Origin: a virus | IMG/VR virus record: IMGVR_UViG_3300013372_002181 | Coordinates: 1 to 41,402 of that record | Length of the DNA: 41,402 bases | Strand: one strand, 5' to 3' | In this document: piece after piece, positions 1 through 41,402 of the stretch | Position numbering within the stretch: the stretch's first letter is position 1 | Layout: each line of letters opens with the position of its first letter | Translations under genes and position numbers: made by a program | The notes under the pieces: model-generated | What the model was told of the DNA's origin: nothing | The model's database searches: none | Seen by the model: the letters and a program-made list of their open reading frames with translations, nothing else

Positions 1-561
1 GTACATGCTCATGCTAAATGGCAACACCTTGATGCAGCTGGTGTGTTTGTAACTGCCGAAAAGTTCAACAACACCAATGAAATTGGTGCGCTGAGTCGCC
101 TTAATGAAATAATGGAGTCCAGCGTGGAAGTGGTACGCAAGTTCTCAATCTATGCCGGGCACATTGTAGATGTGCAACAACGAGCTATCAACAGCAAAGA
201 GAGTCCTATCATACTGGAGTTTTTGAACTTGTGCGAACAGCAAGATATCAGCTACTCAGATGAAGAAATCGTTGACTTAACAAATCATTGCATTGACTTG
301 TTTGATGCAAACTTTGATGCCAAGAGCGAATATTGGGTTCAGGTACATAACGCCAACATCAATGCATATAATAAAATGCATAAAGGTGTGCCCAAGCACC
401 TGTGGCCTGAACCCCCACGTAATGCTAAGAATACCCCGCAAGGTATTGCGTTCTTTTGGCAACAGATGAGCACCACTTGGGCCGCTCCTAAAGGTGCCAA
501 CTTTCCATATCCCAAGCAACCGTTCAGCGTGTTTGCTATTGACGCTAAGGACTTGTTCTAA
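1..561 (+). CDS. Hypothetical protein, 5'-truncated
   Basis: The reading frame is open from the first base of the window, so the true start lies upstream; an internal GTG at 43 is not needed as a start. At least 186 residues are visible, ending in a TAA at 559-561. The protein looks soluble and helix-rich, with no signal peptide or membrane segment. Its C-terminal third is rich in Pro, Trp and aromatic residues (for example HLWPEPPRN and FPYPKQPF). I do not recognise the family. The next gene begins one base after the stop, so the two are almost certainly co-transcribed. Confidence 0.7.
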   Translation, partial: VHAHAKWQHLDAAGVFVTAEKFNNTNEIGALSRLNEIMESSVEVVRKFSIYAGHIVDVQQRAINSKESPIILEFLNLCEQQDISYSDEEIVDLTNHCIDLFDANFDAKSEYWVQVHNANINAYNKMHKGVPKHLWPEPPRNAKNTPQGIAFFWQQMSTTWAAPKGANFPYPKQPFSVFAIDAKDLF

Positions 562-562
562 A

Positions 563-1120
563 ATGGCAGCACTACCACTACAACAGCGCCTGGACGGTTT
601 CGTACAGAAGAAACCCACTCCAGTCAAACGTGGCGGACCCAGTTACGATGCCACCAATAAATTCGTGCGCCGCGGCCTTAATTTTATGGTTCGAATTTAC
701 CGACTGCTAAAGGTAGAAGATCAATTTGCGCGACTGATCCGCGATGCAATCGACTTCCTGTTACGCCGCTATCATAATTATGCTATCAAGGAAAACATTG
801 GTGCTCACTATTTTGAAATGGGGCTCAAGCCCGGGGCCAAGACCGAGTTTGAGCACATCATTCCTGCGGCAGTGGCTCGTGACTTATTGTTGGTAGGGCG
901 TATCACAGTAGATGAAGCCATGAACATCCCAACGTGTCGCTTGAGCAAGGCCAAGCACAAGAAACTGAACTCAACCAAATTAGGATCAACTACTCCTGAT
1001 ATCTATTGGTTTTGGCAACGGTATCAAAGCCTGGGCATTACTGTGCAAACGCACGATGGTACTCCGGTTGACATGTTGGCATGGAACCTAGACTCTCATT
1101 ACCAACATTTTCCAATTTAA
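563..1120 (+). CDS. Hypothetical protein with an HNH-like motif
   Basis: This 185-residue protein starts at the ATG one base after the upstream stop; a longer frame from a GTG at 494 would overlap the previous gene by 68 bases and is less likely. An AAGGA-like element (546-550) precedes the start. The N-terminal half is basic (KKPTPVKRGG, FVRRGLN), compatible with nucleic-acid binding. Residues 96-135 hold FEHIIP followed by PTCRLSKAKHKKL. This spacing recalls the His-Pro...Asn/Cys...Lys layout of HNH/McrA-type nucleases, but the second metal ligand is not clear. The neighbouring gene is a more convincing HNH-type protein. The nuclease assignment here is an inference from a weak motif; a non-catalytic DNA-binding protein is equally possible. 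Confidence 0.65.
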   Translation: MAALPLQQRLDGFVQKKPTPVKRGGPSYDATNKFVRRGLNFMVRIYRLLKVEDQFARLIRDAIDFLLRRYHNYAIKENIGAHYFEMGLKPGAKTEFEHIIPAAVARDLLLVGRITVDEAMNIPTCRLSKAKHKKLNSTKLGSTTPDIYWFWQRYQSLGITVQTHDGTPVDMLAWNLDSHYQHFPI

Positions 1121-1121
1121 A

Positions 1122-1514
1122 ATGGCTACTCTAAAACATCTAAAGTGCTCCATGCCGTGGTGTAATAACACCGTGGGGCAACATAAAATAGGCAAAAATA
1201 AACAAGTGTGCGAAATACATCGAAATAGCAAACAGCACGAAGTTGACAAATTCAAAATGAGTCAAGGTTGTGCTAATCACGGTGGACTACGCTATGGATT
1301 TCCGTGTTACTGCAAGCAAGCAGTGATAGACCCACAGCAATTAGATATTAACCATATTGATGGTAATAACCTAAATCGAGATCCCAGTAATATTGAGATT
1401 TTAGGTGTGGCATGTCATCGCTTGGTCACCAAGCGATTTGAGCACCATTGCAGCAGAAATTCCGATGATCGTAGGGCAAAATTGGCCGAGACTGGCTTAT
1501 TTGAGTTTACATAA
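1122..1514 (+). CDS. HNH endonuclease-like zinc-binding protein
   Basis: This 130-residue protein starts one base after the preceding stop. The N-terminal part has cysteine/histidine pairs suited to zinc binding: C9, C14, C30 and H33, then C50, H53, C62 and C64. Residues 75-103 read DINHIDGNNLNRDPSN followed by IEILGVACHRLVT. This matches the HNH pattern in which H78, D80, G81 and N82 lead to an NPxN-like stretch and then a Cys-His pair (C98-H99). HNH proteins nick or cut DNA, and many phages carry small stand-alone copies as homing or packaging-associated nucleases. It is the last gene before a roughly 95-bp gap that holds a promoter. Free-standing homing nuclease versus a phage DNA-metabolism function cannot be settled from sequence. 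Confidence 0.75.
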   Translation: MATLKHLKCSMPWCNNTVGQHKIGKNKQVCEIHRNSKQHEVDKFKMSQGCANHGGLRYGFPCYCKQAVIDPQQLDINHIDGNNLNRDPSNIEILGVACHRLVTKRFEHHCSRNSDDRRAKLAETGLFEFT

Positions 1515-1540
1515 TTGTTGTTTTTGTGCAACAAACAATA
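1513..1540 (+). terminator. Possible weak AT-rich hairpin after the HNH gene
   Basis: Directly after the HNH stop, a TTGTTT segment can pair with AAACAA about 15 bases downstream. The stem is short and AT-only, and no clear U-tract follows, so it would be a poor intrinsic terminator. It is listed because a promoter starts immediately downstream. Confidence 0.2.
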
Positions 1541-1549
1541 ACCCTACGC

Positions 1550-1578
1550 TTGCATGAGTTATTGTTTTAGTGTATAAT
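1550..1578 (+). promoter_or_regulatory. Sigma70-like promoter upstream of the MoxR/VWA genes
   Basis: TTGCAT (1550-1555) lies 17 bases before a perfect TATAAT (1573-1578), the ideal sigma70 spacing. The start codon at 1611 is preceded by AAGGA at 1597-1601. The element closely resembles the one at 40795-40823 (TTGTAT, 17 bases, TGTATAAT). It would drive the ATPase/VWA pair with the host RNA polymerase, so early or middle expression is likely. This is inferred from sequence only. Confidence 0.6.
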
Positions 1579-1610
1579 TAGACATAACTTAACAAAAAGG
1601 ACTCTGTTAA

Positions 1611-2732
1611 ATGGCTACTAAATCTGCTCCTGCTATTAGCGAAAATCGTACAGTAACTTCTGTAGAAGCCCGTCGAGGCATTCTGCGGTGCTTTAAAACT
1701 AAACGCCCTATTTTCCTTTGGGGCCCTCCCGGAATTGGCAAGAGCGAACTTGTTGCTACCATTGGTGAAGAACTAGGCGGCGTTACAATTGACCTTCGCC
1801 TGGGACAAATGGAACCCACTGACATCCGCGGTATCCCGTTCTTTAACAGAGACAACGGCAAAATGGATTGGGCCCCCCCTATTGAACTGCCTGATGAAGA
1901 AATGGCGGCTCAGCATCCTATTGTTATCTTGTTCCTTGATGAAATGAATCAAGCGGCTCCTGCTGTACAAGGTGCAGCGTTCCAGTTAATTCTTAATCGT
2001 CGCGTGGGCAAGTATAAGCTGCCCGATAACGTGGTGGTTGTTGCAGCCGGTAATCGCGAAAGCGACAAGGGCATTACATATCGTATGCCTACTCCGCTAG
2101 CAAATCGTTTTGTTCACTTGGAAATGCGTACTGACTTTGACGCTTGGCAGACCTGGGCAGTTAATCGCAAAATCCACAAAGACGTGGTTGGTTACTTGAC
2201 CTTTGCTAAACAAGACCTATACGACTTTGACCCACGCAGCTCAAGCCGTAGCTTTGCTACTCCACGCAGCTGGACCTTTGTAAGCGAATTGCTCGATGAC
2301 GACGAGAGTGCAGATACCAACATGGACCTGATTGCAGGTACTGTTGGCGAAGGGCTTGCAGTCAAGTTCATGGCACACCGCAAAGTTTCTGCACAAATGC
2401 CGGATCCAATTGATATTCTTTCTGGCAAAGTAACCGAACTCAAGACAAAAGAAATCTCAGCAATGTATTCTTTGACTGTGAGTCTGTGCTACGAACTTCA
2501 AGACAGCTACCTCAAGTTGAACAAGGCAGGTAAAATTGCCGATTGGCACGATAAGGCCAACTTCTTCTTCAAGTTCATGATGGAAAATTTTACCACTGAA
2601 CTTGTGGTTATGGGTGCTCGTGTTGCGTTGACTACTTACAATCTTCCTTTTGTGCCTAGCAAAATTGCCAGCTTTAACGCATTTCATGCTAAGTACAGCA
2701 AGTATGTTGTGGCAGCTAGCGGCAAAAACTAA
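1611..2732 (+). CDS. MoxR-type AAA+ ATPase (AAA_5 family)
   Basis: This 373-residue protein is a MoxR/dynein-like AAA+ ATPase. Walker A is GPPGIGKS at residues 38-45 and Walker B ends in FLDE at about 108-111. A sensor-1 Asn lies in AAGNRE (about 145-150) and an arginine-finger candidate in PLANRF (R166). The C-terminal 170 residues should form the helical lid. MoxR ATPases usually act with a von Willebrand factor A protein as a chaperone or metal-insertion/remodelling pair. The next gene, 11 bases away with its own AAGGA, encodes exactly such a VWA protein. It starts at the ATG at 1611 behind AAGGA and its own promoter. The remodelling target in the phage cycle is unknown. Confidence 0.9.
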   Translation: MATKSAPAISENRTVTSVEARRGILRCFKTKRPIFLWGPPGIGKSELVATIGEELGGVTIDLRLGQMEPTDIRGIPFFNRDNGKMDWAPPIELPDEEMAAQHPIVILFLDEMNQAAPAVQGAAFQLILNRRVGKYKLPDNVVVVAAGNRESDKGITYRMPTPLANRFVHLEMRTDFDAWQTWAVNRKIHKDVVGYLTFAKQDLYDFDPRSSSRSFATPRSWTFVSELLDDDESADTNMDLIAGTVGEGLAVKFMAHRKVSAQMPDPIDILSGKVTELKTKEISAMYSLTVSLCYELQDSYLKLNKAGKIADWHDKANFFFKFMMENFTTELVVMGARVALTTYNLPFVPSKIASFNAFHAKYSKYVVAASGKN

Positions 2733-2743
2733 TAAGGAATACC

Positions 2744-4015
2744 ATGTCAGATACTACACTAGCAGATAAGTCAAAAGTACAAACAGTAACAAATCCCAAA
2801 ACAGATGCGGCAGCAATCGATAAACTGATTACCGCCCGCGTGGGATTGCTACTCAAGGCACCATTCTTTGGTAACCTTGCAACACGTCTCAAATTGACAA
2901 ACGCAGACGCATGGTGCCCTACTGCGGCAACTGAAGGGCGTCACTTTTTCTATAACAGCGAGTTCATTAACCGATTAAGTCTTAAGGAATGCGAGTTCTT
3001 ATTTGGACACGAGGTCTTGCATGTAGTATATGATCACATGGGACGGCGGGGCGATCGTGAGCCGCGCTTGTGGAACATTGCCGACGACTATTGTGTTAAC
3101 AGCGACTTGATCGAATACCGTATTGGTGAGAAGATTACCAAGGTGCCTATCTTGTATAACAACAAGTATGACGGCATGAGTGCAGAAGAAGTATACGACG
3201 ATCTCTACAAGAATGCCGACAAGATTGATATTAGCAAACTTGGCGACATGATACTAGACGAGCACATGGACGGCGAAGGTGAGGATGGAGATGAGGGCGA
3301 AGGTGATGGTGACAAGCCGGGCAACGGTCGGCCCAGGTTAACTGCTGAAGAAAAGAAAGCCATTCGCGACGAAGTTAAAGAAGCAGTATTAGCGGCTGCG
3401 CAGGCAGCAGGTGCAGGTAATATCCCTGGCAATGTGCAACGAATGATTGGCAGTTTGACTGCCCCGCAGATTGGCTGGCGCGAACTATTGCAACAACAAA
3501 TTCAAAGCACCATCAAAAGCGACTTTACGTTTGCACGTCCAAGCCGACGCGGCTGGCATATGGATGCCATTCTTCCAGGTATGCGACCCGAAGAAACCAT
3601 TGACGTATGTGTAGCAATTGACACTTCAGGTAGTATTAGCAATGACGATTTGCGGGATTTTCTTAGCGAAGTCAAAGGTATTATGGACTCGTATCAGGAC
3701 TATCGCATCAAGGTATTGACTTGGGATACTGAAGTCTACAATCCGCAGGACTTTACTGCCGACAGCAATACCGACATTAGCGAATACCAACCCGGTGGTG
3801 GTGGTGGAACTGATCCTCATTGTGTTTGGGAATGGCTCAAAGAGAATGAGGTGCAACCAAAGAAACTGATCATGTTCACTGACTACTGTTTCTTTGGTTG
3901 GAGCCCAGAACAAGTGCAAGACTACTGCGACACTGTTTGGATTATCAAAGGCAATGAGAGTGCCGAGCCCGACTTTGGCATTTGGGCACATTACGACGAC
4001 AGTAACAAGGAATAA
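2744..4015 (+). CDS. VWA-domain protein with metallopeptidase-like N-terminus (DUF2201-type)
   Basis: This 423-residue protein has two recognisable parts. Residues about 20-170 form a metallopeptidase-like domain with HEVLH at 89-93, an HExxH zinc motif, followed by YDH. Residues about 285-420 form a von Willebrand A-like domain with a MIDAS motif DTSGS at 293-297, a GGGGGT loop near 351-356 and a FTD near 378-380. Between them lies an acidic, glycine-rich linker (about 172-192) that is probably disordered. This layout is known from VWA-like putative metallopeptidases encoded next to MoxR ATPases. The AAGGA at 2734-2738 sets the start. The conserved HExxH suggests retained metal binding, but peptidase activity has not been shown for this type as far as I know. 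Confidence 0.88.
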   Translation: MSDTTLADKSKVQTVTNPKTDAAAIDKLITARVGLLLKAPFFGNLATRLKLTNADAWCPTAATEGRHFFYNSEFINRLSLKECEFLFGHEVLHVVYDHMGRRGDREPRLWNIADDYCVNSDLIEYRIGEKITKVPILYNNKYDGMSAEEVYDDLYKNADKIDISKLGDMILDEHMDGEGEDGDEGEGDGDKPGNGRPRLTAEEKKAIRDEVKEAVLAAAQAAGAGNIPGNVQRMIGSLTAPQIGWRELLQQQIQSTIKSDFTFARPSRRGWHMDAILPGMRPEETIDVCVAIDTSGSISNDDLRDFLSEVKGIMDSYQDYRIKVLTWDTEVYNPQDFTADSNTDISEYQPGGGGGTDPHCVWEWLKENEVQPKKLIMFTDYCFFGWSPEQVQDYCDTVWIIKGNESAEPDFGIWAHYDDSNKE

Positions 4016-4016
4016 T

Positions 4017-4268
4017 ATGCAAGTAATTGACGCCAGCAAGATCCGTAAACTAGCAGATGCTCGCAAAACTATTAATGATCTGCAAGTGCGCTTGATGGCA
4101 CGGGAGCAGGCATTAGAAGACTTGGTTCGCTCTTGCGAAATCGCTGTAATGACTCGTCAAATTCATCTTACAGAAAGCTTCATGCATACTGCACTAGAGC
4201 AATTAGAAGATAAACTAGTATTGCCGCAAGAAGAAGATATTGACTTGAAGATCCGGATCTACGAGTGA
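4017..4268 (+). CDS. Small coiled-coil-like hypothetical protein
   Basis: This 83-residue protein starts at the ATG at 4017, one base after the VWA stop, with AAGGA at 4007-4011. A longer frame reaching back into the VWA gene has no credible start. The sequence is rich in Leu, Glu, Lys, Arg and Gln with heptad-like spacing (for example KTINDLQVRLMAREQALEDL) and should be mostly helical, perhaps a short coiled coil. The family is not recognised. It probably belongs to the MoxR/VWA transcription unit and could be an accessory subunit, which is inferred from position alone. Confidence 0.7.
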   Translation: MQVIDASKIRKLADARKTINDLQVRLMAREQALEDLVRSCEIAVMTRQIHLTESFMHTALEQLEDKLVLPQEEDIDLKIRIYE

Positions 4269-4561
4269 TGTTGGTACAGGGAGAAGCTAATCCACTAAAC
4301 GTATTTGGATTGCGGCAATTACAACATTGTCCTCCCCATTTTGAACGTTTTAGATTTGATCTTCGTGCAGAAGAAAAAACTATCACTGATTGGATATATA
4401 AACATTTAACTGGCAGATTTTATATTGGTAACGAGTATCATATTGACACTGAGACTAATCAATTGATTATGAGTATGACTGTGGCTTTTGAACGGCCATA
4501 CGAAGTTACTTACTTTGCATTACATTTAGATCAAATAAATCAATCCTGGCAGATATTTTAA
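4268..4561 (+). CDS. Hypothetical protein
   Basis: This 97-residue protein begins at the ATG whose A is the last base of the upstream TGA (TGATG), so translation is probably coupled. A GTG one codon earlier is the alternative start. The protein has alternating hydrophobic and polar segments (FYIGNEYHID, MSMTVAFERPYEVTYFALHLD) typical of a small alpha/beta domain. There is no signal peptide, membrane segment or catalytic motif. The family is not recognised. Confidence 0.65.
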   Translation: MLVQGEANPLNVFGLRQLQHCPPHFERFRFDLRAEEKTITDWIYKHLTGRFYIGNEYHIDTETNQLIMSMTVAFERPYEVTYFALHLDQINQSWQIF

Positions 4562-4630
4562 GGCTCAGAAATATATTCCATTGGCTCCGTACCGAGTAAA
4601 TATGTGTATAGCTTTTTAATGGAGATAAAC

Positions 4631-4861
4631 ATGAGCGATATAACTAGCGACCAAGCACCACCCAAAAGTCGTCCAGGATTAAATATCCAGGATTTAGTCA
4701 ATGTATTACAAGTGATTAATACCTGTACTCAGCGCGGTGCATTTAGGGCAGAAGAGCTGTCTGGAGTTGGTGGTCTGTATGATCGTTTAAGTGCGTTTGT
4801 TAAGAGCACAGGCGCAACAACTGAACCCCCGGCTGAAACAGAATCAGCTTCTACTCAATAA
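4631..4861 (+). CDS. Hypothetical small protein
   Basis: This 76-residue protein starts at the ATG at 4631, which has GGAG at 4621-4624, an ideal distance. An in-frame GTG at 4604 lacks a ribosome site and is rejected. The middle (about residues 17-60) reads as two amphipathic helices with GAFRAEELSGVGGLYDRL between them. Both ends are Pro/Ser/Thr-rich and probably disordered. I do not recognise the family. A 69-base gap upstream could hold a weak promoter, but I see no convincing -35/-10 pair in it. Confidence 0.65.
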   Translation: MSDITSDQAPPKSRPGLNIQDLVNVLQVINTCTQRGAFRAEELSGVGGLYDRLSAFVKSTGATTEPPAETESASTQ

Positions 4862-4870
4862 GGATTTAAT

Positions 4871-5542
4871 ATGTATAAACACGTAGGCAAACACGGAGAC
4901 AAAAAAGTAGTGGTATTGTTTAGGAAAGTACCAAATGAAGATCATATGGCCCTAATAGTCTATAGCGATCTACTGCCAAGAATATATCATGACAGCGTTA
5001 TGAGTGTGTTGGAAAGCCCAGTTGGTCAGCAAGCTGAGAACTTTGCTGACGCATTGTTTAGGAACATGATGAGTGACGGGGTCAACAGTCTTGAAGCATT
5101 GCACAAAAGCCACTTGATTAAGAAAGTTCAAACTAATCAAATTATCATGACACCAACGCCAACAAGTTCAATTCGTTTAGATGAACTTAACAAGTTGTTG
5201 ACTGAAATGTCCCAGGGAGCAGAAGCAGTCAGCCGCATGGCTGAGATTGACAGCAATCGTGGCATGAGCGGTAAGAGGAGCCGGGCCGAACCTAAAGAAT
5301 TAGGTGTTAGTCCAGTAAGTCGTAGTCAGCCTGCGACGATTCCCGAAAGTACCGGCGGTGCATTAACTGATGCAGATCTTGCACGTAGTCGTTTGCAACA
5401 GGCAGAAACAATGAAAGCCAATGCCGCACAACTACTCGCTGAAGCTGAAAGATTATCTAAGGAAGCAACAGACCTTGACCCAACTGTAACATCAAATGTC
5501 ATCAAACCAACCAAGAAAAAGGCCCCGGCTAAAAAAACTTAA
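4871..5542 (+). CDS. Hypothetical protein with lysine-rich tail
   Basis: This 223-residue protein starts at the ATG at 4871 with AAGGA ten bases upstream. Residues 1-110 look like a compact domain that includes MALIVYSDLLPRIYHDSVM. Residues 115-170 are Ser/Pro/Arg-rich and probably flexible. Residues about 172-205 form an alanine- and glutamate-rich helix likely to be a coiled coil. The last 15 residues are a Lys/Pro/Ala tail (PTKKKAPAKKT). Such tails often bind nucleic acid. The last 47 bases also encode the N-terminus of the next gene in another frame. The family is not recognised with confidence; the first half resembles conserved T4-like phage proteins of unknown role. Confidence 0.7.
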   Translation: MYKHVGKHGDKKVVVLFRKVPNEDHMALIVYSDLLPRIYHDSVMSVLESPVGQQAENFADALFRNMMSDGVNSLEALHKSHLIKKVQTNQIIMTPTPTSSIRLDELNKLLTEMSQGAEAVSRMAEIDSNRGMSGKRSRAEPKELGVSPVSRSQPATIPESTGGALTDADLARSRLQQAETMKANAAQLLAEAERLSKEATDLDPTVTSNVIKPTKKKAPAKKT

Positions 5543-5834
5543 CTTCACAGTAAGAGAACAGTGGGAAGCAATAGTCAAGAGTGTAAAGAAATCTGATGTC
5601 CCAATTAATGTACTAGATAGCATTTCGGTACACCTAATTGATGGTACTAGAGTTGATATCAATATCACCGAAATGACTGCTAGTGGTGTTAGCCACAGTG
5701 ACATTGAAGACTATATCAATGATAAATTGACAACGCTGGATTCTTACATAGAGAATGTAGATTTTTATGTTAGCATTGACGAAGTGGCTCGCTTGGTACA
5801 ACCTATAACTGCAATAATACTTAAAGATTTATGA
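5496..5834 (+). CDS. Conserved phage hypothetical protein
   Basis: This 112-residue protein starts at the ATG at 5496, overlapping the upstream gene by 47 bases. No later ATG, GTG or TTG lies in frame before the conserved part, so the overlap appears genuine. The first 15 residues are basic (NQPRKRPRLKK). The rest reads like a small alpha/beta domain, with VLDSISVHLIDGTRVDINI near residues 39-57 and an acidic helix after it. It ends in an ATGA overlap with thymidylate synthase. The pattern resembles a conserved small protein of T4-like phages whose function I do not know. Confidence 0.7.
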   Translation: MSSNQPRKRPRLKKLNFTVREQWEAIVKSVKKSDVPINVLDSISVHLIDGTRVDINITEMTASGVSHSDIEDYINDKLTTLDSYIENVDFYVSIDEVARLVQPITAIILKDL

Positions 5835-6733
5835 AGCCGTATTTAGACCTACTTGAAGATGTTTTAACAAACGGACAAATGCGAAAAGATCGCACCGGTA
5901 CCGGTACCATTGGTGTATTTGGTCGGCAAGTTAGATATGATCTAACTGAGTCTTTTCCTTTAGTTACTAGTAAAAAGATGGCTTGGCGAAGTGTAGTCAG
6001 CGAGTTGCTGTGGTTTATCGAAGGTTCGGGGGATGAGCGGCGTCTTGCTGAACTTCTCCATGGTACGCGAGATGAAGACAAGAAAACCATCTGGACTGAT
6101 AATGCCACAGCACCCAATTGGCAGCCACATGCAGAGTACCCCGGTGACTTGGGTAGAGTATATGGTGTGCAATGGAGACATTGGAGAAGTCATGTTCCAA
6201 TTGGTGAACCTGATATCAATGATGAGTATGGTAAAACATGGTTTGATCCAATGTACAAAGAAATTGATCAACTATCTATTCTAATACAGGGTATTCAAGC
6301 AGACCCTTACGGTCGACGACATATATTAACAGCATGGAACCCAGGAGAGTTAAAATCCATGGCCTTGCCACCGTGTCATTGCTTTGCACAATTTTATGTA
6401 GCCGATAATCGGCTGTCCTGTCAGATGTATCAAAGGTCCTGCGACATGTTTTTGGGTGTACCCTTTAACATTGCTAGCTACAGTTTGCTCACGGCCTTGA
6501 TCGCTCAAGTGTGCGGTCTTGATGTAGGCGAGTTCGTTCATGTACTCGGCGATGCACATATATATCTGAACCACATAGAGCAGGTAAAAGAACAGCTAAA
6601 GCGTGAACCATTACCTGGTCCAGGACTTGATCTCAATACCAGTATTCGAGATATTACTAAATTTACTATGCAAGATATAAGATTAGTTGGGTATGTTTCA
6701 CATCCCAGTATAACAGCGGAGATGTCAGTATGA
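5831..6733 (+). CDS. thyA: Thymidylate synthase (ThyA)
   Basis: This 300-residue cytosolic enzyme converts dUMP and methylene-tetrahydrofolate to dTMP and dihydrofolate, supplying thymidine for phage DNA synthesis. The phosphate-binding RTGTG is at 21-25, the dimer-face DLGRVYGVQWR at about 106-116, RRH at 162-164, and the catalytic cysteine C182 lies in LPPCHC. The uracil-binding Asn (N213 in PFNIASY) is the dUMP-type residue. In related dCMP hydroxymethylases this position is usually Asp, so hydroxymethylase activity is unlikely. Length is close to the usual 264-316. The ATG overlaps the previous stop (ATGA), and the same overlap links it to the epimerase downstream. All expected catalytic residues are present. 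Confidence 0.97.
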   Translation: MKPYLDLLEDVLTNGQMRKDRTGTGTIGVFGRQVRYDLTESFPLVTSKKMAWRSVVSELLWFIEGSGDERRLAELLHGTRDEDKKTIWTDNATAPNWQPHAEYPGDLGRVYGVQWRHWRSHVPIGEPDINDEYGKTWFDPMYKEIDQLSILIQGIQADPYGRRHILTAWNPGELKSMALPPCHCFAQFYVADNRLSCQMYQRSCDMFLGVPFNIASYSLLTALIAQVCGLDVGEFVHVLGDAHIYLNHIEQVKEQLKREPLPGPGLDLNTSIRDITKFTMQDIRLVGYVSHPSITAEMSV

Positions 6734-7713
6734 AAATATTAGTAACTGGCGGACTAGGTCTCATCGGACATAACGTAGTTGCTCGTTTAGAACGATTGGG
6801 TCACCAAGTCGTAATAACAGATATCCAGACCAACTACGGAATTATTCCGCAAGAGGAACTGGACTACTTGCTTGTTGAACGTAGGAAAAAAATCAAACAA
6901 GCCAGCTTCTATAGATATAATATTACAGATAAAAAGAATATAGACTACTTGTTTACATTTGAACAGTTTGACACAGTTATACATATGGCCAGTTTCCCAA
7001 GGCAAAAGGTGGTCAATGCTGACCCTGCCGTGGGCGCCCGTGTGATGATAGAAGGCCTAGTTAATCTATTAGAATCCAGCAAACGAACCAATGTAAAGAA
7101 ATTTTTATATATCAGCAGCAGCATGGTATATGGAGACTTTGTAGATGATGTAACTGAAACTGCTGTATGCCGGCCACAAGGCCAATACGGTATTATGAAA
7201 TTAGCAGGGGAACACCTTGTCGCAGATTACGCTCGTCGCAATTGTTTTAACTATACTATTATTCGTCCTAGTGCTGTTTATGGACCGCTTGACGTTGAAG
7301 ACCGAGTGGTCTCAAAATTCATGCTCGCAGCAATGCAGGGCGGAGTGCTCAAAATTAACGGAGATCGAGAAACGCTAGACTTTACTTATGTGGATGATGC
7401 TGCCGATGGTATTGTAGCTGCTGCATTAAGCACAAATACTGCAAACAAAACATACAATATCACAAAAAGTCATAGTGTTACATTACTACAAGCAGCAAAG
7501 ATGGCATTAGAATTGGCCGGTGGTGGTCAATTATTGGTAGGCAATAAAGATCCTGATTTTCCCAGTCGTGGGGCATTAAACATTGATGCTGCACGACAAG
7601 ATTTTGGATTTAATCCTCAAGTAGACGTAGCAGAAGGTTTTCAGAACTATTATAAGTGGTTTACAGAGAGCCAGTACTGGCAGGAACGGATCAATGCAAA
7701 TAGAATTCAATGA
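6730..7713 (+). CDS. NAD-dependent epimerase/dehydratase (extended SDR family)
   Basis: This 327-residue Rossmann-fold enzyme is of the nucleotide-sugar epimerase/dehydratase type. The dinucleotide motif TGGLGLIG is at 6-13. An acidic residue ends strand 2 (D31), which favours NAD over NADP. The active site shows the Ser run at 129-131 and the Tyr-Lys pair YGIMK (Y153, K157), followed by RPSAVYGP and a C-terminal substrate domain. Such enzymes alter the sugar of UDP-, GDP- or dTDP-sugars; the exact sugar cannot be read from sequence. It overlaps thyA by four bases and the following glycosyltransferase-like gene by 20, so it probably supplies the activated sugar for the glycosyltransferases nearby. 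Confidence 0.92.
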   Translation: MKILVTGGLGLIGHNVVARLERLGHQVVITDIQTNYGIIPQEELDYLLVERRKKIKQASFYRYNITDKKNIDYLFTFEQFDTVIHMASFPRQKVVNADPAVGARVMIEGLVNLLESSKRTNVKKFLYISSSMVYGDFVDDVTETAVCRPQGQYGIMKLAGEHLVADYARRNCFNYTIIRPSAVYGPLDVEDRVVSKFMLAAMQGGVLKINGDRETLDFTYVDDAADGIVAAALSTNTANKTYNITKSHSVTLLQAAKMALELAGGGQLLVGNKDPDFPSRGALNIDAARQDFGFNPQVDVAEGFQNYYKWFTESQYWQERINANRIQ

Positions 7714-8593
7714 TTCGTTGCCATTGGTTTTTAATTTTCCAAACTACAAAATACCAAGTTGGGAGTTAAAATACGATCTCATATGGTATCTTGATCCTGA
7801 CTTTGCTACACCTGCAGGCACTAAAATTTGGGTCTGGCGAGTCAAATCAACCGAGCAGTATGCAGGCGATAAAGACATGGGACGTATCACGCCTAATCTC
7901 TCTAAACAATTGGATATAGTTTTTCTAAGCTATAACGAAGACAATGCCGAAGACAATTGGCGCCGGCTCCTAGATTTTCAACCCACAGCTAAAAGAGTTG
8001 ATGGTGTTGATGGATTGCTAGCAGCGCACAAACAAGCAGCAAGAATAGCCACAACAGACATGTTCTATGTAGTTGATGCCGATGCATACATATTAGACGA
8101 TTTTAAATTTAACTATATACCTAGTATATTTGATAGAGATTGTGTGTTTGTGTTCCATTCACAAAATCCTATCAATAGGTTAAGCTATGGGCACGGTGGA
8201 GTTAAAATATTTCCCAAAGAAACATTATTAACTGCCCATACAGATAAGCCAGATGTGACTACCTCCATTGCAAATAAATTTAAAGTTATTGAGGAAATTA
8301 GTAATATTGGTCTATTTAATACCAACCCATTTAATACCTGGCGTACTGCATTTAGAGAGTGTGCAAAACTAGCAGCAGACAATATTGATAATAATAATTA
8401 CAAAGACAATCAATTGAGATTGCATATCTGGAAAACTACCGGACATAGTAAGTTACATGGGGATAATGCAATAGCAGGTGCCATAGACGGAGAGATATTT
8501 GGTATTGCAAATAAAGACAACCATGAACGGCTTGGATTAATAAACGACCATGTGTGGTTAAAGAAAGTGTTTGATGTCCGTAATAAACAATGA
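7694..8593 (+). CDS. GT-A-like glycosyltransferase, copy 1
   Basis: This 299-residue protein starts at the ATG at 7694, inside the epimerase gene. From residue about 73 it shows a nucleotide-sugar transferase-like pattern: DIVFLSYNE, then AKRVDGVDG and AHKQAA, then a DAD at 128-130 in the DxD metal/nucleotide position, then YGHGGVKIFP (165-174). The same order of motifs occurs in the minus-strand gene at 11137-12042, so the two are paralogues. The first 70 residues, with YKIPSWELKYDLIWYLDP, are an added domain not found in the other copy. The family resembles uncharacterised phage glycosyltransferase-like proteins. Donor and acceptor are unknown, and catalysis is inferred from the DxD and fold-like pattern. 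Confidence 0.7.
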   Translation: MQIEFNDSLPLVFNFPNYKIPSWELKYDLIWYLDPDFATPAGTKIWVWRVKSTEQYAGDKDMGRITPNLSKQLDIVFLSYNEDNAEDNWRRLLDFQPTAKRVDGVDGLLAAHKQAARIATTDMFYVVDADAYILDDFKFNYIPSIFDRDCVFVFHSQNPINRLSYGHGGVKIFPKETLLTAHTDKPDVTTSIANKFKVIEEISNIGLFNTNPFNTWRTAFRECAKLAADNIDNNNYKDNQLRLHIWKTTGHSKLHGDNAIAGAIDGEIFGIANKDNHERLGLINDHVWLKKVFDVRNKQ

Positions 8594-9122
8594 TGCATTT
8601 AGCAGTGGGCAAATTGGCAGTAAAATTTGGCTTTGCGAAGAACTAGAACAGCTGGGATGGGAGTCAAATTGTACCTATGTTTATGGTGGCTGGTACGGAA
8701 TGGTAGGATTCTTGCTATTGAGTAGAGCAAAATTCAAGGTCAATAGCATACGCAGCATAGATATAGATCCCACATGCGAGCGCATGGCCGACATGTTCAA
8801 TGAGTACTGGGTATGGCAAAACTGGCAGTTTAAGGCCATCACAGCAGATTGCAATAATTTCAAAGCACCAGACATGGATCTAGTGATCAATACCAGTACC
8901 GAGCATTTCAAAAGTCAAGTCTGGTGGAATAATATACCTCGGGGCACCAGGGTTGTACTACAAGGCAACAATATGCCACATGATGATCACTTCACCCATT
9001 CTCATAGCGCAATTGATTTTGCCAGCAACTATGAGTTTGCCAAGATAGACTTCATAGGATCTAAAGACTTTGTCTATCCTGATTGGTCATTTACTAGATT
9101 TATGGTGATTGGTACTAAGTAA
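8574..9122 (+). CDS. Class I SAM-dependent methyltransferase-like protein
   Basis: This 182-residue protein has a Rossmann-like methyltransferase layout. The glycine motif is YVYGGWYG (35-42), an acidic strand end is IDIDP (62-66), ADCNNF follows at about 91-96, and a motif IV-like strand with VINTSTEHF is at about 104-112. Length fits a minimal class I methyltransferase. I chose the ATG at 8574 over a TTG one codon earlier; it overlaps the glycosyltransferase gene by 20 bases. It is the last plus-strand gene of the run and ends exactly where the opposing gene ends. The substrate is unknown. Given the neighbours, a sugar, glycan or protein side chain is more likely than DNA. No DNA-methyltransferase NPPY/DPPY motif is visible. 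Confidence 0.75.
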   Translation: MSVINNDAFSSGQIGSKIWLCEELEQLGWESNCTYVYGGWYGMVGFLLLSRAKFKVNSIRSIDIDPTCERMADMFNEYWVWQNWQFKAITADCNNFKAPDMDLVINTSTEHFKSQVWWNNIPRGTRVVLQGNNMPHDDHFTHSHSAIDFASNYEFAKIDFIGSKDFVYPDWSFTRFMVIGTK

Positions 9123-10193
9123 TTATCTACTGTTAAACTTGCCGACCTGCACCAATTCATGCTCGGTATAGCCTTTATGTAACTGACTGCCATCATCTAT
9201 ATCTCGCAGTGGTACCATGTCAAACATCAATTGTTGTTTTAATTCTTTGCTGAGATTATTGTAATCAACAGCGGCTTTTAGACTTTCAACAAAGTCAATA
9301 CTTTTTTGTATCTCGTTAGGCTTGGTCATTAATTTGACAATGTATGTATTGAGTTTCTTAGCGCCAGCTTTCATTACACCAACTATGCTCTGGTAATTCT
9401 TAGCAAATAAGTCAGGTTTCATAAATTCAAAGTGAGCACTGAATATCAAGGTATTATAGTTATCGGCATTTTTGCGCCAATAGCCGGGACCTTGACTTCC
9501 GTTACTTACCAGCATAACCCACTGCCCTTTGCTAGCCAAATAATCCACAAACGGTTCAAAGTCAGGATTTAGTGTGGGCTCGCCGCCGCCAAAATACCAA
9601 CGTATTTGATTGCCATTGCTCCAGTTATCTATTACATAGTTGGCAGTATTTTTAAACACGCTCAATGGTTTGTGTGCGTCTGTTTTATTGTGTACTCCTG
9701 GCCAGCAATAGCTGCAACTGTAATTACAAAATCTTCCAATATCCCAAAGTATTTGTTTAGGCAGTGGGTGGTGGCTGCGCACTGCTGATATTGTATTTAC
9801 AGACTCAATTGGTATACTGACCTTGTGATACTGCTGCTGTATAAACGCCGGTACGGCAGGATCGTCACCGCGGAACTTGGTTATAACAATATCAGACCCG
9901 CAACCGCAATTTTTATGAATGCAGGAGATGCCTGTTGTTGGCAGTGTAAAATTGTTGCCAATCTTTCCCAGGTATCCCCATTCTTTTGCTACATAGCCCA
10001 GCTGCCTGGCTTGAAATAATGTCATGGCGCTGGCACAGTTTGCAACCCAAACTTCACCATCAAAGTCTATATACAGGTTCTGTACACCAGCATCGCAATG
10101 CCAACCTTTAAATTGATTCAGCTTTGATGCTACCAAGTCTTCGATGCTGGCATCTGCTTTGCCGTTATCAGCCAGAACTATCAACTGTTTCAT
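9123..10193 (-). CDS. Radical SAM protein with N-terminal five-cysteine auxiliary domain
   Basis: This 356-residue protein has a radical SAM core with the CxxxCxxC cluster ligands C156, C160 and C163 (CNYSCSYC) and GGGEPT at 202-207. Unusually, a cysteine-rich auxiliary domain precedes the core: C33, C53, C91, C96 and C98, in a context of WHCDAGVQNLYIDFDGEVW. That domain matches, cysteine for cysteine, the C-terminal domain of the neighbouring radical SAM protein, so the domain order is swapped. Such cysteine sets (SPASM or twitch-like) usually bind extra Fe-S clusters in enzymes that modify peptides or other large substrates. It overlaps the neighbour by four bases (ATGA). The reaction and substrate are unknown. 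Confidence 0.88.
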   Translation of the reverse strand: MKQLIVLADNGKADASIEDLVASKLNQFKGWHCDAGVQNLYIDFDGEVWVANCASAMTLFQARQLGYVAKEWGYLGKIGNNFTLPTTGISCIHKNCGCGSDIVITKFRGDDPAVPAFIQQQYHKVSIPIESVNTISAVRSHHPLPKQILWDIGRFCNYSCSYCWPGVHNKTDAHKPLSVFKNTANYVIDNWSNGNQIRWYFGGGEPTLNPDFEPFVDYLASKGQWVMLVSNGSQGPGYWRKNADNYNTLIFSAHFEFMKPDLFAKNYQSIVGVMKAGAKKLNTYIVKLMTKPNEIQKSIDFVESLKAAVDYNNLSKELKQQLMFDMVPLRDIDDGSQLHKGYTEHELVQVGKFNSR

Positions 10194-11140
10194 ACTCGTT
10201 CCTTGGTGCTCATGATGTCATAGTTGCAATGACACATGATTTTATTACATCTAACTGGTACTGTGGGTAGGCGTAAATTTTCATCCCATATGTAGCCAAT
10301 CCTGTTTCCAACTTTACACCAGCCGCGATGTATGCTGCCATCCATGTCAACAATCAGCTGTTCAACACCAGCATAGCAATCCCACCCAAACCAGTTATTA
10401 GTACTGTTGGCAATAAACGAATGCGCAGACAACACCTTGCTAACTTCTCCTACTGTACGCATACTGCCACGATAAACTTTTTGTCGTTTGGTGTGTTTTA
10501 TTTTGCTGCCTAATAGAGCGTATTGCCGGTCAAAAATACTTTTTTGTTCAGCTGTATAATCGTACAGCTGGTCTCCAAAATCGTGTATCAAGGGTTGCAG
10601 TGCTAGACTAATATTAGATAGTGCTGTAGCCCGTTCTGCCAGTGCGTAGCAGTCGTCAAACTTATCTGGACTCATCATGACATTAACATGAACTTTAACA
10701 ATATCGTGTAGTATACCCGCCACTGCTAAAAAGTGGTCCGCGTTTGCCTCTTCAGGGTGGAAACTCAGGCATACATGGTCGAAAAAGTGCTTGTTTTCCT
10801 CCCACCAACGCAGGGTTCTACTGCCGTTGCTAATCATGCCTACTTTAACATCATGTTCGCGACAAAACTCGCATAGCGGTATAAAATGCTTGTACATGGT
10901 AACTTCGCCGCCAGTAAACTCAAAATATAATTTCTTACTTGGGTGTTGTTCTTTTACTTTGAGTATAAACCGTTTGATATCATCAAACTCGGGCCAGCGT
11001 TTACTACCGTCGTGTAGTATAGCAGGACAATAGCTGCAACTGAAATTGCAGGTGTTGCCCAAACACCAGTTGACCACAAACCACTCTGTGTTAGTGGGAT
11101 CTGCATGTTCTAGTCTTGCGTACTCTTGTTTGGTTGTCAT
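10190..11140 (-). CDS. Radical SAM protein with C-terminal five-cysteine auxiliary domain
   Basis: This 316-residue protein has radical SAM cluster ligands C31, C35 and C38 (CNFSCSYC), then FTGGEV near 75-80 and ISNGS near 103-107, the usual TIM-barrel landmarks. The C-terminal domain carries C255, C275, C298, C303 and C305 in the context WDCYAGVEQLIVDMDGSIH. It resembles SPASM/twitch auxiliary Fe-S domains found in peptide-modifying radical SAM enzymes and matches the N-terminal domain of the next gene. It overlaps both neighbours by four bases. The neighbours are glycosyltransferase-like genes, which suggests modification of a glycan-bearing or fibre substrate. The true substrate cannot be told. 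Conventional core-then-auxiliary order. Confidence 0.88.
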   Translation of the reverse strand: MTTKQEYARLEHADPTNTEWFVVNWCLGNTCNFSCSYCPAILHDGSKRWPEFDDIKRFILKVKEQHPSKKLYFEFTGGEVTMYKHFIPLCEFCREHDVKVGMISNGSRTLRWWEENKHFFDHVCLSFHPEEANADHFLAVAGILHDIVKVHVNVMMSPDKFDDCYALAERATALSNISLALQPLIHDFGDQLYDYTAEQKSIFDRQYALLGSKIKHTKRQKVYRGSMRTVGEVSKVLSAHSFIANSTNNWFGWDCYAGVEQLIVDMDGSIHRGWCKVGNRIGYIWDENLRLPTVPVRCNKIMCHCNYDIMSTKERV

Positions 11141-12042
11141 GATGACATTATATCCTTGTTTCTATGTAATCTCTTATAAAATTTCTTAAAGAATGCACTC
11201 TGCTCCGGACCCATTTCTAACACATGTAGTCCCAACCGGTCTTTAATTTCTTTTGAAATTTTTCTATAGTGATCTTGTTGACTTTGAAACGACATAACGT
11301 TAATGGAGTTAAACATATTTTCTAATTTAGCAAAATCCTGTACATCAGTATAATTCCAGTCTGGCTCCAGCATGACCTTATATGTGCCCAATCTAGCACC
11401 ATATATGGCCCAACGCCCATTCTCTACATCCCCACCAATACTGTGCCATATGTTCAAGTATTCTAAATTCTGATGATTCTGCATTTCTAAAAATTCATGT
11501 ATTGAGACACGACGACCTCGATCTAGACACATCTTCACTCCCTCACGGAAGCCAGCACGCCAAGCCTGTAGTCCACTGTGATTTGGATATGTAATCGAAT
11601 AACAATTCCACAAGGGCAAGTATCTGTGATCAAAACAGAATTCAACTTGTGTTTCTGGCCTACCATCGGTATTTTCATGAGTACGCATGTTATTAATAAA
11701 GTCTTTTGTCCAGCAACTTATACCCCCATTACCATATACTAATCCATTTATATTATTTCTAGCACGCCAGCGCAATACTGAATCCATATTGTTGTTATTA
11801 AATGACAGTACCTGGTCAAAAAATGTAGATTCTGGTAAGTTATCGCCATCAATTAGTATAAATCTGTCAGTGTCACTGGCAGCAGCCGCTGCCTTGTGCG
11901 CAGCATCACTTCCTTTTACTCCGTCAACCCGTTTAGCCCAGGGTATTATTTTCATGATTGTTGACCAGAATTCTTCACGCCTAGGTTCGTTATAGGTAAG
12001 AAATATACAACTTAAATCTTTTATGTTTACACTTATGTGCAT
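11137..12042 (-). CDS. GT-A-like glycosyltransferase, copy 2
   Basis: This 301-residue protein is a paralogue of the plus-strand gene at 7694-8593. It shares CIFLTYNEP (12-20), AKRVDGVKG (36-44), AHKAA, then DGD at 65-67 in the DxD position, YGNGGISCW (103-111) and a later WRAGFREG. It lacks the other copy's first 70 residues. I chose the ATG at 12042, which has a GTGGGGG stretch upstream; a GTG at 12054 would add four residues. It overlaps the upstream small gene by ten bases and the radical SAM gene by four, so it is probably translated with them. The function is inferred from the GT-A-like pattern; donor and acceptor are unknown. Confidence 0.7.
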   Translation of the reverse strand: MHISVNIKDLSCIFLTYNEPRREEFWSTIMKIIPWAKRVDGVKGSDAAHKAAAAASDTDRFILIDGDNLPESTFFDQVLSFNNNNMDSVLRWRARNNINGLVYGNGGISCWTKDFINNMRTHENTDGRPETQVEFCFDHRYLPLWNCYSITYPNHSGLQAWRAGFREGVKMCLDRGRRVSIHEFLEMQNHQNLEYLNIWHSIGGDVENGRWAIYGARLGTYKVMLEPDWNYTDVQDFAKLENMFNSINVMSFQSQQDHYRKISKEIKDRLGLHVLEMGPEQSAFFKKFYKRLHRNKDIMSS

Positions 12043-12392
12043 CGATACCCCCACTGTTCAGTTTTTCCGTTATACTTTGAATCTACTATAAATATCATAT
12101 TATTTTTTATTGTTAAAAATCTACCACCATCATCAAGTACTAGATTTTTATAACCGTTCCCTGACATTTCTGCACGTTCTATGTTGTTGTCAACTATTTT
12201 ATAATTTGAGCATATATCTATACTGTTGTACAACTCAATAGTGACAACTATATAGTTATCATCTGAAGGTATTACTGCCGTGGTTTTATGGGTACAATTT
12301 TTTGTTAATGGATCATAATAAACCCGTAGTTCTACTGGTCTAGGTTTTATTATGACCTCGGGTCTTAAATTAGTTTGAAAGTAATTTTTCAT
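12033..12392 (-). CDS. Hypothetical protein within the modification cassette
   Basis: This 119-residue protein starts at the ATG at 12392, 23 bases inside the preceding glycosyltransferase-like gene, and overlaps the following one by ten bases. The sequence is beta-rich (VELRVYYDP, NYIVVTIELYNSI, RFLTIKNNMIFIVD) with a charged middle, suggesting a small all-beta domain. No signal peptide, membrane segment or catalytic motif is visible, and the family is not recognised. The overlaps on both sides suggest its dosage is tied to the enzymes around it. Confidence 0.7.
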   Translation of the reverse strand: MKNYFQTNLRPEVIIKPRPVELRVYYDPLTKNCTHKTTAVIPSDDNYIVVTIELYNSIDICSNYKIVDNNIERAEMSGNGYKNLVLDDGGRFLTIKNNMIFIVDSKYNGKTEQWGYRCT

Positions 12393-13212
12393 AATGATCG
12401 ATTAGTTCAGGAGTTACAAAATTTTTCTGATGGTAGTGGAACGGTAATTGCTGCCGTGCAAAACCCACTGTTAGTGTAGACTTATCAAATTGGTGATAGA
12501 CTGCTGTGCGCCAGTCCCTATTGGGTTCCCAACCATTTATAGCACCTTTCATGTGTACAAATCTAGGCACTGATCCATTTGGGTTATATAATCCATTGTC
12601 TCCGCATAACTTGGCGGCTATGGCAAAAACTAAATCAGTATTGGGGCCTTGTTGACCAATTCCTGTTAATATTTCTTTACTAAACAACGACCAATTGGCA
12701 TAAACTAACCTTGCGTAGTCAAACAATCGAGCAGCTGGTTGTCCTTGCTTAAAATAATAAAATCCAGTATAAACATTTAACAAACCGTTTTGATCAAATA
12801 TTTTACGATATGATCGGTTATTAGAAACTGTGCCGCGATAATCTACTACATTGGTAGTAAAGCAGACATCTCGTTGTGACATTATATCCCACCAGTGATC
12901 AATTGAATTTGTAAATAACATATCTGCTTCTATTTTTACAGTTTCTGTGTACGGAGATGCTGCTAGTGCTTTCCATTCGTTTTTTAATTTCCAGCTATCC
13001 ATGGCAGCGTCGTCTTCCCCAGGTATGTCAATAACATGATCAAATACTTTTAAATGTTTTTTTGTAATAAAACTACGAGTGTGCTCATCAACAACCACTG
13101 CATAGTTATTGATTTTTTGAGTAGCTTTTATACTCATGGCCTGTGCATAAGCCATGGTTAAATAATCAGTCTTATTATTATTTTGAACAAATGTTAGATA
13201 TCCACGTGTCAT
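12370..13212 (-). CDS. GT8-like glycosyltransferase-like protein
   Basis: This 280-residue protein shows a GT-A pattern. An N-terminal strand (GYLTFVQNN) with DYLTMAYAQAMSIK matches the donor-binding start of GT8-type enzymes. IEADMLF at about 94-100 supplies an acidic DxD-like site (E95, D97), GFYYFKQG follows near 150, and NTDLVFAIAAKL is near 195. A His-rich stretch (FVHMKGAINGW) near 225 fits the metal-binding end of GT8 enzymes. The adjacent gene at 13209-14057 has the same opening layout, so the two are probably related duplicates. It overlaps that gene by four bases. Activity, donor and acceptor are inferred or unknown. The DxD appears as EAD, which may still bind metal but is less usual. 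Confidence 0.68.
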   Translation of the reverse strand: MTRGYLTFVQNNNKTDYLTMAYAQAMSIKATQKINNYAVVVDEHTRSFITKKHLKVFDHVIDIPGEDDAAMDSWKLKNEWKALAASPYTETVKIEADMLFTNSIDHWWDIMSQRDVCFTTNVVDYRGTVSNNRSYRKIFDQNGLLNVYTGFYYFKQGQPAARLFDYARLVYANWSLFSKEILTGIGQQGPNTDLVFAIAAKLCGDNGLYNPNGSVPRFVHMKGAINGWEPNRDWRTAVYHQFDKSTLTVGFARQQLPFHYHQKNFVTPELIDHYEKLLSN

Positions 13213-14057
13213 AGTGCAAGCTCTGTTAGTTGTGTTATTATATCAAGGTCAGTTATAGTTAGTTTATTCATTATATGTATGTTAGTATCTTTTAACACGG
13301 TAAATGATTTACCAGCTGGCAATGTTTCTGTGCCTTTACGATTCCATGTAAAAACTATCTCTCCTGTTGATTTTACTTCTGCTATATCAACCCCGGTATT
13401 AGCAGTAAGCAGTGGTCCATGAATTGATTTGAAGTTTTTATTATTATACCCGGTTAGTGCCTGCAATGCTATGCTTAGTGCATAATCATTTCTATAGAGT
13501 TGTGGTATAAAATTATAGGCGCCAGCGTAGTAAAGGTAATTTTCTTTTATGCCTTGCATGAATTCAAAAACACCTTGGGCTAATTTGTTTTTAGTAAAAT
13601 ACACCACAGTGGCCCATTGCATGGGAATTCCCGGGCGGCCAACCTGTGCTCCTCGTTGTAAACTTCTACTGCCAGTTATGTCAATGACATAATTGTAGCA
13701 CATGATATCGTGATTGGTATCAAACAAGTATTTTAGACCTGAATCAAAAATCAAGTAGTCTGCATCAATTAACAGAGTTTGATCATATGGACTAAGATCG
13801 TACACGCTGGGGCGATTTTGATTATGCCAGACTACTCGTTTGGACCCAGATCCAAACTTAAATACTCGCTCATACTCTTTATCAACAAGATCCTGTATTA
13901 CAATTTGATCAAATACACCAGCTTCTACATCTGTTGAATTTGTTATTAATGTAACCGGAATATCTAGATGTTTTTGGACCAATTTAGCAGCCAAGGTCGC
14001 CATTGACACATAATCTATAGTGCTGTTATAGGCAAATATAACCACACCCTTAGACAT
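13209..14057 (-). CDS. GT-A-like glycosyltransferase-like protein
   Basis: This 282-residue protein starts at the ATG at 14057; a TTG five codons earlier is the alternative. It opens with GVVIFAYNSTIDYVSMATLAAKL, parallel to the first residues of the following gene. LLIDADYLIFD places a DAD at 98-100, the usual DxD metal/nucleotide site, after a basic region (GSKRVVWHNQNRPSVYDLSPYD). PMQWATVVYFTKN near 160-172 resembles the acceptor side of GT-A enzymes. It overlaps the upstream small gene by eight bases and the downstream gene by four. It probably moves a sugar from a nucleotide donor; the donor and target are unknown. Confidence 0.68.
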   Translation of the reverse strand: MSKGVVIFAYNSTIDYVSMATLAAKLVQKHLDIPVTLITNSTDVEAGVFDQIVIQDLVDKEYERVFKFGSGSKRVVWHNQNRPSVYDLSPYDQTLLIDADYLIFDSGLKYLFDTNHDIMCYNYVIDITGSRSLQRGAQVGRPGIPMQWATVVYFTKNKLAQGVFEFMQGIKENYLYYAGAYNFIPQLYRNDYALSIALQALTGYNNKNFKSIHGPLLTANTGVDIAEVKSTGEIVFTWNRKGTETLPAGKSFTVLKDTNIHIMNKLTITDLDIITQLTELAL

Positions 14058-14370
14058 TGGTATCTTTATCAATTGAGTTTGTTCGTTGAACTTCTGTAGC
14101 CCAGTGCACCGATGCCATACGATAGGCAGCTTTGGCCTCAGCTAGTAAGGCATTCCTATCTGCTAGGATTGGGGTATTGTAGATATCTTCTACGTGAATT
14201 TCGGCGTCATGCCAACTATTCAAAAATGCAATCAATTCAGGACGTGCAATAAATGTGCCTCCCCTGTGTGTGATTGTTAATTTAGCATCGTAGGTTTCTT
14301 TGAGGCTGGTCAAGAAAGCAGATTTTGCAAATTGGGCGTCGGCAAGATCTTTGAGTTTATTACTGTCCAT
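14050..14370 (-). CDS. Small hypothetical protein
   Basis: This 106-residue protein starts at the ATG at 14370 with AGGA eleven bases upstream. It is charged and mostly helical, with one short beta-like stretch (KLTITHRGGTFIARPELIAFL) at about residues 30-50 and a C-terminal alanine-rich helix containing EAKAAYRMASVHWATEVQR. There is no membrane segment or catalytic motif. It is the first gene of the enzyme run, 36 bases downstream of the tyrosine-rich fibre gene on the same strand, so it is probably co-transcribed with the structural genes. The family is not recognised; proteins of this size and style occur in T4-like phages. Confidence 0.65.
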   Translation of the reverse strand: MDSNKLKDLADAQFAKSAFLTSLKETYDAKLTITHRGGTFIARPELIAFLNSWHDAEIHVEDIYNTPILADRNALLAEAKAAYRMASVHWATEVQRTNSIDKDTNV

Positions 14371-14406
14371 GTTGATTATATCCTAAACTGATTGTTTAGT
14401 ATTTAA

Positions 14407-15534
14407 TCAGATCATCGACACCAGTCCATTAAAATCGATGTAGTCCCACGTTGGGTCTTTGGTGTCAAGGAATTCGGTGCCTGGAATTAGCGGCACTAAA
14501 CTTAAACTAGTAGTACCATCAATCACGTCTGACGAATCTGGAGTAATTACTTCGCCATTAACAAGAGACACAGTAATAGTCAATACATTACCTAATCCGC
14601 CTAGCAAGCCAGTGGGTCCGGATGTTTTTACTAAAATTTTTATATAGTCTCGAGAGTCCTGGTAGTATCCGTAACCGTACTCGTAGCCGTACTCGTAATT
14701 GTAATTGTAATTGTAATTGTACGGATAACTATAATTATCGTACCCGTATCCGTATCCGTATTCTTTTGGACCATACTGTCTATAGTGTTCTAATTCTTGC
14801 GCCGGCGATCCGGCCCAATACCCGCCATTGGTATTATCTAAGATTGTGTAATTAGAACCCTTGATGCCAGCACCACCAATTTTACGAGTGTTTCTATAAT
14901 CAATTGATATAGTGCCCATATCACCAACCATGTTGTTCCAAAAACCATCACGTGCGCTAGTGCCACCGGTATGTCCCAAGGACAATCTTATTTTGCCGCC
15001 AGAGTTGAAAAAATATCTAGCAGAGTCGGCAGTTTCAAATGTTAGTGTCTGTGTAAACCGTAGGGTTCGTGCCCCAGTATGCCCCCAATAGCCAGTATAA
15101 CTAGTGACATGAGATTTTGTTGGTTGTCCAACTGCGTATACACCAGTAGAAAAAGGTGCCTGTGTAGTTGCGTATACATTGCCTACATTATTATAACCTT
15201 CAAGGGTATACGGTTCAAAGTGTTGATATGTCCTAATAGGAGTGCCAGCTACTACACTAACATACCCAGGATCATATATTGTGGGATCATACACGGAACC
15301 CTGATGTCCTATTATTTTTGACAGGATGTAATCAAGGTTGTTCCATTCCTGTGTACGCATAAGATCACCCACAGCCACTGGCGCTATATACGTATTGGAT
15401 TGTCCGTAGCCAAACCTACCGTAACCATCTCCCCATACCTGTCCGGCGTTTGCGCCACTGGGTTGCAGTCCGGGTGCGGTAACTAGTCTATCGTAATCGG
15501 CTGCTAACGCAATGCCGCCTGGTGCATACGCCAT
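14407..15534 (-). CDS. Virion fibre-like protein with tyrosine-rich repeat
   Basis: This 375-residue protein opens with MAYAPGGIALAADYDRL and is rich in Gly, Tyr, Thr and Asn. Residues about 165-235 resemble a beta-rich domain (TLTFETADSARYFFNSGG, GTISIDYRNTRKIGG). Residues 259-291 are an almost strict Tyr-X repeat (X = Gly, Asn, Glu, Asp, Ser, Pro). The C-terminal 80 residues look like a beta-sandwich (VLTITVSLVNGEVITPDSSD). AAGGA lies just before the ATG. It sits among other fibre-like genes, which supports a role as an adhesin or appendage part, but I know no family with this repeat in a phage. The repeat is probably extended or aggregation-prone. Confidence 0.72.
   Translation of the reverse strand: MAYAPGGIALAADYDRLVTAPGLQPSGANAGQVWGDGYGRFGYGQSNTYIAPVAVGDLMRTQEWNNLDYILSKIIGHQGSVYDPTIYDPGYVSVVAGTPIRTYQHFEPYTLEGYNNVGNVYATTQAPFSTGVYAVGQPTKSHVTSYTGYWGHTGARTLRFTQTLTFETADSARYFFNSGGKIRLSLGHTGGTSARDGFWNNMVGDMGTISIDYRNTRKIGGAGIKGSNYTILDNTNGGYWAGSPAQELEHYRQYGPKEYGYGYGYDNYSYPYNYNYNYNYEYGYEYGYGYYQDSRDYIKILVKTSGPTGLLGGLGNVLTITVSLVNGEVITPDSSDVIDGTTSLSLVPLIPGTEFLDTKDPTWDYIDFNGLVSMI
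14662..14760 (-). repeat. Hexanucleotide-based Tyr-X repeat
   Basis: The stretch encodes residues 259-291 of the fibre-like protein. It is built from six-base units whose minus-strand codons alternate TAC with GGA/GGC, AAT, GAG or similar; four successive plus-strand copies of gtaatt are visible near 14695-14718. A short unit in a coding region can gain or lose copies by replication slippage without a frameshift, changing repeat length. Confidence 0.8.
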
Positions 15535-15543
15535 GTATAGTCC

Positions 15544-16764
15544 TTAAAAACTTATTTTAACAATTGCTTCAACAGTGCCAACACCTGGATCAGTTTTATC
15601 TGCAAGAGCTCTACCAATTACGTTCCATGGGGTAATTTCACGTTGCTCTGCTGCACGAGCCATGCCATTCCCGGCGCTTACTAGGCGATTGCCTTTTTTA
15701 ATCAAACCAACTGTTCGAACAGGTACTCGTCCTGTTAACGCAATTGCTGGAGAATTGACTGAGATCAGGGTATTATTCATCAAATACGCTGGATTAGTAC
15801 TAACTACACCAAATACCTCTTCGCTCAGTGCATCAAGTACCATTGTGACTTCATGTGACCCACCTAGTGCTACAACAGTGCCGGGTGCGTATTCAGCGTC
15901 GGCTGTAAATCTTTCCGCTAAGTCTGCATATAATGCGCTGGTAGCAGTTCCATGGAATGTAACTGCGTGGACCTCAGCAAAACGGAATTCTGCAGATCCA
16001 ATATTGTGTATGTCATCATCAGTTGTAGTTAGCTCGCTACCAAGTTCAATTGGACCAATTATGGTCTGTAGATCTAGAGTGTCATTACGCACATAGCTGG
16101 CAGCTGGGTGACCACCCAAAGCCAGTGCATTATCAGCAGTGCCATGTATGGTTTGTGATAGCGGGTTTAAGTCAGCTAGCGTTAATCCTGGGCGAATTGT
16201 TCCAGTGAACCCGGCCACTACAGATTCTGTACCTGGGGTAAACGCAGCATCTTTACTCCAAATTCCAGTGACAATATCATTTACATAAAATTTAATAACT
16301 ACATGCGATATGCTATTGGTATCTGTTAAAGTGTCGGGCACAGCACCAGTGATACCTTGCTGCAATGAATATTGCGGGCCAATTAACTTCCAATTGCTAG
16401 GTGCGCCGGCCCAAATGTATAATTGTTCTCGGAAGGTGTCAAACCATTGATCACCAATTGCGGGGTCTGGTGGTGCTGATCTAGATGCTGTAGCAGCACT
16501 AATTGTTTTCCATGTGCCACTGTCGGTATAAACCTTCATCTGACGATTACCAGCGTCAAACCATAGTTGACCAACTAGTGCATTAACAGGTGGGGCTGAG
16601 TTTGAAAAATTTTCTAATAGTCCAACTAAATTGTTATTCATGAACTGACCGTAGCCAGCAAAATTTTTACCTACTAGGGTTAAACTGGTGTAGTTTACAT
16701 CAGCGGTACCGTCGGCTATGGTTACCAGCGAGTCACCGTTTGTCAATGTAATATTGTATGCCAT
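15544..16764 (-). CDS. Phage fibre protein with shared N-terminal module
   Basis: This 406-residue protein shares its first ~70 residues with the next upstream gene (TLVGKNFAGYGQFM against [14 protein letters not shown], then GQLWFD against GQLWYN), a probable attachment module. A second, degenerate copy of the GQLWFD...TWK unit follows at about 98-130. The C-terminal ~130 residues contain LAERFTADAEYAPGTVVALGG, GVVSTNPAYLMN and GRVPVRTVGLIKKG. That combination occurs in C-terminal domains of many phage and prophage tail fibres, where it is thought to help trimer formation or be cleaved after assembly. GGAG precedes the ATG and a late-promoter-like GATAAATA sits 25 bases upstream. Confidence 0.8.
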   Translation of the reverse strand: MAYNITLTNGDSLVTIADGTADVNYTSLTLVGKNFAGYGQFMNNNLVGLLENFSNSAPPVNALVGQLWFDAGNRQMKVYTDSGTWKTISAATASRSAPPDPAIGDQWFDTFREQLYIWAGAPSNWKLIGPQYSLQQGITGAVPDTLTDTNSISHVVIKFYVNDIVTGIWSKDAAFTPGTESVVAGFTGTIRPGLTLADLNPLSQTIHGTADNALALGGHPAASYVRNDTLDLQTIIGPIELGSELTTTDDDIHNIGSAEFRFAEVHAVTFHGTATSALYADLAERFTADAEYAPGTVVALGGSHEVTMVLDALSEEVFGVVSTNPAYLMNNTLISVNSPAIALTGRVPVRTVGLIKKGNRLVSAGNGMARAAEQREITPWNVIGRALADKTDPGVGTVEAIVKISF

Positions 16765-16788
16765 TCTAATTTACTCCAGATTTAATGT

Positions 16789-16794
16789 TATTTA

Positions 16795-16796
<2 letters not shown>
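16789..16796 (-). promoter_or_regulatory. T4-late-type promoter candidate (GATAAATA)
   Basis: On the minus strand GATAAATA differs by one base from the T4 late promoter core TATAAATA. It lies 24 bases before the ATG at 16764, with GGAG between, so transcription starting six or seven bases downstream would still include the ribosome site. It partly overlaps the stop codon of the upstream gene. Confidence 0.45.
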
Positions 16797-18427
<1,631 letters not shown>

Positions 18428-18429
18428 GA

Positions 18430-21400
18430 TTAATAGTAAGGGTTATTCTTCAAAAAGATTGATATAGATGACATTGAATCTTCTAGCGGTCCGTCTTGAA
18501 ATTGGGTATATCTAGTGTATACCGCCTTGATTGGTATACCGTCAGCAATTCGATCAATTGCTGACTGTGTAAATGTAACAATGATGTGACTTGTTGTGTC
18601 CAGAGAAAGCATATAATCTCCCGGGGTAGTATTTACATTAAATTTTCTCTTGCCCAATGGTGAATTACCAGTGTCAATTACCAGTTTGTTTAAACCAATA
18701 TATAGTGCAAATTGATTTTTCACTGTATCCAATGTTTCTTCTACTGTAAAAGTAGTAGTAAAGCTGTTTATAGATTTTTTAAATTTATGTGTAGTAGTCT
18801 GATTATTAGACACTCCGACAATTTTTAACGATTTATCCACAGATTTAACTTGACTGTCTATTTCATGTACTAGCGGAATTGGGGTTTTACCCACACCACG
18901 GATCAATCCAGAAAGTTGATTAGTAAGTGAATCATATTGATTGGCTACTATTTTTTCACCGTTAATGAAGATTGTTGCTGGCATACCGCTTGTTATCAAT
19001 GGACCGACGCGGTAAACTTGTATTACTGTGTCGTTGTAGTTTAAAGCTTCTGTCAGATACGTTTTGCGGGCGCCTGATACTGCATAAAATTCTGTAGTAT
19101 CGTTTGTATCCTTGACCAATCTATATGCCGCCCGGTTAGTAGTATCCGTTGGATCGCTACCATTCAAATTGGTTATTACAGTCATATCCAATGTATCAAA
19201 TGTAATTCCTGGGACCAATTCTTCTGGTATATCAGCAATAGTGTTTTCTAGCATGCCGCCACCAGTAATGTTGATGTCTGTGTTGGCCAATCCAGTAACC
19301 TCATCGTAGTTTGGAGGAGATAACATAAATGTATCGTTAACAACATCTGCAGTGTTATCCACACGGTTGGCCAAATTTGGATTTGGAACTATACGACTTG
19401 TGTCAATAATACCGGTATTGCTATCAAACTCACGCGGAACTTGATACTTATTGGGTTTATATCTTGCTGCAATCCTATCCAGTGCAGTAGTGTATTCACT
19501 ATCAGAAATTTCTACAAATATTGAATAGTTGAACAAGTTGCCAGCTGGAACTGCAAATTTAGCCACATATCCTATGCCTTGATAGCTTACTCTTGCACCT
19601 TCTTTATATGGTGTATCAGGAAGCCACTCTGTTATATCAGTTTCGTATGTTACTCTATCAAATTTTAATAGTGTTTTAATGCTGCGTATTTTGTGATTGG
19701 CCAGTACTGCGTATGCTGTTGCGCCAGTGCCATTTCCTTGTATTATAACTATTGGTTTTCCGCGGAAGTTTTGCCCCGCATTAACCACAGTAATTTGTTC
19801 AACTATGCCCAATAATTCATTTATGGTTGCGATGGCAATAACTCCAGTACCAAATCCTGCAGAGTCAATTACTGTTATTCTTGGTGGTACGGTATAGCCG
19901 GAGCCTTTGTTGGCCAGCACTATATTGTCAATTTGATTAGGAAAATTATTGTTCCAGTCTTGATAGTCCGGGGTTGCGTATAACGGGCCGTCAATTGCTG
20001 GATATTCTCCACTTGGACTCCTGAACCGTCCTAGAGTAGAGTCATAATATGCCGGCAAGTCAAAATCACTAGTAGCAGCATTGACTGCATCAACACCGTT
20101 ATAGGCTATTTTGTACTCGCGTATTTTGGTACGATACGGTTTTACTTCATCAATATATTGTTGATAATATGTTGTATTATCTTTAATGTATACTGGATAT
20201 TGTTTTAGTTCTCGTATCTTGTGTAATACATTGATAAAACTAGTTTTAAATGCCCAATCAACAGATTTTTGTTCGCTAAGAATATATTCTATAGCAACAA
20301 ACATTAATCGATTATAGTTGTCTAATAGGTCATCAATAAATATATTTTTTTCTAATCCTGTTAGTATATTTCTAGTTTCTTGTGCATAGTCCTTGTCAAA
20401 GGTAGTGGTATCAAATGCAGCATTATCAAATCCTACACCATTGATATTAATGTCCCAAATTAAATCATTTAATTTAAGTGTTCCGCGCTCTACTGCAACC
20501 AATGTAGCTACACGTCCTGTGGCAAATTGGTATATTTCAAATCCAGTAACCGAATTGTTCAATACCTTAACAATGTCGCCAATTTGAATGTTTAATTTTT
20601 CAATATCTTTATATTCTGCTACAACGTAATTTGGTATGCTGCCAACTGTATAGTTGTTGTGGTACCATGTGTCAAAATCCCAAAGTTTGGTTGTATCGTA
20701 GGTTTGATTTTTAACCAGTTCCCAAGTCCCGTCTTCAAGCACTTGATATAAAGTCCATAAGTTTGAAAAATCAGAGTCGCTGGCAACCAGTGTGCGCTCG
20801 CCCGGAACCTTGATTACATATTCTCTCTCAGTTAAATCCGCAACACGGTGGTGATATGTAGATGCTGTTGACTCTGCAGATACTACAACTTCTTCTAGTA
20901 GAAGACTGTTCCATGGGCACAATCTTAACCCTGGTAAGAATGCACCGCCAGCATCTGCTAAATTATCTTCAGTATACTCAAAAGTTGCATCGCAGACTTC
21001 TGTAGCAACTTCAAAAAAGTCAATTGTATTAGAGTCGTAATGGTAACTGTAATTTGGATTATAATCTACTGTGCTTTTTATAATTAAGCCAGTAATGGAT
21101 AGTTTAGGAACAACATTGTTTAGTTGATCTCTAGCATTTTGAATTTTTGCCGGATCTGTTAATTTAATTACAAAATCATTATTCCCAACGCCATCAGTTA
21201 CTTTAAAATAAGCCACACCGGATGTTGTTGATACTGGAGTTGATACTGGAGTTGGTTCTGGATCGGCCTGGAACCAATATGTTGAAACAAATTTAATTGT
21301 ATTTTGTAGCTTAGTTGCAGCAGCAGTGGTTGTAAAGACTGAGTTTACATACTGAACCATATTATGCATGGCTGAGTTTTTGTCTATTACCAGCGTCTGA

Positions 21401-24400
21401 CGCGGGCGTAGAGATAGGCCAAGTTGTTGTGCCCGGGGTAACGAAATATCAGGAACCGGATTACTCATACTATCTGTGCCGCTAAGACTGTCTACTAGCT
21501 TGTCAATGATTCTACTAGGGAATGAAATTGCGCCATTACCTTGTTGTACTAATTCAAATTCATTATGGATAATATTTTTATTTGTTATCTTTTCATAATT
21601 TATTTGCAAAACAGTACTATTTGCCGAAATATAGTCTTGGCAATTAATTAATCCAATGCTATTGTCTGAAAGAATTGCAGCATAAGGTATGTTTTGAGCA
21701 GTTGGATCTGATATTAAATTTTCTATTGCTAGTACACTCAGTGTTCTTTCACCGTTTGCTGGCACTGTTGTAATCCCCCTTACCCAATAATAATAGGTAG
21801 TAATGATTATCCCGGTACTTGTATCTACCCCATTAATCATTACGTAAGCACTATCATCTGGATACAACGGTGTGCCTTTGTTAAATTTAGAATATTTACT
21901 AGGTGTTACTGAGCTAGATATCCATTCGTATACAGAAATTGTACTGCCCGGGAACAACTTACCCCAATTTTTTAAACGATAATTTAAATCTTGTTGTTCA
22001 TAATTAATAAATCTAGCAGTGTCCAAGTTCCACCATGTTTTACCAACCTGTGCGCTATTCCAATGATATTCGTCACTTAGTGTTTGATTGATTGCTGTAC
22101 CAGTATTATAACTGGCTGGATCCCAGCTTGATTTATAATCAAGTGCAGAGTCAGCAACACCAAATATTTTGCCTTTTATTGGATCAATATAATCCAATGG
22201 AGTTAGTGTTTCACGTTTGACACGATCATATAAATGCACTCCAGTTATTCCAGTTACATCTACACTAGGCAGTTGTTGTCGTAGCAATGCCCATCCTTTA
22301 CCGCCATTGATATTTGTAAATCTGTATACTTCCCCAGAGTCACGACCACTTGGCAAGAAATTGTCGTCGTGAAATGCAGACCCTATTAGCATAGTATTGG
22401 CATTAAAATCAATACCACTACCAAACCCATCGCCTATTATTAACTGCGGTGCTGTAAAATCTTGACTAAAACCAAATGTGCCATATGGATCAATATCAGC
22501 AATAGTGGAAGACAAGTAATCATATGAGTATACTACGCCGGTTCCCACTGTGTAGTCCATAAATTTAGTATTGTCACTATCAAATGTTGTTGTTTTACTA
22601 TCTAGGGCTGCATATTCTGTTGAAGACCCGCCTTGCGCACTAATTAATAGTGTTTCAGCGTCTGGTGAAATACGTAAGCGAGTACCAAAACGGTCCCCCT
22701 GGGACGAGGTAAATGGTTTAACAATCTTTTGTGTTGCTTGGAAGATTAAAATTCCCAATTGGTCTAATAGATTGCCAGTTAAAGGAATAATATTTAATCT
22801 ATTAAGAGTATTAGTAATAGATGACGAGATTACTATATTGTCATTACTAACCGCAGCAGTGACTCCTAATATTGCAGCAGAGTTTACTGCTGTTGCAAAA
22901 TTATTTAATGAACCACCAGTAAATTCTAAAGTAATTCCGTTGATTGATATTGAGCCTGCTGTCAATATTGTAACCAATGGTGTACCGATTACTTGGCCTG
23001 ATACTAGGCCAGCATTAACAAATCTAAATACTGCGCCACCAGAATATCCAGAATAACTATAGCCGGGTGCGCCAACATAAACACTACAATCATTTGGACA
23101 GATTTCTACGCTGACGCCAACCCTGCCACGATAGGTGGGATAGTCAGCTGCAAGTTCTTGTATTAGGTCTGGGCCATTACCGGTATTTTTATAAACAAAC
23201 GCAGCGCCAGCATATATTACTTCATTTACAGTAGCATCCGGGGCGCCTACAACTAGCATGTTTCCAGTGTTTTCAGTTTTAACATTATAGCCAAACCCTG
23301 AATTTGTTGTACCTTGTACAGTACTAACATAGGAATAATATGATCTTTGATTTACAACCAAGAAGTCATTGAACCTGGTATTCATAACTTCAGGAATTAA
23401 ATCCATGGCATCAATCGAGTTTGATGATAGTATCACCGTATTGTTTAATACTGTATAATCTGTTCCAAGTTCTAGCAGTGCATCTTTATAATAAACAGCA
23501 ATACTATTGGCATTTGTTATAGTATAAGGTACTGTGTAGTGTGTTACGCCGGGGGTTGCACTAAATGCTTTTGTCTTAAACTCATAAGTTTGCAATTGGT
23601 ATGCATGAACTTTGTCTGCGCCAGGGCTGCCCACATATAACCAACGACCATTTTGACTGGCCGATATGCTAAATCCAAATTTGGCACCTGGAGTTGAATC
23701 AGGAGAAGTAATATATTGTACTGCGCGAACATATACGTTGCCAACTTGAGAATATATAACAACAGTTCCAGTTTTATTATTAGAATTTGGTGCCCCGGCC
23801 ATGATGTGTAAGTTGGTATAGTCAACACTCTGCCCCAATCCAATTATATCAATATTGGTTATTGTTAGTATTGGTATTTCTTTTTTAATAGTATCGTTGT
23901 TGAATATGTGCAGTGTACCGCGGTTATTAAACTCGCCAGGACTACCAACAACCATTGTATCTCCTGCGGGGTTGATCTTGACTGATGTACCATATAAGAA
24001 ACCGGCGCCGTGCTGATATTTTTTTATTTCTACGCTGTCATTGAATGACCATGGACTTTGCTTTTTATAAATTGCCCACAGTCCTTGATGATTAGAGTCA
24101 ACCCATGTTAAGTCCCCGTCCTTCCATGTATGTAATGGAGTTGCTCCGGCAATGTATTTTGGAGAGGTAAATCTTAAAGAATGTAATACCATCAATACAC
24201 CAGTACCGGTCATCGGTGTGGTTCGTAACAATTTGCTTAATTCGGCTGTTGTTGCAATAGTAAATTCTCTACCATTTGCTGATATGTCAGCGACTGTATG
24301 AAATCCGTTAATATTAGAATTAAATTGTTTTACAATGACCGTATCACCAATTGCAAATCCGTGTCGATTTTTTGTAGACACAGTGGCAGATAAATCTAAA

Positions 24401-27400
24401 GAATAAACTACACTCACAACGGTATTTTTAGTTTCATTTACGCGATAGATATCCCAATCTCGATTGGTACTTTTGGCCACCCATATAGTATATCCACTGT
24501 TGATATCGTTTAACTTGGCCTTTAAAGAATCATATGAGCTACCATCGAATACTGTTGCGTCAACATCATCTAGATTTACATAACCGGCAGTCTGTATATC
24601 GTTTCCTTGATCAGTATTAGCGTCTCGGTTAAGGAATTTAACAGGACCAATTTGGAATGGCTTAGAATATAAATTTTTATCTTTTATTGATATCATTCCC
24701 GGAATAGTAGACTGATCAGTATTATCAGTTATAGTTATTCCCAATTGTGTAGTGACTAACCACGAGTCACTTAGCTGTATTTCTACAGTGTTGTTGCTGG
24801 TCTGCGCTCCGTACTCACCTACACGAAGTCCCCACTCCTCAAAATAAGAAACATTGTTTTGTAAATTATTAAACGATGTATTTTTTAATGCATCAATCGC
24901 ATTCTTGGTACCTTTTTCTTTAATAAATCCTTGATAGAATTTAATTTGACTAGCAGTACTAACGCTGAGATCATTGAGATAGTTTCTGCTGCGGAATCCA
25001 ATCAAACTTGAACTAAACTGTTGTGTTATCTCGTCAACAGCACTGTTATCCACATCATATGCGGCAATTGATTTAGCTGCATTGGTGGCAAAATTAGGTA
25101 GTAAACCAGTCTTAATAGATGACTTATCGATTATCCTCCAACTATTTACAGCAAACATGTTAGCTGCTACCAAATTAGTTAGCGCAACATGGTAGGTATT
25201 TTTATACAAAACAATATCGCCTTTGAGATAATCTTTACCACTGCGCCATTCATCAACCTTTGTTGAATTATATATAAACCCGGGCGCACTTAATGATCCG
25301 TCCCAGTTATTTGTTTTATTGCCTACCAGTTTGATACGATATTGGCGACTACCTAACTCCGGCAAATAAACTACATCGTTGAATATGGTAGTATTATCAA
25401 ATATCAATACATGCTCAAATTGTACTAGATCCAATTCGGCATAGGCAATAGTTTGTGCATTGGCTGTCTGTATTGTGAAATTGCCGGCCCGGCGCAGGAT
25501 GACTAAATTATTCTTTTTAATTACAGCAAAATTAGGATCTAATATCTTGCTGCCCAAGGGCTCGTTAGTAATTTCATCAACAACTGATAACTCACTTATT
25601 AGATTAAGTTTTGAATTGCATGGACTCAATATTAATAAACTACCGGTCTTCCATCCCTGTAGGGTCCATGTAAGGAATTCTTGTGCGCTTACTACCCAAT
25701 CTTGAACTGCTCCCAAATCTGGATTGTATTGATCAAAGATAAATCCTCGGCTGTTTAAAAAACGCTGATAGCTGACTAAAAAATCTACCAGCTGTTGTCT
25801 GGACGTAAATTCATACCCATATGGTACTGTCAATTTACTAAATTGGTATGTTTTATAAATAGTTGCGCTGATATTTTGTACAGTAATTGCATAGCTCTCA
25901 CCGTTGGTATTACTAGGAATAATAGTAAAATATGGAGATGCAGTATCGTATCCGGTTACAGCATAACCAGATGGAGTTTTTTTGACTATGACTGCGCTAT
26001 AGACCACTCGATCTGTTGGTACACTCTTGTTAAGTTGAATTTGATAATTTCGATCAGGAATTATAATAGATTCATTTATACTAGTTGGGCTAAATTGATC
26101 AGCAAGTGCTGTAAGATATTTCTTGTCAGTGAATCCCGCAACCCGATAAGCCAATTGTATGTCAAAATTATCTAATAAAGTTTTTATCTTAGTTGGCGCA
26201 GATATGCCCAGGCTGACTAGGTAATCGCCAATGTAATTAATGTAACCTGCTGTACGTGTTACGGTGTTGTTGACTATTTCACCTGGTATGGTTATAGACG
26301 CAGGGGTTACTCTGCCACCAGTGGTTGACATTTGATATTGATTTAATAGCACATTCTTCTTATAGACATTTGTATCAAATAATGTGGCAAAATATACAGC
26401 TGGTTTCATTAATGCAACTGCTTGTTGTAGCGCAAATGGATACTCGCTGCTACGTTGCCAAGCTGTTTCTGCTGGGCCACTGTCGCCAATGGCAAATACA
26501 TCTCCCATGCGTCCGCTGTTAAATTGTTTGGCAATTTTACCCATGGGTGGTACTAGATTACCGTGCTCATCAACTGGAATTACTGACAGCAATTTGGGGC
26601 GAGCATACTTGCTGTAGGTACCAGCACGGACGCCTTGTTTTATTGTACCGGCTGCCAGATCCGTCCACAGCAATTGATTTTCTGATGTATATGGCGCCGG
26701 GCCATACACACCAGTCCACCATGCAGGTTCATCAGTGAAACCTAGCATTTCCCATGGGCAAGAGTGTGGTTGGTCGGTATCAAAGAAATACCGATAAATT
26801 CCTCTCCAGTAGCCAGGCAATAGCTGATTGTAAATAACATCTGTACTGGTTTTATAATTATAGCTGAACGGATTATTTGAATCAAAGTAGCTGTTAGATG
26901 AAATATCAACTTGATTAGTACCTGCCCACTTCAACAGAGAAGCTTGTATAATATTATTAAATTCATTATGAGTGTAGTCGGTTGACCTAAATCTTCCAGG
27001 AATATAATCGCGCACATCCATGGCCGATTGCTCATGATTTATCTTGATATTGTTATATATCCTAGTTTCTAATTCAAGTAAAAACAAATCTCTAAAATCG
27101 CCAAAAGCTGGTGTAATGCTACCATCATGCCCGCGGATAACTTGTACAGGATCTACATAAGTAGCATCCGTATATAATTTTGGTATAAATTTAGGATATA
27201 ATCCCAATTTAGTAGGAGTTTCGGGTATATAATTTCCATCAGTATCGTATTCTCGAATCTCAATCACTGACCCAGTTATTAAATATATTGTATCATTAAT
27301 TATAACCGATGGTCTATCAGTGGAAAATGTATAGTCAATGCCATATGTTAACAATTGTTTTCCATTATAGACCATTACTGCACGGCTTTGCAATTTGTTA

Positions 27401-30400
27401 ATATCAAAGATACTATCAATTTTAAACTGGCGATCACGTGGATTAATAACTGAATAATGAGTAGACGCATACTTGCCATATGGTACCATGTCGCTAATAT
27501 ACCATGGGAATGATGGATTTTTTGCTATGTTAATTGTTTCTAAAATTATATCAATTGCACTAGAGGGATCGTTATAATTTAAACCAGCTAGATTCACTGC
27601 CACTTCTAAAAATTTATTTTTAAATTTAGTATACTCTCTGCGAGCGTAATCAATTCCGTTTATGAAATTGACCTGTTTTGATATTAAAAACAAACTGGCA
27701 TATATTATAGGCGCAGCCGATTGCAGTATATTACCACCAGAAAATTTAATATCAATATCTCGAAGGTTGCTGGCGCCAGGTAATTGCCCAGTTAAACGTA
27801 ATGCATTTTGACCAGTCAATGTGACATGATTTCTGAGTTGTCCCAACGACATTGATGTTACATTAACATTTTTACTGTTATAGTTTAAATTATCAGGAAT
27901 TTGATAATACCCAACTGCACTGGATGTTTTACTATTAAAAATCAATAGGTCAATGTTATCACCAGCTACTACCACTGATTTGATATGTACTGTATTTACT
28001 GCACCAATTTTTACTAGGTCGTACATGGAACTTGTTAAAAGTGTATTGTTTACATAAACTTTTAATGTAGGAATATCAACAGCAATATCTGGTAAAATAT
28101 CTATTGCAAAATAATTAGCATCGCTGGTTGCTATTGTATTGATAATTTGATATTGCTTACTAGGTTCAAGGCATGTGGTCCATGCAGTACGTGGGATAAA
28201 GTCAGTATAAGATTTATTCTCACGTAGGTATCCCAAGTTAATATTTTTAGATACAAATGTATCATTCACCAAATACTGAAATTGATCAAGATCAAAATTA
28301 TTGTTGAACAATATGTCGGCTATGGAATTAAAATTCCTATATGCCAGGGGAAACCCTAATACGGTATCAACAGTGCCAGACCCAATTGTATAAGAAAATA
28401 TATCAGTGCCCACAAATTTGCTAGACGGATATGCCGGGTCACTGAGTGACCTTCCTTGCATGTCAAATACATCAAATTTTGGTGACCGGTTAATGCCACG
28501 TTTCTGTTGTCCTTGAATCCATGCAGTGCCATTATACCAAAATGTAACACCTTTGTTTGGTCCACCAATAGATACAATACTGTCGTACTCAACCAATACA
28601 TCGTCTGGATCTTCAGATACAATCAATTGTATTCTGGGATCTCTATAGTAAAACTCAGCATTGATTAACGGTGCTGCTGCATCTGCTACTAGTCTTAATT
28701 TTGTATCGTTAATGATAAACGCCACTGTGCCTAGATATATTCCATCTAGATTATACATTGCACCGCCAACTTTTAAATCGGTTGTAAATGCTGTATTGAT
28801 ACCATATACATAATTGTTACCGGTAGGTGCAAGTAATTTAACGTCAAAGTTATTAAACTCAATTAGCGTATATGGTGTTGTAAAATGTATCAAGTAATGA
28901 CGTGATCCCAAATTATCAATTTGAGTTATCTTTCCAACAGCCCCCGAGCCTGGATAATCTAATCCAGCCACTTCAATTGCAGTTAAAATGTCTGATGATC
29001 CAATTACTTCCCAGGTATATCTAGTGGCAGCAGTAGGATCAGTGTCTAGCACATTCTTTACTGGATCACTAATGATGGCAAAGTTAATTGTGGCTGGTTC
29101 AATTGATATTTGGCCGCGACCTTTGCCATCATAGTATGATGCTTTGGCAGAATTATCTTGTAGTGAATACTGTATTAGATAAATCTGCGTACGAACCAAT
29201 GGATCACGATCGGCAGCAAATAGCACACGTTGACCTTCCTCAAACGTAATCCCATTTACTGTTAACGATCTGCTGTGTTGTATTGAATCGCGATAGTTAT
29301 TGGCTTCTACCTTGATATCAAATCCCATTTGGTACTCTGACAATGTCAGTACGTTACCAAAAATACTGTACTGGCCTGGTGGTACTAATACGCCACCTGC
29401 GGTAACCGTTATAACATCAGTATCATCCGGGGTAAAATTCAGTGTGTAAACTAGCCCTTGATTGACAAAATCAACAGAACGAGTGCGTAAATCTCTAAAA
29501 GTATCAGTTGTTGTAGTATCAATAATATCTGCAGGACTTTTACCAACCCTGCCGTTATTAAATAACTGTAGGCTAGTCTCAAATTCAATTATAGGACGTT
29601 GTGCTCTTGTGGCCTGCTCAAATGTAGCAGTTGTGTTGTTATATCTAGCGGCTGCTGTAACCACGTCGCCATGAAACCAACGATTTTGGCGTGACCAGGC
29701 ATTTAAATCAAGTGATCCGCGATTACAAACTACATAGTCTGGTGTTGGTGGGCCCTTAAAGGGCTCGTCCCAATTACCGCTAGCATAAGGTATGTGATCC
29801 CACGGAACTTGTTTGGCTTCTGCTAAACCAGGCTCAGGGAATGCCAAGTCATCAAATTTTACTAAAGTTATGTTGCGCCCAACACCTTCAACTACGTATG
29901 TACTATTTGCATATTTTGCTGGGCTAACTGAACTGTCAAATTTAACCATTAATCCGTTGGTAAATACTACCCCAGTAGGGCTAGTGTAGCTAGTACGACC
30001 AAGTATGTCTTGACCAATATCAATTGATTCTACGGCATTATTTACTAGATCAATGGTACCGTAAGCATCTGGATTTGATTCGTCTTGGTAGTACAGACGA
30101 TCAAGGTTGCTAGTCAATGGTGGTATTTGCTCCAGCTGACCTGCATTGTTATAAAACTCTGTACCAATGTTAGTTTCACCTGATCTGACATAGACTCTAG
30201 TGTCCACTGGTATAGTACACACAACTTCTAATTGTATAAAGTCTGTATCGTTCCCGTTGGTAACCAATTGTATTTTATAGATTGTAGTATCATTGGATGA
30301 CAAAAATATTACAGTTTTGTAGTTGGGATCAGTGATGCTGCCATCAATGCCGTTGGGCAACTCACTTAGTCTATGGCCTCTAACGTCATCAATTAATTGT

Positions 30401-31179
30401 GTAGTTGCATAACTAACAGATGCCAATATTGGCATCTTTAAGAAGTTGTCTTGCGCAGTATCTAGTGGCACACTAAATTCAATTGTACCATGATCAGTGC
30501 CGTTGTTACTAACACCCAGTATATCTCTAGTGCTGATTACTGGTTGCGATCTTTTAAATCCAGAGACTCCCGGCTCGGTTTGTATCCAAATTCGTGCTCC
30601 GGGACGATTAGTATAAAACTTATACAGGCCGCCGCGTACAAAGGTCAGTGCTGGATTATTCTCTGATTGATTTTGGATATTAATTAACTTGGTATTAGTA
30701 TCTGCTGTGAGAATAAAAGTCTGCTGACTGTTGACAACCGTGGATGTTATAACAACCGGGTCAATTCCATTAGGTAGCCAATAGTACTGGCTGTAGTTGA
30801 TAAATTTATCAAAGTCAAACAAGCCATTGTAGGTGTACATTTCAGATTGAAATAATCTGTCATGATTTGTTGTTTCGGCGCCGTAGTATTTTAATTTATT
30901 GATCAGGTCAGTATAACCACTATACTGGTCAATGGTACCATCAACTGCTTTTGCGATCAAGCTGGGCTCAAGTTGATAGCTTGATCTATCATTAGTGGAT
31001 TCAAGAATATAATTATCTTTAAATTGATATGTGGGCGCAAACTTGCGTCCAACGTATCCATCAATTCTAACCAAATCAGGTTCAGATATTAGTTGATCCA
31101 GAGTAGCCGATAGGAATTTACTGTTAGTATCAGTTTGGAATATCTCAGGTAGGAATTGTAATGTTCTGCTGGTGGCCAT
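18430..31179 (-). CDS. Giant virion structural protein with beta-propeller-like repeats
   Basis: This 4,249-residue protein follows gp6 directly, where T4 has gp7. Its start (RTLQFLPEIFQTDTNSKF, then YVGRKFAPTYQ and FDKFINYSQYYWLP) resembles large structural proteins of T4-like cyanophages. Near residues 2395-2950 I see seven FG-GAP-like units (for example VVGSPGEFNNRG, MAGAPNSNNKTG, YVGSPGADKVH, VVGAPDA, YVGAPGYSYSG), suggesting a seven-bladed propeller. Near 3765-3830 two short units of the type NKGSGYTVPPRI occur. The final part has a domain rich in beta strands. No transmembrane segment is visible. Likely roles are baseplate periphery and host contact; position, not homology, supports the gp7 comparison. 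It occupies almost a third of the window. Confidence 0.85.
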   Translation of the reverse strand: MATSRTLQFLPEIFQTDTNSKFLSATLDQLISEPDLVRIDGYVGRKFAPTYQFKDNYILESTNDRSSYQLEPSLIAKAVDGTIDQYSGYTDLINKLKYYGAETTNHDRLFQSEMYTYNGLFDFDKFINYSQYYWLPNGIDPVVITSTVVNSQQTFILTADTNTKLINIQNQSENNPALTFVRGGLYKFYTNRPGARIWIQTEPGVSGFKRSQPVISTRDILGVSNNGTDHGTIEFSVPLDTAQDNFLKMPILASVSYATTQLIDDVRGHRLSELPNGIDGSITDPNYKTVIFLSSNDTTIYKIQLVTNGNDTDFIQLEVVCTIPVDTRVYVRSGETNIGTEFYNNAGQLEQIPPLTSNLDRLYYQDESNPDAYGTIDLVNNAVESIDIGQDILGRTSYTSPTGVVFTNGLMVKFDSSVSPAKYANSTYVVEGVGRNITLVKFDDLAFPEPGLAEAKQVPWDHIPYASGNWDEPFKGPPTPDYVVCNRGSLDLNAWSRQNRWFHGDVVTAAARYNNTTATFEQATRAQRPIIEFETSLQLFNNGRVGKSPADIIDTTTTDTFRDLRTRSVDFVNQGLVYTLNFTPDDTDVITVTAGGVLVPPGQYSIFGNVLTLSEYQMGFDIKVEANNYRDSIQHSRSLTVNGITFEEGQRVLFAADRDPLVRTQIYLIQYSLQDNSAKASYYDGKGRGQISIEPATINFAIISDPVKNVLDTDPTAATRYTWEVIGSSDILTAIEVAGLDYPGSGAVGKITQIDNLGSRHYLIHFTTPYTLIEFNNFDVKLLAPTGNNYVYGINTAFTTDLKVGGAMYNLDGIYLGTVAFIINDTKLRLVADAAAPLINAEFYYRDPRIQLIVSEDPDDVLVEYDSIVSIGGPNKGVTFWYNGTAWIQGQQKRGINRSPKFDVFDMQGRSLSDPAYPSSKFVGTDIFSYTIGSGTVDTVLGFPLAYRNFNSIADILFNNNFDLDQFQYLVNDTFVSKNINLGYLRENKSYTDFIPRTAWTTCLEPSKQYQIINTIATSDANYFAIDILPDIAVDIPTLKVYVNNTLLTSSMYDLVKIGAVNTVHIKSVVVAGDNIDLLIFNSKTSSAVGYYQIPDNLNYNSKNVNVTSMSLGQLRNHVTLTGQNALRLTGQLPGASNLRDIDIKFSGGNILQSAAPIIYASLFLISKQVNFINGIDYARREYTKFKNKFLEVAVNLAGLNYNDPSSAIDIILETINIAKNPSFPWYISDMVPYGKYASTHYSVINPRDRQFKIDSIFDINKLQSRAVMVYNGKQLLTYGIDYTFSTDRPSVIINDTIYLITGSVIEIREYDTDGNYIPETPTKLGLYPKFIPKLYTDATYVDPVQVIRGHDGSITPAFGDFRDLFLLELETRIYNNIKINHEQSAMDVRDYIPGRFRSTDYTHNEFNNIIQASLLKWAGTNQVDISSNSYFDSNNPFSYNYKTSTDVIYNQLLPGYWRGIYRYFFDTDQPHSCPWEMLGFTDEPAWWTGVYGPAPYTSENQLLWTDLAAGTIKQGVRAGTYSKYARPKLLSVIPVDEHGNLVPPMGKIAKQFNSGRMGDVFAIGDSGPAETAWQRSSEYPFALQQAVALMKPAVYFATLFDTNVYKKNVLLNQYQMSTTGGRVTPASITIPGEIVNNTVTRTAGYINYIGDYLVSLGISAPTKIKTLLDNFDIQLAYRVAGFTDKKYLTALADQFSPTSINESIIIPDRNYQIQLNKSVPTDRVVYSAVIVKKTPSGYAVTGYDTASPYFTIIPSNTNGESYAITVQNISATIYKTYQFSKLTVPYGYEFTSRQQLVDFLVSYQRFLNSRGFIFDQYNPDLGAVQDWVVSAQEFLTWTLQGWKTGSLLILSPCNSKLNLISELSVVDEITNEPLGSKILDPNFAVIKKNNLVILRRAGNFTIQTANAQTIAYAELDLVQFEHVLIFDNTTIFNDVVYLPELGSRQYRIKLVGNKTNNWDGSLSAPGFIYNSTKVDEWRSGKDYLKGDIVLYKNTYHVALTNLVAANMFAVNSWRIIDKSSIKTGLLPNFATNAAKSIAAYDVDNSAVDEITQQFSSSLIGFRSRNYLNDLSVSTASQIKFYQGFIKEKGTKNAIDALKNTSFNNLQNNVSYFEEWGLRVGEYGAQTSNNTVEIQLSDSWLVTTQLGITITDNTDQSTIPGMISIKDKNLYSKPFQIGPVKFLNRDANTDQGNDIQTAGYVNLDDVDATVFDGSSYDSLKAKLNDINSGYTIWVAKSTNRDWDIYRVNETKNTVVSVVYSLDLSATVSTKNRHGFAIGDTVIVKQFNSNINGFHTVADISANGREFTIATTAELSKLLRTTPMTGTGVLMVLHSLRFTSPKYIAGATPLHTWKDGDLTWVDSNHQGLWAIYKKQSPWSFNDSVEIKKYQHGAGFLYGTSVKINPAGDTMVVGSPGEFNNRGTLHIFNNDTIKKEIPILTITNIDIIGLGQSVDYTNLHIMAGAPNSNNKTGTVVIYSQVGNVYVRAVQYITSPDSTPGAKFGFSISASQNGRWLYVGSPGADKVHAYQLQTYEFKTKAFSATPGVTHYTVPYTITNANSIAVYYKDALLELGTDYTVLNNTVILSSNSIDAMDLIPEVMNTRFNDFLVVNQRSYYSYVSTVQGTTNSGFGYNVKTENTGNMLVVGAPDATVNEVIYAGAAFVYKNTGNGPDLIQELAADYPTYRGRVGVSVEICPNDCSVYVGAPGYSYSGYSGGAVFRFVNAGLVSGQVIGTPLVTILTAGSISINGITLEFTGGSLNNFATAVNSAAILGVTAAVSNDNIVISSSITNTLNRLNIIPLTGNLLDQLGILIFQATQKIVKPFTSSQGDRFGTRLRISPDAETLLISAQGGSSTEYAALDSKTTTFDSDNTKFMDYTVGTGVVYSYDYLSSTIADIDPYGTFGFSQDFTAPQLIIGDGFGSGIDFNANTMLIGSAFHDDNFLPSGRDSGEVYRFTNINGGKGWALLRQQLPSVDVTGITGVHLYDRVKRETLTPLDYIDPIKGKIFGVADSALDYKSSWDPASYNTGTAINQTLSDEYHWNSAQVGKTWWNLDTARFINYEQQDLNYRLKNWGKLFPGSTISVYEWISSSVTPSKYSKFNKGTPLYPDDSAYVMINGVDTSTGIIITTYYYWVRGITTVPANGERTLSVLAIENLISDPTAQNIPYAAILSDNSIGLINCQDYISANSTVLQINYEKITNKNIIHNEFELVQQGNGAISFPSRIIDKLVDSLSGTDSMSNPVPDISLPRAQQLGLSLRPRQTLVIDKNSAMHNMVQYVNSVFTTTAAATKLQNTIKFVSTYWFQADPEPTPVSTPVSTTSGVAYFKVTDGVGNNDFVIKLTDPAKIQNARDQLNNVVPKLSITGLIIKSTVDYNPNYSYHYDSNTIDFFEVATEVCDATFEYTEDNLADAGGAFLPGLRLCPWNSLLLEEVVVSAESTASTYHHRVADLTEREYVIKVPGERTLVASDSDFSNLWTLYQVLEDGTWELVKNQTYDTTKLWDFDTWYHNNYTVGSIPNYVVAEYKDIEKLNIQIGDIVKVLNNSVTGFEIYQFATGRVATLVAVERGTLKLNDLIWDININGVGFDNAAFDTTTFDKDYAQETRNILTGLEKNIFIDDLLDNYNRLMFVAIEYILSEQKSVDWAFKTSFINVLHKIRELKQYPVYIKDNTTYYQQYIDEVKPYRTKIREYKIAYNGVDAVNAATSDFDLPAYYDSTLGRFRSPSGEYPAIDGPLYATPDYQDWNNNFPNQIDNIVLANKGSGYTVPPRITVIDSAGFGTGVIAIATINELLGIVEQITVVNAGQNFRGKPIVIIQGNGTGATAYAVLANHKIRSIKTLLKFDRVTYETDITEWLPDTPYKEGARVSYQGIGYVAKFAVPAGNLFNYSIFVEISDSEYTTALDRIAARYKPNKYQVPREFDSNTGIIDTSRIVPNPNLANRVDNTADVVNDTFMLSPPNYDEVTGLANTDINITGGGMLENTIADIPEELVPGITFDTLDMTVITNLNGSDPTDTTNRAAYRLVKDTNDTTEFYAVSGARKTYLTEALNYNDTVIQVYRVGPLITSGMPATIFINGEKIVANQYDSLTNQLSGLIRGVGKTPIPLVHEIDSQVKSVDKSLKIVGVSNNQTTTHKFKKSINSFTTTFTVEETLDTVKNQFALYIGLNKLVIDTGNSPLGKRKFNVNTTPGDYMLSLDTTSHIIVTFTQSAIDRIADGIPIKAVYTRYTQFQDGPLEDSMSSISIFLKNNPYY

Positions 31180-31182
31180 ATA

Positions 31183-34100
31183 TTAATTTAGTCCCATGTT
31201 GAGCTGGGATGCAGACAACGACGTAATGATTTCTACATTTTCAACTGTGGCTGCACTGATAATAATTTCATAAGGATTAGCATTGATTTGATATAAATTT
31301 CCAAAGCTAACATTGACATTTGCAGGTACTATTACTATAGATGCAATGTTTGGTGTTAGCACTTGATGTAGGTATGCGCTTAATTCACTGAAATAGAATA
31401 TTTCTCCAAAATCCCAATTATTGATATCAAAATAAGTATTGATAGCATTAATAACACTAGATTTAATATCGTTGTCACTGGTAGCTATAGCTGAATTTTT
31501 TACTACTTTAAATATTGCCTGTAGGCTGCTATCAGCTTTTTTACCAAATATAGGTTTAAAAATTGCACTATTAAAAATAATAGTATCGCTGACGCTGCGT
31601 TGATCATTCAGTGAGTCAAAATCGGCAGATAATTCTTGCGTAGTTGGTGCCATTGGTTTGGATACTTTGTTACTGGTATCTTGTATCCAGTTTTTATAAT
31701 CATTCCAATAACTTGATGTCAATAGATAAAGGTCATTTATATTACTACTAGCAGGATCAATCCTTCTGTTGCTTGGGCTGTTGTGTTTATACTGAAACGA
31801 TAAACTTTGTCGCCCAATTTTTGCCACATAGTCTGTCCGAATAGACAAAATCATGGAACTGTTTAATTGATAGAATACGTTATCAGTGGTTGCATAAAAT
31901 AGTTGTCCGGGTTGAAAGGTGCGCCTATTTGCTTGTATGTCTGCATAAGTGGCGTATCTGCTGAATATCAAACTAGTATTAACTGATATTGTATCTTGGA
32001 ATCTCTCATATCCGGGAACTAGTTGGAAGTAGACAAATTTGGCAGCGGGATTTACCGTCGGTACCACAATAGATTCAAACAAGCCAGGATCAGTTGGTAT
32101 GTTATCACCATTACTGTCTTGGAAAGTCACAAGTATTTTATCACTACTAGACAACCCATCAGTTCCAATGATAGGTTTATCAATGTACCAAGTATAATCG
32201 TATCCCAGGGGAGCAGCAGAATCTGCTTGCGGATTAACTTTTAATACGGTAATTTGATCATATAATACTGTACCAGTTTTTGTATCGTATGTTTTATTTT
32301 TCTTGTCAAAGAAAAATGTAGTTTCCCCTGCACTTTGAAACACATATTCTAATCCACAATAATATATGGTGTAAGCGTTGTCAGAAAACATGGCTTTAAT
32401 TAACCAACTGCGATCTAAACCAGTGGCACTATCATCACCTTGATCATCTAGGCTAAACTCGCCTGTGCCAAGATTTTCTTCTTTAATGACCGCCCAATAT
32501 TGCTTTACGCTGTCATATCGAATACCAAATGTTTTAAAACCCTGCATCAAGGCCACTACAGAATTTGTAAAGGTACTGGTGAAGTTATTTTTAAATATTG
32601 GATATACTGCACCCACTAGACATCCAGTTGGTATTTTAATATTCAGTGTCACTGGGCCGATACCTGATGTAAAATTACCAAGTCCGTTATTAGTACCATC
32701 TCCAAACACTTCGCCAACGCCAGCATAGACAAATAAATGATCTGTAATCTGCGACGGCATACCGGGCAGCAGGTTATTGTTAATATCAAGGTAGTAGCCA
32801 GTTGGAGCATTAAATCTAATGATAGCACCTTTTCTTATATAACCGGCTGTGTTGCCACTAACACGACCAGCAATAGGTAGTGGTTTTAAATTTTTAGTAA
32901 AGTACCCAGTAGAACTGTTTGATCCTACGGTGCTTAAATTCCACACACAATTAGGTACTGCATATGTGGGATAGTTTGCATAGTAAAGATGCATCATTTC
33001 TGTGGACGCTATGATTTCGGCCACTAGCTGTTGATTAATCATGTTAACAATACCAGCATTAGAAAACAAGATAGATTTAAAGTTACGTACAAACGGATTT
33101 GCATAAACAATACCGTCAGTACCTACAACATTAGTACTTGAGAATTTACCGGTGGTGTCCAGTGTATCTAAGAACCGGCTTAGTCCCGAACTAGTACGGT
33201 TGATACTTTTAACTTTAATGATGTTGGTGAAGCTGGTAAAAGGAACTATGTTATAATCCTCACCAGTTATCATGCGATTTTGTGTATAGTAGGTTTGTGG
33301 CGCACGTTGGCGTATCTGTTCTAGTGTTTCACGTGATGTTGCGTTAGCCACCGAGTACTGCAAGCTGGCACGCATGGTCAATGTTTCTGCTCTGCCTGTG
33401 CGACTAACGTACTGGATAGCTACTGTGATATTTTGCATTTCGTCAGGAGTAATCTTATAGGTTAAACCTGTTCCGCTGCGGTAGTAAATTCTAAAATTAC
33501 CTTGCGGGATATTAGCAAAGCTACCGTCACCAAATACTAGATCAATTTGATCGCCTGCGCGAGAGTTAATTTGATAGAGATTTCTCTGTGATTCTTTTGT
33601 ATAGATCACATTTACACCAGCTACAGCCGGAACGCTGGTCCATAAGTTATTTACAGCACCGTTGGCATCTAGGGCATATACCCATACGTCGGTGTTATTA
33701 ACGTTGCCGTTGCTGAGACTTTGCACCCTATTAGGAATAGCACCGCTAAAGGAAAAATCCTGACTAGCCAGTGTTCCTTGTTTAAAATAAACAAAAAATC
33801 CAGTATCGTTTGATCCATTGCCGTAGTTGTCGTTGCGATATAGGATATTAAAAAAACTGTTTGTTTTTGGTGCAACTTCGTAGATGTAACTTTTTCCCAA
33901 GCTGGTTGCACTAACTGCTTCAAACGTCATGTTAACACCTTCGATACTTTGCTCAAATTGGTATGTGCTCAATACGCCAGGTATGATGTTTATACTGTAT
34001 TCTTCAGTACGAACACCATCAATTGTTTGTGTATTGCCGGGCTTGCCAACGACTTGACTGGTAGATAGCCCAGCATTGATTACTGTGTTAAATTGTTCCA

Positions 34101-34557
34101 ACCAACTGTCATTGGTACTGTCGTTCCAGTTTACAACTACACCAGTTAAGTTAAGCCCGTTGCTGTCGTAGATTGCTTCTGTTGTGGTAACGCTGTCAAT
34201 TTTAAGTAGACCAGCAGCAGATATGTTGCGTTTGGGGTTATAGCTAACTAGGCGGGCCAATTTAAGTATGCTATCCCTGCGTTCAGCTGTGTCTATATAG
34301 TTTTCTCGGGCATTTAGATCTGTTCTAAACGCCAGGCTTTGTCCCATAAAAGCAATCAAATCAATCAAGGCAATATATTCGCTGCTTTCAGTAAAATCGT
34401 TAAAGTCCTCAGGATAGTAAGTCTTGAGGTAATCAATCATGCTCTTACGCAGAGTTTCAAAGTCGTAACTGGTAAAATCTGCTTCTTGAAAAGTCTGATA
34501 GATCTTTTTCCAATTTTCAGCTACTAATAAACTGTTTTGTCTTGTGTTAATTGCCAT
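31183..34557 (-). CDS. 6: Baseplate wedge protein gp6-like (baseplate J family)
   Basis: This 1,124-residue protein matches gp6 of T4-like phages. The N-terminus has the typical FTSYDFETLRKSMIDYLKTY and ENYIDTAERRDSILKLARL segments. Around residue 340 lies the baseplate J-type motif LVFGDGSFANIPQG, followed near 420 by RETLEQIRQRAPQTYYTQ and the NRMITGEDY segment. gp6 forms the inner baseplate ring that joins wedges to the hub and triggers sheath contraction. It is about 1.7 times T4 gp6 (roughly 660 residues), with the extra length in the C-terminal half. It follows gp25 as in T4-like maps, with a late-promoter-like element just upstream. Confidence 0.93.
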   Translation of the reverse strand: MAINTRQNSLLVAENWKKIYQTFQEADFTSYDFETLRKSMIDYLKTYYPEDFNDFTESSEYIALIDLIAFMGQSLAFRTDLNARENYIDTAERRDSILKLARLVSYNPKRNISAAGLLKIDSVTTTEAIYDSNGLNLTGVVVNWNDSTNDSWLEQFNTVINAGLSTSQVVGKPGNTQTIDGVRTEEYSINIIPGVLSTYQFEQSIEGVNMTFEAVSATSLGKSYIYEVAPKTNSFFNILYRNDNYGNGSNDTGFFVYFKQGTLASQDFSFSGAIPNRVQSLSNGNVNNTDVWVYALDANGAVNNLWTSVPAVAGVNVIYTKESQRNLYQINSRAGDQIDLVFGDGSFANIPQGNFRIYYRSGTGLTYKITPDEMQNITVAIQYVSRTGRAETLTMRASLQYSVANATSRETLEQIRQRAPQTYYTQNRMITGEDYNIVPFTSFTNIIKVKSINRTSSGLSRFLDTLDTTGKFSSTNVVGTDGIVYANPFVRNFKSILFSNAGIVNMINQQLVAEIIASTEMMHLYYANYPTYAVPNCVWNLSTVGSNSSTGYFTKNLKPLPIAGRVSGNTAGYIRKGAIIRFNAPTGYYLDINNNLLPGMPSQITDHLFVYAGVGEVFGDGTNNGLGNFTSGIGPVTLNIKIPTGCLVGAVYPIFKNNFTSTFTNSVVALMQGFKTFGIRYDSVKQYWAVIKEENLGTGEFSLDDQGDDSATGLDRSWLIKAMFSDNAYTIYYCGLEYVFQSAGETTFFFDKKNKTYDTKTGTVLYDQITVLKVNPQADSAAPLGYDYTWYIDKPIIGTDGLSSSDKILVTFQDSNGDNIPTDPGLFESIVVPTVNPAAKFVYFQLVPGYERFQDTISVNTSLIFSRYATYADIQANRRTFQPGQLFYATTDNVFYQLNSSMILSIRTDYVAKIGRQSLSFQYKHNSPSNRRIDPASSNINDLYLLTSSYWNDYKNWIQDTSNKVSKPMAPTTQELSADFDSLNDQRSVSDTIIFNSAIFKPIFGKKADSSLQAIFKVVKNSAIATSDNDIKSSVINAINTYFDINNWDFGEIFYFSELSAYLHQVLTPNIASIVIVPANVNVSFGNLYQINANPYEIIISAATVENVEIITSLSASQLNMGLN

Positions 34558-34575
34558 TCTATGCCCAGTATCTAA

Positions 34576-34583
34576 TATTTATG
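34576..34583 (-). promoter_or_regulatory. T4-late-type promoter candidate (CATAAATA)
   Basis: CATAAATA on the minus strand is one base from the T4 late core TATAAATA. It lies 18 bases before the gp6 start codon, in the 45-base gap after gp25. If used, the leader would be very short, with only a weak GGG before the ATG. Confidence 0.4.
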
Positions 34584-34602
34584 GTGTTTATAATACGCAT
34601 AC

Positions 34603-34980
34603 TTAATTGGTCATAGATGCTGCATTTGTCTTCTGATTGAAATCAATGAACATCTGTTCGGTCTGATTATTTGGAATATATGTTATTTCTAATGCCAATT
34701 GTATTCCATGTGTGTACTGTGTCACAGTGACTTGATTTAATATCAACCGTGGATCTGTTTGCGCTATGCGTGTTATATCGTCAACTATCTGCTGTTTAGT
34801 CTCAGATGTAAATGGTTCAAACAACATATCCCATACTATGGTGCCAAATTTGGGATTCATTAACTTTTCCCCTTTGCGGATATTAAAATTATTGAAAAGG
34901 TCCTGCTTGGCTAGATCAAAATCCGTCAGACGGAATTTTTTAAATCGGTTATAGGTGCTGAATCCGCGGTAAGTGCTCAT
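34603..34980 (-). CDS. 25: Baseplate wedge protein gp25-like (GPW/gp25 family)
   Basis: This 125-residue protein is the T4 gp25 / P2 gpW-type baseplate wedge subunit, one of the most conserved parts of contractile tails. The signature segment IRKGEKLMNPKFGTIVWD (about 34-51) and the following LFEPFTSETKQQIVDDI fit the family, as does the length (T4 gp25 has 132). It sits in the inner baseplate, bridging gp6 and the sheath start. Despite the family's old 'lysozyme-like' label, no lytic activity is expected. It starts 13 bases after the gp5-like stop, with an AGGG some distance upstream of the ATG. Confidence 0.93.
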   Translation of the reverse strand: MSTYRGFSTYNRFKKFRLTDFDLAKQDLFNNFNIRKGEKLMNPKFGTIVWDMLFEPFTSETKQQIVDDITRIAQTDPRLILNQVTVTQYTHGIQLALEITYIPNNQTEQMFIDFNQKTNAASMTN

Positions 34981-34993
34981 AATGTATTTAACC

Positions 34994-37198
34994 CTATGCA
35001 GTTTTGGGTGCAGCTAGTACATCCACAGCGTAGCGTCCCATGTTAAAATAAGTGGTACCTGTTGTGCCGTTGGCATCCTGGCCTCCACCGGTATTACGCC
35101 AGGTCTTTGATCCGCCGGCGCCCAATAGGTGCGCGGCTGCTAGTGAGCCGGCCACAGTACATTGATCATCCCCGGGCTTGATGCCACCAATTTGGGTCAA
35201 TGTGTTGTAGTTCGCTTTTAAAAGGTTGTACATGGCTTTTTCTTGAAACGGACCGTTTTTTAAGAATGCTTGCTTGGAATCAACACCTTCGCTTTGTGCT
35301 TTAGTTGTCCAGCTACTGGGATTATCAAGACATTTATTGCCAGCTAACTTATATGCATCCGGTTTAATATAACCTAGATCTGTCAGCGCCGCGGCGCCCA
35401 TTTGATATTTTCCCGAGTAGTTGTATTGATTTACTGCGCTGTAATCAAATCCACTTTCGTTCCAGCCCAGCTGAGTCATTAACCCTTTTGTCTGTGCCAC
35501 TGTTAATGGACCAACTGTGCCCGGCGGATCTGGGTTATCTACCCTATTAATATAGGACTTGTTGACTGGATTTTTTATTCCTTTGCTTTCAGCGCCGGCG
35601 GGCCCTGCATCTGTTGGCTTGTTACCGCCTTTACATTCTACAATTGGCAAATTTTTTGCAGGGGGCGATCCTGATGTAACTCCGGCACCGGGAATTGTTG
35701 GTATTGCGGATGCAGCGGTAGCTGTTGTACCACCAGCTGCAACTCCACCGGGGGTAGCAGTTGCAGCTTGTCCATTGGTTGCTACTGTATAGCCGGCCAA
35801 CGTGGTCTCCATGTGCAATTTCCATGGCTCGTGCGTGGGTGCTATTGGTACTATGGTAGATAGTGCTCCATCAACACTTTTCCAAACATTACCTTCTTTG
35901 CCAGTATCAGGCAATTTATTCATAGTAAGTGAATCAGGGCGACGTATACCAACTGCGCCTCCTTCGTTTAAGGTTAGTATACTACCAGTAAGATATAAAC
36001 CAGTGCTACCATTAAAAGTTCCAGTGCCGGTTGCATTTAGATTTAACGAACCGCTGCTACCAATGCCAACTGTGCTACCAAACATGGTAAGGGTTTGGCC
36101 AGCATTAATGTTCATGTCCTGGGACTGTAAATTAAATGCTTTGCCGGCGCTGACATTTATATTATTTCCTGCATTAATGTTAATATCGTTATCTGCATGT
36201 AAATTTATATCTTGTTGCGCTCGAACGTTTACACTACTGGTAGTGTAAATATTCATATGGCCTGGTCCAGTGAGTTCAATCCATGCGCTGCCATCACTGT
36301 TACCAATGTATAATATGTGCTCACTATCATTCATTAGTATCTGGTGACCGCCACTAGTACGCAAGCGAACTAGTCTATCCTTATCTTGCCAGTTGCCATC
36401 ATCCATGACAAATTGGTGGCCGCCTTTTCGTCCACGGATAGCATAATCTTTTTCATATAAAGTACCAGTTTCAATATTGGCTATCAGTACTGGGGTTACT
36501 TCAGGATCTTTAATTGCACGGCCCGGCGTACTGATGCCAAATACTGCACTAGGCATTTCTCGTTGGCTGCTGCTAGATATTATTCCTCGAATATAATCTT
36601 GATATAGCCCTTGCGCAATCAATACCTTAACATGTTCCTCATGTATAGGCTTGGGCAAATTAACAAAATTAGCCCAGTCAACGTCTTTATTTTCGTTAAA
36701 TTCAGCAACTACTGTATCGTTGGGACTTTTGGGATATACTGATGCTACTATAGGATCATCAATTTGACTGGTGTCTACTCTTGGGCTTCCGGCCATACCA
36801 GGAACCATGTGATGTCCTATCATGTTTGGAACGCAAGCAAACCAAAATCCACGATTGGCATCACCAGCAACAAAGGTACACAAGACAAAGTTGCCTATGT
36901 CGGGCGGAACAAACCACATACCGTATGTGTGCTTTACTTTTTGGAATGCATTTTGTTCATTGTCATCTTGGTAGGTACTACCAAAAAACGGACTAGCGTA
37001 GCTAACTGTACGCCAGTTTTCTACTTTTTCTTCTTGGCCGGCACCTAGATCTGGAATCCACACCTGTAGTCGACCCGACCTAGTAGGATCTAAATTATTT
37101 TTTACCTTGGCCACAAACGGACCAGGATCCAATGGTATTGATGATTCCTCCCGTCGAAAATGCGACGGGGGTAATTTGCCTATTCGTTTGTCTCTCAT
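34994..37198 (-). CDS. 5: Baseplate central spike, gp5-like, with C-terminal lysozyme-like domain
   Basis: This 734-residue protein combines three parts. Residues about 27-130 are the gp5/VgrG OB-fold (FVAKVKNNLD, GRLQVWIPDLG, then PDIGNFVLCTFVAGD). Residues about 320-415 are short beta-helix repeats (INLHADNDININAGNNIN) that form the needle in gp5 and VgrG proteins. Residues about 572-734 resemble a transglycosylase/lysozyme-type domain with GWNESGFDYSAVN (E581 the candidate catalytic acid) and YSGKYQMGAAALTDLGYI. In T4 gp5 the lysozyme lies between OB-fold and needle; here it follows the needle. It starts at an ATGA overlap with the hub gene. Catalytic activity is inferred. Confidence 0.85.
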   Translation of the reverse strand: MRDKRIGKLPPSHFRREESSIPLDPGPFVAKVKNNLDPTRSGRLQVWIPDLGAGQEEKVENWRTVSYASPFFGSTYQDDNEQNAFQKVKHTYGMWFVPPDIGNFVLCTFVAGDANRGFWFACVPNMIGHHMVPGMAGSPRVDTSQIDDPIVASVYPKSPNDTVVAEFNENKDVDWANFVNLPKPIHEEHVKVLIAQGLYQDYIRGIISSSSQREMPSAVFGISTPGRAIKDPEVTPVLIANIETGTLYEKDYAIRGRKGGHQFVMDDGNWQDKDRLVRLRTSGGHQILMNDSEHILYIGNSDGSAWIELTGPGHMNIYTTSSVNVRAQQDINLHADNDININAGNNINVSAGKAFNLQSQDMNINAGQTLTMFGSTVGIGSSGSLNLNATGTGTFNGSTGLYLTGSILTLNEGGAVGIRRPDSLTMNKLPDTGKEGNVWKSVDGALSTIVPIAPTHEPWKLHMETTLAGYTVATNGQAATATPGGVAAGGTTATAASAIPTIPGAGVTSGSPPAKNLPIVECKGGNKPTDAGPAGAESKGIKNPVNKSYINRVDNPDPPGTVGPLTVAQTKGLMTQLGWNESGFDYSAVNQYNYSGKYQMGAAALTDLGYIKPDAYKLAGNKCLDNPSSWTTKAQSEGVDSKQAFLKNGPFQEKAMYNLLKANYNTLTQIGGIKPGDDQCTVAGSLAAAHLLGAGGSKTWRNTGGGQDANGTTGTTYFNMGRYAVDVLAAPKTA

Positions 37199-39651
37199 GG
37201 GTTGGGTCCACTGTTAATTGGTACGGCCTTGACATTGGCTAAAGATTGTTTTAATTTTAATGCATCATTGGCGGTCTGCTGTGTGTTTGCATTAGATGTG
37301 CTGCTGTTGGTGGCCGGTCTAGTGGTGTTTGCCTCATCGTCACCCGAAGATTGTCGATTGGGTACTACGCCACTAGATGGTGTATTAACTGTACCTGAGG
37401 CCGGGGGCCGATCAGCTGGTGTTTTGGCCTCAGGTATTGTTTTTGGAGACTCGGCACGTATTGCAATTTCACCACCAGCCAAGTTAGGACCTTCAGGATC
37501 CTCTAAGTTATCAAATATACGAATTAATTTCATAGTCTGCGTAAATTGTCCACTTTGAAAATTATTATCCACTTTTACAATTTTATATATGCCACTAAAG
37601 GCTGCGGTAGTATACCTAGTATCTGTGATCATAAATCCTGTTGCAGGATCAAAATCCACCGGGGTCTTAAAAGTTACCTTGGCATATCTATCTGTATTAT
37701 CAAACATCACACTGTTATTTGGATCCGTTACTTGACCGGGGCCCCGATAAGGATTTGTTTTCATATTGAAAAAAACATCGTCCTGTTTGATCAGTTCGGG
37801 ATCACCAATAATTTTTAAATCTAGGGTCATCATATCACCATTCATGCTACTTAGACTGGATTTATAAAAATCATTTACCAGTACCGATTTGGTATCAGGC
37901 ATGCTGGTATTGGGTACGTCTGCTTGCCCTGCCACCATCTTGAGCTGCTGATTCTGAAATCGTATGCGATTTTGGTTGGTAGCTTGATTAACTGGTTTCT
38001 TTTTTGTTTTTTTTGGTTGTACTACAGTTTGTGCTGCATTGCCGCGGTCAACACTGATTGTGGTAAAAAATATAGCATCAAAGTTAATGTCAAAATTAAT
38101 TATGCTGTCATTTTTTCCAGTATAGATATAATCATATTGCTTGACAATTTCTTTAGGCTGCGACTGCGGAGCATGCGGAAATTTTGAGTTGTATAGAGCA
38201 GTTGGATATATGTGATAGGTGATTTTTTTGCTGTATGTATCTCTAACCATGTCAAATTCTGATACTTCTACCGTGCTGGTGATTCTATACCAATTGAGAG
38301 GATTACTGGTATCTACTGTTGGATCATCTGGCGGATCTTCTGCGGGATCAGTAATCTGATCTCGTATGTACTTGCTGCTGCGCATGACTAAATTTATAAC
38401 TTCTACTATGCTGGTACCAGCAGCAATACTAAAACTTGATTCCTTGAAATTAATACCCAGCCCAGTAATGCCTGCTTTGGCTCTAATAGCCTTGACTGGA
38501 TCTATTAATTCTGTTCTACTAGTTGGATTCTTTTTAGGTACAACTATTTCTGAAGTTAATATATCAGTGTGAAAATCAAAAGCGTATGTTTCTGGATGGT
38601 TTTGATAATGATTGTTGACCAATTGTTTTTGATAGCTGTTCATGGCTGCTGTGTAACTACCCACAACATAGGGAGAATCCTTGACTGCTTGATTAATTTC
38701 AGTCTGAGTTTTTTGCAGTGTTTGTACCCTGGCTGCATTGGGGGTTGATTTTTTCCCTTCCTCACTTATTTCTTTATTGACTTGATCTTCACGTTCTTTG
38801 TTGGCGTTACTTACTGCCAGTAAACCCGTGGCCTCTCCTGCAAGTCCCGTAGCATTGAAAAATTCTTTTACTGTCGTTGCCTGAACTTCAAAGTTTGCAG
38901 GGGTACTAGCATTACTTTCATCAAATGCAGTTTGGTTGAATGGCACTGCTTGTATATCGTATTCGGCACCTTTGCCGGTGACTTTTACTTTGCAATTTAT
39001 TATTCTAATAGGTATATATTTGGTTTGATTCTTTATTGGTGATAGCGGCTGTCCTGCTTCTGTATTGCCAACAAAATCAATCTGTAACATATAGGGAATT
39101 TGTGACCAACTGTGTGCTCGTACCCTAGCAGCAGCTAGCCAAAGCCTATCTAAGAAAGTAACCCCATATGGTTCTACCAAGGTAAAATTTACATTAATTG
39201 CGTTGCTATTTTTAGATTTGCTGTTTAACCCGTTAACCGTTTGCATATTTAAATTTTCAAAATAGAAATCTTCATTGAAGTAGGGGCTTCTAGCATAGGT
39301 ATCAGAGTTACGCTTTCCACCACTGGCTACCAGCACAAGGCCTATGTCGTTGTCTGGATTGGGGGTGACCCGGGGATCTGTTGCAGTGGTTTTACGTCCC
39401 TGTGAATCCCACCCTGCGCCTTCAGGCGCATTAAACGTTGCTGTGTATGGGGCTCCGTTCATTATGGCATTGTACTTTTCTGGAGGTATGATGTGCAGGC
39501 TCAGACTATAGGTATAGTCTGGATACTCAAATAATGGATTTGGTCTAGCTGTACTGGCATCAACTATGCTGGTCCTAGATAGTTCTTTTGTAGAATCCGA
39601 ATTGGCCTGCTCGTTTGATCTTGCTGCTGATTGACTTGGCGGTGTAGCCAT
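37195..39651 (-). CDS. Baseplate hub-like structural protein
   Basis: This 818-residue protein overlaps the spike gene by four bases, which suggests coupled synthesis with its partner. The N-terminal ~70 residues are flexible, then come YPDYTYSLSLHIIPPEKY and, near 150-200, NFTLVEPYGVTFLDRLWLAAARVRAH and SQIPYMLQIDFVGN, segments conserved in large structural proteins of T4-like marine phages. Residues about 275-320 are charged and probably coiled. The last ~85 are a Ser/Thr/Asn/Pro-rich tail, probably disordered. Position and size suggest the gp27-like hub role that anchors the gp5 spike to the tail tube. Homology to gp27 is not evident by eye. AAGGA sets the start. Confidence 0.75.
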   Translation of the reverse strand: MATPPSQSAARSNEQANSDSTKELSRTSIVDASTARPNPLFEYPDYTYSLSLHIIPPEKYNAIMNGAPYTATFNAPEGAGWDSQGRKTTATDPRVTPNPDNDIGLVLVASGGKRNSDTYARSPYFNEDFYFENLNMQTVNGLNSKSKNSNAINVNFTLVEPYGVTFLDRLWLAAARVRAHSWSQIPYMLQIDFVGNTEAGQPLSPIKNQTKYIPIRIINCKVKVTGKGAEYDIQAVPFNQTAFDESNASTPANFEVQATTVKEFFNATGLAGEATGLLAVSNANKEREDQVNKEISEEGKKSTPNAARVQTLQKTQTEINQAVKDSPYVVGSYTAAMNSYQKQLVNNHYQNHPETYAFDFHTDILTSEIVVPKKNPTSRTELIDPVKAIRAKAGITGLGINFKESSFSIAAGTSIVEVINLVMRSSKYIRDQITDPAEDPPDDPTVDTSNPLNWYRITSTVEVSEFDMVRDTYSKKITYHIYPTALYNSKFPHAPQSQPKEIVKQYDYIYTGKNDSIINFDINFDAIFFTTISVDRGNAAQTVVQPKKTKKKPVNQATNQNRIRFQNQQLKMVAGQADVPNTSMPDTKSVLVNDFYKSSLSSMNGDMMTLDLKIIGDPELIKQDDVFFNMKTNPYRGPGQVTDPNNSVMFDNTDRYAKVTFKTPVDFDPATGFMITDTRYTTAAFSGIYKIVKVDNNFQSGQFTQTMKLIRIFDNLEDPEGPNLAGGEIAIRAESPKTIPEAKTPADRPPASGTVNTPSSGVVPNRQSSGDDEANTTRPATNSSTSNANTQQTANDALKLKQSLANVKAVPINSGPNP

Positions 39652-39666
39652 ATATATCCTTGATGT

Positions 39667-39966
39667 TTACAGGCCCAAGGCCACTGTCAGAGTATTTTTT
39701 GTAGGAAGGAAAATGGTAGTCCCGGACGTAAAGTCAAACAAGGGATCTACCAGTACATTGGGGTTACGACTGGCAAAGACCCACCACAATGTGGGATCAT
39801 CGTACAAGTCATATGCCAGCAGTTGTGGTTTATATTCATATATAGAATCTATCACGTAGGTGGTATCACTGGTATTTTTTGGTATGCTGCGAGGAACCAG
39901 CACATCAAGGAATCGACCAAATTGCTGTGTGCTGTAATATGGACTTGTTTTTGAGTATGTAGGCAT
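39667..39966 (-). CDS. 53: Baseplate wedge protein gp53-like
   Basis: This 99-residue protein matches the N-terminal pattern of gp53-like baseplate wedge proteins: YYSTQQFGRFLDVLVPRSIP, then the Asp/Tyr-rich YEYKPQLLAYDLYDDPTLWWVFASRN and a short C-terminal end. T4 gp53 is about twice as long, but short forms are usual in distant T4-like phages. gp53 binds gp6 and gp25 at the inner baseplate and is needed to join the wedges. It starts in a one-base overlap (TAATG) with the upstream gene's stop and is followed by a 15-base gap to the hub gene. Confidence 0.85.
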   Translation of the reverse strand: MPTYSKTSPYYSTQQFGRFLDVLVPRSIPKNTSDTTYVIDSIYEYKPQLLAYDLYDDPTLWWVFASRNPNVLVDPLFDFTSGTTIFLPTKNTLTVALGL

Positions 39967-40739
39967 TAAATAAATCCTTTATCTAATAGCTTGCCCTTGG
40001 CAAAGTTTTCAAGATCAAATTTGCTAGCAGATCTGCGACTGTAGATTGGTTGTAGTGATATCTGTATCTGACTTGATGTGGGGAGTCTAGTAATACCCTC
40101 GCCGGTGGCAGCAGTTGCACCATTACCTGCTGAATTTTTAGTAGTAGTACCAATGCCGGGTATCTGTACATAGTCAACGTCGGCTCCCATGGTATGAGAA
40201 AACGCAGTACATACGCAAGGAACATGTGGTAGATAGTACTTGCCGTAACCATCTAGAAACAGCAAGGGCGGGGGATTACCCATATGTGTGCTGGCTCCAT
40301 AGAACATTTTTGTAGCAGCCCTAAAGAAATAAATACAAGCTAATAGATATTGACCATCTTGTACGTTCTGTACTGTGAAGTCACCAGTTATGCTTATTGC
40401 AGCAACTTCGCTGCTGTCATAAAAATGTGATGCATAGTTGCTGTGCGTGAGCTTTTGTAAGGAATACCCAGCAGCAAAGCTGGTAGTAATACTAGGAGTA
40501 TAGGGAAAAATTACCCCATTGGTTTTTGTTAGCGGATCTAATACTCCGCCCGGGTTTTGATACAATAGCCCGGACCCTGAGCCCACACTGACTTTTATTC
40601 GCCAATCGTCTGTTTGACGATTAGTTCCATCAAAATTGATTCGAGTTTCGGAAGTTGCAAGTGCTTGTTTTATTTTTAGTGTGGTAGAATCAGCAACCCT
40701 TGATATTTTGCGTCGTGCGTCTTGAGCAAGATCACTCAT
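39966..40739 (-). CDS. Conserved virion structural protein, possible baseplate/tube component
   Basis: This 257-residue protein has segments typical of a conserved structural family of T4-like marine phages: DDWRIKVSVG, GVIFPYTPSITTSFAAGY, LTHSNYASHFYDSSEVAAISITGDFTV (written here in parts), YLLACIYFFRAATKMFYG and NPPPLLFLDGYGKYYLP. I prefer the ATG at 40739 with GGAG nine bases upstream; an ATG at 40754 would add five residues. A 17-codon leader ORF with its own strong ribosome site runs into the start from upstream in another frame, so the true N-terminus may be longer or produced by frameshifting. It ends in a TAATG overlap with gp53. Its exact place in the baseplate is unknown. Confidence 0.78.
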   Translation of the reverse strand: MSDLAQDARRKISRVADSTTLKIKQALATSETRINFDGTNRQTDDWRIKVSVGSGSGLLYQNPGGVLDPLTKTNGVIFPYTPSITTSFAAGYSLQKLTHSNYASHFYDSSEVAAISITGDFTVQNVQDGQYLLACIYFFRAATKMFYGASTHMGNPPPLLFLDGYGKYYLPHVPCVCTAFSHTMGADVDYVQIPGIGTTTKNSAGNGATAATGEGITRLPTSSQIQISLQPIYSRRSASKFDLENFAKGKLLDKGFI

Positions 40740-40785
40740 GGGATGGTACTCCATATGATTTACCTAAATTATCTAAAGCTGCCAT
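40732..40785 (-). CDS. Short leader ORF overlapping the virion protein start
   Basis: A 17-codon frame (MAALDNLGKSYGVPSHE) begins at 40785 behind AGAGG (40791-40795), five bases away, a better ribosome site than that of the larger gene. Its stop lies seven bases past the ATG at 40739. The peptide looks like a real phage structural N-terminus (LGKSYGVPS), so it may be a leader peptide that couples translation or the true start of the larger gene separated from it by a frameshift, natural or artefactual. All three readings rest on this arrangement alone. Confidence 0.45.
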   Translation of the reverse strand: MAALDNLGKSYGVPSHE

Positions 40786-40794
40786 AAAAACCTC

Positions 40795-40823
40795 TTGTAT
40801 TTAATATTTATTCAATGTATAAT
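40795..40823 (+). promoter_or_regulatory. Sigma70-like promoter for the rightmost gene
   Basis: TTGTAT (40795-40800) is 17 bases before a perfect TATAAT (40818-40823), with TG directly before it. The layout is the same as at 1550-1578. It is followed by AAGGAG at 40837-40842 and the gene at 40850. Confidence 0.6.
40805..40812 (-). promoter_or_regulatory. T4-late-type promoter candidate (AATAAATA) for the baseplate run
   Basis: AATAAATA on the minus strand is one base from TATAAATA. It lies about ten bases upstream of the AGAGG ribosome site of the leader ORF, so the order promoter, ribosome site, ATG fits well. It sits inside the spacer of the divergent sigma70-like promoter on the plus strand, so use of one could block the other. 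Confidence 0.45.
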
Positions 40824-40836
40824 CTACACATATTAT

Positions 40837-40842
40837 AAGGAG
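40837..40842 (+). promoter_or_regulatory. Strong ribosome site (AAGGAG) before an ATC start
   Basis: A near-perfect Shine-Dalgarno sequence lies seven bases before ATC at 40850. No ATG, GTG or TTG in frame lies at usable distance, so this site decides the start of the following gene. Confidence 0.65.
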
Positions 40843-40849
40843 AACTACT

Positions 40850-41402
40850 ATCAAACATAATTATCTTAACAACAAAGACATCTTAAAAGAGATACATAAA
40901 AGCAAAAATACCTATTGCATATTTTTGACCACAGCAGATGCAGACTATGACGTAATTTTGCACGATGTTTCTGAAATTACACCGCAAACCATCTTGGCCG
41001 GCAGGAGTGCTCGGGCAGATCGGTTGGCAAGAGCTGCGCATGAAGCAGCAGTACTAGCATCTGGGGAAAAGCGCAAATTAGATGACTTTGAGATAGATGT
41101 AGCTACTATTACCGACACCGATGTAGTTTTCCGAGTTATGACGTGGGATCACATTCCTGTTGACGAAATTAAAAGTGCCAAAGCTAGAGCTAAATTGGAT
41201 CTTGAAGATGAAGATGAAGATATTGTGCGCACCGAGTACGATGAAGATGTACTAGCTACAACAAAATATACCAAATGCAATTTTCCTCCGTTCCAGCACT
41301 ATCGAATTGATTTGACCAGCAGTAGCCCTGAATGTATAGGCAAAAGTCATTGGACAGGTAACTTGATCACTGGAGAGTTTAGTAGAGACCACGGCACAAT
41401 GA
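40850..41402 (+). CDS. Hypothetical phage protein, apparent ATC start, 3'-truncated
   Basis: A frame open to the window edge gives at least 184 residues, starting IKHNYLNNKDILKEIHKS. It has the marks of a real gene: sigma70-like promoter, AAGGAG at the right distance, no stop codon for 550 bases and protein-like composition. The only start at the right place is ATC, a rare initiation codon; the first in-frame ATG is nearly 290 bases on. The middle includes SARADRLARAAHEAA (helix) and an acidic run, LDLEDEDEDI, and the end reads FPPFQHYRIDL and CIGKSHWTGNLITGEFS, which resembles phage proteins of unknown function. An ATG-to-ATC error in the assembly is the simplest alternative. Confidence 0.7.
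   Translation, partial: MKHNYLNNKDILKEIHKSKNTYCIFLTTADADYDVILHDVSEITPQTILAGRSARADRLARAAHEAAVLASGEKRKLDDFEIDVATITDTDVVFRVMTWDHIPVDEIKSAKARAKLDLEDEDEDIVRTEYDEDVLATTKYTKCNFPPFQHYRIDLTSSSPECIGKSHWTGNLITGEFSRDHGTM

Follow-up and report, generated by a model that had tools for sequence, protein, structure and literature searches.

Do two adjacent radical SAM genes whose domains run in mirror-image order form a genuine two-enzyme module, how did the reversed order arise, and what might the pair do? These questions are raised by the window, a virus fragment of 41.4 kb, in which an earlier note had pointed out such a pair. Both reading frames were confirmed on the minus strand: rSAM1 (10190..11140, 316 aa, ATG start) has its radical SAM core followed by an auxiliary domain, an order hereafter termed RA, while rSAM2 (9123..10193, 356 aa, ATG start) has the auxiliary domain followed by the core, termed AR, and the two genes share a 4-base ATGA stop/start overlap (10190..10193, minus strand), which suggests translational coupling and is also found in the loci L001, L002, L003, L146 and L150. 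The Pfam Radical_SAM profile PF04055 was matched above its cut-off by both proteins (E 1.3e-10 for rSAM1 and 1.5e-9 for rSAM2), and the superfamily hallmarks CX3CX2C and GGE are intact in both cores, namely CNFSCSYC at residues 31-38 and GGE at 77 in rSAM1 (core ~residues 15-230, 10451..11098, minus strand), which has almost no sequence ahead of the core, and CNYSCSYC at 156-163 and GGE at 203 in rSAM2 (core ~residues 148-330, 9204..9752, minus strand). Orthologues are 51-96% identical to rSAM1 and 33-83% identical to rSAM2, and purifying selection acts on the two genes (dN/dS of ~0.02 and ~0.05 between the window and L001). AF2 structure models had a mean pLDDT of about 80 (80.5 for rSAM1 and 80.0 for rSAM2), although some stretches of the auxiliary domains were modelled with low confidence.

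The predicted auxiliary Fe-S domains span ~residues 246-314 of rSAM1 (10199..10405, minus strand) and ~residues 24-112 of rSAM2 (9858..10124, minus strand), and the cysteine positions given previously, C255, C275, C298, C303 and C305 in the former and C33, C53, C91, C96 and C98 in the latter, proved exact. All five are invariant among 19 aligned rSAM1 homologues; among 15 aligned rSAM2 sequences C33, C91, C96 and C98 are invariant, and the second cysteine is displaced by two residues in L004/L030, turning GX6C into the canonical GX4C. Comparison of the two auxiliary-domain profiles by hhalign yielded a probability of 99.4 and an E of 1e-21, with 37% identity over 68 columns, and the core profiles matched with an E of 1e-28. 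In a control keeping the cysteine columns fixed and shuffling all others, the best of 60 shuffles scored 26 against 107 for the real alignment, so the match goes beyond the cysteine pattern. The homology of the auxiliary domains thus stands, and the alternative that the N-terminal domain of rSAM2 is an unrelated cysteine-rich domain does not fit the shuffle result; judged from sequence, rSAM1 and rSAM2 are paralogous enzymes.

What kind of auxiliary domain the pair carries was examined by motif and profile comparison. The twitch motif CX9-15GX4C-gap-CX2C does not describe the window pair, which reads CX12GX6C-gap-CX4CXC, with GX4C present in some rSAM2 relatives. Neither auxiliary domain alone obtained a match in Pfam, and an NCBIfam scan of the isolated domains gave a sole match, that of STM4011 to the rSAM1 domain (E 6e-6). 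The STM4011 family (NF038073) resembles rSAM1 in both its core and its C-terminal auxiliary domain, but the full-length rSAM1 score of 58.7 bits falls well below the curated cut-off of 200; no paper on STM4011 was found in the open-access literature. Prokaryotic viperin (NF038283) was rejected as an assignment, with 44 and 56 bits, from the core only, versus a curated cut-off of 180. Both rSAM1 and rSAM2 share with SkfB, the sporulation killing factor maturase, five auxiliary cysteines including CX4CXC (PMC6231123); SkfB was also recovered by sequence and Foldseek matches, the sequence similarity being confined to the core, and it differs from rSAM2 in that the rSAM2 auxiliary domain is N-terminal, and from both proteins in its N-terminal peptide-binding RRE domain, which neither was recognised to carry. 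By its cysteine layout the domain is thus a five-cysteine (CX4CXC), twitch-like type closest to SkfB. The SkfB cluster is coordinated through CX33CXC, and the cysteine preceding the hairpin lies away from it (PMC6231123); by analogy C53 of rSAM2 and C275 of rSAM1, each with its CXC pair, would be the predicted cluster ligands.

The earlier note had called the auxiliary-first order unusual for SPASM/twitch-type enzymes, whose characterised members carry their auxiliary clusters in extensions after the core (PMC10470005). The order itself turned out to be catalogued already, as NCBIfam NF033640 ('N_Twi_rSAM'), the N-terminal-twitch radical SAM subfamily; no paper on an N-terminal twitch/SPASM order was found in the open-access literature. 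NF033640 enzymes have a cysteine-rich, twitch-type domain before the core and occupy the same phage cassettes: of 20 sister contigs, 14 gave a score over the cut-off, many of them with several copies, and an NF033640 gene frequently follows directly on rSAM1 or rSAM2. Membership of rSAM2 in NF033640 was rejected on a score of 26.4 bits, from the core only, against a curated cut-off of 170, and all 15 aligned rSAM2 relatives matched the family with a best E of only 2.5e-9. The NF033640 auxiliary domain ends in a canonical CX2C and that of rSAM2 in CX4CXC, and no profile similarity was detected between the rSAM2 auxiliary domain and eight N-twitch domains from the sister contigs. In a tree of 98 cores, of which many deeper branches are weakly supported, the N-twitch enzymes formed a separate, strongly supported clade, and the AR cores were placed among the RA cores; a single AR clade was not rejected, the constrained tree even outperforming the unconstrained one (p-AU 0.86). 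The reversed order of rSAM2 therefore looks like a separate change, and the domain order probably changed once within the rSAM1/rSAM2 family, independently of NF033640.

Is the pairing itself more than an accident of one genome? RA followed directly by AR was listed at 20 loci, of which two are copies of the window, and as L004 and L005 are near-identical among the remaining 18, about 17 divergent loci share the pair, drawn from aquatic phages and from a few bacteria; the AR-then-RA order was never seen among the loci examined. Of 41 cases of an rSAM1-type gene, 19 had AR as the gene directly after it (L264 being added by inspection to a count of 18, and one case being a window copy), 11 had an N-twitch gene there and none another RA. 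The paired AR sequences fall to 33% identity to rSAM2, while the RA partners stay at 50% or above. The rSAM1-rSAM2 gene pair is a real module. Its back-to-back arrangement is conserved as an ordered pair but is not strictly needed, the two genes being separate or convergent in L017 and L065 and N-twitch genes taking the place of AR in the 11 cases above. Nor is the partnership obligatory across the whole family, because distant AR enzymes stand alone and rSAM1 has an N-twitch neighbour in L011, L029 and L031, in whose contigs no rSAM2 was found.

A survey of 369 Bdellovibrionota genomes placed close orthologues of rSAM1 (381-477 bits against a threshold of >380, the next best score being 294) and of rSAM2 (333-445 bits against >330, the next best being 277) in the same six only, G636, G767, G022, G021, G520 and G513; these thresholds were set after the score gap had been seen, and as the genomes are related and several are draft or partly incomplete, no probability is claimed for the coincidence. 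The two genes are adjacent in G636 and G022, separated by an N-twitch gene in G767, convergent in G021, ~3 kb apart in G513 and ~7 kb apart in G520, and their joint retention despite the broken order argues for a shared task. These close orthologues also bear on the suggestion that the pair could be an undescribed phage modification enzyme: its function is indeed undescribed, but it is not specific to phages. At L267, a Bdellovibrionota copy, the adjoining genes look by inspection like a polysaccharide ABC-2 exporter, and at L264, also from a Bdellovibrionota genome, a gene that by inspection is flagellin-like (7221-8057) lies ~2 kb from the rSAM1-rSAM2 pair.

A shared task would be absent if the two were independent enzymes co-travelling in a mobile cassette rich in radical SAM genes, with adjacency reflecting shared regulation and no joint reaction. 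As many as ten radical SAM genes occur in one such cassette, in numerous tandem arrangements, distant AR members occur without a radical SAM neighbour (L270, L271, L274, L276 and L277, from other Bdellovibrionota), and in Campylobacter phages the number of diverse radical SAM genes is 11-12, with an interchangeable module of unknown role accounting for five (PMC2853527). Against this stand the fixed rSAM1-rSAM2 order and the occurrence of close orthologues in identical Bdellovibrionota genomes even when non-adjacent, and we regard independent co-travelling as distinctly unlikely.

The position of the auxiliary domain varies across this family. The 225 loci collected contained 114 distinct RA and 54 distinct AR genes, proportions that are biased by a search seeded with both types, and a fused core-auxiliary-auxiliary-core gene was sought in all of them and found in none. 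Core and auxiliary domain were encoded as separate genes, R then A, in L178 (4989-7620), L182/L183 (L182:4998-7007), L184 (3299-5329), L185 (2948-4855) and L215 (1286-2219); the two genes mostly overlap or abut, being ~600 bases apart in L178, and are preceded by an AR gene in all but L215. The stand-alone auxiliary genes retain most of the cysteine pattern and evolve under purifying selection, with a dN/dS of 0.14-0.20 in comparisons across contigs. They give the strongest indication of an auxiliary domain able to work in trans, an indication that falls short of proof for the window pair. One could envisage the auxiliary Fe-S domain as a movable module usable from either end of a core or in trans, with rSAM1 and rSAM2 forming a pseudo-symmetric heterodimer in which each auxiliary domain serves the partner core; the AR-R-A arrangements (L178, L182, L184 and L185) and the R-A arrangement (L215) would then be its in-trans version. 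We think this reading unlikely. It is an open question if electrons in SPASM/twitch enzymes travel inside one chain or from chain to chain, and transfer from protein to protein has been demonstrated with the radical SAM enzymes PapB and QueE (PMC10470005); a single auxiliary domain type occurring C-terminally, N-terminally and free-standing, together with an ordered pair, makes a natural system in which to address it.

The genomic setting was inspected for hints of the substrate. A myovirus-type tail region occupies 15.5-40 kb of the window on the minus strand, with a baseplate wedge, a tail-lysozyme hub and tail-fibre proteins; within the same stretch, a single ORF of 4249 aa at 18430-31179 matches the virion structural protein family phrog_10938 at both ends. 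The tail genes are followed by a minus-strand cassette consisting of the 14407-15534 protein, a small protein, the glycosyltransferase-like GTd (13209..14072, assigned by inspection and conserved in the cassette), the GT8/glycogenin-like glycosyltransferase GTc (12370..13212, glycogenin profile match E 4e-7), a small uncharacterised protein of 119 aa (12033..12392) with same-position homologues in some phages, the glycosyltransferase-like GTb (11137..12054), rSAM1 and rSAM2. GTb, assigned by inspection, lies directly upstream of rSAM1, overlaps it by 4 bases and is its conserved neighbour, found in 10 of the 22 loci examined around the pair; a Pfam scan of GTb gave no match. Converging on rSAM2 from the plus strand are genes for a thymidylate synthase (5831-6733), an NAD-dependent epimerase, a further glycosyltransferase-like protein and a small methyltransferase-like one (8571..9122), the last recognised by motif inspection only, its profile searches being without match. 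A profile search against solved structures likewise yielded no meaningful match for GTb or the methyltransferase-like protein. A homologue of the latter lies inside the operon, immediately before rSAM1, in L022 and L148, and the order YGY-h106-GTd-GTc-GTb-(MT)-rSAM1-rSAM2 is found in many phages. In pelagimyophages, too, host-recognition clusters within the structural region bring together tail-fibre genes, glycosyltransferases of the GT8 type and radical SAM cassettes, and the glycosyltransferases have been read as modifiers of the host O-chain (PMC7029224); the window phage is likened to them by gene content, and we found no description there of the domain architecture or of the pair. rSAM1 and rSAM2 offer a concrete, expressible entry point to such radical SAM-rich host-recognition cassettes of phages.

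From this setting, we tentatively favor, as the most likely reading, that rSAM1 and rSAM2 are co-translated partners tailoring a surface glycoconjugate. A SkfB-like, twitch-type auxiliary domain would have been relocated to the N-terminus in rSAM2; the two enzymes, acting as a complex or in consecutive steps, would belong to the glycosyltransferase cassette of the host-recognition region beside the tail genes; and the target may be a glycan encoded by the phage and placed either on a tail protein or on the host envelope. SAM cleavage by each core would generate a 5'-deoxyadenosyl radical, while the auxiliary cluster would serve to bind the intermediate or to oxidise it, as in twitch enzymes. 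That the two belong together is well supported; the physical or metabolic nature of their partnership is something that we infer, as are cluster binding by the auxiliary domains, the substrate and the reaction. L066, an RA-AR pair without a recognisable glycosyltransferase, was counted against the glycoconjugate reading.

The thymidylate synthase homologue in the window raises a different candidate, DNA hypermodification. A radical SAM enzyme is part of some phage thymidine hypermodification pathways. The upstream pair at 1611-4015, an ATPase and a protein bearing the PHROG label 'HNH endonuclease', is in fact an AAA ATPase of the MoxR type and then a DUF2201 VWA protein, on which that label looks wrong, and not a base kinase or pyrophosphorylase; moreover, the cassette tracks glycosyltransferases and tail genes, with no synthase near most pairs. 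DNA hypermodification was rejected on these grounds and is highly improbable for rSAM1 and rSAM2.

Returning to the glycoconjugate reading, a more serious competitor is that the pair modifies a peptide or protein in the manner of RiPP maturases: radical chemistry would alter a small peptide or a tail protein, and the glycosyltransferases would put sugars on that same protein. The cysteine layout is SkfB-like, and Foldseek matched the peptide enzymes SuiB, EpeE and SkfB, but the sugar enzymes DesII and BlsE were matched equally well (TM ~0.3-0.55 throughout). Among cellular proteins, the sister family nearest to rSAM1 (39% identity across 284 aa; 253-272 bits with the rSAM1 profile) occurs in five Vibrionales genomes in a conserved locus of the order SelO-like protein, GT2, a peptide with a MYNLSVDEISMVDGGG double-glycine leader, radical SAM enzyme, HlyD, C39-peptidase ABC exporter and acetyltransferase. 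This is a peptide-export setting and so speaks for a peptide substrate and against the glycoconjugate reading. In the phage cassette, by comparison, no leader peptide, on unsystematic inspection, and no RRE domain were recognised, and Pfam and NCBIfam scans of rSAM1 and rSAM2 gave no RRE match. The tyrosine/glycine-rich structural-type protein at 14407-15534 (minus strand) bears an 18-tyrosine tract (YGYGYGYDNYSYPYNYNYNYNYEYGYEYGYGYY), kept in only some homologues; as it is missing from those of the pair-keeping phages L004, L022 and L172, this tract was rejected as the substrate. Peptide or protein modification is, in our estimate, somewhat unlikely.

For two radical SAM enzymes working as one, a precedent exists in the thuricin CD maturases TrnC and TrnD, paralogous auxiliary-cluster enzymes of one gene cluster that form a tight complex (PMC12093266). 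The likeness to rSAM1/rSAM2 is by description, and the Trn enzymes differ in being both RRE-core-SPASM, with the same domain order, and in acting on peptides. The rSAM1-rSAM2 enzyme pair is real and conserved; paired radical SAM enzymes and N-terminal twitch enzymes are both known, so it is not categorically new.

Two further observations concern the surrounding gene families. The Vibrionales locus (L079, L259, L260, L261 and L262), with its Gly-rich peptide carrying the MYNLSVDEISMVDGGG leader, looks like an undescribed peptide natural-product system, on which no paper was found in the open-access literature, and L263 holds an interrupted copy of it, with an inserted ORF dividing the radical SAM gene. 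At ~12 sister loci, long repeat proteins with units like FDFSWRPDPREPAYIYTWGN adjoin N-twitch or auxiliary-first radical SAM genes and are possible substrates, as exemplified by L041:2815-4293, L004:14411-17209, L158:1024-4908 and L166:706-4881.
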